DNA of 64,000 nt from the NCBI GenBank assembly GCA_001771815.1, contig MEPU01000004.1:434001-498000 (forward strand), read 5' to 3'. The stretch is from Bdellovibrionales bacterium RIFCSPHIGHO2_01_FULL_40_29. Lineage in GTDB: Bacteria; Bdellovibrionota; Bdellovibrionia; Bdellovibrionales; Bdellovibrionaceae. Shown here one piece after another: positions 1 through 64,000 of the stretch; the stretch's first letter is position 1; each line of letters begins with the position of its first letter. The notes below the pieces were generated by a model, which was not told where the DNA came from, searched no databases, and saw nothing but the letters and a program-made list of their open reading frames with translations. The position numbers and the translations under genes are program-made.

Positions 1-279
1 TAAATTTTCCAGAACGTCTGACATTTTATGAAGACGTTGCAATCCAACTTGGCCACTATTTGATTTAAACTTATGTGCTAATCGAGCCAACTGGGGAAAA
101 TCTTTTTTCAAGAAAGAGCTTTGTAATTCCTGAATAATTTGCGAAGTGGTTTCAAAATGCAGTGTCAACATTTGACCCAAAACATCTTCATTGAGATCCC
201 GACCCAACTGAACCAGAACATCTAACTTTTCAGTTTCAAGCCTGAGGCAATCTTCAAATGTTTTTTTCAAATTTTCCAT
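1..279 (-). CDS. HPt-domain histidine phosphotransfer protein (3' part outside window)
   Basis: An open frame runs from an ATG at 279 to the window edge (93 codons, no stop), so the C-terminus is missing. Residues 65-77 (LARLAHKFKSNSG) fit the HPt phosphoacceptor helix, with His69 as the likely phosphorylated residue and a Gly-rich turn after it. HPt domains relay phosphate between receiver domains of multistep phosphorelays in the cytoplasm. There is no clear Shine-Dalgarno before the ATG. The gene lies 41 bp downstream of the beta-barrel gene on the same strand and could share its transcript. Partner proteins are not visible here. Confidence 0.75.
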   Translation of the reverse strand, partial: MENLKKTFEDCLRLETEKLDVLVQLGRDLNEDVLGQMLTLHFETTSQIIQELQSSFLKKDFPQLARLAHKFKSNSGQVGLQRLHKMSDVLENL

Positions 280-320
280 AGTAACTAATCGGATTTTTTG
301 ATCATTTTAATAAGAGTATT

Positions 321-1568
321 TTAAAAGCTTGCCTTAAGTCCTGCTGTTAAACTCCAGTTATTCAAAATTTTGAACTCCGAGTTTGTCTCGCCGATACTAT
401 AACTACCGCCAATAAGTCCAGTCCAGCTATCTGCAAATGAATAATCCCCTTCAGATTGAATCTGAGACGACGAATCTTGCAACGAATGAATCCATCTGAA
501 GTAAATATTTGTTTCTGAAATCGAGAATGGCTCTGTGATGCGAATCGAAGAATACAAATACTGACGCCCCAACAGCTCCAAACCTGGCTTTGTAAAACGT
601 TTTAGATTTGATGCATACAGTGGTGATAAAAAATTTTGAATAGCTGAAATCGCATTGATTAGTTCTTCTTGTTCAAATCCTGCTTGGTTAAAAATATACT
701 CCAAACGGAAATCAAAACGACCTTCAAATCTGAATCCAGAAATTAACAAACTGTCCCAATTTGATGATATCGTCCGCGCGCTCATCATGTCATAACTGAT
801 TCCATTAAACAGGGGCGTGAAGTTATTCTTCTCTTGAGAATGTCGTGCATCTAAGTAAATGGACACACTCTCAAGTGGAATCAAATTAATATACTCACCA
901 ATAAAATAATTGCTCTCCTCTTGCAGGCCAGTAACCAATCCCCAATACTGACTGCTATCATCCCAAGATTTTTCATACTTGATCAATGCCTTTACGGTGA
1001 AATCGGATTCAGCTCTCCACTCGGGCTCATTGTTTGAAATCGGTTCAACAAAGGCCACAATACTGTTGAACTTATTCAAGGACAAATTAGATCGAATAAG
1101 AACCTTCCCTTTTTCTTTATAAAACAAACTACGTTGTGATGAGTTAAAATGAAAAATGGGATTAGATGGACTCAATAGTTCTGCAGGCCCCCATTGATAA
1201 ACTTGCAATCCTATAGTTGTTGAAAATGACCTGGTCCAGTGGGTTTCCACAAAGGCATCAGTTAAATCAATCTTCCCCTTGGACTCCACATGACGTTCAG
1301 ATGTTGCATAATTCTCAGAAATAGACTGATAACCCAACCAACGGGGGCGAATAATGATTTTACTCTGATTAAAATCCCACTTCACTTCACCTCGAAAATC
1401 TATTTCACTTTTAAATATTGGCAATAGCAGGACTTGATTATTTGGATTGATATCTGTATCTGCAATCTCATGGTTGCTTCCAACAGCATACACATCACCA
1501 GCCCATAAGACATCAGCTTGAACTCTTGCCGAAAAATAAAATAAAAAAATTCCAAAAATTTTAAGCAT
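321..1568 (-). CDS. Outer-membrane beta-barrel protein, last gene of the Lol-like ABC operon
   Basis: This 415-aa protein has an N-terminal signal peptide ending near residue 19 (RVQA before DVLW). The rest is rich in alternating polar/aromatic stretches with no hydrophobic helices, and the chain ends in Phe (LTAGLKASF), as expected of a beta-signal read by the BAM complex. It is therefore probably an outer-membrane beta-barrel; I do not recognise the exact family. Its ATG overlaps the end of the upstream FtsX-like permease gene by 8 bp, so the two are translationally linked. By context it may be the outer-membrane receiver or exit component of the ABC/LolA-like route encoded upstream. That role is inference. 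Confidence 0.7.
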   Translation of the reverse strand: MLKIFGIFLFYFSARVQADVLWAGDVYAVGSNHEIADTDINPNNQVLLLPIFKSEIDFRGEVKWDFNQSKIIIRPRWLGYQSISENYATSERHVESKGKIDLTDAFVETHWTRSFSTTIGLQVYQWGPAELLSPSNPIFHFNSSQRSLFYKEKGKVLIRSNLSLNKFNSIVAFVEPISNNEPEWRAESDFTVKALIKYEKSWDDSSQYWGLVTGLQEESNYFIGEYINLIPLESVSIYLDARHSQEKNNFTPLFNGISYDMMSARTISSNWDSLLISGFRFEGRFDFRLEYIFNQAGFEQEELINAISAIQNFLSPLYASNLKRFTKPGLELLGRQYLYSSIRITEPFSISETNIYFRWIHSLQDSSSQIQSEGDYSFADSWTGLIGGSYSIGETNSEFKILNNWSLTAGLKASF

Positions 1569-2880
1569 GGTTTAAATTATCAATTACCTTTTTTGATAGC
1601 GAGCTCCGTATTGAAATCCAACATGCCAACAGACTTACTCCTATTAATATTAAGAATGCAGACATATATGCAACGGGTGTAAAATTGATTCGAAACAGGA
1701 CGGGATCTGAAAGTAGACCGGCTTTATATAAGATTTTCATAGAATTTAATACTATCGTTAAAACAAGCGCAGACACCATTCCCAGTGCAGTTCCTAAGCA
1801 GGCCAGAAGTATTGTTTCAATAAAAAACATTCGTTGAACTTGAGATATCGTAAAACCAAGACTTCGAAGTGTACCAATTTCGCGGGTTCTCTCTTTGATG
1901 ATCTTTATCAGCGTGTTAAAAACAGATAATGTTGATATCAATAAAATGACAACAACCACAAAATTTCTAAATATGGCCATCATATCCATTGTTTTAATAA
2001 AAGTCTCTCCGGTGGGATGATCCAACCACGACATGGCCTTAGCTCCTAAAATTTTCGTTTCAACCTCAGATTGAAATTTTTCTAAAAACACAGATAGAAA
2101 TTTAGGATCTTTGAGCTCTACAGCAACATAGGTTACTTTTTTTGTATTCATTAGTGTTTGCGCTGCTGGCAAAGACATTTGAATAAATCGATCATCAATA
2201 TCCTTATAACCTGCATCCATCAAGCCAACCACTTCAACATCGATCGCGTTTAACTGCGCATCAGCTGTCATCGTAGAAATTTGTAAATCCGTTCGTAAAC
2301 ATTCAAATGGACGTTCAACAGCTTCGTAGCCCCCATAACTTTTCAAAATGTTTTTCTTATTCTCCCAATGACATCCCAGCTTTCGAGCAAGACCCTGACC
2401 AAGCATGATACCGAAATCATTTTGAACTTCCTGAAGAGGAACCCCTACTGTGGCATTCCAACTCCAGCCAGGCCCCCTTATTCTATCCCCTTCGATCAAA
2501 TCATACCCGCGACCTATGAATATTGCGGACTGGTTTCCATTGGACAGCAGACCTTGAACACTCAAAGAGCGAACTCTCTCTTTGACGATTTTTTTATTCT
2601 CTTTTAAAAAATTATCTATAATAACTTGCTCGTCCTCGGTGAACCAAAAATTCCAAGGCTCTGCTAAACCAACCTTCTGATGAATTTCAGGTTTCTCAAT
2701 AATCAGATCACCCAACATTTGTCGATGACGAAATGAATCATCGTACATTTTTTTAATATCATCAATATAACCATCAAATAACACCAAAGACACAAACGAA
2801 GCCGACAGGGAAAGCAATGCTGAAAGCGAATGCCTCCAGTTTTTTATAACATTTCTAAATGCAATTTTTAAAAATATCAT
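1561..2880 (-). CDS. FtsX/MacB-type ABC transporter permease (second permease)
   Basis: The 439-aa protein has a hydrophobic segment near residues 15-35, a large extracytoplasmic domain, and three C-terminal membrane segments. Between the second and third lies the conserved FtsX-family stretch RTREIGTLRSLGFT. This is the LolC/LolE/MacB topology, in which the permease transmits ATPase strokes to a periplasmic domain rather than forming a pore. It starts 2 bp after the LolA-like gene and overlaps the beta-barrel gene by 8 bp. With the other permease in the operon it probably forms a LolCE-like heterodimer (inference). The substrate is unknown. Confidence 0.85.
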   Translation of the reverse strand: MIFLKIAFRNVIKNWRHSLSALLSLSASFVSLVLFDGYIDDIKKMYDDSFRHRQMLGDLIIEKPEIHQKVGLAEPWNFWFTEDEQVIIDNFLKENKKIVKERVRSLSVQGLLSNGNQSAIFIGRGYDLIEGDRIRGPGWSWNATVGVPLQEVQNDFGIMLGQGLARKLGCHWENKKNILKSYGGYEAVERPFECLRTDLQISTMTADAQLNAIDVEVVGLMDAGYKDIDDRFIQMSLPAAQTLMNTKKVTYVAVELKDPKFLSVFLEKFQSEVETKILGAKAMSWLDHPTGETFIKTMDMMAIFRNFVVVVILLISTLSVFNTLIKIIKERTREIGTLRSLGFTISQVQRMFFIETILLACLGTALGMVSALVLTIVLNSMKILYKAGLLSDPVLFRINFTPVAYMSAFLILIGVSLLACWISIRSSLSKKVIDNLNHA

Positions 2881-2882
2881 TA

Positions 2883-3617
2883 TTACCTTGTTAAGTTATT
2901 CACATTAAATAAGGCTGCCGAATGATCTGCTGCTTTTGGAACACTATACTTTATTATGCTTTTATTCTCAGGAAATTTAGCATCAGCAATTGTCAGTGAA
3001 CTTACAAATGCGATGACTTGACCATCTAACTTGAACTTATTTGCATATTCCAAAGTCCCCACTTTAAATGGCTTGCCTTGCAATGTTAGAAACTCGGCCT
3101 TTACCGCAAGGCGAGATTTGGCATTAATCCAATATCGAATTTGATCATAAGTAAGATTCTTTGTTTTTGCCTTAAGCAGCAAGACAAAGCATTTCTGACC
3201 ATTAAAACTGTCCTCTTTCTCAAGAACAGCTGAGTAGTCCCTCGCGTAATGTGTGGAAGCAATATCTCCATTTGCAGCTTGGCCGGATAACTTCTGACGC
3301 GCTGAAATTGAGACTGGCTTTTTTAAAGATGGTTTATAAAACCACATATTTCGATCATTAAAAATATAGACCTCCCCTTTGTTCTTCGCAGGAGCTATGG
3401 CTTCGACGTAGGCATCATGATCCAAGGTTTTAACCTTAAATTTTCGATTTGATTTCTCACCATTCTCAATCGTTTCAATTTCAGTAACCCACTCAATACC
3501 CGATTTAATTCCACCGCGCCCCTGATCGGACGCTCTCAGCAATTCCTCTGCAGAAATAGACGCCAAACTATTCTTCACTAAAAAAAGTGCTACAATAAAT
3601 AAAAAAATATTTTTCAT
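2883..3617 (-). CDS. LolA-like outer-membrane lipoprotein-sorting protein
   Basis: The 244-aa protein opens with a signal peptide (MKNIFLFIVALF, cleavage near NSLA). The mature part contains patterns typical of the LolA-like family PF17131: WVTEIETIENGEK, DRNMWFYKPSLKK, YWINAKSRLAVKAEF. These proteins have a half-barrel fold that carries lipid-modified cargo through the periplasm. I chose the ATG at 3617 rather than one 18 bp upstream because AGGAG lies 6 bp before it. The upstream permease gene stops 1 bp away. Its place between two FtsX-like permeases and before a beta-barrel argues for a periplasmic shuttle in one transport route. The cargo is unknown. Confidence 0.85.
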   Translation of the reverse strand: MKNIFLFIVALFLVKNSLASISAEELLRASDQGRGGIKSGIEWVTEIETIENGEKSNRKFKVKTLDHDAYVEAIAPAKNKGEVYIFNDRNMWFYKPSLKKPVSISARQKLSGQAANGDIASTHYARDYSAVLEKEDSFNGQKCFVLLLKAKTKNLTYDQIRYWINAKSRLAVKAEFLTLQGKPFKVGTLEYANKFKLDGQVIAFVSSLTIADAKFPENKSIIKYSVPKAADHSAALFNVNNLTR

Positions 3618-3618
3618 T

Positions 3619-4938
3619 CTATGCTCCTGAGTCATTTATAAGATCAATCAATTTAACCTTCAACTTTGTTCGCATAACAATAATAGACGAAATCCATGTC
3701 AACAAAAGCACAAGCGATGTTATCACACCTGCAATAAATAAATTCCAACCCAACTTGAATTGAACTTTTCCACTTACTGCGGGTGGTGTAAATTGAATAT
3801 TTAAAGCATTCACAATAAACGCAATGAAATATGTAATGACTATGCCTATAACGATTGAAAATAAACACAGTTGGATATTCTCTAAAACAAAAATTCGTGC
3901 CACATCACGCTGCCTAAACCCCACCGCTCGCAATGTGCCAATTTCTTTTGTCCTTTCAATAATACCCATCGTGAGTGAATTTACTATAGTCAATGATACA
4001 GCTGTCCCAATTAGAAAAACGAAAAAACTCCCCATAACGATCAAAAAACCTAAAGTCCCAACATACATGGCATTAATTTTTTCATCAAAATACAAATAAG
4101 TTTCTGTTGGAAAACTCAACTGACTCAGCTCTCTATCAAGTTGTTTCTTCAATTCTGTAAAACTCACGCTGCTTTTTAAATATAAAGAGAATGACTCAAT
4201 ATTCTCCGTCGCCAAAAGCTCTTGCATTTTTTTTAGTGGCACTAAAATAATAGTATCTTCTAAATACTGTAATCCCGTGGTGTGCTCTGCCCCAAGCTCG
4301 ACATTAACGGCATTCAAATCTCCTGTAAAAGTACGCGCTGCAATCTGTGCTGATTCTTGAGAGCTCAACGGATACTGAAAACCCATAATATCTGCAATTT
4401 TAGGAGTGATTGAAATCACGTCTTCACTTTGTTTAAAGATATCAATGTTTTCCAATTGAGACGGTAACACCCAATCATTCGCCCATTTCAAAAGCTCTGG
4501 CTGCATCAGTGAGCGAGCATACACCTCGGCTTCATAACTAAATGCTAAAACGGGGTGTGATCGCGACCCATTCGAAAGCAATCCAGATCCGCTTAAGTTT
4601 CGGCCAATATACTCAATTTCAGAAGCATGCACCTTCAAAATATCACTGACTTGACTTATTTCAGATGGGCTTAACGAATACCTTTCTGGTCGAATAGCAT
4701 AATTCACTAGCGCGTCTTTTTTAAAAATTTGGACATGACCACGCAGTGCTGAGTATACGGATGTGGTATCCAAAGCGCGCTTAACTCGGTAAATATATGC
4801 ACCCAGTAAATTTAAACCAACAAACCCAACACAAATTGCCATTCCTGTCGAAAGCGATCGCCGCTTATTTCGAAACAAGTTTAAAAAAGCCAGCTTAAGC
4901 ATTTTACGATTCATGAACATAGTTTTCGATAATTCCAT
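3619..4938 (-). CDS. FtsX/MacB-type ABC transporter permease (first permease)
   Basis: The 439-aa protein has the FtsX-family layout: an N-terminal membrane segment after a basic stretch (NLFRNKRRS), a roughly 220-residue extracytoplasmic domain, and three C-terminal membrane segments with the conserved ERTKEIGTLRAVGFR loop. The start is uncertain. The ATG at 4938 overlaps the ATPase gene by 35 bp, later in-frame ATGs lie at 4920 and 4914, and none has a strong Shine-Dalgarno. The gene ends 1 bp before the LolA-like gene. It probably pairs with the second permease of the operon to make an asymmetric transporter driven by the single ATPase. Confidence 0.85.
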   Translation of the reverse strand: MELSKTMFMNRKMLKLAFLNLFRNKRRSLSTGMAICVGFVGLNLLGAYIYRVKRALDTTSVYSALRGHVQIFKKDALVNYAIRPERYSLSPSEISQVSDILKVHASEIEYIGRNLSGSGLLSNGSRSHPVLAFSYEAEVYARSLMQPELLKWANDWVLPSQLENIDIFKQSEDVISITPKIADIMGFQYPLSSQESAQIAARTFTGDLNAVNVELGAEHTTGLQYLEDTIILVPLKKMQELLATENIESFSLYLKSSVSFTELKKQLDRELSQLSFPTETYLYFDEKINAMYVGTLGFLIVMGSFFVFLIGTAVSLTIVNSLTMGIIERTKEIGTLRAVGFRQRDVARIFVLENIQLCLFSIVIGIVITYFIAFIVNALNIQFTPPAVSGKVQFKLGWNLFIAGVITSLVLLLTWISSIIVMRTKLKVKLIDLINDSGA

Positions 4939-5596
4939 CTTTAATTCTCAAAACCCGCTGAACACGATTCATGAGTTTTTCATCATGCGTACAAAATAAG
5001 AAAGTCATTTTTTTCTTTGAATTCAATTCCAACATCAGATCAATGATGAGATTGGCTGTCTTAGAATCTAAATTGGCCGTTGGCTCATCGGCCAAAATCA
5101 ATGATGGTTCCGTCACAAGCGCCCGAGCTATAGCAACACGTTGGCGCTGACCTCCAGAAAGTTGATCCGGTCGATGATCGGCAAATGTATCGAGCTCAAC
5201 ATCTTTAAGCGCGGCCATGACCTTTTCTCGCCGCTGCTCTTCAGTTAAATCTTTACGAATAGTTAATGGAATCTCAACATTTTCAAAGACATTCAGAACC
5301 GGAATAAGATTGAATGACTGAAAAATAAAACCAATTTTTCGATTTCTCAAATCACTTTTTTCATCTTCACTCAAAGAGCTCACATCAATGCCATCGATCA
5401 AAATTTTACCGCGATCTGCATCATCCAAGCATCCGATTAAATTCAACAAAGTGGTCTTTCCTGAGCCTGAAGATCCGATCAATGCTGTGAATTCGCCACT
5501 TTTTATTTCGAGATTCAAGCCAAGCAACGCTTGCACCTCGGTGGCTCCCATTTGATATTTCTTAAAAACTCCACTAATCTCCACTACATTTTTCAT
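4904..5596 (-). CDS. LolD/MacB-type ABC transporter ATP-binding protein
   Basis: The 230-aa ATPase has all expected motifs: Walker A GSSGSGKTT (41-49), Q-loop Gln93, signature LSGGQ (146-150), Walker B LILADE (166-171) and a switch His in FCTHD. Length and sequence match the LolD/MacB/FtsE class that energises FtsX-type permeases. It is the first gene of a five-gene operon and shares its 3' end with the first permease gene. A promoter fits so close upstream that transcription may start at or next to the ATG. No Shine-Dalgarno is visible before the start codon. Confidence 0.93.
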   Translation of the reverse strand: MKNVVEISGVFKKYQMGATEVQALLGLNLEIKSGEFTALIGSSGSGKTTLLNLIGCLDDADRGKILIDGIDVSSLSEDEKSDLRNRKIGFIFQSFNLIPVLNVFENVEIPLTIRKDLTEEQRREKVMAALKDVELDTFADHRPDQLSGGQRQRVAIARALVTEPSLILADEPTANLDSKTANLIIDLMLELNSKKKMTFLFCTHDEKLMNRVQRVLRIKDGIIENYVHES

Positions 5597-5603
5597 CTTT
5601 CAA

Positions 5604-5632
5604 ACTATAGTGAACTAATTTTCCATTGTCAC
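5604..5632 (-). promoter_or_regulatory. Sigma70-type promoter of the ABC/LolA-like operon
   Basis: On the minus strand GTGACA (5632-5627), a 17-bp spacer and TATAGT (5609-5604) match the -35/-10 consensus well. The -10 box ends 7 bp before the ATG of the ATPase gene, so the expected start site falls on or beside the start codon. Confidence 0.55.
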
Positions 5633-5768
5633 ACCATTGTCTCTATTGTAGAATCCTTTGACAGAGGCTCTTTTTTGCCATTTTGGCTAATCTGTTTCCA
5701 GTTAAATACCCCCCAAACAAAATAAAGCGCTCGCAGGTTTGGTCCAAGTTTCGAAGCCATACCACTTT

Positions 5769-6950
5769 ATGAAAACACCAAGCCAAATTTTGATCCTTGC
5801 CTTGTCCTTATCCAGCACTGTTTATGCTACCAATTTAGAGCCCTTGAGGCAGGCCTTTGAAAAAAGGCTCAAACTGCGAACAACCTCTGAATCCACAAAT
5901 GAAGTTATTTTAAAAAATAATATCGACTCCTTGCGCGACAAAGAAGAACTCCTGGGCGAAAAGGCGGTCCAATATAAGAACTCTGCCGTCGATGCAAAAT
6001 CTCCAAAAGCTTTCTCAACGCCCTACCTTCTGAATTCAAAATTCTCTAACCTCAGCTTTAAATCAGGTGATGTGATTATTCTCCGAGGTACTTCGGCACT
6101 CAGCGCTCTGGTATCAAATATCACGGACACTCCATCGTCTTATAGTCATGCCGTTATGGTGTATATTGATGGCAATAATCGACGCTGGGGAATCGAAGCT
6201 TTGGTTGGCCGCGGAGTGGTCGTTCAAAAATTAGATGATATTTTAAGTGAAGGAGTTCCTCGAGTTATAGTTTACAGATATCATGATTCCAAAATTGCCA
6301 CCCAAGCCGGTAGAGCTGCATTCCAGCTGGCTCAACCTGACTCACAGGGAAAAATAATTCCCTATGACACTCAATTAAATTTAACTGATGATTCCGCTGT
6401 TTATTGTTCTGAGATGATTCGCGTCATTTTCTCTCGCGCAACTCAAGGAAATCTACTATTACCAACGTTCCCATCCACTATCGGTGGTAAGTTTCCAGGT
6501 ATTCGAAAAGCTCTTGCCCTTCAATTTCAAAAATTTTCTGTTTTTTCTCCATTGGATATTGATCTGGAAAGTCATTTTGATTTGGTTGCCGAATGGCGTG
6601 ATTTCAATGCCACTGTTAATTACCGCATCAAAGATCAGTTAATAAAAACAGTTCTGGCATGGCTCGAAACCCAGAAAGATAATATTCGAAATATCAAGCA
6701 ACTCAAAGATTCGCAACAAAACTCAGAAGAATCGACCACAAGTGGAGACGACAACACGGCAAAAATTTTGGATGGTATAAATACACTGCTCACTCTTGAA
6801 ACGACTTTTTTTGCTGAAGCTAATCAGCAGTTTTTAATCAAGAAAAAGCGAAATATGACCACACTTGAAATTCAAGATGTCATTGATAAAAGTCAATTTC
6901 TTGATCATGCAAAAATTATATTTTTACAAAATGAACTCTTGAAAAAATAG
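5769..6950 (+). CDS. YiiX/YebB-like papain-fold (NlpC/P60-type) cysteine hydrolase, exported
   Basis: From the ATG at 5769 the protein has 393 residues and a signal peptide (ILILALSLSSTVYA). An in-frame ATG 30 bp upstream would put charged residues before it and is less likely. The central region has the permuted papain-like pattern of the YiiX family: FKSGDVIILRG, then YSHAVMVY with the candidate catalytic His, a Glu in GIEALVGRG, and YCSEM with the candidate catalytic Cys. Such enzymes cleave amide or thioester bonds, in several cases in envelope substrates. The C-terminal 120 residues are charged and helical and not recognised. It converges on the M13 peptidase gene, with 2 bp between the stops. 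Confidence 0.8.
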   Translation: MKTPSQILILALSLSSTVYATNLEPLRQAFEKRLKLRTTSESTNEVILKNNIDSLRDKEELLGEKAVQYKNSAVDAKSPKAFSTPYLLNSKFSNLSFKSGDVIILRGTSALSALVSNITDTPSSYSHAVMVYIDGNNRRWGIEALVGRGVVVQKLDDILSEGVPRVIVYRYHDSKIATQAGRAAFQLAQPDSQGKIIPYDTQLNLTDDSAVYCSEMIRVIFSRATQGNLLLPTFPSTIGGKFPGIRKALALQFQKFSVFSPLDIDLESHFDLVAEWRDFNATVNYRIKDQLIKTVLAWLETQKDNIRNIKQLKDSQQNSEESTTSGDDNTAKILDGINTLLTLETTFFAEANQQFLIKKKRNMTTLEIQDVIDKSQFLDHAKIIFLQNELLKK

Positions 6951-6952
6951 AA

Positions 6953-8956
6953 TCACCAAATTGTAATTCTATCTGAATCTTTTAAATACAAAGCATCTGA
7001 CTTTTTGCACGAGAACGCTTCGTGAAATCCCGGCTGATGCTTTACCTGCTCATTGATTCGTGCAAATCCCAAGCTGTGTGGGTCGGTTTTCAACTGCATT
7101 TCCTTGGTTTTTTCTCGCATGACATTACACCAAACACGGGCGTAAGAGACAAAAAACTTTTGTTTGTCTTCTCGTGTGCCTTCACCTTTGGGAAAGGCGG
7201 CATTGTAAGCAAATGTCAGCCCCACCAAGTCAGCAACATTCTCACCTTGAGTCAAAGCGCCATTGTGTCCAATTTTATTAAATTGCTCCATCATTTTTTT
7301 TCCGCGAGCCAAAAATTTTTCAACATCTGCCTCTGCCATCCATTGGCGAAGCTTCCCCTGCGCATCAAATTTTGAACCTTCATCATCTATACCATGACCA
7401 AGCTCATGTCCAATTACTGTTCCTACCGCCCCCAAATTCTCGATCACATCGCCTTCGGCGACAAAAAATGGATACTGTAAAATTCCGATAGGCATGACAA
7501 ACTTGTTCTTATCTGGAGAATAATAAGCATTAACAGTTAATGGTCCCATCCCCCAGGCTTCCTTATTAACACCATCACGCAATCGTTCAAAGGCGCGCTT
7601 ATGTGCGGCTGCTACCAATTTTTTGCCATTCGCATGTGGTTGAGTTGAACTCAATTTCAGAACAGGTTTAAAATCCCATTCTTTATCTGTCATGGGTTTC
7701 ACCAATTGCAGTTTTGCAGTTAGAATTTTCTCACGCGCCCCAGCCTTGCTTTCCGGGGAAAGCCACGTGTTCTTTTCAATACCAGATAATATGGATTGTC
7801 TAATTTTAGCAGCTACTGTTTCCATTTTTTCTTTAGGGAAATTGGGAAATAAACGGGGTAACATTTCAAAATCGAGTTCACGGTTAAACGATCCCATAAC
7901 AGCCATTGTACAGCGCTCCTGACGATCCGAGCGTGTCAATGGCCCACCCAGATACTTATGTGCAAACTCCCATCGCTTTTTAAAAAGCTCTGGATACGCA
8001 TCGTCCATAAATGAACGCGCATTACGATAAAGATACATATCTTTAAACACTTGTAAGTTGGATTCATTTAACTCTTTTTGCAAAAAATCAAAACTCTCTG
8101 GGACAAATTCGCGCAGCAACACTTTATCCGAAATATACTTCTTAAAGAATGGCTTCAAGTTAAGAACACTTGTTTTTTTCAAAAAATCTTCTCGTGAAAC
8201 TTTACGTGGTTGAGTATAACGTTGTCGAAACTCAGCTGGAAATGGATAACTGACTTTAAATTTTTTCTCGAAATCCACAACAGCTTGAGCCCGCTTCAAA
8301 TGCTCTTCACGCGAACCATTTGGATATAGCGTATTCAAAAATTCAGCCATTAAGTTTCGATACTCTTGAACCAACTCCTCATTTTCATAATAGCTATGCT
8401 CAGGTAAGCCCATCACATTAACGTCAAATGTCATATCATAAATTGAGGAATCATCAATATTTGGCATCATTTCATAACTCACAATAGACCATTTTTCATT
8501 GGTCATATTTTTTCGGCTTATCGTGATGAGATTTTCAACCGACTTAATTCCCGCAACTTCTAAAAGCAACAGACGCGCTAATTGCTTTTCTTCAAGAGCA
8601 GAATTCTTCTCACTCATACATGCTAGATAATGATCTTTAAGTTGACGCGATCGCGAAGATAGTTTCTTTTCCTTATCAATATTTTTAAAAAAATCTTTCT
8701 TTTTTTCTAATATTCTTTCATCAGAATCATCAAAAGCAAATGTATGCGAACTGCGGTCATCTCGCAGCTTAAAGTTTTTCTCGACAGTTCCACAAACATA
8801 CTTATGAAAATCTTGACAGGCATTCACAGTTGTATCGAGTGGAAACTCTCTTTTTTCTGGAATATCAGAGCTTTCTCCTGCAGCAAAACTGAAGCCTGAT
8901 AGCAACAATATGACAACAGACACAAAACAGCATGACTTAAGATTGGATATTTGCAT
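6953..8956 (-). CDS. M13-family (neprilysin-like) zinc metallopeptidase, exported
   Basis: This 667-aa protein has a signal peptide (VVILLLSGFSFA) followed by an M13 start (CQDFHKYVCG). The zinc site is complete: HELGH at 517-521 with catalytic Glu518, and third ligand Glu572 in ENVAD. The substrate-binding NAYYSP motif and the final Trp typical of the family are also present. M13 enzymes are periplasmic or secreted oligopeptidases. GAGGAG lies 7 bp before the ATG. The gene is divergent from the aminotransferase gene and convergent with the YiiX-like gene, so it is probably monocistronic. Confidence 0.95.
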   Translation of the reverse strand: MQISNLKSCCFVSVVILLLSGFSFAAGESSDIPEKREFPLDTTVNACQDFHKYVCGTVEKNFKLRDDRSSHTFAFDDSDERILEKKKDFFKNIDKEKKLSSRSRQLKDHYLACMSEKNSALEEKQLARLLLLEVAGIKSVENLITISRKNMTNEKWSIVSYEMMPNIDDSSIYDMTFDVNVMGLPEHSYYENEELVQEYRNLMAEFLNTLYPNGSREEHLKRAQAVVDFEKKFKVSYPFPAEFRQRYTQPRKVSREDFLKKTSVLNLKPFFKKYISDKVLLREFVPESFDFLQKELNESNLQVFKDMYLYRNARSFMDDAYPELFKKRWEFAHKYLGGPLTRSDRQERCTMAVMGSFNRELDFEMLPRLFPNFPKEKMETVAAKIRQSILSGIEKNTWLSPESKAGAREKILTAKLQLVKPMTDKEWDFKPVLKLSSTQPHANGKKLVAAAHKRAFERLRDGVNKEAWGMGPLTVNAYYSPDKNKFVMPIGILQYPFFVAEGDVIENLGAVGTVIGHELGHGIDDEGSKFDAQGKLRQWMAEADVEKFLARGKKMMEQFNKIGHNGALTQGENVADLVGLTFAYNAAFPKGEGTREDKQKFFVSYARVWCNVMREKTKEMQLKTDPHSLGFARINEQVKHQPGFHEAFSCKKSDALYLKDSDRITIW

Positions 8957-9014
8957 TGAAAAACTCCTCTAAGAGATAATAACTAACTTCAAAGTCTGTC
9001 ATGAGTCGAGTCAA

Positions 9015-9062
9015 GACGTGAAGCTTTTTTTCCACAGATAGACTTCATCTCGACTTCACGTC
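9015..9062. repeat. 9-bp inverted repeat in the divergent intergenic region
   Basis: GACGTGAAG (9015-9023) and CTTCACGTC (9054-9062) are perfect inverted copies 30 bp apart between the M13 peptidase gene and the aminotransferase gene. The right arm lies 34 bp before the aminotransferase ATG. It could be an operator for either gene. No known regulator site is recognised. Confidence 0.4.
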
Positions 9063-9096
9063 ATACTACAGACAATTTCATTTCATCGGAGGCTCT

Positions 9097-10239
9097 ATGT
9101 CGACACCAAGTGTTCCTTTTATCGATTTAAAATCACAGTATGTTGCATTAAAATCAAATATTGATTCTCGCATCCAAAAAGTATTGGACAGTGGTGCTTA
9201 TATCAACGGACCTGAAGTCACTGAGCTGGAACAGAAACTTGCCGCCCACACAGGAAGCAAACATTGCCTGGCTGTCTCTAGCGGAACTGATGCTCTTTTG
9301 ATTCCATTAATGGCTCTAGGCATTGGTCCTGGAGACGAAGTTATCACCACCGCTTTTTCATTTATCGCAACAGCAGAAACAATTGTTCTTGCCGGAGCGA
9401 AACCCGTTTTTGTTGATATCGATAAAAAAACTTTCAATATTGATACCACCAAGATTGAAAAGGCCATCACTGCCAAAACAAAAGCTATCATGCCTGTTTC
9501 ACTTTATGGCCAAGTTTCGGATCTCGAGGAAATTAATGCTCTTGCAAAAAAACACAACCTGTTTGTCATTGAAGACACCGCGCAGTCCTACGGCGCCGGA
9601 TACAAAAATAAAAAAAGTGGTTCCATGACAACGGCCGCTGGCACTTCTTTTTATCCAGCAAAGCCACTGGGTTGCTACGGAGATGGTGGAGCTATTTTCA
9701 CTAACGATGACAAATTGCAAATTGCCATGAAAGAAATTCGAGAACACGGTTCTGAAAAACGATATTTTCACACTCGTCTCGGCGTGAATGGCCGCCTAGA
9801 CACAATTCAGTGCGCGATATTATTGGCAAAATTAGAGCGTTATGATTGGGAAGTTGAACAACGCAATCACATTGCCAGCAAGTTTAATGAGGCCTTCATT
9901 GGCTTGGATAAAGTGGATTCGCAATTTTCAACTCCATTTGTCAAATCTGGCAATAAAAGTGTTTGGGCTCAATACACCCTCACTCTGACTCACCGAGAAA
10001 ATTTTCAAAAGAAAATGCAAGAGTTCGGAGTCCCAACAACAGTTCATTATCCCATGACGATGCCAGACCAACCATGGTACAAAGAAAACACACCCTGCCA
10101 AGCAGATATCACGCAATCGCGATGGGCCGCCAACCACGTTATCAGCTTACCCATGTTCCCAGATATGACCGAGCAGCAGGCACAAATAATCATAGATGCC
10201 GTCAAAAAATCAGTCGAACTTTCAATGAAAGAGAGCTAG
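9097..10239 (+). CDS. DegT/DnrJ/EryC1/StrS-family sugar aminotransferase
   Basis: The 380-aa protein is a fold-type I, PLP-dependent aminotransferase of the DegT family. Visible landmarks are SSGTDAL (61-67, phosphate binding), IEDTAQ with Asp160 for the PLP ring, and the PLP lysine Lys189 in FYPAKPLG, followed by GDGGAIFT. These enzymes transfer an amino group from glutamate to a keto-sugar nucleotide or keto-sugar for LPS, O-antigen or glycoprotein glycans. GGAGG precedes the ATG. kdsA follows after 9 bp, so an amino sugar of the LPS or its core is likely; the exact substrate cannot be read from sequence. Confidence 0.9.
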   Translation: MSTPSVPFIDLKSQYVALKSNIDSRIQKVLDSGAYINGPEVTELEQKLAAHTGSKHCLAVSSGTDALLIPLMALGIGPGDEVITTAFSFIATAETIVLAGAKPVFVDIDKKTFNIDTTKIEKAITAKTKAIMPVSLYGQVSDLEEINALAKKHNLFVIEDTAQSYGAGYKNKKSGSMTTAAGTSFYPAKPLGCYGDGGAIFTNDDKLQIAMKEIREHGSEKRYFHTRLGVNGRLDTIQCAILLAKLERYDWEVEQRNHIASKFNEAFIGLDKVDSQFSTPFVKSGNKSVWAQYTLTLTHRENFQKKMQEFGVPTTVHYPMTMPDQPWYKENTPCQADITQSRWAANHVISLPMFPDMTEQQAQIIIDAVKKSVELSMKES

Positions 10240-10248
10240 TCTCATACC

Positions 10249-11100
10249 ATGACAGAGTTTAAATCATTAGCAAAAACAGTCTCTATGGATTCCCCTACTG
10301 GTAAAATCACTTGGGGGGATGGAAAAAATTTCGTTCTTTTCGCTGGTCCAGATATAATCGAAGACGAGGGCATGGTCATCGAAACTGGCAAAGAACTCAA
10401 ACGTGTCACTCAAAGCCTAGGAATTCCATGGATTTTAAAATGCTCTTTCGATAAAGCGAACCGTCAAAGTTCAAAAAGTTTTCGCGGCCCCGGCATGAGC
10501 CAAGCTTTAAAATCACTTGATAAAATCAAATCAGAATTGGGTTGCGCTTTCTTAACCGATGTTCACGAAACGATTCAGGTTGAAGAAACGGCAAAGTATG
10601 CAGAGGTGATTCAAATACCAGCCTTTCTCTCTCGACAAACTGATTTATTAGTTGCTGCAGCCAAAACAGGACGAGTTATTCATATTAAAAAAGGACAGTT
10701 CCTTGCACCTTGGGATATGAAATCCATTGCCCAAAAAGCCGTTCAAGCAGGCAACGATAAGGTTTTACTCTGTGAACGCGGAACAACCTTTGGATACAAT
10801 CGTCTTATCAATGATATGACAGGATTGGTTGAAATGCGAAATCTAGGATTTCCAGTTATTATGGATTGCACACACTCAACTCAATTGCCAGGTGCCACTG
10901 GCGACTCCAGCGGCGGTCGTGGTGAAATGGTTTGGCCTCTTGGTCGCGCGGCTATGGCTATTGGAGTTGATGGAATATTTTTAGAAACCCACCCCAATCC
11001 TGAAAAAGCACTTTGCGATGGCCCAACTTCGCTACCCTTGAAGAATTTGGAAATGGTTCTTAAAAATTTACAAAATATTTTTAAAACTCATAGCCTCTAA
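10249..11100 (+). CDS. kdsA: 3-deoxy-D-manno-octulosonate 8-phosphate synthase
   Basis: This enzyme condenses phosphoenolpyruvate with arabinose 5-phosphate to Kdo-8-phosphate, the first committed step of Kdo for the LPS inner core. The 283 residues show family signatures: FDKANRQS, FRGPGM, TDVHE, IPAFLSRQTDL, KKGQFLAPWD, and metal-site-type His (DCTHS), Glu (LETHP) and Asp (CDGP). The N-terminal position that is Cys in metal-dependent and Asn in metal-independent enzymes is Asp35 here (AGPDIIE). The gene sits in an envelope operon, 9 bp after the aminotransferase gene and 6 bp before the membrane protein gene. Confidence 0.95.
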   Translation: MTEFKSLAKTVSMDSPTGKITWGDGKNFVLFAGPDIIEDEGMVIETGKELKRVTQSLGIPWILKCSFDKANRQSSKSFRGPGMSQALKSLDKIKSELGCAFLTDVHETIQVEETAKYAEVIQIPAFLSRQTDLLVAAAKTGRVIHIKKGQFLAPWDMKSIAQKAVQAGNDKVLLCERGTTFGYNRLINDMTGLVEMRNLGFPVIMDCTHSTQLPGATGDSSGGRGEMVWPLGRAAMAIGVDGIFLETHPNPEKALCDGPTSLPLKNLEMVLKNLQNIFKTHSL

Positions 11101-11106
11101 ATAACT

Positions 11107-12081
11107 ATGGCAAAACCATCGTGGCTTAAAAATCTACTTCGCCCAACGATAGCTCTGCTTTTTATCTATTTTCTTATTCAAAAAGGTCCCTTTCGATTGG
11201 ATCAAATCACCTTCATTCTGGGCCAATCTAAAATCCTCTTACTTGGTCTTGCATTAGTCCTTTTTCAATTTTCGATCACAGCACTACGTTGGAAAAAAAT
11301 TGTTGAACTCAAAAAAAGAATCACTTTATTTCAGGCCCTTACTCTCACATTGATTGGACAATTTTTTTCATTTTTTATTCCAGGTGGAGTCGGTGGCGAT
11401 GTGGTTAAGGCACTCGAGCTCTCCAAAACCCACGAAATCAGTCGATCTGAAGGTCTCGCTACAGTTTTAGCTGACCGCATCTTGGGACTCTTCTCAATGG
11501 TACTCTTTTCAACAGTCTTTCTTGGCCTCGACTATGCTCAAGGCCACTCCAGCAACACTCTCAAATATTTTATTTTTAGCGCCGTACTTCTGATACTCAT
11601 GGTGCTTGGATTAACCATTGGACCCAAGATTATTGAATTCATTTCAACTCAACTGGGCCAACAAAAAAACAAGCTCCTTCTTTTTTTTGAAAAATTGATG
11701 GGGTCATTCTCTCTCACTTTTACCTGTTTCCAAAGCCCACGAGCCCTACTCACCACTGTGGCTCTAAGTCTTATTGTGCAGTTGATTTCCAGTTTATTTA
11801 TGATGGAAATCATTCGAACCCTCGGAGTCCCACTTCCTTCATTTTTTGTTTTCTTTTCGCTTTCTTGTTTTGGCTTTTTAGCCTCAGCGATTCCCATAAC
11901 TCCGGCTGGAATTGGTGTCGGCCAAGCAGCCTTTTATTTTTTATTTGCCTTAATAAATCCCGAATTAGGCAATGCTGCCGTCACAGCTGTAAGCATACTT
12001 CAGTTGTTTTTTCTATTTTTTGCGCTACTTGGCGGAGTGCTGTTTGCCATGAAACCACTTTTGAAGTTTAATAAGCGTTAG
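11107..12081 (+). CDS. LPG-synthase-TM/flippase-like (UPF0104) integral membrane protein
   Basis: The 324-aa protein has about eight hydrophobic helices and the family marks PGGVGGDVVKA (near 96-106) and ITPAGIGVGQ (near 264-273). These are seen in the membrane domain of lysylphosphatidylglycerol synthases and AglD-like proteins. It lacks the cytoplasmic aminoacyl-transferase domain, so it is not a full MprF. Members of this class are linked to lipid or lipid-linked sugar handling across the inner membrane. It lies 6 bp after kdsA and 21 bp before the TIGR03546 gene, suggesting envelope lipid or LPS work. Function is inferred only at class level. Confidence 0.85.
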   Translation: MAKPSWLKNLLRPTIALLFIYFLIQKGPFRLDQITFILGQSKILLLGLALVLFQFSITALRWKKIVELKKRITLFQALTLTLIGQFFSFFIPGGVGGDVVKALELSKTHEISRSEGLATVLADRILGLFSMVLFSTVFLGLDYAQGHSSNTLKYFIFSAVLLILMVLGLTIGPKIIEFISTQLGQQKNKLLLFFEKLMGSFSLTFTCFQSPRALLTTVALSLIVQLISSLFMMEIIRTLGVPLPSFFVFFSLSCFGFLASAIPITPAGIGVGQAAFYFLFALINPELGNAAVTAVSILQLFFLFFALLGGVLFAMKPLLKFNKR

Positions 12082-12102
12082 CACCTCAACTTCTGGAGAC
12101 TT

Positions 12103-12633
12103 ATGGGCATACTGATTAAACAAATCATCAATCTTATTCGCTTGTTGCATTCGGATACTGGCCAGAACCAAATCGCTTCGGGCTTAGCCTTTGGCATTTT
12201 CTTGGGTTTTGCCCCGTTTATCTCTATTCAAACAATATTGGTTTTATTTATCGTCTTTATTTTCCGAGTTCAATTGGGCGCCGCTTTTTTATCAGCCTTC
12301 TTTTTTAAGTTTGTGGCCTTCTTACTCGATCCCGTTGCAGATACTTTGGGAAAACAGGCCCTTGAAAGCTCAGCTCTTCGATCAGTTTGGCTCACTATGT
12401 ACAACACACCTTTTTTACCTATGACTCGTTTCAATAATTCCATTGTGATGGGCTCATTTCTTATTTCGCTCGTACTCTGCCCAATCCTCTTTTTTACTTT
12501 TAAAATTCTTATTGCGAAATATCGAACTGAAATTGTCCAAAAAGTTGAAGCCACAAAAGCTTGGAAGGCCTTCAAGGCAACAAAAGTGTATCTTTGGTAT
12601 CTCAAATACAATGATTTATATGGTGGTGTTTAA
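12103..12633 (+). CDS. TIGR03546-family inner-membrane protein
   Basis: This 176-aa protein has four or so hydrophobic helices and a short basic C-terminal tail. It matches my recollection of the uncharacterised family TIGR03546, which occurs in outer-membrane-bearing bacteria beside TIGR03545. The N-terminal part (SGLAFGIFLGFAPF) also resembles DUF2062-type membrane domains. Its stop codon overlaps the start of the next gene (TAATG), so the pair is translationally coupled and the products probably act together. No enzymatic motif is visible and the function is unknown. Confidence 0.7.
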   Translation: MGILIKQIINLIRLLHSDTGQNQIASGLAFGIFLGFAPFISIQTILVLFIVFIFRVQLGAAFLSAFFFKFVAFLLDPVADTLGKQALESSALRSVWLTMYNTPFLPMTRFNNSIVMGSFLISLVLCPILFFTFKILIAKYRTEIVQKVEATKAWKAFKATKVYLWYLKYNDLYGGV

Positions 12634-14621
12634 TGGTTGATTCAAACAGCGTTCAAAACAATAAGCCGGCAACCCTTCAAAAAAAACAGGGCCCCATCCG
12701 CTGGAATGCAATCATTCCCTTTGTCATCATTATGGCACTGATCTATGGATACTTTTTCTTTTTTTTCGACTCCCACATGAAAAAAGCAATCGAGTGGACT
12801 GGCTACAAAGCCCTTGGAACAGAACTCAATATCGCTCACTTTAAAACGTCATTCCTTCAAGGAAAAGTTGAGCTGACTGGACTTGAAATAACTCATGCCG
12901 TACAGCCACAGTTTAATTCAATAGAGCTCTCCAGCATTCGATTTGGTGTCAACTGGGGCGCACTTCTTCGTCTTAAGTTTGTCATCGATGAAATTGCCGT
13001 TGAAGGCGTTCAATTCATGTCAAAACGATCTCACCCTGGCAAAGTGGCACCCCCTGAGCCAGCCGATGATGGCAAACCAAGCTTTGCACAACAGCTCTCT
13101 GACAAAGCCACAAACAAGCTTGAAAAAGACAATCAAAGCAATGTACTCAGTGATGTTTCCATATTCCTCAAAACAGGAAAATGGGACGAACAAATTAAGA
13201 ATTTAGAGTCCCAACTCGCTTCAAAAAAAATGCTCGAAGAAATGAACTCAAAGTGGACCTCCAAAAAAACTGAATGGGATGCAAAAGTAAAAATGCTTCC
13301 AACAAGTGCCGAATTGAATGGATTTAAAAACCGCTTTGAATCTATCAAAAGCAAAGATTTTAAAACACCTCAAGAACTCGATACATCTGTAAAACAGTTT
13401 AATGCCTTGATCAAAGATGTTGATTCAAGAAATAAGCAAATCCAAGAAATCAAAATTCAACTGGATGCCGATCTCAAAGGACTCGATCAAGATTATAAAT
13501 CTATTGATGCTCAAATTAAAAAAGACATCGACACCTTAAAAACAAAATTTAAAATTCCAAAAATTGATGCTGCCAGCTTCGCAAAATCTTTATTTATGAG
13601 TTATCTGACTCCCATCATGAGCAAATTAGATCATTATAAAAATTTAGCCGAAAAGTATCTTCCGCCGAAATATGCCCGTAAAATTTCCGGAAAAAAAGAA
13701 GACATTGCAGCGACTGAACCTGAGACCATTCAACCACACCCCCGAGCCGATGGAACAACCTATGAATTTCCAATTCCAAATGGCTTTCCGCTCTTCTGGA
13801 TCAAAAAAATCAGCCTCAGCTCAACATCAAATAAAAATGCTGACTATGGAGACTTTAAAGGTTTGATTGAAAATATCACGTCGAACCAGCGACAAATTAA
13901 TAAAACAACAACTCTTGATATTGCTGGCAGTTTTAAAAAAATGTCTATTTCCGGAGTTAAAATTAATGCCGAGTTGAATAATCTTAAAGAAGAGCCACAG
14001 GTCAACTTTGGTTTTAATGTTGGTGCTTTTCCCATCACAAATATGGAGCTTCTCAAATCTTCGGACGGGGAAATCTCTATCCCACAAACGACGGCGGCAT
14101 TCCAAAGTGCTGGCCAAACTATTGGTTTTAAGAATTATGACTTAAAAATGAAAACGGACTTTTCTCATGTTACTTTTAAAACTTCAGCTACCGACCCCAC
14201 CGTCGCTGAAGTTTTATCAAAGACCCTCCAAGCTATTAATCAGTTCAACGTCGAGGCAACGGCAACTGGCGAGCTCAAAGATCTTAAAATGGATATTCGC
14301 TCAAGCCTGGGTGGAGATCTACAAAAAGCTTTCGAAAACTTACTCAAAGAAAAAATTGCAGAAGCCAATGAAAAACTTCAATTAGCCGTTAATACGGAAC
14401 TCGATAAACTCAAGCGCCAACTTACTGGCCAAACCGATGCCATCAAAAATCAAGCGACTGGCGAAGTTGCTAAAGTTCAAAAACAAATCGACGATCAGAA
14501 AAAACAAGTTGATGAACGCATCAATCTAGCCAAAAAAGATTTTGAAAAACAGGCTCAAAAAGGAATTCAAGACGCTGGTCAAAAAGCCCTAGATGATCTC
14601 AAGAAAAAATTTGGCCTTTGA
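12633..14621 (+). CDS. TIGR03545-family AsmA-like envelope protein
   Basis: The 662-aa protein has one N-terminal membrane helix (near residues 24-46), then an AsmA-like start (FKTSFLQGKVELTGLEI) typical of proteins that line the periplasm between the membranes. Long charged coiled-coil stretches (about 140-320 and 580-660) flank a beta-rich middle. I recognise it as the uncharacterised family TIGR03545, the usual partner of TIGR03546. AsmA-like proteins elsewhere move phospholipids to the outer membrane, so a similar bridging role with the upstream membrane protein is plausible but unproven. It is the last gene of the plus-strand operon and is followed by a large palindrome. Confidence 0.75.
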   Translation: MVDSNSVQNNKPATLQKKQGPIRWNAIIPFVIIMALIYGYFFFFFDSHMKKAIEWTGYKALGTELNIAHFKTSFLQGKVELTGLEITHAVQPQFNSIELSSIRFGVNWGALLRLKFVIDEIAVEGVQFMSKRSHPGKVAPPEPADDGKPSFAQQLSDKATNKLEKDNQSNVLSDVSIFLKTGKWDEQIKNLESQLASKKMLEEMNSKWTSKKTEWDAKVKMLPTSAELNGFKNRFESIKSKDFKTPQELDTSVKQFNALIKDVDSRNKQIQEIKIQLDADLKGLDQDYKSIDAQIKKDIDTLKTKFKIPKIDAASFAKSLFMSYLTPIMSKLDHYKNLAEKYLPPKYARKISGKKEDIAATEPETIQPHPRADGTTYEFPIPNGFPLFWIKKISLSSTSNKNADYGDFKGLIENITSNQRQINKTTTLDIAGSFKKMSISGVKINAELNNLKEEPQVNFGFNVGAFPITNMELLKSSDGEISIPQTTAAFQSAGQTIGFKNYDLKMKTDFSHVTFKTSATDPTVAEVLSKTLQAINQFNVEATATGELKDLKMDIRSSLGGDLQKAFENLLKEKIAEANEKLQLAVNTELDKLKRQLTGQTDAIKNQATGEVAKVQKQIDDQKKQVDERINLAKKDFEKQAQKGIQDAGQKALDDLKKKFGL

Positions 14622-14627
14622 TTTATA

Positions 14628-14820
14628 AACTGATCTCTTTTGCGGTCCTATTCAGTGCAACTCCGTCCTCTATCTGTTTGGTATTTCAAACAAATCTTTT
14701 TTTCGTTGGTGACTTCTGATTGTAAACAATCAGAAGTCACCAACGAACCACATAAGCTCTTGAAAATACTTAACTTATAGAGGCCGAAGATACTTCTGAG
14801 AACCGCAAAAGAGATCAGTT
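14628..14820. repeat. 193-bp palindromic element between convergent genes
   Basis: The whole stretch forms one long imperfect palindrome. The outer arms (14628-14646 and 14802-14820) are 19-bp perfect inverted copies. The centre (14702-14722 and 14727-14747) is a 21-bp perfect stem with a TAAA loop. Between them shorter blocks still pair in register, for example CCTCTAT at 14667-14673 with 14777-14783. It fills almost all of the space between the two stop codons. No T-run follows the central stem on either strand, so it is not a classical intrinsic terminator. A MITE-like element or a structured bidirectional RNA end are the best guesses. Confidence 0.9.
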
Positions 14821-14821
14821 C

Positions 14822-15373
14822 TTAAAGGTTTTTCCAATCAACAACAGATCGAATGCTTCGAATTTGCGACTGCTGTGGATCTAATATAACAGTCATTGGC
14901 AATCGATCCACATCTAATTGTTTTGATATTTTTTTATCAAAGTCCCAAATTTTAACAAACAGTTCAGAACTTAACTCAGGAAAACTCTTTAAAAATTTTA
15001 CTAACTCTTCTTGTGAGTCATCCAATGATATTAAAACAAACAGCGCCGAATCCTTATTCTTCTTTGCAAAATCAATCAATTCAGGAATCTCATTCAAACA
15101 AGGTCCACACCATGAAGCCCACAAATGCAAATATATCGGTTTCTGCACCGAAGCTGATTGCATATCCAAGTCAATTGTCTTCGACGAGTAATCATACCAA
15201 TTTTGAGATTTAAAAAACTGAACCACACCATCTTTTGTTAACTCTTTTGTAATCGCCGTATTAGGGCCATCGGCAACTTGTTTTATAGCTTGCCTAATCT
15301 CAACATGGTTCATAACTCCAATCGTCACAAGGCCTGCTAGCGCTAAAAATCCAAGGCTTAACTTCAGATTCAT
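14822..15373 (-). CDS. TlpA/ResA-type thioredoxin-like protein, membrane-anchored or exported
   Basis: The 183-aa protein begins with a hydrophobic segment (residues 4-20) that could be a signal anchor. The thioredoxin active site is WCGPC (88-92) in YLHLWASWCGPCLNE, with a later cis-Pro in RLPMTVI. TlpA/ResA proteins reduce disulfides in the periplasm, often for cytochrome c maturation or to repair oxidised proteins. It lies downstream of rplQ, separated from it by an intrinsic terminator, so it probably has its own promoter. The C-terminus is short and unremarkable. The specific substrate cannot be told. Confidence 0.85.
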   Translation of the reverse strand: MNLKLSLGFLALAGLVTIGVMNHVEIRQAIKQVADGPNTAITKELTKDGVVQFFKSQNWYDYSSKTIDLDMQSASVQKPIYLHLWASWCGPCLNEIPELIDFAKKNKDSALFVLISLDDSQEELVKFLKSFPELSSELFVKIWDFDKKISKQLDVDRLPMTVILDPQQSQIRSIRSVVDWKNL

Positions 15374-15402
15374 GTAAACCCACCTTTATACAGTTCTTAA
15401 AC

Positions 15403-15436
15403 AAAAAAAAACCCAAGTTCCCTTGGGTTTTTTTTA
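15403..15436 (-). terminator. Rho-independent terminator after rplQ
   Basis: On the minus strand a CCCAAG/CTTGGG stem (15427-15422 with 15417-15412), 4-nt loop and a run of nine T residues follow the rplQ stop codon. It closes the alpha operon. The A-run on the other side lets it work weakly in the plus direction too. Confidence 0.9.
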
Positions 15437-15458
15437 AAATAACTATTACTTTAAATGA

Positions 15459-16031
15459 CTAGTTACGAGCAAACATTGCCGATCGAGAACTTGTCTTCAT
15501 TTTACGAACATTCTTCTTACCTTTTGCAGCAACAACTGATTTTGCTTTTTTAGCCTTGCTAGCAATCTTAAGAACTTCTTTTGACTCAACTTTTGCTTCT
15601 TTGCCTTTTGCAGCTTTAGTTGCTGTTGTTGAAATTGTTTTTCCAAAAGCATCCGTTGCGCGAGTTTTGTAGTCAAAATCTACAAATTCAAGATAAGCCA
15701 TCTCTGCAGTATCACCTGGTCTACGACCAATTTTGATTACGCGAGTATAACCACCAGCACGATCTTTAAATCGTGGAGCAACAGTTTTTACTAAAGCCAA
15801 TGCATTTTCTTTATTTGCTAAGCGCCCCACTAAAAGACGAATTGAATTCAAATCATCTTTTTTAGCAAGAGTAACTGCTTTTTCAACATGACGACGAACT
15901 TCTTTAGCTTTAACAACAGTCGTTTTAATACGACCATGTTCAATTACAGAATTCATCAAGCCACGGATAAGGGCCTTTAATGGACCACTTTTACGGGCAA
16001 AATGCTTGGTTAAACGACGATGTGAAGACAT
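15459..16031 (-). CDS. rplQ: 50S ribosomal protein L17 with C-terminal extension
   Basis: L17 binds 23S rRNA near the tunnel exit side of the 50S subunit. The first 120 or so residues match the family (HRRLTKHFARKSGPLKALIRG; VEKAVTLAKK; YTRVIKIGRRPGD). The protein is 190 aa, whereas many bacterial L17 are about 120-130. The extra 60 residues are Lys/Ala/Ser-rich (AKVESKEVLKIASKAKKAK). It is the last gene of the alpha operon, 48 bp after rpoA, and an intrinsic terminator follows. Confidence 0.97.
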   Translation of the reverse strand: MSSHRRLTKHFARKSGPLKALIRGLMNSVIEHGRIKTTVVKAKEVRRHVEKAVTLAKKDDLNSIRLLVGRLANKENALALVKTVAPRFKDRAGGYTRVIKIGRRPGDTAEMAYLEFVDFDYKTRATDAFGKTISTTATKAAKGKEAKVESKEVLKIASKAKKAKSVVAAKGKKNVRKMKTSSRSAMFARN

Positions 16032-16079
16032 AAAAAACTCCCTATATACTTAAATAATACTTAACACTCTCGCGTCTAA

Positions 16080-17123
16080 CTAAATGTTAGTCGGTGGAGC
16101 TTCACGCTTAACTTGAGGCATTTGATTTGGATCCCATCCTGGAGGTGGCCATCCATCGATCTTCATACCTAAGCCTAAGCCCATTTCTGTCAAAATCTCT
16201 TTAATTTCATTCAATGACTTACGACCAAAGTTTTTAGTCTTAAGCATTTCAGCTTCTGAACGAACAACCAACTCACCGATAAATCGGATATTTGCATTCT
16301 TCAAACAGTTAGCTGAGCGAACACTTAACTCAAGATCATCAACTGATCGGAATAAGTTTTCATTCAATGAAGACGATCCCATAGACTTGATTTCATCTGA
16401 AGGCTCAAGAGATTCATCAAAAGTTAAGAAGATCTGAAGCTGCTCTTTTAAAATCTTAGAAGCCAATGATACCGCTTCTTCAGGTTTTAAAGAACCGTCT
16501 GTCCAAACTTCCAATGCCAATGCATCGTAATCTGTTCGTTGTCCAACGCGAGCATTAGAAACTGAATAGTTTACTTTACGAATTGGTGAATGAAGAGCAT
16601 CTACACCAATGTATCCTACTGGTAATGATTCATTCTGATTTTCAACTGGAGAATAACCACGTCCATAAGACACGATCAACTCAGCATTGAAATTTGCATT
16701 ATTTCCCAATGTTGCAATATGCTGATTAGGATTTAAAATTTCAATTTTTTCACTCGTAATAATATCAGCCGCCGTAACAACCCCAGGACCTTTTTTAGAG
16801 ATTCTAAGAGTCAAAGGCTCAGAATTAAATTGGCGAAAACGAATCTGCTTCAAATTCAAAATAATATCTGAAACATCTTCCAAAACATCTGTTAAAGTAG
16901 AAAACTCATGTAAAACTCCATCGAATTTAACTGCCGTAACAGCTGAACCCATCATAGAGCTTAACAAAATTCTGCGGATTGAATTACCTAAAGTAACTCC
17001 AAATCCTCTCTCTAGCGGGCGAACAACAAATTTCGCATATTCACTAGATTGAGATTCTTTTTCAATCTCAAAACCTTTTGGTTTAATTAATTCTCTCCAA
17101 AATTTATAATAGTGCTCTTGCAT
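16080..17123 (-). CDS. rpoA: RNA polymerase alpha subunit
   Basis: The 347-aa protein has the dimerising N-terminal domain ([19 protein letters not shown] near 35-53; [18 protein letters not shown]) and a C-terminal DNA/activator-binding domain (near 255-330, with the helix [12 protein letters not shown]). Alpha nucleates core polymerase assembly and its C-terminal domain contacts UP elements and regulators. It lies between rpsD and rplQ as in most bacteria, 15 bp after rpsD. A proline-rich tail ([13 protein letters not shown]) extends past the C-terminal domain. Confidence 0.99.
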
Positions 17124-17138
17124 ATTTGTCCTTCTTTA

Positions 17139-17765
17139 TTATCGAGAGTAGTACTCTACGATCATACTTTCTTCGACCGAAATTGTTACTTCATCACGTG
17201 TTGGAGCATCTTTAATTGTACCCTTGAATGCTGCATGATTCGCATCTAACCAGCTTGGAACTGTACGACGAGAAACAGCTTGAATAGCACTTAGGATAGT
17301 AGCTAACTCTTTGCTCTTCTGAGCAACTTCGATAACATCACCTTTTTTAACAATAGCACTCGCAATATTTACGCGCTTACCATTTACTAAAAAGTGATTG
17401 TGACCTATTAATTGACGTGCTTCACGACGAGAGTTCGCAAAACCTAAAGTGTACACCACGTTATCTAAACGCAATTCCAATGTTTTTAACAACTCTGTAC
17501 CTGTGATTGCTTTAGAAGCATCTGCCATATGAAAGTATTTACGGAATTGCTTTTCAGACAAACCATAATAGCGTTTTGCTTTTTGCTTTTCACGAAGTTG
17601 CAAAGCAAATTCGGAAAACTTAAGACGGGATTGACCATGCTGTCCTGGTGGATAAGGTCTTCTTTCAAAAGCACACTTATCAGTATAACAACGATCGCCC
17701 TTTAAAAAGAGCTTCATGTTTTCGCGACGGCATAGTTTACAAACTGAATTCGTTACACAACTCAT
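17139..17765 (-). CDS. rpsD: 30S ribosomal protein S4
   Basis: S4 is a primary 16S rRNA-binding protein that starts 30S assembly and often represses its own operon. The 208 residues carry the Cys-bearing N-terminus of the zinc-type form (CKLCRRE, CYTDKC), the RRPYPPGQHGQSR motif and the S4 RNA-binding domain (LELRLDNVVYTLGFANSRREARQLI). The gene lies 11 bp after rpsK and 15 bp before rpoA. Confidence 0.99.
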   Translation of the reverse strand: MSCVTNSVCKLCRRENMKLFLKGDRCYTDKCAFERRPYPPGQHGQSRLKFSEFALQLREKQKAKRYYGLSEKQFRKYFHMADASKAITGTELLKTLELRLDNVVYTLGFANSRREARQLIGHNHFLVNGKRVNIASAIVKKGDVIEVAQKSKELATILSAIQAVSRRTVPSWLDANHAAFKGTIKDAPTRDEVTISVEESMIVEYYSR

Positions 17766-17776
17766 ATTAACCTCAA

Positions 17777-18181
17777 TTAAATTCTTCGACGTTTAGGTGG
17801 GCGGCATCCATTATGCGGAACTGGAGTAATATCTTTTAAAGATAAGATTCTAATTCCAGTACCTGCTAAAGCACGGATTGCTGGCTCACGACCTGCGCCC
17901 GGACCTTTTAAAAGAACATCAACAGACTTCATTCCGCTTTCGATAGCTTTTTTTGCCGCATCTTCAGCAGTAACTTGGGCTGCGAATGGTGTTCCTTTAC
18001 GACTTCCTTTGAAACCAAGATGTCCTGCAGAAGACCATGAAACCGTATTTCCAATTGGATCTGTGAACGTCACAATAACGTTTCCAAATCCAGCAGAAAT
18101 ATGACATTGCCCTTGCAATACGTTTTTCTTAACTTTCTTCTTTGCGGTAGTCGTAGCTTTTTTTTGTTCTTCTTTAGCCAT
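17777..18181 (-). CDS. rpsK: 30S ribosomal protein S11
   Basis: S11 sits on the platform of the 30S subunit near the mRNA exit and Shine-Dalgarno helix. The 134-aa product shows the family core ([47 protein letters not shown]). The N-terminus has a Lys/Ala-rich stretch ([16 protein letters not shown]) slightly longer than in enterobacteria. It lies 17 bp after rpsM and 11 bp before rpsD. Confidence 0.99.
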
Positions 18182-18198
18182 TTTTTATCCTACTTTAA

Positions 18199-18573
18199 TT
18201 AAACAACTTTTTTCTTATTCGCGACAGTTTTCTTAGGCCCCTTACGTGTTCTTGCATTAGAACGAGTATTCTGACCACGTACTGGTAAACCTTTTCTGTG
18301 TCGAGTACCACGATAGCAGTTAACATCTGTTAAACGTTTAATTGCCATACTGATTTCACGACGTAAATCACCTTCAACTTTAAAACTTCCTTCAATCAAA
18401 GCACGCATTCCTGCAATTTGCTCATCTGTTAAGGCATCAGTTCTTAAAGTGTCAGAAATTCCGACTTCTTTACAGATCGAACGAGCACGAGGTCGTCCAA
18501 TTCCAAAAATATATGTTAATGCGATTTCAACTCGCTTATTTCGAGGTAAATCGATACCCATCAAACGTGCCAT
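18199..18573 (-). CDS. rpsM: 30S ribosomal protein S13
   Basis: S13 lies in the head of the 30S subunit, where it contacts P-site tRNA and forms the B1 bridges to the 50S subunit. The 124 residues include the start [20 protein letters not shown], the helix-two-turn-helix region and the basic tail [15 protein letters not shown]. Two bases separate its ATG from the rpmJ stop, so the two are closely coupled. Confidence 0.99.
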
Positions 18574-18575
18574 GA

Positions 18576-18689
18576 CTAACCCTGCCTTTGCTTGTGTTTA
18601 GCGTTCTCACAGATAACGCGAATAACACCTTTTCTCTTAATAACTTTACACTTATTACAGATTTTCTTTACCGATGGTCGAACTTTCAT
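18576..18689 (-). CDS. rpmJ: 50S ribosomal protein L36
   Basis: This 37-codon gene encodes [18 protein letters not shown] and so on. It has the zinc-binding set Cys11, Cys14, Cys27 and His32, making it the zinc-dependent (C+) form. L36 is a small late-assembly protein of the 50S subunit. It lies between adk and rpsM; infA, which often stands just before rpmJ, is absent. A short GTTAAT/ATTAAC hairpin lies upstream, within the 63-bp gap after adk. Confidence 0.97.
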
Positions 18690-18752
18690 TTCAATACTCC
18701 GCACAAAAGGTTAATTTTATTAACATTCAAAAAACTTGTAGTCTAGCCCTAA

Positions 18753-19397
18753 TTAAGCTAAGCCCAGAATTTCTTCAATCTCTTCTAACACAATCTCTGG
18801 GTCTTTTGCACAATCTACTTTCTCCAACATATTCTTGCCGCGGTAGAAATTGATTGTCGGACCCGTATTTTTTTCAAACTGAGCTAATCTCTCCCCGATA
18901 ACTTCCTTCTTGTCGTCAGGTCGCTGCCTTAACTCCCCACCACACTTCTCACAGACCTCTCCTTTAGAAGAGGGCTTAGTTTCGATATGGTAGATCTCGC
19001 CGCACTTAGCGCATGTTCTACGCCCCGTTAAACGGCTTACTAACAACTCAGAATCTATACTAAAAAAGATCACTTTATCGATCTGATTAGCACTTTTCTT
19101 AAGCATTTGCTCTAAGCTTTCGGCTTGAGCAACAGTCCTTGGAAAACCATCAAAAATAACAGACTTACCCTTATTTTTGTCTATAAAACTTTCAACTAAC
19201 TTGACCATGACTTCATCTGGAACCAGTTTCCCCTGATCCATAAAGCCCTGAGCCATCAATCCGATCTCAGTCTTCTCCGCTATGGCACCTCTTAAAAGAT
19301 CGCCAGTACTTAATTGAAGAAACTGGTGCTTATCAATGAGGTATCGAGATTGAGTTCCTTTTCCCGACCCAGGAGCACCTATCAGGATAACGTTCAA
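18753..19397 (-). CDS. adk: Adenylate kinase
   Basis: Adenylate kinase interconverts ATP + AMP and 2 ADP in the cytoplasm. The 214-aa product has the P-loop GAPGSGKGT (7-15), the NMP-binding STGDLLR, GFPRT and the mobile lid. The lid carries four cysteines (CAKC and CEKC), so this is the zinc-lid type common in many bacteria. Its start overlaps the secY stop by 4 bp, the usual secY-adk coupling. rpmJ follows after 63 bp. Confidence 0.99.
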   Translation of the reverse strand: MNVILIGAPGSGKGTQSRYLIDKHQFLQLSTGDLLRGAIAEKTEIGLMAQGFMDQGKLVPDEVMVKLVESFIDKNKGKSVIFDGFPRTVAQAESLEQMLKKSANQIDKVIFFSIDSELLVSRLTGRRTCAKCGEIYHIETKPSSKGEVCEKCGGELRQRPDDKKEVIGERLAQFEKNTGPTINFYRGKNMLEKVDCAKDPEIVLEEIEEILGLA

Positions 19398-20719
19398 AAC
19401 TGAACCCTCCTGCTACGGATTTTAACGCCCTTTAAGAAGGAGTCATACTTACGTGATAATAAATGAGATTGAATTTGTTGAGATGTATCAATTGCAACAC
19501 CAACTAAGATCAGCAAACTAGTGCCACCAAAGTAGAAGGGAACGTTGAACATCTTTGCCAAAAGGCCCGGCAAAATACAAACAATACAAAGATACAAACA
19601 GCCCAAAACGTTAATGCGATCTAAAACGTAGCGAATGAAGTCTGCAGTGCTTTTGCCCGCTCGAATACCTGGGATAAATGCACCAGATTTCTTTAAGTTC
19701 TCTGAAACTTCATCAGCGTTGAAAACAATGTCTGTATAAAAGAATGAAAAGAAAATAATAAATAATACGAATAAAATATTAAAAATAACTCCATCTGGAT
19801 TTAGAGAATCTCTCATCGCATTAACCCATGGAGCTTGAACAAATTGAGCCAAAGTACTTGGAAACATTAAAAGTGAACTTGCAAAAATTGGTGGAATAAC
19901 TCCTGCAAAGTTGATCTTAATTGGCAAATGACTTGATGCCAATGAACCCATATTGTTGTTTGCTAATTTTTGACTGTACTGAATAGCAACACGGCGCTGG
20001 GCAACTTCCATAAAAATAACGCCCGCAATAACTGCAACCATGAATGCTAGCAATACAATGGCTACAACTGGATTGATCTCACCATTTTTAACCAACTCAT
20101 ACAAACTTTGAGCGCCACCAGGAATAGCTGCAGCAATACCCGTAAAAATGATTAATGATGTGCCGTTACCAATACCCTTTTCAGTTATTTGATCACCAAG
20201 CCACATGATAAAACATGTACCAGCAACCAACGTCAAAACTGTAATAAATTTAAAAGGAAATATCCCGATAGAACCTGATGACAAAAGACTTTGCCCTACT
20301 TGAGATGTTTGACCAGCAAGCCAAGAACTCATTCCGTATCCTTGAACAATCGCCAAAAGAACCGTCGCGTAACGTGTGTACTGACTGATTTTTTTGCGTC
20401 CTGACTCACCTTCTTTTTTCAACGCTTCCAAAAATGGAATTGCTGATGTCAAAAGTTGAAATATAATTGAAGCCGAAATATAGGGCATAATACCCAAAGC
20501 AAAAATTGAAAACTGCGATAGCGCTCCACCTGAAAAAGTATTGAATAATCCGAAGATCCCACGATTCTGTGAATTGAAAAATTCAGAAACCGCAAGGCCG
20601 TTAACTCCCGGAGTAGGAATATGAACTCCGATACGATATACAGCTAAACAAACCAAAGTGAAAATAATTTTAGATCTTAAACTTCCAGATCCTTTGCTAT
20701 CGCCTTTTTGTTCTGCCAC
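19394..20719 (-). CDS. secY: Preprotein translocase subunit SecY
   Basis: SecY is the ten-helix channel of the Sec translocon in the inner membrane and partners SecE (encoded here at 43955-44332) and SecG. The 441 residues show PTPGVNG near residue 36, the plug/TM2 region (GIFGLFNTFSGGALSQFSIF), GNGTSLIIFTGI and the cytoplasmic loop before the last helices. It overlaps adk by 4 bp, and its start shares one base with the rplO stop, as at the end of a spc operon. Confidence 0.99.
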   Translation of the reverse strand: MAEQKGDSKGSGSLRSKIIFTLVCLAVYRIGVHIPTPGVNGLAVSEFFNSQNRGIFGLFNTFSGGALSQFSIFALGIMPYISASIIFQLLTSAIPFLEALKKEGESGRKKISQYTRYATVLLAIVQGYGMSSWLAGQTSQVGQSLLSSGSIGIFPFKFITVLTLVAGTCFIMWLGDQITEKGIGNGTSLIIFTGIAAAIPGGAQSLYELVKNGEINPVVAIVLLAFMVAVIAGVIFMEVAQRRVAIQYSQKLANNNMGSLASSHLPIKINFAGVIPPIFASSLLMFPSTLAQFVQAPWVNAMRDSLNPDGVIFNILFVLFIIFFSFFYTDIVFNADEVSENLKKSGAFIPGIRAGKSTADFIRYVLDRINVLGCLYLCIVCILPGLLAKMFNVPFYFGGTSLLILVGVAIDTSQQIQSHLLSRKYDSFLKGVKIRSRRVQF

Positions 20720-21159
20720 TACTTGATTACCTCTACAGATCCACCAGCTTTTTCGATGGCTGCTTTTGCTTTTTCACTGATGTAATGAGTCTTAACTGCC
20801 AATGCTTTTGTTAAATCGCCTTTAGCTAAAACTTTTATTTTACTGCCCTTAGTAATCAAACGCATTTTGTATAATGCTTCTGGGTCTACAGACTTATCGA
20901 ATTTATTTAAATCAGATAAATTAATAATTTGGTATTGAGTTGCGAACGCGGCATTCGTAAAACCAAATTTTGGCAACCGACGAGACAATGGAGTTTGTCC
21001 ACCCTCGAAACCACGACGAACTGTTCCGCCAGTACGAGCTAATTGTCCTTTATGACCCTTAGTTGAAGTACCACCCATACCAGACCCGATTCCACGACCA
21101 ATTCGTTTTTGGTAGTGAGTTGATCCTGCTTTAGGTTTTAAAGATGCTAGTAAGCTCAT
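20719..21159 (-). CDS. rplO: 50S ribosomal protein L15
   Basis: L15 is a late-assembly 50S protein. The 146 residues have the Gly/Arg-rich N-terminus (RIGRGIGSGMGGTSTKGHKG), the GFEGGQTPLSRRLPKFGF motif and the compact C-terminal domain. The gene lies 12 bp after rpmD and touches secY by one base. Confidence 0.99.
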   Translation of the reverse strand: MSLLASLKPKAGSTHYQKRIGRGIGSGMGGTSTKGHKGQLARTGGTVRRGFEGGQTPLSRRLPKFGFTNAAFATQYQIINLSDLNKFDKSVDPEALYKMRLITKGSKIKVLAKGDLTKALAVKTHYISEKAKAAIEKAGGSVEVIK

Positions 21160-21171
21160 ATTAACTCCGAA

Positions 21172-21357
21172 TTATTTCTTAATTGTTATTTCCAACAAAT
21201 GTTGAACTTTACTTAACTGACCGCGATTTGCAGCATTGTCAGCAACTTCAACAGTATTATTAATCTTTCTCAAGCCTAATGCATGAACCGTTTTAATCTG
21301 GCTCTCACTACAGCTGATAGTTGATCTTTTTAATTTTACTACAAAAGCCTTAGCCAT
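21172..21357 (-). CDS. rpmD: 50S ribosomal protein L30
   Basis: The ATG at 21357 gives a 61-aa L30 (MAKAFVVKLKRSTI, HALGLRKINNTVEV). The frame is open further upstream, but that extra sequence overlaps rpsE and does not resemble L30. The start lies 2 bp after the rpsE stop. L30 is a small peripheral 50S protein. Confidence 0.97.
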   Translation of the reverse strand: MAKAFVVKLKRSTISCSESQIKTVHALGLRKINNTVEVADNAANRGQLSKVQHLLEITIKK

Positions 21358-21359
21358 AA

Positions 21360-21809
21360 TTAACCTCGTAATTTCTTCAATTGGCTGAGTCCGTCTAAAG
21401 TCGCACGAACAGCATTGTGTGGATTTCGAGTTCCAACACATTTAGTTAAAATATCTCGCACGCCAACTGATTCAAGAACTGCACGAACAGCACCGCCGGC
21501 AATAACACCAGTACCAGCCGCAGCAGGCTTCATGATTACTTTAGCGCAACCAAACTTACCAATAACTTCGTGAGGAATTGTTCCTTCGTGAAGTTGCACA
21601 TCACGACAAGCTTTCTTAGCTGAGCGTGTTGCTTTTCCAATTGCCTCAGGAACTTCGCCAGCTTTTCCACTGCCAAAACCAACCTGTCCAATTTTATCAC
21701 CAACAACAACTAAAGCTGCGAAAGAAAAGCGACGTCCGCCCTTTACAACTTTTGTTACGCGATTGATAGCAACAACTTTTTCTTCTAATTCAGCATTCAT
21801 CTTTTCCAT
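21360..21809 (-). CDS. rpsE: 30S ribosomal protein S5
   Basis: S5 helps decoding fidelity and mRNA unwinding at the 30S entry site. The product (149 aa) has the double-stranded-RNA-binding-like N-domain with [18 protein letters not shown], the site where spectinomycin resistance changes arise elsewhere, and the C-terminal [23 protein letters not shown] lies 7 bp before the ATG at 21809, which supports that start over the ATG 9 bp further in. Confidence 0.98.
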
Positions 21810-21819
21810 TTAATCTCCA

Positions 21820-22188
21820 TTAAAAACTAAGGCCACCCTCGCGTGCGCCATCTGCTAAAGACTGTACTCGACCATGATAAATAAATCCGTTGCGATCAAA
21901 AACAACTGCCTTAATTCCTTTTTTCAAAGACGCTTCAGCGATTGTTTTTCCAACCAATTTTGCCATGCTCTTACCATCTAATTTTTGATCTAACTTAATA
22001 GAAGATACAGTCAATATTGTCTGATGTTTGTCATCATTTACAACTTGAGCGTAAATGTGCTTAGAACTTCTGAAAACACACAAACGTGGTCTTTCTGCTG
22101 TTCCATTCACAGTCTTTCTGATTCTGATCTTCTTCTTCAATCTATTTGCAGACTTTGCTGCTGTATGCTTAGACACACGTAATTTCAT
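21820..22188 (-). CDS. rplR: 50S ribosomal protein L18
   Basis: L18 binds 5S rRNA and brings it into the central protuberance with L5. The 122 residues show the family features RPRLCVFRSSKHIYAQV, a basic N-terminal tail and the C-terminal FDRNGFIYHGRVQSLADGAR. The gene lies 10 bp before rpsE and 18 bp after rplF. Confidence 0.99.
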   Translation of the reverse strand: MKLRVSKHTAAKSANRLKKKIRIRKTVNGTAERPRLCVFRSSKHIYAQVVNDDKHQTILTVSSIKLDQKLDGKSMAKLVGKTIAEASLKKGIKAVVFDRNGFIYHGRVQSLADGAREGGLSF

Positions 22189-22206
22189 AAAACACCCTTA
22201 CCTAAA

Positions 22207-22746
22207 TTATTTACCAGCCGACTTACCAGCTTTACGTCTAATATGCTCACCAACGTAACGAACACCTTTACCTAAATATGGTTCTGGTGGTCTAAAGCTT
22301 CTAATCTTCGCAGCAACTTGGCCAACCATTGCTTTATCAGCACCGTTGACACTTACTGTTGTTTGCTTATCAACCTTAATTTCAATTCCCTCTGGAATAT
22401 CAAAATTAATGGGATGAGAGAAACCTAGCGATAATTCCAACTTTTTACCAGCAACATTCGCACGATATCCAACACCATGTAGCTCCAAAGCCTTTGTGAA
22501 GCCTTGTGATACACCATTAACTGCATTCTGAAGAAGCACCTTATATAAACCATGTAATGATTTCGATTCGCGTGTATCATCAGCGCGAGTTAAAACAACT
22601 TTTTTAGCTTCAACTTTTGCTGTGATACGTGAATCAAGTTCATACTTTAAAGTCGTTTTAGCGCCTTTAACGGTAACAAGGTTACCAGCAACACTCACTT
22701 GAGTTTTATCATCAAAATTTACAGGATACTTACCAATACGTGACAT
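22207..22746 (-). CDS. rplF: 50S ribosomal protein L6
   Basis: L6 has two related domains and sits near the sarcin-ricin loop and the factor-binding site. The 179-aa product shows MSRIGKYPV at the start and the signature PEPYLGKGVRYVGEHIRRKAGK at the end. The gene starts 7 bp after rpsH in the spc operon. Confidence 0.99.
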   Translation of the reverse strand: MSRIGKYPVNFDDKTQVSVAGNLVTVKGAKTTLKYELDSRITAKVEAKKVVLTRADDTRESKSLHGLYKVLLQNAVNGVSQGFTKALELHGVGYRANVAGKKLELSLGFSHPINFDIPEGIEIKVDKQTTVSVNGADKAMVGQVAAKIRSFRPPEPYLGKGVRYVGEHIRRKAGKSAGK

Positions 22747-22753
22747 ATTTTAC

Positions 22754-23143
22754 CTACCAAACTAGACAAAGAACTTCACCGCCAAGATTGCTCTTAACTG
22801 CTTCATTTCCTGTCATAATCCCTTTATTAGTGCTCATTATGCATTGCCCAGTTCCAGATCGCACAACTGGAACTTCAGTTGCTTTGATATAAACACGTTT
22901 TCCTGGAGTACTTACTTTAGACAAGTTAGTAAATGCAGGAGCACCTTGTTCATCATACTTCAAATAAACACGCATAATACCTTGTTTAGAATCGCGAGCC
23001 ATTTTGTAGCTACGAACGAAGCCTTCTTGAATTAAAATTTTTGCAATGTTCTCGCGAACTTTTGACGCTGGCATATCCACTTTTTCAAGCTTAGCCATCG
23101 ATGCATTTCTGATATTTGTTAACATTTGTCCAATAGTATCCAT
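22754..23143 (-). CDS. rpsH: 30S ribosomal protein S8
   Basis: S8 binds helix 21 of 16S rRNA early in assembly and in enterobacteria is the repressor of the spc operon. The 129-aa protein begins DTIGQMLTNIRNA and ends with the conserved STNKGIMTGNEAVKSNLGGE. The gene lies between rpsN (9 bp) and rplF (7 bp). Confidence 0.99.
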   Translation of the reverse strand: MDTIGQMLTNIRNASMAKLEKVDMPASKVRENIAKILIQEGFVRSYKMARDSKQGIMRVYLKYDEQGAPAFTNLSKVSTPGKRVYIKATEVPVVRSGTGQCIMSTNKGIMTGNEAVKSNLGGEVLCLVW

Positions 23144-23152
23144 AATTTCCTC

Positions 23153-23458
23153 TTACCAGCTAGCCTTAGTTACGCCCGGAAGTTTACCATCCAAAGCCAA
23201 TGTTCTAAATGCGATTCTTGATAAACCAAATTTTCGATAATTACCGCGAGGACGACCCGTAATCTGACATCGTGTTGTTACACGATTTGGAGACGAGTTC
23301 CGTGGCATAGCTTGCAACTTATTGCGAGCCTCTGATCTTTCCTCATCAGAAAGAGTCATATTCACAGCTTTTTCGCGAAGCTCTCTTCTGTACTTCCAAA
23401 GTTTAGTTGAGATTTTTTTCTTTTTATTATTCTTCTCAATACTTGCTAGTCTTGCCAT
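23153..23458 (-). CDS. rpsN: 30S ribosomal protein S14 (zinc-free type)
   Basis: S14 lies in the 30S head. The ATG at 23458 gives 101 aa ([15 protein letters not shown]). Upstream in-frame codons overlap rplE and are not part of the family. The C-terminus ([24 protein letters not shown]) is canonical. The CxxC pairs of the short zinc-type S14 are absent, so this is the longer, zinc-independent form. Confidence 0.98.
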
Positions 23459-23468
23459 AAATTCCTTT

Positions 23469-24008
23469 TTACTTTCTGAAAGGCATACCAAGTGCCTCTA
23501 AAAGAGCTTTGCCATCATTATCGTTATTAGCAGTTGTACAAATTGTGATATTCATTCCACGTACTTTTTCAATTTTATCAAAATTAATCTCAGGGAATAC
23601 AATCTGCTCTTTTAAACCCATATTATAGTTTCCGCGACCGTCAAAACCTTTGCTTGGAAGACCACGGAAGTCACGAACTCGCGGTAATGCAAGAGTTTGC
23701 AAACGATCTAAAAAAGACCACATTTTCTCACGACGAAGCGTCACACGAACTCCAATTGGAATACCTTCACGCAATTTAAAGTTTGAGATTGCTTTCTTAG
23801 CTTTAGTTACAACTGCTTTTTGTCCCGCAATTGAAGTGATCTCGTCCACAACGCCATTTACTAATTTTGGGTTTTGAACAAAATCAGCACTTGAAACGCT
23901 GATAATGATTTTTTCAAGTCGTGGAACTTGCATTGTGCTTTTGTATCCTAATCTTTTCATCAGATCAGGAACTATTTCTTTAGTGTATGTGCTATGTAAA
24001 CGATTCAT
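23469..24008 (-). CDS. rplE: 50S ribosomal protein L5
   Basis: L5 binds 5S rRNA and contacts P-site tRNA from the central protuberance. The 179-aa product has the family motifs [19 protein letters not shown] and [18 protein letters not shown]. In the spc operon, L24 (rplX) is usually encoded between L14 and L5. Here only 9 bp separate rplN and rplE, so rplX is missing from this position. Confidence 0.99.
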
Positions 24009-24017
24009 TTTTTTTCC

Positions 24018-24386
24018 TCACAGTACTTCTGGAGCAAGAGAAACAATCTTAACGAATTGCTTAGCTCGTAGCTCACGTGCAACTGGACCAAAAATACGTG
24101 TTCCAATTGGTTCTTTTGCAGCATTAATTAATACCGCTGAATTATCATCAAATCGGATATAGCTACCATCAGCGCGACGCAACTTGTGAATAGTCCGCAC
24201 GATAACAGCTTTTGCCACATCACCTTTTTTTACTTTTGCATTTGGGATCGCGTCTTTGATTGAAACAACGATAATATCGCCGATCGAAGCAAAGCGTCTT
24301 TTAGATCCGCCCAAAACTTTCACGCACATAACTTCTTTTGCGCCTGAATTGTCTGCAACATTTAATCGAGATTGCATTTGAATCAT
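24018..24386 (-). CDS. rplN: 50S ribosomal protein L14
   Basis: L14 lies at the subunit interface, contacts 16S rRNA in bridges B5/B8 and is the docking site of the silencing factor RsfS. The 122 residues are canonical ([33 protein letters not shown]). It starts the spc group, 1 bp after rpsQ. Confidence 0.99.
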
Positions 24387-24387
24387 A

Positions 24388-24669
24388 TTACACCTGCTTC
24401 GAAGTCTTTAAAACAGAAGCCAAAGCCCAACGCTTTGTCTTGCTTAAAGGACGTGTTTCGTAAATGACGACTGTGTCGCCAATTTTGCATTGCTGTTTCT
24501 CATCATGAGCCTTAATAACAGAAGACTTCTTGATGTATTTTCCATATTTCTCATGCTTGATCGTACGGTACACCAACACAGAAATTGTTTTCTGCATTTT
24601 GTTGGCTACAACTTCACCTTGTAGCTCAACTCTTCTTCCGCGGTTACTTTCAGTTGCTTGCTTAGCCAT
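24388..24669 (-). CDS. rpsQ: 30S ribosomal protein S17
   Basis: S17 is an early-binding OB-fold protein of the 30S body. The 93-aa product has [18 protein letters not shown] and the conserved [21 protein letters not shown]. It lies 3 bp after rpmC and 1 bp before rplN. Confidence 0.99.
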
Positions 24670-24672
24670 ATA

Positions 24673-24864
24673 TTACCTTGCAGACTTTCTTAATAACGCC
24701 GTGTTAATTCGAGCGATATCTCGTCTAGTTGTTCTGATTTGATGAGGACTAGCTAACTGACCTAAACTGTTTTTCATGTTCATGTCGAATAGCTTAGCAA
24801 CTAGTTCAGACTTTTGCTTCACCAGTTCTGCTACATTTTTATTTTCAATATCTTTAAAGTTCAT
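24673..24864 (-). CDS. rpmC: 50S ribosomal protein L29
   Basis: L29 is a small two-helix protein at the tunnel exit beside L23, where nascent-chain factors dock. The 63 residues show the helical KSELVAKLFDMNMKNSLGQL and a C-terminal RRDIARINTALL. The gene lies 2 bp after rplP and 3 bp before rpsQ. Confidence 0.98.
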   Translation of the reverse strand: MNFKDIENKNVAELVKQKSELVAKLFDMNMKNSLGQLASPHQIRTTRRDIARINTALLRKSAR

Positions 24865-24866
24865 AA

Positions 24867-25274
24867 CTATGTTCTCTCTAAAAATTTAGTTTTAAACGGA
24901 AGCTTATGAGCTGCACGTAAAAAAGCTTCTTTAGCTTGCTCACGAGTAACGCCATTCATTTCGAATAAAATTCTGCCTGGTAAACAACGAGCAATCCAAA
25001 ACTCTGGATTACCTTTACCGCTACCCATACGAGTTTCAGCAGGTTTCTTTGTTACTGGTAAATCTGGATAAACTCGACACCAGATTTTACCACCACGTTT
25101 AATTGTTCGCGAAATTGCAATACGACCAGCTTCAAGTTGGCGCGCAGTCAAGCGCCCCTCTTCAGCACACTGTAATCCAAAATCACCAAAGTCTAAAGTT
25201 GAACCACGATGAGCCAAGCCCTTCGCATTACCAATAAACTGTTTTCTGTACTTGACGCGTTTAGGACTTAACAC
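24867..25274 (-). CDS. rplP: 50S ribosomal protein L16 (GTG start)
   Basis: L16 organises the A-site region and the L7/L12 stalk base. The likely start is a GTG at 25274, giving [12 protein letters not shown] as in other L16 proteins, 135 aa in all. AGGAGG lies 6 bp upstream, inside the 3' end of rpsC. An in-frame ATG 27 bp earlier would add nine residues foreign to the family. The gene overlaps rpsC by 14 bp, which suggests translational coupling. Confidence 0.95.
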
Positions 25275-25932
25275 GGCCAGCCTCCTGAACTTGAACTTCA
25301 CGAGCAGATAAAATATCGCCCTTGTAGATCCATACTTTCATACCAATAATTCCATATGCAGTTTGAGCACGAGCAGTTCCGTAATCAATGTCTGCACGCA
25401 ATGTGTGTAATGGAACTGACTTTTCATTGTACCATTCAGAACGAGCAATCTCTGCTCCGTCTAAACGACCTGATACGCGAACTTTAATACCACGAACTCC
25501 GCCTTTGATAGCGGCAGCAATTGCTTTCTTAAGAGCGCGTCTCCAAGAGATACGCTTTTCTAATTGAAGAGCAATAGACTCAGCAACTAGTTGAGCATCT
25601 GTATCTGGCTTACGTACTTCTTGAATCGACAAAAACACTTCGTTTGTAGTCAACTTTTGCACATCAGCTTTTAATGTATCAATTCCAGTACCTTTTTTAC
25701 CGATAACAACTCCTGGACGAGCTGTGTGGATGATAACTTTAACTTTATTTCCAGCGCGCTCTAATTCAATCTTAGCAACACCAGCATGTTTCAATTTATC
25801 TTTGATATAATTTCTAAGCTTGATGTCCTCATGCAAGAAATCATAATAAGTTTTCCCTTTGGCATACCAACGAGAATCCCAAGTTCTGATTACACCAACG
25901 CGTAAACCAATCGGGTGAACCTTTTGTCCCAT
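25261..25932 (-). CDS. rpsC: 30S ribosomal protein S3
   Basis: S3 guards the mRNA entry channel and takes part in helicase activity with S4 and S5. The 223-aa product starts [13 protein letters not shown], contains the KH domain with [13 protein letters not shown], and ends with the family's [14 protein letters not shown]. It overlaps rplV by one base and rplP by 14 bp. Confidence 0.99.
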
Positions 25933-26264
25933 TATTTCTCTCCTAATGTTACGTTGATGTGACTTAATTTTTTACGAACTCCGAACGCACGACCTTGAGC
26001 GCGAGGACGGAAGCGTTTTAAAACCGGTCCACCATCTACAGTAATCGATTTAACAAATAACTTATCCATATTCATTGTCTTTTTGTAGTCTGCATTTGCT
26101 ACCGCAGACTCAATCAATTTTTTGATCAAAATTGCAGTTTTCTTATTCATGTAAGTCAGTGTTTTCAATGCTTCATCAACATTTTTTCCACGAACCATGT
26201 CTGCAACAAGACGAGCCTTTTGAGCTCCAACGCGTGCATAATTTAAAGATGCTTTAGTTTCCAT
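25932..26264 (-). CDS. rplV: 50S ribosomal protein L22
   Basis: L22 sends a long beta-hairpin into the peptide exit tunnel, the site of macrolide resistance changes elsewhere. The 110 residues have [18 protein letters not shown] and the tunnel hairpin region [19 protein letters not shown]. It lies between rpsS (11 bp) and rpsC (1-bp overlap). Confidence 0.99.
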
Positions 26265-26275
26265 ACATCAACCTT

Positions 26276-26572
26276 TTACTTTTTAGCTGCAGCTGGTGCT
26301 GCAGAAGCTGCTTTCTTCTCAGCATGCCCGTGAAAAGTTCTCGTTGGAGAAAATTCACCTAGTTTGTGTCCAATCATATTCTCGGTAATGTAAACAGGGA
26401 CAAACTTTCTTCCGTTATGAACTGCAAAGGTTAAACCGATGCACTCAGGAAGAATAGTTGATCTGCGAGACCAAGTTTTAATAACTTTTTTATCGTTCTT
26501 TTGGATTGCATTGTCGATCTTCTTCGTTAAATGCAAATCTACAAAAGGACCTTTTTTTATCGAACGTGCCAC
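26276..26572 (-). CDS. rpsS: 30S ribosomal protein S19
   Basis: S19 forms a complex with S13 in the 30S head near the A site. The 98-aa product is canonical ([33 protein letters not shown]) and ends in an Ala/Lys-rich tail ([14 protein letters not shown]). It lies 10 bp after rplB. Confidence 0.99.
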
Positions 26573-26582
26573 AGTCTATCTC

Positions 26583-27401
26583 CTATTTACGACGTTTAAT
26601 AATTGACGAGTTAGTGCGTTTATTATGACGAGTCTTAAAGCCCTTACATGGTTTACCCCAAGGAGTAACCGGATGGTGACCTTTACCAACGCCTTCACCG
26701 CCACCCATTGGATGATCCACTGGATTCATGTGTGTACCACGAACTCCAGGACGAATACCTCTCCAACGAGAACGACCAGCTTTACCTAATTTGATATTTT
26801 CATTATCTGTATTTCCAACTTGGCCAATTGAGGCTTTGCAAGAAGACAGAATTTGCTTCAATTCACCAGATGGCAAACGCACTTGACAGTACTGCTCACC
26901 TTTACCAGCCAATGTCGCTGATGCTCCGGCGCCACGACACATCTGAGCACCCTTTCCAGGACGCATCTCAATGTTGTGAATAATTGTACCCGCTGGAATT
27001 GCAGATAGAGGTAAGCAATTCCCTGGTTTAATATCGGCCTTTTCACTGCAAACAACAGTGTCACCAACATTCAAACCAATTGGGGCAATGATGTAACATT
27101 TTTCACCGTCAGCATAATTAATCAATGCAATACGGCTAGTACGATTTGGATCGTACTCAATAGAAGCAACTTTTCCCGGAACTTCCATTTTATTACGTTT
27201 AAAATCAATTAAACGGTAACGACGCTTATGTCCGCCACCCTGGTGACGCATAGTAATCACACCGTGATTGTTACGCGCAGCTTTTTTACGCAATGGCATA
27301 GTTAATGATTTTTCAGGAGTCGTTTTTGTGATCTCAGAAAAATCAAAACCGATCATTCCACGGGTACCATGCGATCTAGCACTCCATACTTTTAATCCCA
27401 T
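26583..27401 (-). CDS. rplB: 50S ribosomal protein L2
   Basis: L2 supports peptidyl-transferase function and subunit joining. The 272-aa product has the expected N-terminus ([19 protein letters not shown]), the RNA-binding middle and the C-terminal loop [13 protein letters not shown]. In many bacteria this loop reads HPHGGGEG; here the second His is Met while the essential first His is kept. I recall the same change in Bacteroidetes L2. The gene lies 2 bp after rplW. Confidence 0.99.
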
Positions 27402-27403
27402 GT

Positions 27404-27682
27404 CTAGGCCCCCTCAAATAATGATAACTTTTGGCCATCAGCTAATTTGACTAAAGCTTTTTTCCATTTTTTTGGTTTAGTTAAACCAAACTTAGAATAC
27501 TTCATATCATTTCTGCAAATAACAGTTCTAACGCCCTGAACTTTTACAGAAAAACCAGCTTCGATAGCTTTTTTAATTTCAGGCTTCGTTGCATCCATCC
27601 CAACTTCGAAAACATAAACTCCAGCCTCAGCAAGAGTCGTATTTTTCTCAGTAATAAGTGGAGATCTAATTATTGTCTTCAT
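27404..27682 (-). CDS. rplW: 50S ribosomal protein L23
   Basis: L23 lies at the tunnel exit and is the docking site for trigger factor and SRP. The ATG at 27682 gives 92 aa starting [18 protein letters not shown], the canonical L23 start. Codons further upstream overlap rplD. The rest ([21 protein letters not shown]) fits the family. Confidence 0.97.
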
Positions 27683-27683
27683 C

Positions 27684-28310
27684 TTATTTCTCCATCGAGC
27701 AGCGCTCGACAATTTTAGACACAGAACTCTTAGTGATTACTGCGCCATCAAACTTTAATAAATCAAACACATTCAAACCAGCTACTGGAAAGTACTTGTA
27801 GTTATGCAAGTTACGAGCAGCTAACATGAATTTTTCATCAGACATCGCATCAATAAGAACGGCTTTTTTCACACCAAAAGTTTTTAATCTTTTGTTCAGC
27901 TCATTTGCTTTGCCTGCAGATGCCATAGAATCAACAACAAACAACTTACCTTCTTTTAAAAGATAAGACAGAGCCATTGATAACCCGACCTTACGAGTCT
28001 TCTTCGGAAGAACATAAGCATAATTACGAGGAGAAGGTCCAAACATTGTGCCTCCACCTGGCATCAATGGAGATCGTGTAGAACCTTGACGTGCATTACC
28101 AGTACCTTTTTGTTTAAAAGGCTTCTTACCACCACCACTGACTAAACCTTTTGTTTTTGTCATGTGAGTTCCTTGTCGGCGAGAAGCTAATTGCCATCGC
28201 ACAACAGTGTGAAGAACGTCTTTTTTTACTTCAACTTCGAATACGTTAGAAGCAAGTTCAACTTGGCCAACTTTTTCTTTATTCCAATTTGTAATATTAA
28301 CTGTAGCCAT
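27684..28310 (-). CDS. rplD: 50S ribosomal protein L4
   Basis: L4 reaches into the exit tunnel and in enterobacteria also represses the S10 operon. The 208 residues include the tunnel-loop signature GTGNARQGSTRSPLMPGGG and the C-terminal globular domain. It lies 2 bp after rplC and 1 bp before rplW. Confidence 0.99.
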   Translation of the reverse strand: MATVNITNWNKEKVGQVELASNVFEVEVKKDVLHTVVRWQLASRRQGTHMTKTKGLVSGGGKKPFKQKGTGNARQGSTRSPLMPGGGTMFGPSPRNYAYVLPKKTRKVGLSMALSYLLKEGKLFVVDSMASAGKANELNKRLKTFGVKKAVLIDAMSDEKFMLAARNLHNYKYFPVAGLNVFDLLKFDGAVITKSSVSKIVERCSMEK

Positions 28311-28312
28311 AA

Positions 28313-28993
28313 TTACTCCTTAACCAATCGCACAAGAGTATTTTTGCTTCCTGGAACAGGGCCTTTTACAAGTAAAACGCCATCTGCTGCATTCACATCA
28401 ATAACTTCAACATTTCGAACAGTGATGTTTTCATCACCCCAGTGACCTGGAAATTTCTTTCCTGGCATAACTCGTCCTGGCCAAGTTCTGTTACCAGAAG
28501 AACCCGGACGTCGATGAAATTTAGAACCGTGAGTCGCAGGACCACCGGCAAAGTTCCATCGGCGAATCGAACCTTGAAAACCATGACCTTTTGACTTTGA
28601 AGTGATTTTTACAACATCACCTTTAGTAAAAGTATCAATTGACAAGCTATCACCTAATTTTAAATCTGCAGGCAATTGCTCTTGTCGCAATTCTTTTACG
28701 TATTGCGCGCCAGTCTCAAATCCAGCCGCTGCCAAATGATTCTTTTCAGCGGTTGTACTGTTCTTAGCTTTTTTTGGAACTGCAGCAACTTGCACCGCAG
28801 AATATCCGTCTTTTTCTGTTGTCTTGATTTGCGAAACCTTCCAGTTTTCAAATCGCAATACAGTCACGGGGATTGACTCACCCTTATCGTTATAAACAGT
28901 AGCCATGCCCTCTTTGAAAGCAAAAAGACCGTTTAGCTTAACTCCCTCAGCAGAAGGAGTTGTTGTTTCAGCGTTTTGTTGTACTTCGCTCAT
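28313..28993 (-). CDS. rplC: 50S ribosomal protein L3
   Basis: L3 is an assembly initiator whose loop approaches the peptidyl-transferase centre. The 226-aa product has the signature KSKGHGFQGSIRRWNF and the loop RPGSSGNRTWPGRVMPG. About 18 Ser/Thr/Gln-rich residues precede the normal start (NGLFAFKEGMATVY), an N-terminal extension compared with E. coli. The gene lies 16 bp after rpsJ. Confidence 0.99.
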   Translation of the reverse strand: MSEVQQNAETTTPSAEGVKLNGLFAFKEGMATVYNDKGESIPVTVLRFENWKVSQIKTTEKDGYSAVQVAAVPKKAKNSTTAEKNHLAAAGFETGAQYVKELRQEQLPADLKLGDSLSIDTFTKGDVVKITSKSKGHGFQGSIRRWNFAGGPATHGSKFHRRPGSSGNRTWPGRVMPGKKFPGHWGDENITVRNVEVIDVNAADGVLLVKGPVPGSKNTLVRLVKE

Positions 28994-29009
28994 TTTCTAC
29001 TCCTTCCGA

Positions 29010-29327
29010 TTATTCAGCAGATAATTTAATTTCAACATCTACCCCAGCAGATAGATCTAATTTCATCAATTGGTCGATAGTTTGCTGAGTTGGTTCAAGA
29101 ATATCAAGCATACGCTTATGAGTTCTGATTTCGAACTGCTCACGTGATTTTTTATCAACGTGCGGAGATCGCAAAACTGTAAACCGATTAATGCGTGTTG
29201 GAAGTGGAATTGGACCAGCGATTTTAGCGCCAGTACGACGTGCAGTTTCCACGATTTCTTTAGTCGATTGATCAAGCAACTTATGATCAAAGGCTTTTAG
29301 CCTGATTCTTATTTTTTGACTTTTCAT
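29010..29327 (-). CDS. rpsJ: 30S ribosomal protein S10 (NusE)
   Basis: S10 sits in the 30S head and, bound to NusB, also serves transcription antitermination and links ribosome to NusG. The 105-aa product is canonical ([45 protein letters not shown] would be the core). It is the first gene of the S10 operon and follows a strong promoter in the 168-bp gap after fusA. Confidence 0.99.
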
Positions 29328-29422
29328 AATACCTTTTCCTAGTTCTGCTCGCCAAAACCTTTATCCACACAGCAAAGACTGCCATGAATGCGGAGGTTTC
29401 CGTAGCGTTAACAAGATTTGTG

Positions 29423-29451
29423 AATATCGAATACGTGCCAACTCTTGTCAA
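29423..29451 (-). promoter_or_regulatory. Sigma70-type promoter of the S10 operon
   Basis: On the minus strand a perfect TTGACA (29451-29446), 17-bp spacer and GATATT (29428-29423) lie about 95 bp before rpsJ, within the only sizeable gap between fusA and rpsJ. The remaining leader of roughly 90 nt could carry L4-type or other autoregulation, but no known structure was recognised. Confidence 0.75.
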
Positions 29452-29495
29452 CCACTTATTTAGAGATTTCTTGACGGAGATAATTTAGGAAAAAC

Positions 29496-31592
29496 CTACC
29501 GCCCAAGGCGGTGCAGGATTTCGGCGCGAACCTTAGGAGGAACTGGCACATAATCCAAGAATTCCATACTAAAGAAGGCGCGCCCCTGAGAAAGGCTTCG
29601 CACGTCTGTCGCGTACCCAAATAAAGTTGCCAGAGGCACCTCAGCTTGAATAATTTGGCCAGACTGGGGCTTTGAGGTCATATTTAAAACTTTTCCACGA
29701 CGCGAGTTTAAATCGCCTACAATATTGCCTACAAATTCATCAGGACATTGAACTTCTAGCTTGAACATTGGCTCAAGAAGTACTGCCTCAGTATTTTTGA
29801 GAGATTCACGAAAAGCTAAAGATGCTGCAGCCTTGCATACGATTTCATCTGTGATTTGTGGCTTACCAACAAGACTCTTAATATTAATCTTAAGCCCAAC
29901 CATAGAATAGCTCGCAATGGGGCCGACTTCGACCGCTTCTTTTAATCCATTCTCACAGGCTTTGATCCAGTTTGGCTGGACATCTTTTGATGGATGAACT
30001 GAGCATGTAATTTTTACTCCCTCAGATGCTGGAGCAGGCTGGATCTCAAGCACAATTTGCGCGAATTTTTCTTCGCCACCAAGCATTCGCTCAAATACAA
30101 AATCTGTCCTCACCGGTTGAGCAATAGTCTCGCGATAGGCAACTTGCGGCCGCCCCACATTGGCTTGAATTTTATGCTCCCGCATCAACCGATCAATAAG
30201 AATATCTAAATGCAATTCTCCCATTCCGGAGAGAAGGATTTGACCAGTTTCAACATCTGTTCGAAGTCTGCAGGATGGATCTTCTTTTTCAAGACGCTGC
30301 AGCCCCTCGATCATTTTTTCCTGATCGGCAGATGACTTGGCCTCAACAACAACAGAAATAACAGGCTCCGGAAATGTCATTGATTCAAAAACTACAAGAC
30401 GAGCGGGATCACATAATGTGTCTCCGGTAGAAGTAAATTTTAAACCAATAATGGCACCAATATCCCCAGCTTTCAAATGATCAACTTCTTCTCGAGCATT
30501 TGCATGCATCTTTACAATTTTTTGCACGCGCTCTTTTTTCTCTGTACGCGGATTATAAAGTTGATCCCCTAGCTTGATTTGTCCCGAGTAAATGCGCACA
30601 TAAGTCAGCGCTCCAGAAAATGGATCATTCGCGAGTTTAAAAGCGATCAATGCTGCCGGCTCATCAAACTGAGTATGGCACTCGACAGTCAACTCTGTTT
30701 TAACTGGATTCATTCCAACTGTTGCCGAAATATCCAAAGGACTTGGCAAATAATCAACAACACCGTCTAACAATTGCTGCACGCCTTTATTTTTAAAGGC
30801 GGCTCCACAAAAAACTGGAAAAGCTTTAAGCTCGATAGTCCCTTTGCGAAGTGCCGCTTTAAGCTCTTCAGTAGAAATGTTTTCGCCGTTCAAATACTTT
30901 TCAACAAGTGCATCATCAAGTTCACAAATTTGCTCGATCGTTTTAGCACGCTCAGACTCAAATTCAGATTTCAGTTTTTCTGGGACTTCAATTTCATTGA
31001 AGTCATGATCATTCTGCTTCCAGACATAAGCTTTAGAAACAAGAAGATCAATAACACCCTCGAACTGATCTTCTGAGCCAATTGGAATTTGAACTTTAAT
31101 CGGCTTAGCTTCGAGCTTTTCCGATATTGTATTAACACTCATATTAAAATCAGCACCAACACGATCCATTTTATTAATAAAGCAGATCCGAGGAACTTTG
31201 TACTTATTGGCTTGTCTCCAAACAGTTTCTGACTGTGGCTCGACGCCATTCACTCCATCAAATACGGCAACAGCGCCGTCTAGAACGCGAAGCGAACGCT
31301 CAACCTCAATAGTAAAATCAACATGTCCGGGTGTATCAATGATATTAAAGCGACAGGTCTTCCAAAAAGCAGTAGTTGCCGCAGAAGTGATTGTAATTCC
31401 ACGTTCTTGCTCTTGGGGCATCCAGTCCATAGTAGCAGCACCATCATGGACTTCACCAATTTTATGACTTTTACCTGTGTAGTAGAGAATTCGCTCGGTG
31501 GTGGTGGTCTTACCGGCATCAATGTGAGCCATGATGCCGATATTTCGGGTAAACTTTAGATCAGCTTCAGTTTTAACAGTTTTTGCTGACAT
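29496..31592 (-). CDS. fusA: Translation elongation factor G
   Basis: EF-G drives translocation using GTP. The 698-aa product has G1 [10 protein letters not shown]2 region with [13 protein letters not shown]3 DTPGHVDF, G4 NKMD and all five domains of usual length. The translocation loop of domain IV is present. It ends the str operon (rpsL-rpsG-fusA), which lacks a tuf copy; tuf lies upstream of secE instead. rpsG is 12 bp upstream. Confidence 0.99.
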
Positions 31593-31604
31593 TAAGTTTT
31601 TATA

Positions 31605-32078
31605 TTACCAATTATAGTGTGCGAAAGCCTTGTTTGATTCGGCCATTTTATGCACGTCTTCTTTTTTCTTAATTGCATTGCCACGGTTATTGTAAGCATC
31701 AAGCAACTCAGCAGCTAACTTTTTAGAGAAGTCTTTTTCGCCACGAGCACGAGAATATTCAACTAGCCAACGCATTGCTAAAGTTAAACGACGTGTTGGA
31801 CGCACATCAACAGGCACCTGGTACGTTGATCCACCAACACGACGAGAACGAACTTCAATTGAAGGCTTAACATTCTCAAGAGCTTTTCTCATGATGTTAA
31901 CTGACTCTTCGCCAGGAACTTTTCCGTTAAGCTCTTCCAAAGCTCCGTAAAAAAGCTTCTGAGCTGTCGATTTTTGACCACGCTCCATGATCTTATTAAT
32001 GAACTTAGCAATAATAATATCTTTGTGAACTGGATCAGGGATAATTTCTCTTTTAAATGTACGACTACGACGTGACAT
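31605..32078 (-). CDS. rpsG: 30S ribosomal protein S7
   Basis: S7 nucleates assembly of the 30S head and touches E-site tRNA. The 157 residues are canonical (SRRSRTFKREIIPDPVH; RVGGSTYQVPVDVRPTRR). It lies between rpsL (17 bp) and fusA (12 bp). Confidence 0.99.
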   Translation of the reverse strand: MSRRSRTFKREIIPDPVHKDIIIAKFINKIMERGQKSTAQKLFYGALEELNGKVPGEESVNIMRKALENVKPSIEVRSRRVGGSTYQVPVDVRPTRRLTLAMRWLVEYSRARGEKDFSKKLAAELLDAYNNRGNAIKKKEDVHKMAESNKAFAHYNW

Positions 32079-32095
32079 AGATATTCCTTAACTAA

Positions 32096-32470
32096 TTATT
32101 TTTTAGGTTTTTTAGATCCGTATTTAGAACGGCTGCGTAAACGTCCATTAACACCCTGTAAATCAAGTGTTCCACGAACGATATGATAACGAACACCTGG
32201 AAGATCCTTAACACGACCACCACGAATCATAACAACGCTATGCTCTTGAAGATTGTGACCAATTCCAGGAATGTAAGAGATAACTTCAAAACCATTTGAT
32301 AACCGAACTTTTGCAACTTTACGCAATGCCGAATTTGGCTTCTTTGGAGTTGTTGTGTAAACACGAGTACAAACACCGCGGCGCTGTGGACAGCTTGCAA
32401 GAGCTGGTGACTTCGTCTGATTTTTTTGAACTGATCGCTCTTTTTTGATCAGTTGGTTAATTGTAGGCAC
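32096..32470 (-). CDS. rpsL: 30S ribosomal protein S12
   Basis: S12 lies at the decoding centre and controls accuracy. The 124-aa product has the conserved [19 protein letters not shown] and [13 protein letters not shown] loops. The lysines whose change gives streptomycin resistance elsewhere are wild type, as is the Asp that is methylthiolated by RimO. It is the first gene of the str operon and follows a good promoter in the 114-bp gap after rpoC. Confidence 0.99.
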
Positions 32471-32503
32471 GTAAGATCCCCTTTTTATTTAACTAAGTTC
32501 GAC

Positions 32504-32532
32504 AAATTAACGACAACCGAAGTCATCGTCAA
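32504..32532 (-). promoter_or_regulatory. Sigma70-type promoter of the str operon
   Basis: On the minus strand TTGACG (32532-32527), a 17-bp spacer and TAATTT (32509-32504) lie 34 bp before the rpsL start, inside the gap between rpoC and rpsL. No intrinsic terminator was found before it, so rpoBC read-through is also possible. Confidence 0.55.
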
Positions 32533-32584
32533 GCATATTTAAGCGGCATGGGATCTAAAGCAAGCCAAAGACCCCAGGCTTTAC

Positions 32585-35500
32585 CTAACCACCCATTGGC
32601 AAGGCTGCTGATTCCATCTCTTCATCCTCCGTAACAACAACTTTCCAACGTTTATACGATGTTAAGCCAGTTCCCGCAGGGATTAGACGTCCCATGATGA
32701 TATTTTCTTTTAGACCACGCAAATGATCCGTTTTTGAATTAATTGCAGCTTCTGTTAATACTTTTGTTGTTTCCTGGAACGAAGCCGCAGAAATCCAACT
32801 TTCAGTACTCAATGAAACTTTGGTGATACCTAACAATAAAGGCTTTGACGTTGCAACCTGTCCGCCCTCGTTAAGAACTCGTTCATTTTCAGCGTTGTAA
32901 GTTGACCGCTCAACTTGCTCACCGACTAAGAAACGAGTATCACCCACTTCAATCACTTCAACTTTACGAAGCATCTGACGAACAATCACTTCAACGTGCT
33001 TGTCATTGATACCCACACCCTGCAAACGGTAAACTTCTTGAACTTCATTCACCAAGTATGCTGATAATGCGCTTGCGCCCAATACCGCTAAGACATCATG
33101 TGGATTCGTTGGCCCATCCATCAAGGCTTCACCAGCCCGAACGAACTCACCCTCACGAACGGCAACATGCTTTCCTTTTGGAATTAAGTACTCACGCTGT
33201 TCACCAATCTCAGGAGTAACGATAACTCGCTGCTTACCCTTCACGTCTTTACCAAAAGTAACATATCCATCAATTTCTGAAATGATAGCTGCCTCTTTAG
33301 GTTTACGCGCTTCAAATAATTCAGCAACGCGCGGAAGACCGCCCGTGATATCTTTTGTTTTAGAAGTTTCTCGATGCATTTTTGCAATGACATCACCAGC
33401 ATGAACTTCAGCACCATCAGTCACAAGTAACTGAGCACCAACAGGAATCATATAACGAGCCGGAATATCACGACCTGGAAGGTTCAATGCTTTTCCGTTA
33501 GCGTCGATCATGAAAACTGTCGGCTTATTATCTGAAGATTTAGATTCCGTGATAACTTTTGTTGCGAATCCTGTAACCGGATCCACTTGCTCAGTCATCG
33601 TTACACCTTCAACAATATCCTGGAATGTGATCTTCGCAGACACCTCAGAGATAATCGGATTTGAATATGGATCCCATTCAGCGATTGTAGAACCTTTTGT
33701 TACCTTATCGCCATCTTTGTAGTTCAAGATCGCACCATAAACTAATTTAAAGTTCTCGCGCTCGCGGCCTGCTTCATCAATAACTAAAGCATTTCCGTTA
33801 CGATTCATAACAGTCAACTTGCCTTGCTTATTTTTAACAGATTGGATGTTTGTTAATTTCAAAGTTCCATCATATCGAGTTGTATGAACAGATTGCTCAA
33901 CTGAACGAGATGCCGCTCCACCTAAGTGGAATGTACGCATTGTTAACTGAGTACCCGGCTCACCAATAGACTGAGCTGCAATAATACCTACTGTCTCACC
34001 TAAATTAACAGTTGCACCACGAGCTAAATCACGACCATAACACTTGATACAAACACCACGTTTAGCAGTACAAATAAGGGCTGAGCGAATTGTTACTTTT
34101 TCAATACCTAACTCTTCTAATTTTTTGACAGTATTCTCGTCCATCTCAGTATTCTTTTTAACGAGTACTGTATTTGTAACTGGATCAACAACCTCATGAA
34201 GAGCAACACGACCTAAAATACGATCGCCAATTCCGTGAATAACTTCACCAGCTTCATAAATTGGAGTGATATCCAAGCCCTCTGTAACTCCACAATCAAC
34301 TTCAGAAACAATCACGTCTTGAGCCACGTCAACTAGACGACGAGTCAAATAACCTGAGTTGGCTGTTTTCAATGCTGTATCGGCAAGACCTTTACGAGCA
34401 CCGTGAGTTGAAATGAAGTACTGAATAACTGTTAAACCTTCACGGAAATTTGCCGTGATTGGAGTTTCAATAATTTCACCTGATGGCTTTGCCATCAGAC
34501 CACGCATACCACCCAATTGACGCAACTGATTCGATGAACCTCGGGCTCCCGAATCGGCCATGATGAAAATAGGATTGAATGAAGGTCCAATATGCTCTTT
34601 GCCATCAATGACAAACTTCTGCTTTTCAATTTGGCTCATCATCTCTTTTGCAACTTTATCAGAAGTTTGCGCCCAGATATCCACAACTTTATTGTAGCGC
34701 TCGCCATCTGTAATCAAACCTTCATCATATTGTTGCTGGATCTCTTGAACTTGTTTTTCAGCATCAGCAATCATGACTGCCTTTGATGCAGGAATAATCA
34801 TGTCATCAACACAAATTGAAAGACCCGCCACAGTTGAGTATTTGAATCCCAACTGCATAATAGAATCCGCCAAAATACATGTCGCCTTTGCACCAGCAAG
34901 ACGGAATGTTTTATCGATTAGACCTGCAATTGATTTTTTACTCATGACCGTATTGACATCTGCAAATGGAACTTCTTTTGGAACAGCTTCAGATAAAATA
35001 GCACGACCGACAGAAGTCTCTTCAATTTTACCTTTTACTTTTACTTTACAAGCAGATTGAAGATCCACAATTCCGGCTTCGTAAGCGTACTGAGCCTCTT
35101 GAACAGACGCAAAAACTTTACCTGTTCCTTTGGCGCCCGGACGAATACGAGTCATCCAATATAATCCCAAGACAACGTCCTGTGACGGATTAATAATAGG
35201 TTTACCATTGGCAGGAGATAAAATATTATTCGTCGACATCATCAAAACACGAGCTTCCACTTGCGCTTCAACTGATAGTGGAACGTGAACAGCCATCTGA
35301 TCTCCGTCGAAATCGGCATTGAACGCTGTACAAACCAATGGATGTAACTGAATTGCTTTTCCTTCATGAAGAACCGGCTCAAAAGCCTGGATACCAAGTC
35401 GGTGAAGAGTTGGGGCACGATTCAACATCACAGGATGCTCTTTAACAACTTCAGCTAAAATATCCCAAACTTCGACGGTCTCTTGATCAACCAAACGTTT

Positions 35501-36691
35501 TGCTTGTTTGATTGTTGTCGCCAATCCTTTTTCTTCAAGTTTGTTGTAAACAAATGGTTTAAATAACTCTAAAGCCATTTTTTTAGGAATACCGCACTGA
35601 TGTAATTTCAAAGTAGGTCCAACGGTAATAACCGAACGACCCGAGTAATCCACACGTTTACCTAATAAATTTTGACGGAAACGACCCTGCTTACCTTTAA
35701 GCATATCACTTAAAGATTTTAATGGACGCTTATTTGGACCAGTGAATGTTTTTCCGCGACGTCCGTTATCAAGTAACGCATCAACTGCTTCTTGCAACAT
35801 ACGTTTTTCATTACGGATAATAATGTCAGGAGCATTTAACTCTTGTAAGCGCTTCAAACGATTATTACGGTTAATCACCCGACGATAAAGATCATTCAGA
35901 TCTGAAGTCGCAAAACGTCCCCCATCCAATGGAACCAACGGACGCAAATCTGGTGGCAATACTGGAAGAGCTTCCAACATCATCCACTCAGGCTTGTTGA
36001 TAGAGCCTTTGAAAGCTTCTACCACTTTTAAACGTTTTGATAATTTCTTAGTTGCCGCTTCAGATTTAGTTTCTTTCAACTCCATACGAAGCTTACGAGA
36101 CAAATACTCGCAGTCAATTTTTCGCAGCAACTCACGAACGGCTTCGCCGCCCATTCCAGCTTTAAAGTTTGGACCAAACTCATTCAACGCGGCTTGGTAT
36201 GCCTCTTCAGATAAAACAGATCCTTCTTCTAATGAAGTCTCCATTGGATCGATGACGACATGTGATTCACAGTAAAGAACTTTTTCAACATCTTTCAATG
36301 AAAGATTCAGTAAGTTACCAATACGAGAAGGCAATGATCGCAAAAACCAAATATGTGCTACTGGTGAAGAAAGTTCGATATGACCTAATCGTTCACGACG
36401 AACTTTAGTTTGCGTGACTTCAACGCCGCACTTTTCACAAATAACTCCACGGTACTTCATACGCTTGTATTTTCCGCACAAGCATTCGTAGTCTTTAATT
36501 GGACCGAAAATTTTGGCACAGAACAATCCATCACGCTCTGGCTTGAATGTTCGATAGTTGATTGTTTCTGGTTTCTTCACTTCGCCGAATGACCACTCAC
36601 GGATCATTTCAGGGGAAGCTAAAGAAATCCGTACCGCATCAAACGACAATGGATCTTTTGGCTTATCGAAAAAATTTAATAAATCTCTCAC
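32585..36691 (-). CDS. rpoC: RNA polymerase beta-prime subunit
   Basis: Beta-prime holds the catalytic magnesium of RNA polymerase. The 1368-aa product has the N-terminal zinc finger ([19 protein letters not shown]), the active-site NADFDGDQ motif, the second zinc site ([11 protein letters not shown]) and the trigger-loop region. Length is near that of E. coli (1407), without large lineage insertions obvious by eye. It follows rpoB after 83 bp. Confidence 0.99.
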
Positions 36692-36774
36692 TCTAAACTC
36701 CTAGTTACAAATTTTTAAAATTGAACCCATCAAACTCTTAGCGCCCGAAGGCACCACTCACTCAAACCCAGCAA

Positions 36775-39700
36775 CTAGTGCTGAGTTATTGCGTCGTTTG
36801 CACCAGCACTGCCCTCAGATGTATCGACCACAGTTTCATCAACCGTATCAGTCAAAATATCTGACTCAACGAGTTCGATATTCATTGATAATGATTGAAG
36901 TTCCTTAATCAATACGTTGAAAGATTCTGGCAAACCCGGTTCAAGAATATTTTCACCACGAACGATGCTTTCGTACATACGAGTTCTTCCTGCAACGTCA
37001 TCTGACTTCACAGTTAAGAATTCTTGTAATGAATAAGCTGCGCCGTACGCCTCGATTGCCCAAACTTCCATCTCACCCAGACGCTGACCACCAAATTGAG
37101 CTTTACCACCCAAAGGCTGCTGAGAAACTAATGAATAAGGTCCAATTGAACGTGCATGAATCTTTTCTTCAACCAAGTGATGAAGCTTCAACATGTACAT
37201 CACGCCGACAGTAACTGGATTCGCAAATGGCTCACCTGAACGTCCGTCGAATAGGATCGACTGAGTTGAGTTTAACTGAGCCTTCTTCAATAAATCGCGC
37301 ATATCAGATTCTTGAGCTCCATCGAATACTGGAGTTCCAACATGCACACCATTTCGGACCGCTACAGCCATTTTCTTTAATGATTCGTCATCAGCATTTT
37401 CAATTTTTTTACTGATATCAGAATCATCATAGATGTCTTTCATTTTAGTGCGTAAGGCATCTGCATTAAATTTTTCAATATGCTCATTCAGCTGTCTTCC
37501 CAAGTTGAGTGCAGCCCAACCCAAGTGAACTTCTAAAATCTGACCGATATTCATACGTGAAGGAACACCCAATGGATTCAAAACCATATCAACTGGAGTA
37601 CCATCTGCTAAGTAAGGCATGTCTTCCATTGGAAGAACTTTTGAAACCACACCCTTATTACCATGACGACCCGCGAACTTATCACCGACTTGAAGTTTAC
37701 GCTTAATAGCAACATAAACCTTAACCATCTTGATGACTCCCGGAGGAAGCTCATCACCTTTTTTAAGACGATCAATCTTCTCGTTAAAAACCATCTTAAC
37801 AGCGTCTAATTGATTACGAGCTCCATCGATAATTTTATTTACTTGGAATTCTAAATCTTGCTCAAGTGGGATATAGCTTAGTAATTCAAATGGAATTGTT
37901 TCCAGATCTGCAGAAGTGATGTCTTGGCCTTTGCTTAAAAGCTTTTGAGATCCATCTTCATTCAATAGGATTCCAGTTGTTTTCTTGCCAACAACGATAT
38001 CACGCAATTTTTCAATCGCATTATTCTTGATAACGTTTTGCTCGATAACTAAATCTTTTTCTAATTTTTTCTTTTTATCTTCTAAAATTGAAGCTAAACG
38101 CTCATCACGATCTGAACCTTCACGTGAATAAACCTGAGCATCAATAACAGTTCCGTAAACACCCGATGGCACACGTAACGAAGTATCACGAACGTCACCG
38201 GCTTTTTCACCGAAGATGGCGCGCAATAACTTTTCTTCAGGCGATAACTGAGTCTCGCCCTTAGGAGTGACTTTACCAACCAAGATATAACCTGGCTTCA
38301 CTTCCGCACCAATACGGATAATTCCAGATGTATCTAAGTCTTTAAGAGCTTCCTCACCGACATTGGCGATATCACGAGTGATTTCTTCTTTTCCAAGTTT
38401 TGTATCACGCGCAATACACTCGAATTCTTCGATATGTACTGATGTGTATGTATCTTCTTGAAGAAGTTTTTCAGAGATCAGGATTGAATCCTCGAAGTTA
38501 TAACCCATCCAAGGAGTGAACGCGACTGTGATATTTTGTCCCAGCGCTAATTCACCTAACTCAGTTGATGGTCCATCAGCGATGATGTCCGTTTTATAAA
38601 CTTTGTCACCTTTCTTAACGATTGGCTTCTGATTGAAACATGTATTTTGATTTGTACGTTGGTACTTCGTCAAATTGTAGATATCAACGTTTGCTCCAAG
38701 TTCTCCACCTTTTGCAAGACGGCGAACAACAATACGAGATGCATCGACATCCTCAACGATACCATCATTCGTTGCCACAACTGAAGTTCCAGAATCTCGC
38801 GCAACTAAACGCTCAACACCAGTACCTACCAATGGGGCACGAGATTTAATTAAAGGAACAGCCTGACGTTGCATGTTCGATCCCATCAGGGCTCGATTGG
38901 CATCATCATGCTCTAAGAATGGAATCAATGAAGCGGCGATCGAAACCAACTGAGAAGGAGAAACGTCCATCAAAGAAACTTTTTCGCGGTCAACCAATTC
39001 ATACTCACCATCACGACGAATTGTTAAATTACCCGGAGGCAATTCAAGACTTTGTTTTTCATCTGTTGGTGCTTGAGCGATTAAATGTCCACCCTCTTCA
39101 AGAGCAGACATGTAATGAATTTCCGAAGACACTGTTCCGCCAGATACCTTGCGGTATGGAGTCTCGATGAAACCATAGCTATTGATTCGCGCATAAGTTG
39201 AAAGTGAAGCGATCAAACCAATGTTTGGTCCCTCTGGAGTTTCAATTGGGCAAATACGTCCGTAGTGAGTGGGATGAACGTCACGCACTTCGAAACCAGC
39301 GCGATCACGAGTCAAACCACCGGGGCCTAACGCAGATAAACGACGCTTATGTGTGATTTCAGATAGTGGATTTGTTTGATCCATGAATTGAGATAATTGA
39401 GACGATCCGAAGAACTCTTTAACAACAGCGTTCACAGGTTTAGCATTTACTAAATCATGAGGCATCATTGTTTCAACATCTTGTAATGACATACGCTCTT
39501 TGATCGCGCGCTCCATACGAACCAAACCGATACGGTATTGATTCTCTAAAAGCTCACCCACAGAACGAACCCGACGATTACCCAAGTGATCGATATCATC
39601 AACAACACCACGACCGTTTTTCAGTTCGATCAAATGCTTGATAGTCGATAAGATATCTTTATGAGTTAACACGCGGAAGCTTGGAGGGCACTCTTCCATA

Positions 39701-40965
39701 GAAATTCCGAATTTATGATTGATCTTAATACGACCAACTTCAGAAAGATCATAGGCTTCTGGATCAAAAAACAAACGGTTGAAATAAGCTTCGGCAGCTT
39801 CCAAAACTGGAGGTTCACCTGGGCGCAAACGCTTATAGATTTCGACCAATGACTCCTCTTTGTTAGCAACTTTATCAACCAACAAAGTATTTCTAAGGAA
39901 TGGACCAACAGTTAAGCCGTCAAAAAATACTAAATGGAAACGGTCAATTCCCGCACCCATTGCTTTTTTGATAATTGAAGCTGTTAATTCATTATTAGCA
40001 TCAGCGATGATTTCACCAGTTGATTCGTCAATCAAAGGTTTTGCCAGGACTTTTCCCTCAAGATCTTGAGGCTGAACTTCAACTTCAGTGAGCTTGATAT
40101 CTTGGACTTTTTTTACGATTGCACGCGTAATGCGACGACCAGCTTTAATCAAAGTTTCGCCTGATTTAGGATCAACAATGTCAGCTATCGCACGTTGGCC
40201 AGCCATACGTTCGATATCTAATTTACGAAATAAAGATTTTCCCTTAACAACAATTTCATCAAGGTCATAAAAGTATTCTAATAATTGCTCAACGTTGTAA
40301 CCCAAGCCCTTTAACAAAATTGTGACTGGGAATTTACGACGGCGATCAATACGCACGTGGATCACGTCTTTTTGATCAAACTCAACATCCAACCAAGAAC
40401 CGCGATATGGAATAACGCGAGCTGAGTAAATGAGTTTTCCGGAAGCATTATTCTTACCACCATCGTGGTCAAAGAAAACACCCGGAGATCGGTGTAACTG
40501 AGAAACAACAACACGCTCAGTCCCGTTAATAATAAAAGAACCATTTGCAGTCATCAATGGGATTTCGCCCAAGTACACTTCTTGTTCTTTCACGTCACGG
40601 ATACTACGAGCTTCTGTCTCTTCATCAATATCAAAAACGATAAGGCGTAAAGTCACCTTAATTGGTGCCGCGTATGTCATTCCACGCTGACGGCATTCAT
40701 CAACATCGTATTTTGCGGGTTCTAAAGTGTAGCTCACAAATTCCAATGATGATGTGTTATTGAAATCAGAGATTGGAAATACAGATTTAAATACGCCGTT
40801 TAAGCCGTCAGCTCCACGACGATCTGGATCCATTTCTCGCTGCAAAAAAGACTCGTAAGACTTTTTCTGCAATTGAATCAGATTTGGGATTTCAATAACT
40901 TGTTTATTTTTTGCAAAGGATTTTCGAATTCGTAAATTCGATGCCGTTACGGGAGTCTTGTTCAT
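36775..40965 (-). CDS. rpoB: RNA polymerase beta subunit
   Basis: Beta forms the other half of the polymerase cleft. In the 1396-aa product the rifampicin pocket reads [18 protein letters not shown], then [13 protein letters not shown]. The Asp, His and Ser whose change gives resistance elsewhere are wild type, and E. coli Asn518 is Thr. The C-terminal [12 protein letters not shown] is present. A stem-loop and an attenuator-like hairpin lie between rplL and this gene. Confidence 0.99.
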
Positions 40966-40982
40966 TCGTTCTCCTGAGATGA

Positions 40983-41012
40983 TTTAGTTGTTCATTAATT
41001 TTCACAACTAAA
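40983..41012 (-). promoter_or_regulatory. Stem-loop just upstream of the rpoB ribosome-binding site
   Basis: Nine-base arms (TTTAGTTGT and ACAACTAAA, 40983-40991 and 41004-41012) form a perfect AT-rich stem with a 12-nt loop. In the transcript it ends 17 nt before the rpoB ATG and directly precedes the AGGAG. It could tune rpoB translation or mark an RNase cut site between rplL and rpoB. Confidence 0.45.
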
Positions 41013-41082
41013 TAAAAAGTGAAGTTTCGCTTCGGGGGGAAATCTTCAAGACCCACATTAAATCTTCAATATTCTAAAACGC

Positions 41083-41117
41083 AAAAAACCACAGGTGCCT
41101 TTAACAGCAACTGTGGT
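41083..41117 (-). terminator. Attenuator-like terminator between rplL and rpoB
   Basis: In the minus-strand RNA, ACCACAG (41117-41111) pairs with CTGTGGT (41094-41088), and a TGC/GCA pair extends the helix. A run of T follows at once. It sits where E. coli has the partial rplL-rpoB terminator that lowers polymerase-subunit expression relative to L7/L12. Confidence 0.8.
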
Positions 41118-41137
41118 CAAATTCAGATACAATACAA

Positions 41138-41503
41138 TTACTTAACAGTAACTTTAGCGCCGGCTGTCTCAAGAGCTTTCTTGATTTTTTCAGCTTCTTC
41201 TTTAGTTGCGCCTTCTTTAACTGCTTTTCCACCAGCTTCAACTAAGCCTTTTGCTTCAGCTAAGCCTAAACCAGTGATAGCACGAACTTCTTTGATTACG
41301 TTAATTTTGTTCGCACCAGCATCAACTAGAATAACGTCAAAAGCTGTTTGAGCTTCAGCAGCAGGTCCAGCAGCAGCCGCAGCAGCTACAGGAGCAGCAG
41401 CAGAAACGCCCCACTTCTCTTCTAAAGTTTTTACTAATTCAGCAATTTCTAAAACTGTCTTGCCTGATAATTCTGTTACTAATTGTTCATTTGATAATGC
41501 CAT
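41138..41503 (-). CDS. rplL: 50S ribosomal protein L7/L12
   Basis: L7/L12 is the multicopy stalk protein that recruits translation GTPases. The start MALSNEQLV at 41503 is favoured because AAGGA lies 7 bp before it; an ATG two codons earlier would be too close. The 121-aa product has the N-terminal dimer domain, an Ala/Pro-rich hinge and the C-terminal domain ([20 protein letters not shown]). It follows rplJ after 23 bp. Confidence 0.99.
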
Positions 41504-41526
41504 GTTCATTTCCTTCTTTAAATTAA

Positions 41527-42051
41527 TTAAGTTTGTGGTGCAGCAGCTGTTTCTTCAGCAGGTGCAGCGTCTTTAGTTGCGTAAACATTCAATACACGTG
41601 CTAATCGAGCAGATGGCTCTTTTAACAAACATAAGAATTGTGCTCGTAATTGATCTTTGCCAGGCAATGTCGCCAAGAACTTGATTTTATTTGTATCAAG
41701 CGCCTCACCATCCATCATACCTGTTTTGATTTTTAGAGCTTCAACATCTTTTCCAAAATCAGCTAATGTTTTTGCAACACCAACAACTTCATTGAATGCG
41801 AATACAATTGCATTCGTACCCTTCATTGTTGATTCAAAAGCTGTGCTGATCGTTGGATGATCTTTGAATGCACGTTTCGCCAACGTGTTTCGCACGACCT
41901 TCATCTCAGACTCTGCAGCGTGAAGCTTTTTACGTAACGATGTTACTTGCTCCACTTTCATGCCCTTAAAGTCTACGACAAAGGCACCTTTAGCCTTAGC
42001 TAATTTTTCAGAGATCAACTTGATGTCTGTATCTTTTTCAGCTCTTAACAT
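41527..42051 (-). CDS. rplJ: 50S ribosomal protein L10
   Basis: L10 anchors L7/L12 dimers to the 50S stalk base and in many bacteria represses its own mRNA. The 174 residues show [29 protein letters not shown] and a C-terminal helix ending in an Ala/Glu-rich tail. A 156-nt leader separates it from rplA, consistent with leader control. Confidence 0.98.
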
Positions 42052-42207
42052 ATCGGAACCTCCCTTCGTGAGTTTTAAGAACGTCCGTCTCGAGTGGCCT
42101 TAAAGAGAGAACCCATTCCTCGCTTTAAATTTAGGTCTGCCAATTGTGAATTCTCACGCTTAGCTTAGACACCAGCTTTCACCGACGCTCTAGTTTAAAA
42201 AATACAA
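42052..42207 (-). promoter_or_regulatory. Candidate L10 leader region of rplJL
   Basis: This 156-nt gap between rplA and rplJ is where bacteria usually keep the L10(L12)4-binding leader. In the minus-strand RNA, TTAAAG (42128-42123) and CTTTAA (42105-42100) pair, with an inner GAG/CTC, closing a loop that contains GGAATGGG. A smaller GTGA/TCAC hairpin precedes it. I matched position and general shape only, not a covariance model. Confidence 0.4.
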
Positions 42208-42906
42208 CTACTCTTCAGATCCTGCCATCGCTTCATTTGCGTCAAGGCGAACGCCCGGACCCATTGTTGAAGCAATTGATAAAGATCGCAGGTAAGTCCC
42301 TTTTGATGTTGCTGGTTTTGATTTAATAATCGCACCCATAAATACATCAAAATTGTCTTTCAACTTCTGAGCTCCCATTGATTTGCGACCAATAGAAACA
42401 TGAACAATACCAGCTTTATCAACGCGGAAATCCAATTTACCCTTTTTCTCTGCGGTAACGGCTTCGCCAACGTTCATTGTTACTGTTCCAACTTTAGGAT
42501 TTGGCATTAAACCACGAGGTCCAAGAACCTTAGCCACTTTAGAAACAGTCGCCATCATATCTGGAGTTGCAATACACTTATCGAATTCCAACCAACCTTC
42601 GTTGATTTTAGCAACGAGATCGTCTGCACCAACAAAATCAGCTCCAGCATTTTTTGCTTCAGCCTCTTTTGGTCCTTTAGCAAAAACCACAACGCGCACT
42701 GCTTTACCAAGACCATGAGGCAATGCGATTGCACCACGAACTTGTTGATCAGATTGCTTTGGATCAATACCCAAACGAACCGCCACATCAATAGACTCGT
42801 CAAATTTAGCGGGAGCTGTCTCGATAGCTAATTTGATACCGTCTGCGAAATTATACTTTTTTGTGCTATCTACTTTTTTTGCAGATGCTTGAAATTTTTT
42901 TCCCAT
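42208..42906 (-). CDS. rplA: 50S ribosomal protein L1
   Basis: L1 forms the mobile stalk at the E site and releases deacylated tRNA; in E. coli it represses the L11 operon. The 232-aa product has FDESIDVAVRLGIDPKQSDQ, the inserted second domain and the signature PRGLMPNPKVGTVT. It lies 8 bp after rplK. Confidence 0.99.
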   Translation of the reverse strand: MGKKFQASAKKVDSTKKYNFADGIKLAIETAPAKFDESIDVAVRLGIDPKQSDQQVRGAIALPHGLGKAVRVVVFAKGPKEAEAKNAGADFVGADDLVAKINEGWLEFDKCIATPDMMATVSKVAKVLGPRGLMPNPKVGTVTMNVGEAVTAEKKGKLDFRVDKAGIVHVSIGRKSMGAQKLKDNFDVFMGAIIKSKPATSKGTYLRSLSIASTMGPGVRLDANEAMAGSEE

Positions 42907-42914
42907 ATTTCCGC

Positions 42915-43340
42915 CTAATCCTGTACTTCGATACCCATGCTCTTAGCAGTTCCAGCAACTTGTGACATTGCTGATTCTACTTTTACACAGTTTAAGTCTG
43001 GCAACTTAGTCGTTGCGATTGTTCTGATTTGGTCTTGCTTAATTTTTCCGACCTTATCTTTTTGTGGCATTTTAGAACCTGATTCTAATTTTAATGCCTT
43101 CTTGATTAACGAAGATACCGGAGACGTTTTGGTAATGAATGTAAACGATCGATCCTGGTAAACAGTAATAATGATCGGAACGATAGCGTCACCTAACGCT
43201 TGCGTCTTAGCATTGAACTGCTTGCAGAATTCCATGATGTTTACCCCATGTTGTCCAAGTGCCGGTCCAACGGGTGGAGCTGGATTCGCTTTCCCTGCCG
43301 GTATCTGTAGCTTAATCATACCTGTAACTTTTTTTGCCAT
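42915..43340 (-). CDS. rplK: 50S ribosomal protein L11
   Basis: L11 forms the GTPase-associated centre with 23S rRNA and is needed for RelA sensing. The ATG at 43340 gives 141 aa ([20 protein letters not shown]), the usual length; an in-frame GTG three codons earlier is less likely. The [20 protein letters not shown] motif is intact. nusG lies 72 bp upstream. Confidence 0.99.
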
Positions 43341-43412
43341 GATTCCCACTTATTGTAATAGGGTTTACTTTTCTTATTAGACCCCCATGGCCCAATAAGA
43401 TTTAAAATCTAC

Positions 43413-43946
43413 TTAAGTCTTTTCAACTTGAACAAAATCTAACTCCACCGGAGTAGGTCGTCCAAAAATTGTAACCAATACTTTTACTTTGGCTTTGTCT
43501 TCATTGATATCTTCTACAGTTCCATTAAAAGAACTGAATGGGCCATCAACAACCACAACCTGCTCGCCAACCGAAAAGTTCACTTTTGCTCGAGGTTTTT
43601 CGCCCAATCCAGCCATCTGCTGAGTGACTCGCATCACCTCATGCTCCGGAACTTCTGGAGGACGAGTTTTAGTTCCCCCAACAAAACCAGAAACTTTTGA
43701 AGAATTTTTCACTAAATGCCATGTTTGATCATTCAAAATCATTTGGACAAAAATATATCCCGGGAAAAATTTACGAGACTTTGTTGTTTTCTGACCCTTT
43801 ACCAATTCAACAACATTTTCTGCTGGAATCAGAATGTCGCCAAACATCGCTTCCATTTTATTGGAGCGAATTTTTTCCTCAATAGCAGTCTTTGCTGTAT
43901 TTTCACAGCTAGTCTGAACGTTAACAATGTACCATTTCTTATCCAT
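43413..43946 (-). CDS. nusG: Transcription termination/antitermination factor NusG
   Basis: NusG binds RNA polymerase through its N-terminal NGN domain and Rho or S10 through its C-terminal KOW domain. The 177-aa product has KKWYIVNVQTSCE, the KSRKFFPGYIFVQM stretch and the KOW motif VGEQVVVVDGPFSSFNGTVE. It follows secE by 8 bp, as in most bacteria. Confidence 0.99.
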   Translation of the reverse strand: MDKKWYIVNVQTSCENTAKTAIEEKIRSNKMEAMFGDILIPAENVVELVKGQKTTKSRKFFPGYIFVQMILNDQTWHLVKNSSKVSGFVGGTKTRPPEVPEHEVMRVTQQMAGLGEKPRAKVNFSVGEQVVVVDGPFSSFNGTVEDINEDKAKVKVLVTIFGRPTPVELDFVQVEKT

Positions 43947-43954
43947 GCTAACTC

Positions 43955-44332
43955 CTACTTCATTAATTGATTCAGAACAAAAGCCGAAAACATATCGAAC
44001 ACACTCACAATCACACTAGAAATAATAACCATAATAATTACAATGATTGTCATGCCTCGAGTGTCTTTAACAGGAGGCCAGACAACTTTTTTCACTTCAG
44101 CAATGACTTCGTCAGCCCAAGTTAAAGTTTTTTTATTAAACTGAAGATAAAAGAACAATGACAGACCGACCGCAACTGGAAGTCCATGTCGAAATAAATC
44201 ATAATTCATAGCTTTTGCAATGGGGCCGAATGCGCCAGAAAAAACCTTCAACAATGTTGAAAGAGTAAATCCCATCAACGCCGCAAAACTGACGAAGGTG
44301 AGTGTTAGAATTTTTGAATTTGTTTTATCCAT
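43955..44332 (-). CDS. secE: Preprotein translocase subunit SecE
   Basis: SecE clamps SecY in the inner membrane. The 125-aa form has three membrane helices, like E. coli SecE: two N-terminal ones near residues 8-30 and 48-62, and the essential third one. The amphipathic helix EVIAEVKKVVWPPVKDT that precedes helix three is canonical. The gene lies between tRNA-Trp and nusG; two hairpins fill the spacer before it. Confidence 0.97.
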   Translation of the reverse strand: MDKTNSKILTLTFVSFAALMGFTLSTLLKVFSGAFGPIAKAMNYDLFRHGLPVAVGLSLFFYLQFNKKTLTWADEVIAEVKKVVWPPVKDTRGMTIIVIIMVIISSVIVSVFDMFSAFVLNQLMK

Positions 44333-44381
44333 TTGAAAACCTCTAGCGTTTCAAAAAAAAATTGTTCAGTACAACTTGAGT

Positions 44382-44415
44382 GAGTACTTATTTTTAAAAT
44401 CAAAAATAAATACTC
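44382..44415 (-). repeat. Hairpin between tRNA-Trp and secE
   Basis: An inverted repeat of about 14 bp with one mismatch (44382-44395 against 44402-44415) with a 6-nt loop, very AT-rich. With the hairpin beside the tRNA 3' end it fills most of the 109-bp spacer. A run of T further on (44360-44353) is 22 nt away, so it is not a clean terminator. A role in tRNA/mRNA processing is possible. Confidence 0.55.
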
Positions 44416-44421
44416 TTCAAC

Positions 44422-44445
44422 GCCATTTAAATAAATTTAAATGGC
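44422..44445 (-). repeat. Perfect 10-bp hairpin overlapping the tRNA-Trp 3' end
   Basis: GCCATTTAAA and TTTAAATGGC (44422-44431 and 44436-44445) are perfect inverted copies with a 4-nt loop. In the transcript the 5' arm contains the discriminator base and the CCA of tRNA-Trp, so the hairpin would sequester the mature tRNA 3' end until processing. Confidence 0.7.
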
Positions 44446-44517
44446 AGGGCAAGAGGGATTCGAACCCACGACCTAACGATTTGGAGTCGTTCGCTCTACC
44501 GCTGGAGCTATTGCCCT
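44442..44517 (-). tRNA. tRNA-Trp (anticodon CCA)
   Basis: The 76-nt cloverleaf has acceptor AGGGCAA/TTGCCCT, D-arm GCTCCAGCGGTAGAGC, anticodon loop CTCCAAA with CCA at 34-36, T-arm GGGTTCGAATCCC and an encoded CCA end. It lies between tuf and secE, as in many bacteria. Confidence 0.97.
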
Positions 44518-44537
44518 CTAGTTGACACAAGACGCAG

Positions 44538-44567
44538 AATATAACTCTAAAAAGGCAAAGGGGACAA
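44538..44567 (-). promoter_or_regulatory. Promoter for tRNA-Trp/secE, embedded in the tuf terminator
   Basis: On the minus strand TTGTCC (44567-44562), an 18-bp spacer and TATATT (44543-44538) lie 20 bp before tRNA-Trp. The -35 box falls in the descending arm of the tuf terminator, so termination and re-initiation share the same bases. Confidence 0.5.
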
Positions 44568-44585
44568 CAGTTAAGTTATCCCCTT
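44548..44585 (-). terminator. Rho-independent terminator after tuf
   Basis: In the minus-strand RNA AAGGGGATAAC (44585-44575) pairs with GTTGTCCCCTT (44568-44558), an 11-bp stem with one G-U pair and a 6-nt loop. TGCCTTTTT follows. It ends transcription from the tRNA-tuf unit. Confidence 0.85.
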
Positions 44586-44646
44586 GGCTTGATTTTTGAA
44601 AAAATGTTCAAACTGCTCAAAAACCGTATACTGCTATGCGTTAATA

Positions 44647-45837
44647 TTACTCAACGATTTCAGTAACAACGCCGGCACCAACAGTACGGCCACCTTCGCG
44701 AATCGCAAAACGTAGTCCCATCTCCATAGCGATCGGTGTGATTAACTCAACGTTAACTTCGATCTTATCGCCAGGCATAACCATTTCAGTTCCAGCTTTC
44801 AATGTAACAACACCTGTCACGTCAGTTGTACGGAAGTAAAACTGTGGACGGTAGTTCGTAAAGAATGGAGTGTGACGTCCGCCTTCTTCTTTAGTCAGGA
44901 TGTAAGCCTCACCTTTGAATTTTTTATGCGGCTTAACTGTTCCTGGCTTAGCAAGAACTTGCCCACGCTCAACGTCTTCTTTTTTAGTACCACGAAGTAA
45001 AACACCGCAGTTATCGCCAGCTTGACCTTCATCAAGAAGCTTACGGAACATTTCGATTCCAGTTACAGTTGTTTTTTGAGTTGGACGGATACCAATGATT
45101 TCGATCTCGTCATTCACTTTAACGATTCCGCGCTCAACACGACCAGTAACAACAGTTCCACGACCAGAGATTGAGAACACGTCCTCAACTGGCATTAAGA
45201 ATGTCTTGTCGATAGCACGAGCTGGTTGTGGAATATAAGTGTCACAAGCTTCCATCAACTTCATGATAGATTGTGTTCCCAATTCAGAATCAACACCCTC
45301 TAAACCAAGTTTAGCAGAACCACGAATAATAGGAATATCATCACCAGGGAATTCATACTTAGATAAAAGTTCGCGAATTTCCATTTCAACTAATTCAAGT
45401 AATTCTTTGTCATCAACCATGTCACATTTATTCATGAACACAACAAGTGCCGGAACACCAACTTGACGAGCAAGTAAGATGTGCTCACGAGTTTGTGGCA
45501 TTGGACCATCTGCTGCAGAAACAACAAGGATACCACCATCCATTTGAGCGGCACCAGTGATCATATTCTTAACGTAGTCAGCATGTCCTGGGCAGTCAAC
45601 GTGTGCGTAGTGACGATTTGCAGTCTCATACTCAACGTGAGTTGTAGAAATTGTGATACCACGCTCTTTCTCTTCAGGAGACTTATCGATTTGATCGTAA
45701 GCCATAGCTTTACCACCACCCAACTTCGATAGAGTTGTTGTGATTGCTGCTGTTAAAGTTGTTTTACCATGATCGACGTGACCAATTGTGCCGATGTTTA
45801 CATGGGGCTTCGTTCTGTTAAATTTCTCTTTAGACAT
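44647..45837 (-). CDS. tuf: Translation elongation factor Tu
   Basis: EF-Tu delivers aminoacyl-tRNA to the ribosome. The 396-aa product has G1 [10 protein letters not shown]2 RGITI, G3 DCPGH, G4 NKCD and domains II and III of normal length. This is the only tuf in the window; the str operon has none. It lies about 100 bp after four tRNA genes, the thrU-tyrU-glyT-thrT-tufB order known from E. coli, and is followed by a terminator. Confidence 0.99.
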
Positions 45838-45937
45838 TATATCCTCCTGCAGAGATTGTTATTATATTTTTGTTTCTAAACCTTTTTAAATCTTAAAACT
45901 CTTAAAACTAAATCAAACTCAAACCACTCAAATATTT

Positions 45938-46012
45938 TGGAGCCCGTGATCGGAGCCGAACCGACGACCTCACCCTTACCAAGGGTGTGCTCTACCACTG
46001 AGCTACACGGGC
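45938..46012 (-). tRNA. tRNA-Thr (anticodon GGT)
   Basis: The 75-nt gene has acceptor GCCCGTG/CACGGGC, D-arm TAGCTCAGTGGTAGAGCA, anticodon loop TTGGTAA with GGT, T-arm TCGGTTCGGCTCCGA and an encoded CCA. It is the last tRNA before tuf. Confidence 0.96.
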
Positions 46013-46030
46013 GCTACCCGTTTAAAAATT

Positions 46031-46107
46031 TGGAGCGGGGAACGGGTCTCGAACCCGCAACCCTCTGCTTGGAAGGCAGATACTCTAGCCAATTGAGCTA
46101 CCCCCGC
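46031..46107 (-). tRNA. tRNA-Gly (anticodon TCC)
   Basis: The 77-nt gene has acceptor GCGGGGG/TCCCCGC (last pair G-U), anticodon loop CTTCCAA with TCC, T-arm CGGGTTCGAGACCCG and an encoded CCA. It lies between tRNA-Tyr and tRNA-Thr(GGT). Confidence 0.96.
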
Positions 46108-46190
46108 TCGGGTTTCAAATTTTTGCGACTGTACAGCTGCTAACCAACTGTGGCTGTTAGAACCAAACTCGATCTCTTTCGAAAAAGATT

Positions 46191-46276
46191 TGGTGGGCAG
46201 GGAAGGATTCGAACCTTCGTAGACCGAAGCCAGCAGATTTACAGTCTGCCCCCTTTAGCCACTCGGGCACCTACCC
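46191..46276 (-). tRNA. tRNA-Tyr (anticodon GTA)
   Basis: The 86-nt class II gene has acceptor GGGTAGG/CCTGCCC, anticodon loop CTGTAAA with GTA, a long variable arm (CTGGCTTCGGTCTACG region), T-arm AGGTTCGAATCCT and an encoded CCA. Confidence 0.97.
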
Positions 46277-46301
46277 AAACAGATGCACACTCGCAAAAAT
46301 T

Positions 46302-46377
46302 TGGAGCTGGTTATGGGACTCGAACCCGCAACCTGCTGATTACAAATCAGCTGCTCTACCAATTGAGCTAAACCAGC
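46302..46377 (-). tRNA. tRNA-Thr (anticodon TGT)
   Basis: The 76-nt gene has acceptor GCTGGTT/AACCAGC, anticodon loop TTTGTAA with TGT, T-arm CGGGTTCGAGTCCCA and an encoded CCA. It is the first gene of the tRNA-tuf unit. Confidence 0.97.
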
Positions 46378-46397
46378 AACATTCAGACATAAGTCGA

Positions 46398-46426
46398 ACA
46401 ATAAAAAATTTCGCTTACAGCTGCAA
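46398..46426 (-). promoter_or_regulatory. Promoter of the tRNA-tuf unit
   Basis: On the minus strand TTGCAG (46426-46421), a 17-bp spacer and TATTGT (46403-46398) place the start about 10 nt before tRNA-Thr(TGT). A second candidate, TTGACC-17-TAGAAA (46462-46434), lies upstream. Tandem promoters are common for stable RNA. Confidence 0.6.
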
Positions 46427-46480
46427 ACTGAAATTTCTACTGGAACAAGGGATCGAGGTCAAAATAATTTTATGCGGTTC

Positions 46481-47380
46481 CTATTTTTTTGAATTCCACT
46501 GGCGCTTGGTTTCTGCAATTGCCAAAGCCGCAGACACCGAAACGTTATAGCTAGCATCTGATGATAACTGCGGAATGCTCACTAATTCATCACAAATTTT
46601 CTCGGTTGTGGTTCTCAGACCTTTGTCCTCAGCACCCAAAACCCAAATGACTTTATCTGGGAACTGAATATCGTAAATTGTTTTTTTCGCTCGGTGACTG
46701 AGACCATAAACCCAAAATCCGGCTTGCTTGAGAGTCTCAAATGGCTGCTGAAATTGGTTGTTCCTATAAATGGGAACATGCTCAACACCACCGCAGGCGA
46801 CTTTGCTGACAGTTGCCGTAACACCCACAGCCCGGTCATCGGGAATTATGACTCCGTGCACACCCATCAACCAACTTGTTCTGAGAACAGCTCCCAAATT
46901 GTGCGGATCTTCGACACCGTCAAGAGCCACAACAAGTCCGTGATCTTCCCAACCCAAATCTTTGTAATTAAATTCTGGCGTCTCATTTGAAAAAACAACC
47001 GCCCCTTGATGCGAATGACACAATTGAAATAATTGAGCCTCTGGTTTTTCTTCGAATTTAATTTTCAGGGTATTCAATGAATCGACAATTTCTCGTAATT
47101 CCGCTGAAGTTTTCCAGTTATTTTGAAGGATAGCGGCCTGCACAGACCGAGGACGCTTGTGCAATAATTCCTTGATCGCATGAGTGCCAGCAACTTGACG
47201 CCAACTGCGAGGGAAAGCCGGCTTTGCTTCACGAGTAGACTCCGAACGAGATCGTTGCACTCCTGCACCCGAAGATGGGCCTTTTTTGCGGTCATTTAAA
47301 GACTGCGCTTCTGAAGCTTTTGCAAATTTATTTACAGGACTTTTTTTACCGAAGCCCTTTGGGCGAAATGGTTTTTTCAT
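46481..47380 (-). CDS. rlmB: SpoU/TrmH-family RNA 2'-O-methyltransferase (RlmB-like)
   Basis: The 299-aa protein uses SAM to methylate a ribose 2'-hydroxyl, most likely of G2251-type 23S rRNA or a related site. A basic, low-complexity N-terminus (1-60) precedes a short substrate-binding domain. The knotted SpoU domain shows all three motifs: DGVEDPHNLGAVLRT, WVLGAEDKGLR and LSSDASYNVSVSAALAI. RlmB and TrmH are hard to separate by eye; the N-terminal domain (VAGTHAIKELL) favours RlmB. It is the last gene of the rib-ntrYX-proS-pyrF run, 39 bp after pyrF. Confidence 0.85.
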   Translation of the reverse strand: MKKPFRPKGFGKKSPVNKFAKASEAQSLNDRKKGPSSGAGVQRSRSESTREAKPAFPRSWRQVAGTHAIKELLHKRPRSVQAAILQNNWKTSAELREIVDSLNTLKIKFEEKPEAQLFQLCHSHQGAVVFSNETPEFNYKDLGWEDHGLVVALDGVEDPHNLGAVLRTSWLMGVHGVIIPDDRAVGVTATVSKVACGGVEHVPIYRNNQFQQPFETLKQAGFWVYGLSHRAKKTIYDIQFPDKVIWVLGAEDKGLRTTTEKICDELVSIPQLSSDASYNVSVSAALAIAETKRQWNSKK

Positions 47381-47419
47381 TGGACAACTTTCTGATGAAT
47401 AACTCTCGTTAAGAAAAAA

Positions 47420-48109
47420 CTAACAGCTCTCTAAAATCTCTAGAATTGTTTGTCGCGGCTGGGTTGATTTCAAGATGGTGCGACCCACAACTAAAGCTTG
47501 AGCTCCAGATTTCATGGCCTGCTTTGGTGTCATGACTCGTTTCTGATCTTGAGCCTCATCACTAGAAAGGCGGATTCCAGGTACAACCTTAAAGAAATCC
47601 TTTTGTGATAAAAACTCGAGCTCGTGTCCGGAGCAAACTAAACCGCGCAATCCCGATCTGTAAACTAGCTGAGATAAACTTCGTACATGATTTTCAACGG
47701 TCCATGAATGGAAATTTTCCGGGAATGAAGAATTTTCCCAGCTGGTCAGAATCGTTACCGCCAAAATTTTAAATGGCCGAATGCGATTGAGCTCAATCTC
47801 TAAGGCCGCAAGCCCTGTAAGCGCAACGAGTCCCGCCAGCGCATGAACAGTCACCAAGGTTGCCCCAGCTTGAAAACTGGCGCGAACGGCTGATTCCATC
47901 GTCGATGGAATATCAAAATACTTATTGTCGACAAAAACCGGAGCAATTTCTGAGAACTCCTGAACAAGGCTTGCTCCATACTTATAAACCAAGCGTGGAC
48001 CCACCTTCACTCCGCCAATCATATCACCAACATGATCCAAAATCTTTCGAGCATCTTCGATTGTATCGACATCCAAAGCTAAAATGACAGGATTTCGAAC
48101 AAAGGTCAT
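47420..48109 (-). CDS. pyrF: Orotidine 5'-phosphate decarboxylase
   Basis: This enzyme makes UMP from OMP, the last de novo pyrimidine step. The 229-aa protein has the catalytic tetrad region VDNKYFDIPST (Asp, Lys and Asp in DxKxxD), the N-terminal LALDVDT, the VTVHA strand and the C-terminal phosphate-binding VVPGIR and ALVVGRTI. It overlaps proS by 4 bp. Confidence 0.95.
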   Translation of the reverse strand: MTFVRNPVILALDVDTIEDARKILDHVGDMIGGVKVGPRLVYKYGASLVQEFSEIAPVFVDNKYFDIPSTMESAVRASFQAGATLVTVHALAGLVALTGLAALEIELNRIRPFKILAVTILTSWENSSFPENFHSWTVENHVRSLSQLVYRSGLRGLVCSGHELEFLSQKDFFKVVPGIRLSSDEAQDQKRVMTPKQAMKSGAQALVVGRTILKSTQPRQTILEILESC

Positions 48110-49833
48110 CGCAGCAAGTCCTCGACTTTGGCAACGATCTCATTTGGCGCCAACTTAACGATCTCTTTGGATTTTCGGTTCACCACTTCAATTTGACCGG
48201 CATCAAAACCTTTTCGACCAACAATCACTCGAACCGGGAAACCCAACAAATCCGCATCTTTAAACTTGATTCCAGGGCGCTCATCGCGATCATCCAGAAA
48301 AACTTCAATTTTCTTTTCTTCCAATGAGAGCTTCATCTTTTCAACATATCCAGAAAGCTCGACGTCCTTGGGGTCCAGCAAGCATATATGAACATGAAAT
48401 GGAGTGATGGCTCGTGGCCAAACAATTCCATCCTGATCGTGACTTTGTTCAATGGATGCCTGAACAGTTCGAGTGACTCCAATTCCGTAACATCCCATTT
48501 CATAAAACTGCGATCTGCCGTTTTTATCTAAAAATACACCGTTCATTTTTTGCGCGTATTTCTGTCCCAGATAAAAAACATGTCCAACTTCAATACCACG
48601 ATAAGACTTGAGGGTTCCATCAGACTCAGGACACTTGTCGCCTTCTTTTGCCATTCGCAAATCAGCAAATTTTGTAACTTGGTAATCAATTGCATGGTTT
48701 ACATTTTTAAAGTGAAATCCATCCTCGTTGGCACCAACAATATAATTACGAAGGGACTCTACGCCATGATCTGCATAAACCGGAATTTTTAATCCCACAG
48801 GTCCGCACGAACCGGGCATGGCTCCGCTGACCTCACGAACTTCATCATCAGTTAGCATTTGAGGCGGGTTCGTCATCCCGAGAAGATTTTTTACTTTGAT
48901 TGGATTCAACTCGTCGCTTCCGCGCAATAAAACCGCAAAAGCCTTAAGTGATTTTTCCTTCTGATCTTCATTAGCACTAAAAAATAATGTCTTAACAAGT
49001 TCATGAGCAGGAACTTGTGTGAAGGTTTCCAAATCAGCGATCGTTTTTTGACCAGGAGTTGCAAATTTTTCAACTGTTCGTGGTTGTGAATCTTTGGCCA
49101 CATAAGCCACAGCATCAATCGCAGGACAAACTTCGACATTGGCCGCAAAGTTTGTTTTCGTGCTAACAAGCAATGCATCCTCACCAGCTTCAGCCAACAA
49201 CTGAAACTCATGAGTTTGACTTCCACCTATGTTACCCGCATCGGCCTTAACAATTCTGTACTGAAGACCTAAACGATCAAAAATTCGCTCATAGGCCTTA
49301 TACATATCATCATAAGCTTTCAGAGCCCCCGCTTGATCGACATCAAACGAATAGGCGTCCTTCATAATAAATTCTCGACCGCGCATCAATCCAAAGCGTG
49401 GACGAATTTCATCTCTGTACTTTGTCTGAATTTGAAAAATATTTTTGGGAAAATCACGCCATGACTTTAAATCATGACGCACAAAATCCACGACGGCCTC
49501 TTCATGAGTGGCTCCCAAACAAAACTCGTGGTCATTTCGATTTTTAAATTTCAATAAACCGGCGCCCATTTCTTCCCAACGGTTGGTTTCTACCCAAAGT
49601 TCTTTGGGCTGAACCATTGGCATCAAGATTTCAATACCATTTACTTTAGCAAGCTCTTCTCGAATGATATTTTCAAATTTGCGAATGGCGCGCAATCCCA
49701 TGGCACTATAGGAATAAAGGCCCGGAGCTAATTTTTTCATAAGCCCCGCTCGCATCATCAACTTGTGGGATGGAATCTCCGCATCAGAAGGTGCTTCTTT
49801 ATAAGTAAAAAGATGTGTTTGGGTCCATTTCAT
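48106..49833 (-). CDS. proS: Prolyl-tRNA synthetase
   Basis: ProRS charges tRNA-Pro. The 575-aa protein is the bacterial type with a cis-editing insertion (near residues 225-400) between class II motifs 2 and 3. Motif 2 (FPKNIFQIQTKYRDEIRPRFG) and motif 3 (GCYGIGVTRTVQASIEQ) are clear, and an anticodon-binding domain follows. The 4-bp overlaps with ntrX upstream and pyrF downstream indicate one transcript. Confidence 0.97.
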   Translation of the reverse strand: MKWTQTHLFTYKEAPSDAEIPSHKLMMRAGLMKKLAPGLYSYSAMGLRAIRKFENIIREELAKVNGIEILMPMVQPKELWVETNRWEEMGAGLLKFKNRNDHEFCLGATHEEAVVDFVRHDLKSWRDFPKNIFQIQTKYRDEIRPRFGLMRGREFIMKDAYSFDVDQAGALKAYDDMYKAYERIFDRLGLQYRIVKADAGNIGGSQTHEFQLLAEAGEDALLVSTKTNFAANVEVCPAIDAVAYVAKDSQPRTVEKFATPGQKTIADLETFTQVPAHELVKTLFFSANEDQKEKSLKAFAVLLRGSDELNPIKVKNLLGMTNPPQMLTDDEVREVSGAMPGSCGPVGLKIPVYADHGVESLRNYIVGANEDGFHFKNVNHAIDYQVTKFADLRMAKEGDKCPESDGTLKSYRGIEVGHVFYLGQKYAQKMNGVFLDKNGRSQFYEMGCYGIGVTRTVQASIEQSHDQDGIVWPRAITPFHVHICLLDPKDVELSGYVEKMKLSLEEKKIEVFLDDRDERPGIKFKDADLLGFPVRVIVGRKGFDAGQIEVVNRKSKEIVKLAPNEIVAKVEDLLR

Positions 49834-51221
49834 ATATTGGCCTCGATCCCGTATGCTTTAATTTTACGATGGAGATAACTGCGCTCTAAACCGATGGCCT
49901 CTGCAGTTTTTGAAATATTGCCACCATTTTCTTGAATTTTTTTAATGAGATATTCCTTTTCAAATTCGGCACGAGCCTCACGAAAAGTGGACATGTCGCT
50001 CACTTCCACTGGTGAGTTGATTGCAGACTCTCGCTTATCAATCAAGCCCGCAAACCGCAAATCATGCACATCCACAAAATCAGATGGAGTTAAAATATAA
50101 ACTCGCTCAATAAAATTTTTCAATTCACGAACATTTCCTGGCCATGAGTGTTTCACTAAAAGTTTAATCCCTTGCTCTGAAATTGTTTTCCGCAAAGAGG
50201 CCATTTGTTTTGCGGCCAAATCACTAAAATGAACCACTAATGAATGAATGTCCTCAGGGCGCTCACGAAGGGGTGGTACAACCATATTTAAATTTTGTAT
50301 TAATTTTTCAAGCTCAGGATGAATTTTTCCACTTTTGACAAGTTGTTCTAAACGCAATGAAGCCGTTAGAAGCAATCGAGTTTCGGCTTGGTGCGTATCT
50401 GAACTGCCAAAGCGCTTAAATGTATTCGTTTTTAAAAACTGAACCACTTTTTCTTGAAGGACTATCGGCATCTCTTCAATTTCTTGGATTAATAGAGTTC
50501 CTCCGTCAATCAATTCAATTTTTCCACGACGCGTTTTATCGATTCCCGGCAAAGCTCCCTTTTCGATACCAAACAACTCGATTTCGATCAGATCCTGAGG
50601 CAATGTCGAACAATTGATATCTGAAAACGGCGCACTAGCGCGCGAACTCATGTAATGAATATTTTGCGCCACAAGTTCTCGACCGGCACCAACTTCACCT
50701 TGAATCAAAACAGAACCCACTGCTTTTGCAAACTCAGTCACTTGAGTTCGCACTTTATTCATAGCTTCTGACTCACCAACCAGAGCAATGCTTTTTCGGA
50801 GTTTATTCAAAAGCGCATTTTTCTCATCTTTTTCAGATTTGAGTTGCACAATGTGATCAATCGCCAAAGTGACTTTATCCAGCGAAAGAGGCTTTTCAAT
50901 AAAATCCCAGGCTCCAATTTTAGTTGCCTTGACTGCCGTTTCTATCGTTCCGTGCCCAGAAATCATCACAAATGAAGTCTCTGCAAACTGTGGCACAGCC
51001 AGAGTCAGGACTTCAATTCCATCCATCTTCGGCATCCAAATATCTAAAAAACAAACATCAGGTCTAAAATCTTTTAAACACTGCAATCCTGAAGGACCAT
51101 CCGGAGCCACTAAAACCTCGTAACCATCATCACGCAAACTTTCAGATAGAACCTCTCGGATTGGAGCCTCATCATCAATAATGAGAATCTTGATTTTATT
51201 TTTTTGGGCATGCAGTTCCAT
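49830..51221 (-). CDS. ntrX: NtrX-like response regulator with a degenerate sigma54-activator core
   Basis: The ATG at 51221 is chosen because GAGGAG lies 4 bp upstream; in-frame ATGs at 51242 and 51233 lack this. The 463-aa protein has a receiver domain (Asp16, Asp17, phosphoacceptor Asp60, Lys110), an AAA+ region (about 146-380) and a Fis-type helix-turn-helix at the C-terminus. The AAA+ motifs are changed: Walker A Lys is Arg181 (GEVGAGRE), GAFTGA reads GALPGI (222-227), Walker B Asp is Gln246, and the R-finger stretch RxDLYYRL reads HPELEKLI. ATP-driven sigma54 activation is therefore unlikely. The kinase gene ntrY is directly upstream. Confidence 0.88.
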   Translation of the reverse strand: MELHAQKNKIKILIIDDEAPIREVLSESLRDDGYEVLVAPDGPSGLQCLKDFRPDVCFLDIWMPKMDGIEVLTLAVPQFAETSFVMISGHGTIETAVKATKIGAWDFIEKPLSLDKVTLAIDHIVQLKSEKDEKNALLNKLRKSIALVGESEAMNKVRTQVTEFAKAVGSVLIQGEVGAGRELVAQNIHYMSSRASAPFSDINCSTLPQDLIEIELFGIEKGALPGIDKTRRGKIELIDGGTLLIQEIEEMPIVLQEKVVQFLKTNTFKRFGSSDTHQAETRLLLTASLRLEQLVKSGKIHPELEKLIQNLNMVVPPLRERPEDIHSLVVHFSDLAAKQMASLRKTISEQGIKLLVKHSWPGNVRELKNFIERVYILTPSDFVDVHDLRFAGLIDKRESAINSPVEVSDMSTFREARAEFEKEYLIKKIQENGGNISKTAEAIGLERSYLHRKIKAYGIEANI

Positions 51222-51242
51222 TTCGCTCCTCATTCCATTCAT

Positions 51243-53459
51243 TTAAACTGAATCAACAGGGATAATTGGCAATTCAATCACCATACTCGTGCCCTTTGGA
51301 GAATTCTCCAGGGCTCGAATCACTCCACTGTGGTCCTCAATAATACTCTTAACAATCGGCAATCCTAGTCCAGTACCTTTTTCTTTTGTCGAATAATAAG
51401 GTTCAAAAATACGCACTCGGTCACGATGCGGAATCCCCACCCCATTATCTGATATTGAAATTTTAAGCACTTTTAACCGCGAGTCATAGTGAGTGTAAAT
51501 TTTCACCTGCGGTGACTCGTCCTTGTGAACTGCATCGATAGCGTTCTCAATTAAATTAACGAGCACTCGACGAATTTGATCGGGATCAAACTTAAACTCT
51601 GGCAATGTGCTATCTAATGAAATATCAAAAGCAACTTGGGGATGATTGTCGACATAGATCTGTGCTGTATTTTTGACGACATCATTAATCTGCGCTGGGA
51701 CCGGCTTGATTTGTGGAAGTCTTGCGAACTGACTGAACTCGTTCACAAGTAAACGCATGTCATCGACTTGATTAACGATCATTTTTATAGAGTCTGAAAA
51801 TGCAGGATCCTGTATTTGACCGCCAAACTTTTTTGCGATTCTCTCTGCCGCCAAACGGATAGGTGTCAGGGGATTTTTAATCTCGTGAGCAATTCGCCGA
51901 GCCACCTCAGTCCATGCGGCCGCCCGCTGCGCATTTACAATCGGAGTCATATCATCAAAAACCATGATACGACCAATTTCTGCTTTATTCTCATCAACCA
52001 ATAAAGAAATATGAATTGAAAGTGGAATGGTATCTTGCCCCACTTGAATACGCTGCTCTTTTTGCAAACTCATCAGTGAATTTTCCTGCATAAACTTAAC
52101 AATATTTGAAAATAATTTGTAATTTTCATCACTCATGGTGGTGCGAATATGTTTCCCCGTGAATTGTGTGGGGTCGACTTGCAAAAGTTCACCAGCTCGA
52201 CGATTCATCGTCGCAATCTGTCCATTCATATCTACCGAAATCACACCCGCGCTGACATTTTTCAATACGATCTCAACATAACGCGTGTACTGATTTAAAT
52301 TTTTAAGAGTCTGTTGCAATTCCAGTTCAGAACTCGAAAGATTAGTGATCATTTGATTGAAGTTACCAATCAAACTGCTGATTTCTTCGCTGCCTGAAGA
52401 AATTTCCAATGGAGAATAATCCCCTGCAGCAACCCGCTTTGTGGCCCGACCAAGCTGCACTAATGGAATCGAAAGTTGCCTTGCCAGATAAAAACCAAAC
52501 CACACTGCCGCGAATAGAATAACCAGCGTCATCACAATCAGCATGATGAAATATATAGATTTGAGTGGATACTCAACCAATGAATTGTTATGAAATTCTT
52601 GATAGGCTCCAACGATGTCATCAAACTTTGACCCCGGAGTGAGATTTAAGAACTTTGTCACCACAATGACGCCAGAATCCGAGTTTTTATCGACCGGCAC
52701 CATCAATCGCAGCAAGTTGTAGTCTCCAAAAATCTGAATAATGCTGGCTTCATCGCGACCAACCAATCCCCGCTGTAAAAACTCAAAATTAAGTGATGGC
52801 ACAATATCTGAGTTCAACTCGGGATCTTGAGACACCAGTCGATCGGCTACCAAACTATCATAGTACTCAATTGCATCGAGCTTATAAAGAGCACGAATTT
52901 GTTCCAACTTATTCAGTCGAGAAGCGTCTGCCGCGCCTTTGACTTGTTTGATAGAAAGCCGAGCGTACTCGTAGCCACGTTTTTTTTCGTTGGCAATAAA
53001 TGTATCGATCACTTCTGAAGCATTCCGCAAAACCGATAGCATCCGTTGTGAAAACCATTTTTCAAAACTGCTATTCAGATAAAATACAGAAATGATAAAA
53101 ACCAACAAAGTTGGAATCACCGAAAAAGACACAAAAGAAACAATGAGTTTGGATTTAAGTGAAGAACCAAATATTTTACTGCGCCGCTCGATAAATACTT
53201 TAACAACATTTCGAAAAATTAAAAACAGCAGCAAGAGAACAAGGATTAAATTAACGTTCACTAAACCAATAAAAAATAGAACATACGAGGATGGTAAGTT
53301 TTGACCCGAACGAAAAATATAAACTTCCACACCGATCAAAAAAGCCAAAAGAATAGACAACGCAAATATAAAGAATATCTCGCGCTTTCGTTTGCTCAAT
53401 TCTTGCTTGCGATCGCTGCTGGCTTGATTTTTTAACAGCTGTTTATTTTTTTCTGACAT
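51243..53459 (-). CDS. ntrY: NtrY-like membrane histidine kinase
   Basis: The 738-aa protein has three N-terminal membrane helices (within 25-125), a periplasmic segment of about 160 residues, and a fourth helix near 303-325. A HAMP domain, a PAS domain (ILKNVSAGVISVDMNGQIATMNRR), a HisKA domain with the phospho-His in RRIAHEIKNPLTPIRLA, and a HATPase domain (NLIENAIDA, DNGVGIP, GTGLGLPIVK) follow. This is the NtrY layout. It ends 21 bp before the preferred ntrX start and begins 6 bp after ribH. The signal it senses is unknown. Confidence 0.9.
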   Translation of the reverse strand: MSEKNKQLLKNQASSDRKQELSKRKREIFFIFALSILLAFLIGVEVYIFRSGQNLPSSYVLFFIGLVNVNLILVLLLLFLIFRNVVKVFIERRSKIFGSSLKSKLIVSFVSFSVIPTLLVFIISVFYLNSSFEKWFSQRMLSVLRNASEVIDTFIANEKKRGYEYARLSIKQVKGAADASRLNKLEQIRALYKLDAIEYYDSLVADRLVSQDPELNSDIVPSLNFEFLQRGLVGRDEASIIQIFGDYNLLRLMVPVDKNSDSGVIVVTKFLNLTPGSKFDDIVGAYQEFHNNSLVEYPLKSIYFIMLIVMTLVILFAAVWFGFYLARQLSIPLVQLGRATKRVAAGDYSPLEISSGSEEISSLIGNFNQMITNLSSSELELQQTLKNLNQYTRYVEIVLKNVSAGVISVDMNGQIATMNRRAGELLQVDPTQFTGKHIRTTMSDENYKLFSNIVKFMQENSLMSLQKEQRIQVGQDTIPLSIHISLLVDENKAEIGRIMVFDDMTPIVNAQRAAAWTEVARRIAHEIKNPLTPIRLAAERIAKKFGGQIQDPAFSDSIKMIVNQVDDMRLLVNEFSQFARLPQIKPVPAQINDVVKNTAQIYVDNHPQVAFDISLDSTLPEFKFDPDQIRRVLVNLIENAIDAVHKDESPQVKIYTHYDSRLKVLKISISDNGVGIPHRDRVRIFEPYYSTKEKGTGLGLPIVKSIIEDHSGVIRALENSPKGTSMVIELPIIPVDSV

Positions 53460-53465
53460 GAATCC

Positions 53466-53942
53466 TTATATTGATTTGATTTCTTTCAGAAGTCCAATCA
53501 TCTCGACGACAACCTGAGCAGATTCGTAGCCCTTATTTCCCTGATCTCCTCCCGCTCGAGCCAAGGCTTGATCTTCGTTTTCGGTTGTTAAAACGCCAAA
53601 ACCGACTGGTTTACTGAATTGCAGCATTAATTCTGAGCAACCTCGCTCTACAGATTGGCAAACATAATCATAGTGCGTCGTTTCGCCACGAATTACAGCC
53701 CCTAGTGCCACAGCTCCATCGATTTTTTTGGTTTGAAAGAGGGCTTGAATAGCCAAAGGGATTTCAATGGCCCCAGGAACGCGGACAGAAAATATTTCGG
53801 CCCCAATTTCTTCTAAAAAATCAAAGGCACCGTCTTCTAATTTTGTGGTGATCTCTTCGTTAAAACGAGATGTGACAACTGCAATGCGTAGTGGTTTTGT
53901 TTTCACTTTTTTAGAGACTTTAGCCGGCTTGGATTTCTTCAT
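53466..53942 (-). CDS. ribH: 6,7-dimethyl-8-ribityllumazine synthase
   Basis: Lumazine synthase condenses the ribityl-pyrimidine with dihydroxybutanone phosphate, the step before riboflavin synthase. The 158-aa protein has VTSRFNEEIT, PGAIEIPLAIQAL, the GAVIRGETTHYDYVC motif and GVLTTENEDQALARAGG. A Lys-rich N-terminal extension (KSKPAKVSKKVKTK) is unusual in amount. Its start overlaps the ribB stop by 4 bp. Confidence 0.97.
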   Translation of the reverse strand: MKKSKPAKVSKKVKTKPLRIAVVTSRFNEEITTKLEDGAFDFLEEIGAEIFSVRVPGAIEIPLAIQALFQTKKIDGAVALGAVIRGETTHYDYVCQSVERGCSELMLQFSKPVGFGVLTTENEDQALARAGGDQGNKGYESAQVVVEMIGLLKEIKSI

Positions 53943-54547
53943 AATTTTTTCCTGTAACTGATTAAATCAGCAATTGAACCAATTTTTAAATCAAACTTTT
54001 TAGCAAAAATTTTTAACTCCGGTAGGCGCGCCATTGAACCGTCATCGTTGATCACTTCACAGATGATACTGGCTGGTGAAAGACCGGACAGGATGGCTAA
54101 ATCAACACTGGCTTCCGTGTGACCAGGGCGCCCCAAAACTCCGTCCGGATTTGCACGCAGTGGAAATATATGTCCCGGGCAAATAACATCACTGGGTTTA
54201 GCTAGCGGATGTGAAGCTACTTTTATAGTATGAGCGCGATCGGCTGCCGAAATCCCCGTAGTGACTCCGGTACTGGCTTCAATACTATACGTGAAAGCGG
54301 TGTTCGTCATACCCACCTGATGTTGGGCGGACTTCATCATCGGCAACTGCAGTCGATCAACTTGTTGGGGAGATAACGCAAGACAAATCAAACCGCGGGC
54401 CTCCTTAGCTAAAAAATTAACGGCGTTTGCCGTGACAAAATCAGCCGCTAAAATAAGGTCCCCTTCATTTTCACGATCTTCATCATCAACAAGGATGACA
54501 AATTTTCCATTTTTAAAATCCGCAAGAATTTCATCAATTGAATTCAT
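53939..54547 (-). CDS. ribB: 3,4-dihydroxy-2-butanone 4-phosphate synthase
   Basis: This enzyme makes the four-carbon unit of riboflavin from ribulose 5-phosphate. The 202-aa protein shows the catalytic [11 protein letters not shown] loop, [17 protein letters not shown] and [12 protein letters not shown]. It is a stand-alone RibB; the GTP cyclohydrolase II half seen in RibBA fusions is absent. ribD and ribA are not in the window. It overlaps both ribE and ribH by 4 bp. Confidence 0.97.
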
Positions 54548-55155
54548 AGTGCTTCCTTCCCGCGCGATTCGATATAGGCTTTCGCTAAATAATCCGCTTC
54601 AATATTAACGAAATCGCCTGGTTTGTACTGCGCTAAATTGGTCGATTGAATCGTCTCTGGAATTAGGCAAACTTCAATACGACAACCAACTTTGTTCCGT
54701 TTCACTTCGTTCACGGTCAAACTGACGCCATTTAAACAAACTGATCCTTTTTTCCAAAAATATTTTTGGATGGCAGTTGGAACTTCCAATTCCATCTGCC
54801 AACAATCACCTTGCCTATAGCTTTTGAGAACTTTTGAAATGGCATCAACATGACCTGTCACTAGATGACCATGAACGCGACTGCCAAACTGTAATGATTG
54901 CTCCAAATTTAATGGGTATTTTTTCCAAAATACAAACTGCTTTGATAAAACTTTGAGGGTCTCTGAGCCCAAACAAAAGCGAATTGTTTTTGTCGAGAGC
55001 TTCTCTACTGTAAGACAAACCCCATTCGTTGAAATGCTGTCGCCAATTTGCAAATCTTTAAAACTTGAAGGTCTCGCAATATCAATACGAAGACTTTCAC
55101 GAGCTGGAGTGCTTTTGATTATTTTTGATTGTGCCTGAATGATCCCTGAAAACAT
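54544..55155 (-). CDS. ribE: Riboflavin synthase (alpha subunit)
   Basis: Riboflavin synthase dismutates two lumazines to riboflavin. The 203-aa protein has the two tandem lumazine-binding barrels: MFSGIIQAQ with [14 protein letters not shown] in the first, and [11 protein letters not shown] with [13 protein letters not shown] in the second. It is the first gene of the rib run. No FMN riboswitch was recognised in the 59 bp upstream. Confidence 0.96.
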
Positions 55156-55214
55156 GCCTGGGTTCTAGCACAGCTAGCCCCAGAATGTTTTAAATTTTGC
55201 ACGGCGTCTATAGG

Positions 55215-56309
55215 CTATTTTGTAACAGGCTTTTCACTCGGCGTTTCGGCAACAAATTGGTGCAGTTGTACCAGTGCACCAGTGCTAATAGACTCGTCTT
55301 CTTTGATATTAAGCACTTTGGCGTGAGACATCAAGTTTCCAGCATCTTCAATTTCAATGATCCATGGCTCCTTAACATCGGAAACAATCATTGAACCGGC
55401 CAAAACAGAGCTTTCGCCACAGGGCTCGCCGATCCAGGTGTGCACTTCATTAAATACTTTCAGTTTATCACCTTTTTTTAAACCCAACTCGGCTCCACCC
55501 AAAATAGCTACATAATTATCGCGACTATAAATAATTCGAGTGGACCACTCTTGACGAGGCATCCCCAAAAGTTTCTTAGCCAAATCGGTAGTCCCATTTT
55601 TTAATGCCTTGAGAACAGTTTCCGCCATTCCAGTAACACGGTAAAACTCGGGCCCAATATGAAAAACTCCCAAATCAACACCGAAGCCTATCTTATAGTC
55701 GTTTTTAATCGCTTCAGAGTTTACACTGGCAGAGACTTGCTGAGTCCATGGATCGAGCCCATGAAATGAAAGATCCATGCGCATTCTATCAATTTTTATG
55801 TGTGCAGAGATGGGCACCTGCACAACAGACTGGTTAAATCCAAATTGGAGTTCTCCACCACCGTAAGCTTCAATTGAATTTATTTTTCCAATTACAAAAT
55901 GCTGGGGACGAGTCATAAAGCATGATGATTCCCTGTTCAAAAGAATCTCTTGTGATTTCATTGTTGGAAACCACGTCTTAAGCTGCGACACCGTTTTTGA
56001 ATCCACTGCTGTTTTCTGCACGCCAAAGAATTGCTGATCAGAGCGTCCATTCAATTGATCCAGAGTGGGATAGATACTTCGTTCAAAAAAATCATTCTTT
56101 TCAAAAATAACTCCAGAAAATTGACTCCGAGCCACTTCTGAAAAACTAAATCCTGAGTTATCTAAAAATGTCGATGCATTCAATTGAATGAGGCGGATGT
56201 TTTTTTTAAGCTGACGATCTGGTGCCAGCTCGCATTGCGTATTACCCATCATAAAGCCTGCAAGAAAAAGAACTCCGCCGGCTTTCATAATCTTTGATGT
56301 GTATTTCAT
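55215..56309 (-). CDS. Exported protein of unknown function
   Basis: The 364-aa protein has a signal peptide (residues 8-25) and no convincing lipobox (GNTQC lacks the Leu at -3). I do not recognise the family. The C-terminal third (about 270-350) has alternating beta-type sequence with AELGLKKGDKLKVFNE and a VSDV strand. This looks like the small beta-barrel tails of FlgT-type or similar envelope proteins, a weak resemblance. A TAGACT/AGTCTA hairpin lies in its leader (56341-56359). It probably has its own promoter; ribE starts 59 bp downstream on the same strand. Confidence 0.75.
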   Translation of the reverse strand: MKYTSKIMKAGGVLFLAGFMMGNTQCELAPDRQLKKNIRLIQLNASTFLDNSGFSFSEVARSQFSGVIFEKNDFFERSIYPTLDQLNGRSDQQFFGVQKTAVDSKTVSQLKTWFPTMKSQEILLNRESSCFMTRPQHFVIGKINSIEAYGGGELQFGFNQSVVQVPISAHIKIDRMRMDLSFHGLDPWTQQVSASVNSEAIKNDYKIGFGVDLGVFHIGPEFYRVTGMAETVLKALKNGTTDLAKKLLGMPRQEWSTRIIYSRDNYVAILGGAELGLKKGDKLKVFNEVHTWIGEPCGESSVLAGSMIVSDVKEPWIIEIEDAGNLMSHAKVLNIKEDESISTGALVQLHQFVAETPSEKPVTK

Positions 56310-56437
56310 AATTCGCTCTCCAGTTCTAACCTTTAGTTCGGTAGACTCCTGGCTAGTCTAGAGCTTTTCTTTCACTTTTAAGATAAAAAATTGAAAGCGA
56401 ATGATTATGAAAAAAAGTTCGACAGATTCTAAAAACC

Positions 56438-56452
56438 TAGACCACGCGTCTA
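56438..56452 (-). terminator. Weak hairpin at the clpB stop codon
   Basis: In the minus-strand RNA TAGAC and GTCTA (56452-56448 and 56442-56438) form a 5-bp stem that includes the clpB stop, followed by GGTTTTT. It is short for a terminator, so the call is tentative. Confidence 0.35.
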
Positions 56453-58996
56453 TGAAATTATGACCTTATTTTCCTTCACATCAATTTTAACTTTAGCGCC
56501 AGACTTCACCTCTTGAGAAATGATTTTACGAGCTAAACCATTCAGAAGTTCAGACTGGATCAGTCTCTTCAACGGACGCGCACCATATTGCGGATCAAAT
56601 CCACGCTCACCTAAAAAATCATATAAGGCTTCTGTAAATTCCAGATCGATTTCTTTTTCTTTGAGTCGTTTTGAAACCTCTTGCAGTTGGATTTTTACGA
56701 TTCCACGCAAGTTTGATTTTTCAAGGGAATTGAATTCCACGATTTCATCAATTCGATTCAAAAACTCGGGCCTAAAGAACTGACGAAGCGCAGTTTGGAT
56801 GGATTCATGACCTTTTCCAGAACCTAAATTCGAAGTCATCACTATGATTGTATTCTTGAAATCAACGATTCGCCCCTGACTGTCGGTCAAGCGACCATCA
56901 TCCAAGACTTGCAAGAGGACATTAAAAATATCGCCATGAGCTTTTTCGATCTCGTCAAGCAACACAACGGAATAGGGTTTCCTGCGAACGGCTTCTGTCA
57001 ACTGACCACCCTCTTCAAAACCCACATAGCCCGGAGGAGCTCCAATTAATCGAGACACCGAATGCTTCTCCATGTACTCACTCATATCAATCCGCACAAT
57101 GGCTGATTCATCATCAAATAAGTACTGCGCCAAGGCCTTTACGGTTTCCGTCTTACCGACTCCCGTTGGACCAACAAATATAAATGTTCCAATAGGACGG
57201 TTGGGATCAGAGATTTCTGCTCGAGCCCTACGAATAGCATCAGCAATTACTGTCATGGCGTGATCTTGCCCAACAACTCGCTTTTGCAGTTCATCCTCCA
57301 TGCGCAATAATTTTTGAGACTCGCTTTCAAGCATTTTAGAAACAGGAATTTTGGTCCACTTCGCCACAACTTCAGCAATATCTTCAGCGTCCACTTTCTC
57401 TTTTAACAGCGCCGAGGTATTGTTTTTGATTTTTTCTTCCAGTGTTTTCAACTGTCTTTCGAGTTCAGGCTGCTTGCCATACTTGAGCTGCGCCGCTTTT
57501 TCGTATTGAGCTTCACGCTCTGCTTTTGAAATATCATTTTTAATATTTTCAAGCTCCGTTTTAACGCGTTTTAAATCATCGATCACACTGCGTTCAATTT
57601 TATATTTTTCCTTTTGACCTTGTGATGTCTTTGTTAATTCGGCCAAATCATTTTCAATTTTTTGTTTGCGGTCTTTGGCTCCAGAATCTGTTTCTTTCTT
57701 CAGGGCTTCAGATTCAATTTTGAGACTTAAAATTTTACGATCAATTTCATCAACTTCCTCGGGGACACTCCGATTTTCGATATTCAACTTACTTGCGGCC
57801 TCATCAATCAAATCAATCGCTTTGTCTGGTAGAAATCGATTCGTAATATAGCGATGGGATAATTTTGCTGCCGCAACAATTGCGGCATCGGTGATTTGCA
57901 CGCCATGATGAACTTCATATTTTTCTTTCAGTCCGCGCAAAATTGTGACCGTCTCATCAACACTTGGCTCATCAACCAAAACAGTTTGGAATCGACGTTC
58001 AAGTGCGGCATCTTTTTCGATATGCAATCGGTATTCATCCAACGTGGTTGCACCAATACAGCGCAACTCGCCACGTGCTAATGCGGGTTTCAAAAGCTGC
58101 CCCGCATCCATGGCGCCTTCCCCTTTTCCGGCCCCGACCAATGTGTGCATTTCATCAATAAAAAGAACAATTTCTCCGTCACTGCCTGTGACTTCTTTAA
58201 TAACGGCTTTCAATCGATCTTCAAATTCGCCACGATACTTGGCTCCTGCAATCAGGGACCCAATATCTAATGCCATGAGCTTTTTGCCAATTAAATTCTC
58301 AGGCACATCCTGTTTAACAATTCGCAAAGCTAATCCCTCTGCAATGGCCGTTTTTCCTACGCCAGGTTCGCCAATAAGAACGGGGTTATTTTTTGTACGA
58401 CGAGATAGCACTTGGATGACTCGACGAATTTCTTCATCTCGTCCAATGACAGGATCCAGTTTTCCATTTTGCGCAAGCTCCGTCAGGTCGCGGGCATACT
58501 TTTTTAAAACTTCGTATTGGTTTTCGGGATTCTCGTCTGTCACTTTTTTATCTCCCTTAATTTTTTTTAATGCAGCCATTACAGATTTTAAATCGACACG
58601 ACTTTGCTTGAAAAGTTTCTGCAGTGCCGTATCATCATTTTTTAACATTGTTATTAAGAAATGCTCGGTCGAAACCAGTTCGTCATGAAGATCGCGGGCT
58701 TCTTTTTCAGCCCCCTTAAAAACCCGCTGCAATCGATTGCTGGCATAAATTTGTTCTGCAGCTTTATCTAATTTTGGCATTTGCGATATAAGACCATACA
58801 GAGCCTTCGTCATTTCTTTTGGTGTGACTTGGCATTCTTCTAAAATACGAGGCACCAAGCCCTGATCTTGCTCGATGAGCTGCAAAAGCAGATGTTCGGG
58901 CTCAACCACAGAAAATTTTTGATCTTCGGCCATTTGTGCCGCAGCCTGCATGGCTTCTTGGCTTTTTCGAGTCATTTTTTGTACTTCTTGGCTCAT
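56450..58996 (-). CDS. clpB: ATP-dependent disaggregase ClpB
   Basis: ClpB rescues aggregated proteins with DnaK. The 848-aa protein has an N-domain, two AAA+ modules (Walker [10 protein letters not shown] and GPTGVGKTE; Walker B LFIDE and VVLLDE) and the coiled-coil middle domain (about 400-520) that separates ClpB from ClpA/C. The second module contains the substrate loop GYVG. There is no ClpP-binding IGF-type loop visible. It is divergent from a small Cys-rich protein gene 48 bp away. Confidence 0.97.
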
Positions 58997-59044
58997 GATG
59001 CTATATCCTCTGATCTAAAGATGAGTTATGACTAGGAATTGTCA

Positions 59045-59308
59045 ATGAAGAATAAAAAAAATAAACCTCAGGTATCAATAAAGTCTCTGCCACGTTTACG
59101 CCCCAGCATGCGTCGAGAAGCTATTCATCCCGCTGATTACAACACCTACCACATGCCTTACGCTTGCGAAGATTGCTCGCACTTTGCATCCCAAACTACA
59201 ACTTGCACATTAGGCTTAAACCCAGCACCCCACTTGCGCGAAATACAAAAAAAGAATTATGAACTGAGTGGGCAAATGGCTCTGTGTCGATTCCAAGAAA
59301 TTGATTAA
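59045..59308 (+). CDS. Small four-cysteine protein of unknown function
   Basis: The ATG at 59045 has AGGAA 7 bp upstream and gives 87 aa. The N-terminal third is very basic. The middle has CEDCSHF, then a third Cys ten residues on (TTTCTLGL), and a fourth near the C-terminus (ALCRFQEID). The C-x2-C pattern suggests a zinc or iron-sulfur site. I do not recognise the family. It is divergent from clpB, so both genes share the 48-bp spacer and their promoters must overlap the coding ends. Confidence 0.7.
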   Translation: MKNKKNKPQVSIKSLPRLRPSMRREAIHPADYNTYHMPYACEDCSHFASQTTTCTLGLNPAPHLREIQKKNYELSGQMALCRFQEID

Positions 59309-59624
59309 TTCTTCTGAGTTCTCTTTGATTTTTTGACTCGGACTTGACTAGACAGACGAATTAAGACGTGACTACCGTCTGGAAAATCAAGCCTGAAGCC
59401 TGATCTAGATTTTATCAAATTGTTCATTTCAATTCTTTTTCTATCCTTGCGTCCTGTCAAGATGACCTCACAACCCCCGATGAGTGACATGTACAAATAG
59501 AAAAACAAAACGAGGCAGGATGTCTCGCGAGCACACATGATTGTGTGTTCTCATTCATCATCATAGGAGGGCTTCAAGGAAGAATTTAGGGACGATTAGA
59601 AAAATTTTACGGAAGATAAAATTT

Positions 59625-59652
59625 TAAGCCTGTTTGGCTCGGATGCCGGACA
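59625..59652 (+). promoter_or_regulatory. Weak sigma28-like promoter of the flagellin gene
   Basis: TAAG (59625-59628), 16 bp, then GCCGGACA (59645-59652) resemble the FliA consensus TAAA-N15-GCCGATAA. It lies 69 bp before the flagellin ATG. The match is partial, so other start sites are possible. Confidence 0.35.
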
Positions 59653-59680
59653 AAAAAACAAACTCACGGAGGAATTTACG

Positions 59681-59698
59681 ATGAAACTTATAACTTAA
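59681..59698 (+). CDS. Five-codon leader ORF before flagellin
   Basis: ATG AAA CTT ATA ACT TAA lies behind a near-perfect ribosome-binding site (GGAGG at 59668-59672) and stops 22 bp before the flagellin ATG. The signal is stronger than that of fliC itself. It may be a translated leader or the remains of one. No peptide function is claimed. Confidence 0.35.
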   Translation: MKLIT

Positions 59699-59720
59699 TA
59701 TTTAAAAATGGAGTTTAAAA

Positions 59721-60551
59721 ATGGGAATGAGAATAACAACAAATGTCGCTGCGATCAATTCACAACGTAATATGATCGGTAGCCAACGTAATATCCAAAA
59801 TTCAATGGCACAATTATCAAGTGGTAGCCGTATCAATAGATCCGCTGACGATGCTGCCGGTTTAGCAATTTCAGAAAATATGAGAGCCCAAATCAGATCA
59901 TCAACTCAAGCTCGCAGAAATGCGAACGATGGTATTTCGATGGTTCAAGTTGCAGAAGGTGGCTTGAATGAAGTTTCCAATATCGTCACTCGAATTCGCG
60001 AACTTGGAATTCAAGCTGCATCTGACACCGTCGGTGAACGTGAACGCGGATTCATCGATACTGAAGTTCAGCAGTTAAAACAAGAAATGGAACGTATCGC
60101 AAATACAACAAGCTGGAATACAACAAAACTGCTCGATGGTTCGACTCCAGTTTTCGATTTCCAGGTGGGATTGTATTCGACAGAAGATGACGTCATTGCT
60201 TTTGACACCTCTTCTAATGTGGCCACGCTAGATGCCTTGGGACTTGTTGATGTTGATTACACAACAAAAGAAGGGGCCCGAAGTGCTTTGCAGTTACTAG
60301 ATGATTCACAAGCCATGATCAATGGAATGCGGTCCAACATGGGAGCTTTGCAGAATCGACTGACTTCAACTGTTGATACTTTAGCAGTTACTGAAGAAAA
60401 CTTAGCCGCTGCAAATTCACGAATTCGTGATACTGACGTTGCGCTGGCATCTTCTGATATGGCTAAAAATAGTGTCATGTTACAAGCTGGTACTTCGACA
60501 TTAGCTCAAGCAAACCAAACAACTCAATTAGCTTTGAAATTGTTAGGATAG
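59721..60551 (+). CDS. fliC: Flagellin
   Basis: The 276-aa flagellin has the conserved N-terminal D0/D1 helices (ITTNVAAINSQRN, then SSGSRINRSADDAAGLAISE) and C-terminal D1/D0 (ENLAAANSRIRDTDVA, then SMLQAG-type and ALKLLG ends). The surface domain between them is very short, about 100 residues. This is the style of the multiple Bdellovibrio flagellins, whose filaments are sheathed. GGAG lies 7 bp before the ATG. A strong terminator follows, so it is monocistronic. Confidence 0.97.
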   Translation: MGMRITTNVAAINSQRNMIGSQRNIQNSMAQLSSGSRINRSADDAAGLAISENMRAQIRSSTQARRNANDGISMVQVAEGGLNEVSNIVTRIRELGIQAASDTVGERERGFIDTEVQQLKQEMERIANTTSWNTTKLLDGSTPVFDFQVGLYSTEDDVIAFDTSSNVATLDALGLVDVDYTTKEGARSALQLLDDSQAMINGMRSNMGALQNRLTSTVDTLAVTEENLAAANSRIRDTDVALASSDMAKNSVMLQAGTSTLAQANQTTQLALKLLG

Positions 60552-60593
60552 TTTTCAAGATTCAAAGAATTTGTCAAAATTCTCAACACAAAA

Positions 60594-60630
60594 ACAAAAC
60601 TCCAACTCTCCTGTTGGAGTTTTGTTTTTT
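60594..60630 (+). terminator. Rho-independent terminator after flagellin
   Basis: ACTCCAAC and GTTGGAGT (loop TCTCCT) form the core stem, extended by AAAAC/GTTTT, and are followed by a run of T. It lies about 45 bp after the fliC stop. Confidence 0.92.
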
Positions 60631-60709
60631 ATGTCGATTTCTTTCCTATTAAGTAATGCGGACCCTAGACCGAGAAGTTAAATGTATGAATACTTTGAAA
60701 GAGGGATCT

Positions 60710-61456
60710 ATGAAAAAGATTTTCACAGCTACACTTCTTATTTCCTCAGTTTTACTTTTAACGAACTGCGGAAAAGAACACATCAAGCAAAGCTCGCTTG
60801 CTGAGACCACCAATACAGATGGATCGCTAGGTGGAATAACTCCCACACCTCAACCTGGAGTAGATCCCGTTTCTCAATTGGACTTTAAAGGCCGCATTGA
60901 AAGTGGCGATACAAATAATAATGCTTTGGCATTTGATTTCGATAAATCTCGAGGTGAATTCATCATTATGATTCCCATGCCCTCTGGATTTTTATTCACC
61001 CCATCGGGTTCATTTAATAATCGTCCAGATATTACCTTCTCTCCGATCATTGATTCTGATGGACGCATGAAGTTTGCTGTTCGCGTTCCTGTAAAATATA
61101 TTTTAAAGGGAGCTACATTTCTGCCGCCAGCAAGCCTACCCAATGGAGATCCATTACCCAAGATGCCTGCAGGCTATGGTGAGCTTCCGAGCCTAGGTCT
61201 TACTTTTCCTCAGCATGACAATACTCAGATCACTCTTTATATTGGTATTAATGCCGTAGGTTTATTCGTGACATTGCCTGATAAAGCAGCACTTCCGTTT
61301 GGATTTACACTGCCCGTTAAAAATTCAGACAAGTCTAAAACTTTTGGATACCTATCCTATGTTCCCAAAAAAGGGACTTATGCACCAGGTCTATTTGTCT
61401 CGACGTTAATTCCAGCCAGTATGGCCCGCATACTAGAAGATTATTTTCATCTTTAG
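60710..61456 (+). CDS. Lipoprotein of unknown function
   Basis: From the ATG at 60710 (GAGGG 4 bp upstream) the protein has 248 aa. The signal peptide ends in a lipobox, LLTNC, at residues 16-20, so it is probably lipid-modified on Cys20. A Thr/Pro/Gly-rich linker follows, and then a beta-rich domain with hydrophobic strands (FIIMIPMPSGFLF; ITLYIGINAVGLFVTLP). I do not recognise the family. An in-frame ATG 54 bp upstream would disrupt the signal peptide. It stands alone between a terminator and the histone-like gene. Confidence 0.75.
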   Translation: MKKIFTATLLISSVLLLTNCGKEHIKQSSLAETTNTDGSLGGITPTPQPGVDPVSQLDFKGRIESGDTNNNALAFDFDKSRGEFIIMIPMPSGFLFTPSGSFNNRPDITFSPIIDSDGRMKFAVRVPVKYILKGATFLPPASLPNGDPLPKMPAGYGELPSLGLTFPQHDNTQITLYIGINAVGLFVTLPDKAALPFGFTLPVKNSDKSKTFGYLSYVPKKGTYAPGLFVSTLIPASMARILEDYFHL

Positions 61457-61469
61457 GTTAAGTCTGTCT

Positions 61470-61497
61470 TAAATTTTTTGACAAAACTTGCCGACAA
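61470..61497 (+). promoter_or_regulatory. Sigma28-like promoter before the histone-like gene
   Basis: TAAA (61470-61473) with TTTT following, 16 bp in all, then GCCGACAA (61490-61497), 7 of 8 matches to the FliA -10 GCCGATAA. The start would fall about 55 bp before the ATG at 61557. A TTGACA at 61479-61484 inside the spacer has no good -10 partner. Confidence 0.4.
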
Positions 61498-61556
61498 TCT
61501 CAAAGCTCGTTACTCTGTTTGAGTTTCCATTCAAACCCCAAATATGAGGATTAATC

Positions 61557-62069
61557 ATGGCTAAAAAGAAAAAGACAAAACCAGCTAAGAAGACCACTAA
61601 AAAAACTGTCAAAAAAGCCGCTAGTAAGAAAGCAAAACCAGCAGCTAAAAAGAAATCAGCTAAAAAAGCAGCTCCTAAAAAAGCGACGAAAAAAGTTGTC
61701 AAAAAAACGATTAAAAAAACTGCCCCTAAAAAGACTGCTAAAAAAGTCGTAAAAAAAGCTGCTAAAAAAGTATCTTCCCCTAAAGCTGCAAAGAAAACGG
61801 CTCCAGTAGCAACCTTGATAAATCATGATTTAGTTCAAGAGTTTGATGAAGACGGTGATCTGGATTCGTTGATCGATCTTGAAGATGAAGACGCCCTTTC
61901 AATGGCTGAACCATTAGAAGACGATACTGACGAAGAAATTGAATCTGATGAAATGCAAGAAACTCTGGAAGATGATACTAACGAAGAGGATCTTGAAGAA
62001 GACCTCGAAGACGATACTGTTAAAAAAGATATCGAAGAGTCAGACGAAGATGATGAAGGTTATTTCTAA
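61557..62069 (+). CDS. Histone-H1-like protein with acidic C-terminal half
   Basis: The 170-aa protein has two opposite halves. Residues 2-83 are almost only Lys, Ala, Thr and Pro in repeats such as AKKK, PKKT and KKVVKK, like the DNA-binding tails of eukaryotic H1 and bacterial H1-like proteins. Residues 92-170 are rich in Asp and Glu (LEDDTDEEIE, EEDLEEDLEDDT repeats). The basic half probably binds DNA or RNA; the acidic half may mask it or bind other basic proteins. GAGGA lies 7 bp before the ATG. A strong terminator follows. Confidence 0.85.
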   Translation: MAKKKKTKPAKKTTKKTVKKAASKKAKPAAKKKSAKKAAPKKATKKVVKKTIKKTAPKKTAKKVVKKAAKKVSSPKAAKKTAPVATLINHDLVQEFDEDGDLDSLIDLEDEDALSMAEPLEDDTDEEIESDEMQETLEDDTNEEDLEEDLEDDTVKKDIEESDEDDEGYF

Positions 62070-62087
62070 TCACTACTCTTAATAAAC

Positions 62088-62123
62088 AAAAAAAAAGGAG
62101 AGCTTCGCTCTCCTTTTTTTTTT
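62088..62123. terminator. Bidirectional terminator between convergent genes
   Basis: GGAGAGC (62097-62103) and GCTCTCC (62107-62113) with loop TTC form a stem flanked by A-runs on the left and T-runs on the right. It suits both the histone-like gene and the convergent sigma54 activator gene. Confidence 0.92.
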
Positions 62124-62233
62124 GCAACGGACAGAGATAAAAAATAAAAGCTACTTCGATCTGGCAACGTGTCTGTATTCAAAATAGCTTTGGCTTAAAT
62201 TGTTTGAAATCAACGTACCGCGAACAATTTAAA

Positions 62234-63304
62234 TTAATCTTTAACTGGTTTTGAATGAACAGCATATTTTTCGAATTCGCCGTATTCATGCAATTTGTTG
62301 TATAGCGTTTTGATCGTGATACCCAAACCTTGAGCGGCTTGAGTTTTATTTCCACCGTAATGTCCCAGCGCTTTCAAAATATAACGTTTTTCCAAATCAT
62401 ACAATGGCACCGCTGGATCAAATTCCAAGCCTTCTTCTTTGACTTCTGGATTACGAATAGATTCTGGAAGATCATTCACCATAATCGTGTGACCTTCAGA
62501 TAGAATCTGCAAACGCTCACAAGCATTTTGCAATTCTCGAATATTTCCTGGCCATTCATATTTTGTTAATATCTTCATGGCCTCTTCATCAATCGTTTTT
62601 CCACGATTCATGAATGAATGAGATCCACCATTCAAGAAATGATTCACCAATGCCGGGATATCTTCTTTTCGACGTCGCAATGGCGGAGCACTCACGACAA
62701 TTGTATTAATGCGATAAAATAAATCTTCACGGAAATTTCCACGAACAACTTCTTGATCGAGCTCGCGATTCGTTGCACAAACTAAACGAATATCCACCTT
62801 GATTGAGTCTTTACCACCGACGCGAAAAATTTCGCCTTCCTGAATAAATCGCAGAAGCTTGGCCTGAATCGCAAGCGGCAACTCACCCACTTCATCCAAG
62901 AATAATGTTCCACCATTTGCGGCTTCGGCTAAGCCAATTTTTCGGCTGTAGGCACCCGTAAATGAACCCTTCTCATGCCCGAAAAGCTCCGATTCTAAAA
63001 GTGTTTCTCTTAAAGCACCACAATTGATCGCTACAAAAGGCTTATTCCGACGTTGTGATTTTTCATGAACCGCGCGAGCGATAAGCTCTTTCCCTGTCCC
63101 AGATTCTCCAAGTACCAAAACATTGGCTTGCGAAGGTGATACACGCTCAATCATTTTCATTAACTGAGTCATGATATCAGATTTATAAATAATAGTTCGA
63201 GCCTCAGGAACGACTTTGTTTTGGACCGGCGCCCATGTAGGGATTTGGGTCTGGTTTTGAGAGCTTGGCAAATGGGGCAAAGCTGAAGAATTAGAATCTG
63301 ACAT
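62234..63304 (-). CDS. Sigma54-dependent activator without receiver domain
   Basis: The 356-aa protein has about 40 N-terminal Ser/Gln/Pro-rich residues with no receiver. A complete AAA+ activator core follows: Walker A GESGTGKE, the sigma54-contact loop GSFTGA, Walker B GGTLFLDE and the R-finger stretch FREDLFYRIN. A Fis-type helix-turn-helix (NKTQAAQGLGITIKTLYNKL) closes the chain. It should open sigma54 promoters by ATP hydrolysis, as PspF does without a receiver. Control is then likely by a partner protein or by its own level. Its target genes are not evident. Confidence 0.92.
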   Translation of the reverse strand: MSDSNSSALPHLPSSQNQTQIPTWAPVQNKVVPEARTIIYKSDIMTQLMKMIERVSPSQANVLVLGESGTGKELIARAVHEKSQRRNKPFVAINCGALRETLLESELFGHEKGSFTGAYSRKIGLAEAANGGTLFLDEVGELPLAIQAKLLRFIQEGEIFRVGGKDSIKVDIRLVCATNRELDQEVVRGNFREDLFYRINTIVVSAPPLRRRKEDIPALVNHFLNGGSHSFMNRGKTIDEEAMKILTKYEWPGNIRELQNACERLQILSEGHTIMVNDLPESIRNPEVKEEGLEFDPAVPLYDLEKRYILKALGHYGGNKTQAAQGLGITIKTLYNKLHEYGEFEKYAVHSKPVKD

Positions 63305-63381
63305 CGTATCCGCCTTTCAATAACGTGCTACTTTGTTACGCAAACACATGAATCTCTTTTTGATACATATGATGCAATGCA

Positions 63382-63410
63382 TTAATACCAAGGTCGTGTA
63401 ACAAATGCAA
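63382..63410 (-). promoter_or_regulatory. Sigma70-type promoter of the sigma54 activator gene
   Basis: On the minus strand TTGCAT (63410-63405), a 17-bp spacer and TATTAA (63387-63382) lie about 78 bp before the ATG. An 8-bp inverted pair, TTTGTTAC (63332-63339) and GTAACAAA (63398-63405), brackets the start site and might be an operator. Confidence 0.5.
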
Positions 63411-63493
63411 GAAAAATATTGCAAGGCGTTATATTTATTATCTGGCCTTTAAATGAGTGGAACCAAAGCTCATAATTAGTATTAAGGATACAA

Positions 63494-64000
63494 ATGCCCA
63501 TCGAAGTTTCCGAATTAATAGATAACTACTTGAAATATCAGGAAAATATAGAATCATCCTCAGCGCTTACTATTCGAGCATATAGGTCCGATTTGAAGCA
63601 AGCCTTTCTCTTTAAAAACAAAAAAATGTTTTTATTAGGTCTGCCAATTTCTGATTTTAATGAGCTTTGGTCCCTATCTCGAGCTGCTCTTCTAAGGTGG
63701 GGAAATCTCAGTCTAGCCTCTCGAAATCGAAAAATTGCTACATTAAAAAGCTTTTTCAATTGGCTCTATCAAAATAAAAAGACTGATAAGAACTATGCAG
63801 AACAGCTTATTTGCCCAAAAGTTCCACGCAAAATTCCCCACTTTCTATCTGTTGATGAGATTATCTCTGTCCTCCAATATTTAGATATGTGCATGAAAGA
63901 AAATCGAGAGAGTACGGTACAAATTAAAGCCCTATTCTTGCTGCTCTACGGAGGTGGATTAAGGGTCAGCGAAGCCTGCAACCTGCGCTGGAAGCAAGTT
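63494..64000 (+). CDS. Tyrosine recombinase of the XerC/XerD type (C-terminal part outside window)
   Basis: The frame opens at an ATG at 63494 with AAGGA 5 bp upstream and runs off the window after 169 codons. The N-terminal 100 residues fit the SAM-like core-binding domain (SSSALTIRAYRSDLKQAF; SRNRKIATLKSFFNWL). The catalytic domain starts with FLSVDEIISVL, and the first catalytic Arg is in GGGLRVSEACNLRW. Xer recombinases resolve chromosome dimers at dif; phage-type integrases are the alternative. No attachment site is visible here. Confidence 0.88.
   Translation, partial: MPIEVSELIDNYLKYQENIESSSALTIRAYRSDLKQAFLFKNKKMFLLGLPISDFNELWSLSRAALLRWGNLSLASRNRKIATLKSFFNWLYQNKKTDKNYAEQLICPKVPRKIPHFLSVDEIISVLQYLDMCMKENRESTVQIKALFLLLYGGGLRVSEACNLRWKQV

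Follow-up and report, generated by a model that had tools for sequence, protein, structure and literature searches.

NtrX of a Bdellovibrionales bacterium: a conserved response regulator with an eroded AAA+ core, and repeated loss of the sigma-54 contact loop among its relatives

The ntrYX locus and the identity of NtrX

The window, which is the whole stretch of 64,000 nucleotides considered in the current analysis, encodes on its minus strand a response regulator, NtrX, and a sensor kinase, NtrY. The two genes lie inside an operon of riboflavin genes, proS and pyrF, whose names are assigned by sequence recognition.

46481-47380, minus strand: rRNA methyltransferase, downstream operon gene
47420-48109, minus strand: pyrF, downstream operon gene
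48106-49833, minus strand: proS, downstream of ntrX
49830-51242, minus strand: ntrX, open frame for a response regulator of 470 residues with receiver (REC), AAA+ alpha/beta core, lid and Fis-type helix-turn-helix (HTH)
51243-53459, minus strand: ntrY, sensor kinase with H525 and the N, G1, F and G2 boxes intact (matches to NtrY_N, HAMP, PAS, HisKA and HATPase_c)
53466-53942, minus strand: ribH, upstream operon gene
53939-54547, minus strand: ribB, upstream operon gene
54544-55155, minus strand: ribE, upstream operon gene
62234-63304, minus strand: receiver-less activator used for comparison, with intact GESGTGKE, GSFTGA, FLDE and FREDLFYR

The start of ntrX is the base right after the stop of ntrY, and in the window there is no room for a promoter directly 5' of ntrY. 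A promoter scan of the ntrYX operon gave matches no more numerous than in shuffled sequences. Across the phylum ntrY adjoins ntrX and the catalytic residues of NtrY are near-invariant. The order ribB-ribH-ntrY-ntrX-proS-pyrF is common to the taxonomic order, whether or not the motifs of NtrX are intact, and the ntrX loci are therefore orthologues.

The protein encoded at 49830-51242 has Pfam matches to Response_reg, Sigma54_activat (146 bits), AAA_lid_14 and HTH_8. Its top NCBIfam model is that of NtrX (NF051870), matched with 374 bits, which is under the cut-off of 600 bits presumably set on Pseudomonadota proteins. The top PDB match by sequence is 5m7n (E-value 1.8e-87), which we take to be the full-length NtrX of Brucella. 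A tree of 58 proteins (quick search, LG+G4) groups it with NtrY-paired proteins of many phyla, including the alphaproteobacterial NtrX, with an SH-aLRT support of 97, and all 11 activator paralogues of its own genome fall outside this clade. A second, canonical NtrX was sought in the genome and ruled out, the next best paralogue sharing only 33% identity. By these comparisons the product is a true NtrX.

Motif changes in the AAA+ core and selection on NtrX

The residues of NtrX are numbered here from the ATG at 51242, and canonical sites are those at least 90% conserved in NtrX proteins with intact motifs. The domains and motifs of the protein are as follows.

50841-51194, minus strand: receiver domain, residues 17-134, phospho-acceptor D67, with the conserved receiver residues
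50268-50786, minus strand: eroded AAA+ alpha/beta core, residues 153-325
50658-50699, minus strand: Walker A region, GEVGAGRELVAQNI, Lys188 changed to Arg
50523-50573, minus strand: former sigma-54 contact loop with flanks, residues 224-240, FGIEKGALPGIDKTRRG against FGxEKGAFTGA
50466-50504, minus strand: Walker B region, GGTLLIQEIEEMP, Asp253 changed to Gln and Glu254 kept
50283-50330, minus strand: lost R-finger segment, residues 305-320, inside the drifting stretch 296-320
50052-50267, minus strand: AAA+ lid subdomain (residues 326-397), in which the genus retains 15 of 16 canonical sites
49839-49973, minus strand: Fis-type HTH DNA-binding domain (residues 424-468), with all 15 canonical sites retained

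The original prediction for 50080-50790, which corresponds to residues about 152-388 and hence to the AAA+ domain, was of four altered motifs in an otherwise intact regulator, and all four changes are present in the sequence. The Walker A motif reads GEVGAGRE with Arg188 at the position of the canonical Lys, loop 1 (residues 229-234) reads GALPGI at the position of GAFTGA, and the Walker B motif reads LLIQE, in which Q253 replaces the Asp and E254 is intact. The R-finger segment is GKIHPELEKLIQNLNM as against GRFREDLYYRLNVIPF in active relatives (core IHPELEKLIQN against the canonical FREDLYYRLNV) and has no R-finger Arg. The P-loop glycines are kept along with E254. The residues earlier numbered Arg181 and Gln246 are R188 and Q253, the earlier numbers being 7 lower because they were counted from a start 7 codons downstream. 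The protein thus lacks the GAFTGA loop, the Walker A Lys, the Asp-Glu pair of Walker B and the R-finger Arg pair by which a sigma-54 activator is recognised, and with the four engine motifs altered it is very probably unable to act as an ATP-driven activator of this kind, as had been proposed.

The ends of the protein are intact, again in agreement with the prediction. The receiver residues D23, D24, D67, S95 and K117 are present and are invariant in all 105-106 orthologues of the phylum that have a residue at the position, and the residues of the HTH (NISKTAEAIGLERSYLHRKIKAYGI) are kept.

The activator at 62234-63304, against which NtrX had been contrasted, retains the Lys, the Asp-Glu and both Arg, as do the ten other full sigma-54-type activators encoded in the genome, and the contrast is real. 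One of these activators (L010, G000:C5:82968-83471) has GAFTSA for GAFTGA, with its other motifs intact. Sigma-54 is encoded in the genome of the window and in 56 of the 60 genomes searched, and three of the four genomes with no match are less than 90% complete. Loss of sigma-54 as the cause of the change in NtrX is rejected, sigma-54 being present; since the other activators are intact as well, the loss is specific to NtrX. Sequencing error was also considered as a source of the changed motifs and rejected. All 13 other members of the genus that were read carry R188, which together with the low dN/dS of the closest pair argues against both chance and error.

Within the genus no folded domain is less conserved than the AAA+ core, whose mean identity is 62% as against 78% in REC, 85% in the lid and 94% in the HTH. 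Canonical relatives in the order have their highest mean identity in the core (77%, with 64% in REC and 76% in the HTH). Only 30 of 84 canonical core sites are kept in the genus, as against 64 of 67 in receiver, lid and HTH (Fisher p about 1.6e-15, with sites treated as independent). The closest pair within the genus has a dN/dS of 0.038 overall and 0.056 in the AAA+ core at a dS near 0.9, with zero replacement changes in the HTH, so that ntrX is not a dying gene. These values indicate a functional ntrX with an AAA+ core that is relaxed yet still constrained.

The most conserved stretch of the core in the genus is the rewritten loop itself. Residues 224-240 (FGIEKGxLPGIDKTRxG) are invariant at 15 of 17 positions, whereas residues 296-320, which comprise L2 and the R-fingers, are invariant at 1 of 25. 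Pro occupies the position of the GAFTGA Thr in most family members. Genus g6, which belongs to the same family, has 11 of 17 invariant positions in the loop and shows no special conservation of it; because the pattern is absent there, it is treated as a lead, namely that the former sigma-54 contact may have taken on a new sequence that has since been preserved, with drift going on in the ATPase parts. Being rewritten and the most conserved part of the core, the loop (GxLPGIDKTR) may have a new job.

Distribution and order of the losses

Of 60 near relatives, 58 have a clear NtrX orthologue. With a threshold of E 1e-70, 124 of 192 genomes sampled over the phylum gave matches, the weakest of which are paralogues. 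The assignment to Bdellovibrionota is based on paralogues in common with a Bacteriovoracaceae record and on the group codes of the genomes. In f15, a Bacteriovoracia-like family, at least 18 of the listed genomes have no match at this threshold, and NtrYX may therefore be missing in this family. In all, 113 orthologues were read in addition to the NtrX of the window; many of the genomes are fragmented.

Among the phylum's other classes 27 NtrX were read, and 26 of these keep every motif. A lone representative of one such class (L134; G073, f13 g63), on a very long branch, has lost GAFTGA (SHPKAG) and the first R-finger and has kept Walker A and B. In the order of the window GAFTGA is intact in families f3, f5 and f7, in most of f10 and in parts of f4 and f6, and is lost in f8, f9, f2 and the other parts of f4 and f6. 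One NtrX of f2 is altered in the first Gly of the motif and nowhere else in it. GAFTGA is absent from all 53 NtrX read in the own family, f1. Loss of the Walker A Lys is confined to the own genus, all members of which have Arg, and to genera g11 and g20.

A genome of 1.2 Mb (L108; G186, f4 g48) encodes a strongly eroded NtrX with no HTH match, and a second small genome of its genus (G213) gives a weak NtrX match only. In one genome of the window's genus (L079 / L033; G010:C16:3353-4743) ntrX has a frame break near residue 310, in the drifting R-finger region, which is either an assembly error or a true break.

The losses were placed on a tree of 106 proteins built from NtrY and the receiver and HTH of NtrX, with the AAA+ core left out. 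This tree came from a quick search, and as 33 of its 103 inner branches have support below 80 the exact counts are soft. For GAFTGA a minimum of 7 losses is counted from independent pairs on well-supported branches alone; parsimony gives 11 and Dollo, where regain is forbidden, 13. The corresponding numbers by parsimony and with regain forbidden are 11 and 13 for changes of the Walker B Asp, 17 and 18 for the R-fingers, and 3 and 3 for the Walker A Lys.

All 40 of the GAFTGA-bearing NtrX in this set keep Walker A, Walker B and the R-fingers, and the 66 that have lost GAFTGA fall into graded classes covering all stages of decay. The fraction of canonical core sites kept is 0.95-1.0 in the intact NtrX, a high score that is partly built in as the canonical set was chosen by intact motifs, and 0.36-0.82 in all but one of the others. 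As a control, receiver, lid and HTH sites were selected by the same rule, and their scores remain high in nearly all NtrX. The exception (L052; G056, f10 g38) has GSFAG with one codon missing, keeps 0.95 of the core sites and has intact sisters; it is likely a fresh loss of GAFTGA and possibly a first step of decay.

These patterns indicate that the sigma-54 contact loop is lost first, before the other parts of the engine. A sign test on phylogenetic pairs, of GAFTGA loss against loss of Walker B or of the R-fingers, gave about 4.4 and about 4.2 of 7 pairs in this direction and none opposite, the pairs being too few to reach p 0.05. That NtrX of this order went repeatedly from ATP-powered to ATP-free by a fixed sequence, with the loop followed by Walker B and the R-fingers and lastly by the P-loop Lys, and that the loop of the own genus was refitted as a new, constrained contact surface, is as a combined reading unlikely but not negligible. 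Comparison across the phylum, which had been suggested for placing the losses, thus shows them to be repeated and ordered. The losses do occur together in the NtrX of the window, as was originally stated; the relatives reveal an order within them. The family-wide, repeated nature of the change, the early loss of the loop and its conservation in a new form had escaped notice.

Proposed function, its alternatives and significance

The nearest known systems are the NtrX of Alphaproteobacteria (Brucella 5m7n, Caulobacter, Sinorhizobium), which resemble the NtrX of the window in their NtrY partner, in the REC-AAA+-HTH layout and in having no GAFTGA. The recognition helices are alike (MERSALHRKLK against LERSYLHRKIK). 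In the alphaproteobacterial proteins read, the loop is deleted and the Lys, the Asp-Glu and both R-finger Arg are kept, whereas in the window's NtrX the loop is substituted and the nucleotide site and R-fingers have gone as well, which makes the latter the more eroded. The Brucella protein (J Mol Biol 2017) reportedly binds ATP but has no ATPase activity. Shared ancestry of the two loop losses is rejected, the alphaproteobacterial clade being separate and GAFTGA being kept in other phyla and in the other classes of Bdellovibrionota; the loss in the latter phylum is therefore independent. Canonical NtrX of Myxococcota, Nitrospirota, Thermodesulfobacteriota, Acidobacteriota and the other Bdellovibrionota classes share the NtrY-NtrX pairing, about 35-45% identity and a similar HTH. 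Unlike the window's NtrX they have intact Walker motifs and R-fingers, with GAFTGA intact or, in two acidobacterial proteins (GSFTNA and GAFSGA), nearly intact, and are presumed to be sigma-54 activators.

GAFTGA mutants are generally unable to activate (PMC7175178). Caulobacter NtrX lacks the motif (PMC10274813), and the phosphorylated form of alphaproteobacterial NtrX binds CAAN2-5TTG and reduces transcription from starts overlapped by the site (PMC9223101). Proteins of the NtrC type that have lost the sigma-54 loop, namely the NtrC of Caulobacter and Rhodobacter and VspR, act at sigma-70 promoters (PMC10274813); they belong to another family than NtrX, and the Caulobacter NtrC remains dependent on its Walker A and B residues, that of Rhodobacter on ATP binding.

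By analogy with the alphaproteobacterial NtrX, that of the window is probably a DNA-binding regulator switched by phosphorylation and working without sigma-54. Our preferred reading, to which we give a probability of about 0.7, is an ATP-independent, phosphorylation-switched regulator derived from an ATP-driven sigma-54 activator. Its basis is directly observed: the motif losses, the intact residues of receiver, HTH and NtrY, the purifying selection, the retained sigma-54 and the ordered, repeated loss. We infer a protein without ATPase activity. NtrY would phosphorylate D67, which would alter the NtrX dimer and change the binding of its two HTH domains to palindromic sites. Bound NtrX would regulate sigma-54-independent promoters, most simply by blocking or competing at promoters of the sigma-70 type, and at some promoters activation through contact with RNA polymerase is possible. 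The AAA+ core would persist as a folded spacer and scaffold, although the conserved loop argues for its being something more. Against a loss of the nucleotide site speak the retained E254 and P-loop glycines, and nucleotide binding persists in some AAA+ proteins whose Walker A is altered. With the Lys, the Asp-Glu and the R-fingers all gone here, even a function dependent on ATP binding, as reported for Rhodobacter NtrC, is doubtful. In the intergenic DNA of the window CAAN3-5TTG occurs 10 times as against 5.2 expected from mononucleotide shuffles (11 of 300 reach this number), a weak and composition-dependent excess. No biochemistry, expression data or target was found in the papers searched for any NtrX of the order; those naming NtrX with Bdellovibrio, or Bdellovibrio with enhancer binding proteins, deal with other subjects as judged by their titles and abstracts.

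A repressor, a sigma-70 regulator and a decoy had been offered as possible roles. A repressor or a regulator of sigma-70-type promoters fits best, because this is how the alphaproteobacterial NtrX without GAFTGA works and because no part of the protein is more conserved than the HTH. A decoy, a poison subunit that enters mixed rings and damps active sigma-54 activators, would find eleven intact activators in the genome and has a core that still fits the profile of the fold; it is very improbable, since the inter-subunit L2 and R-finger stretch is the very region that drifts most freely, and a decoy would need neither the highly conserved DNA-binding domain nor the kinase that NtrX has kept. 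An unlikely but not negligible alternative is activation through the rewritten loop 1, which would make a new contact, independent of nucleotide, with a partner such as RNA polymerase or with a different region of NtrX itself. The invariance of the loop, which only 4 of 10,000 shuffles reach, its contrast with the R-finger stretch and the widespread Pro speak for such a contact; the shuffles ignore the usual conservation of loop flanks in the AAA+ fold, however, and genus g6 does not share the pattern.

Activation of sigma-54 promoters by an unusual route has a precedent in Caulobacter, where strains carrying HTH mutants of NtrC, itself without GAFTGA, switch on some of the sigma-54 flagellar genes (PMC12421884). 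For NtrX this is barely credible, as no ATP-driven remodelling is to be expected once the nucleotide site and R-fingers are also lost. The least credible reading is a functionless gene in decay. The frame break in one genus member (G010, L079) and the missing HTH match in the small-genome lineage (L108) would suit it, but the dN/dS, the near-invariance of REC and HTH over 106 proteins and the wide retention of the orthologue among near relatives are against it.

Alphaproteobacteria had already provided examples of NtrX lacking GAFTGA, in which the ATP site is retained. What is new is a second phylum with many separate losses, ranging from a loop that has only recently broken down to a nucleotide site that is dead, in which intact relatives serve as controls and the DNA-binding domain is almost unchanged. 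A label of sigma-54 dependence given by a Pfam match can mislead for a whole bacterial family. The group also makes it testable what role an enhancer-binding protein takes after leaving sigma-54, and whether its target promoters change too.
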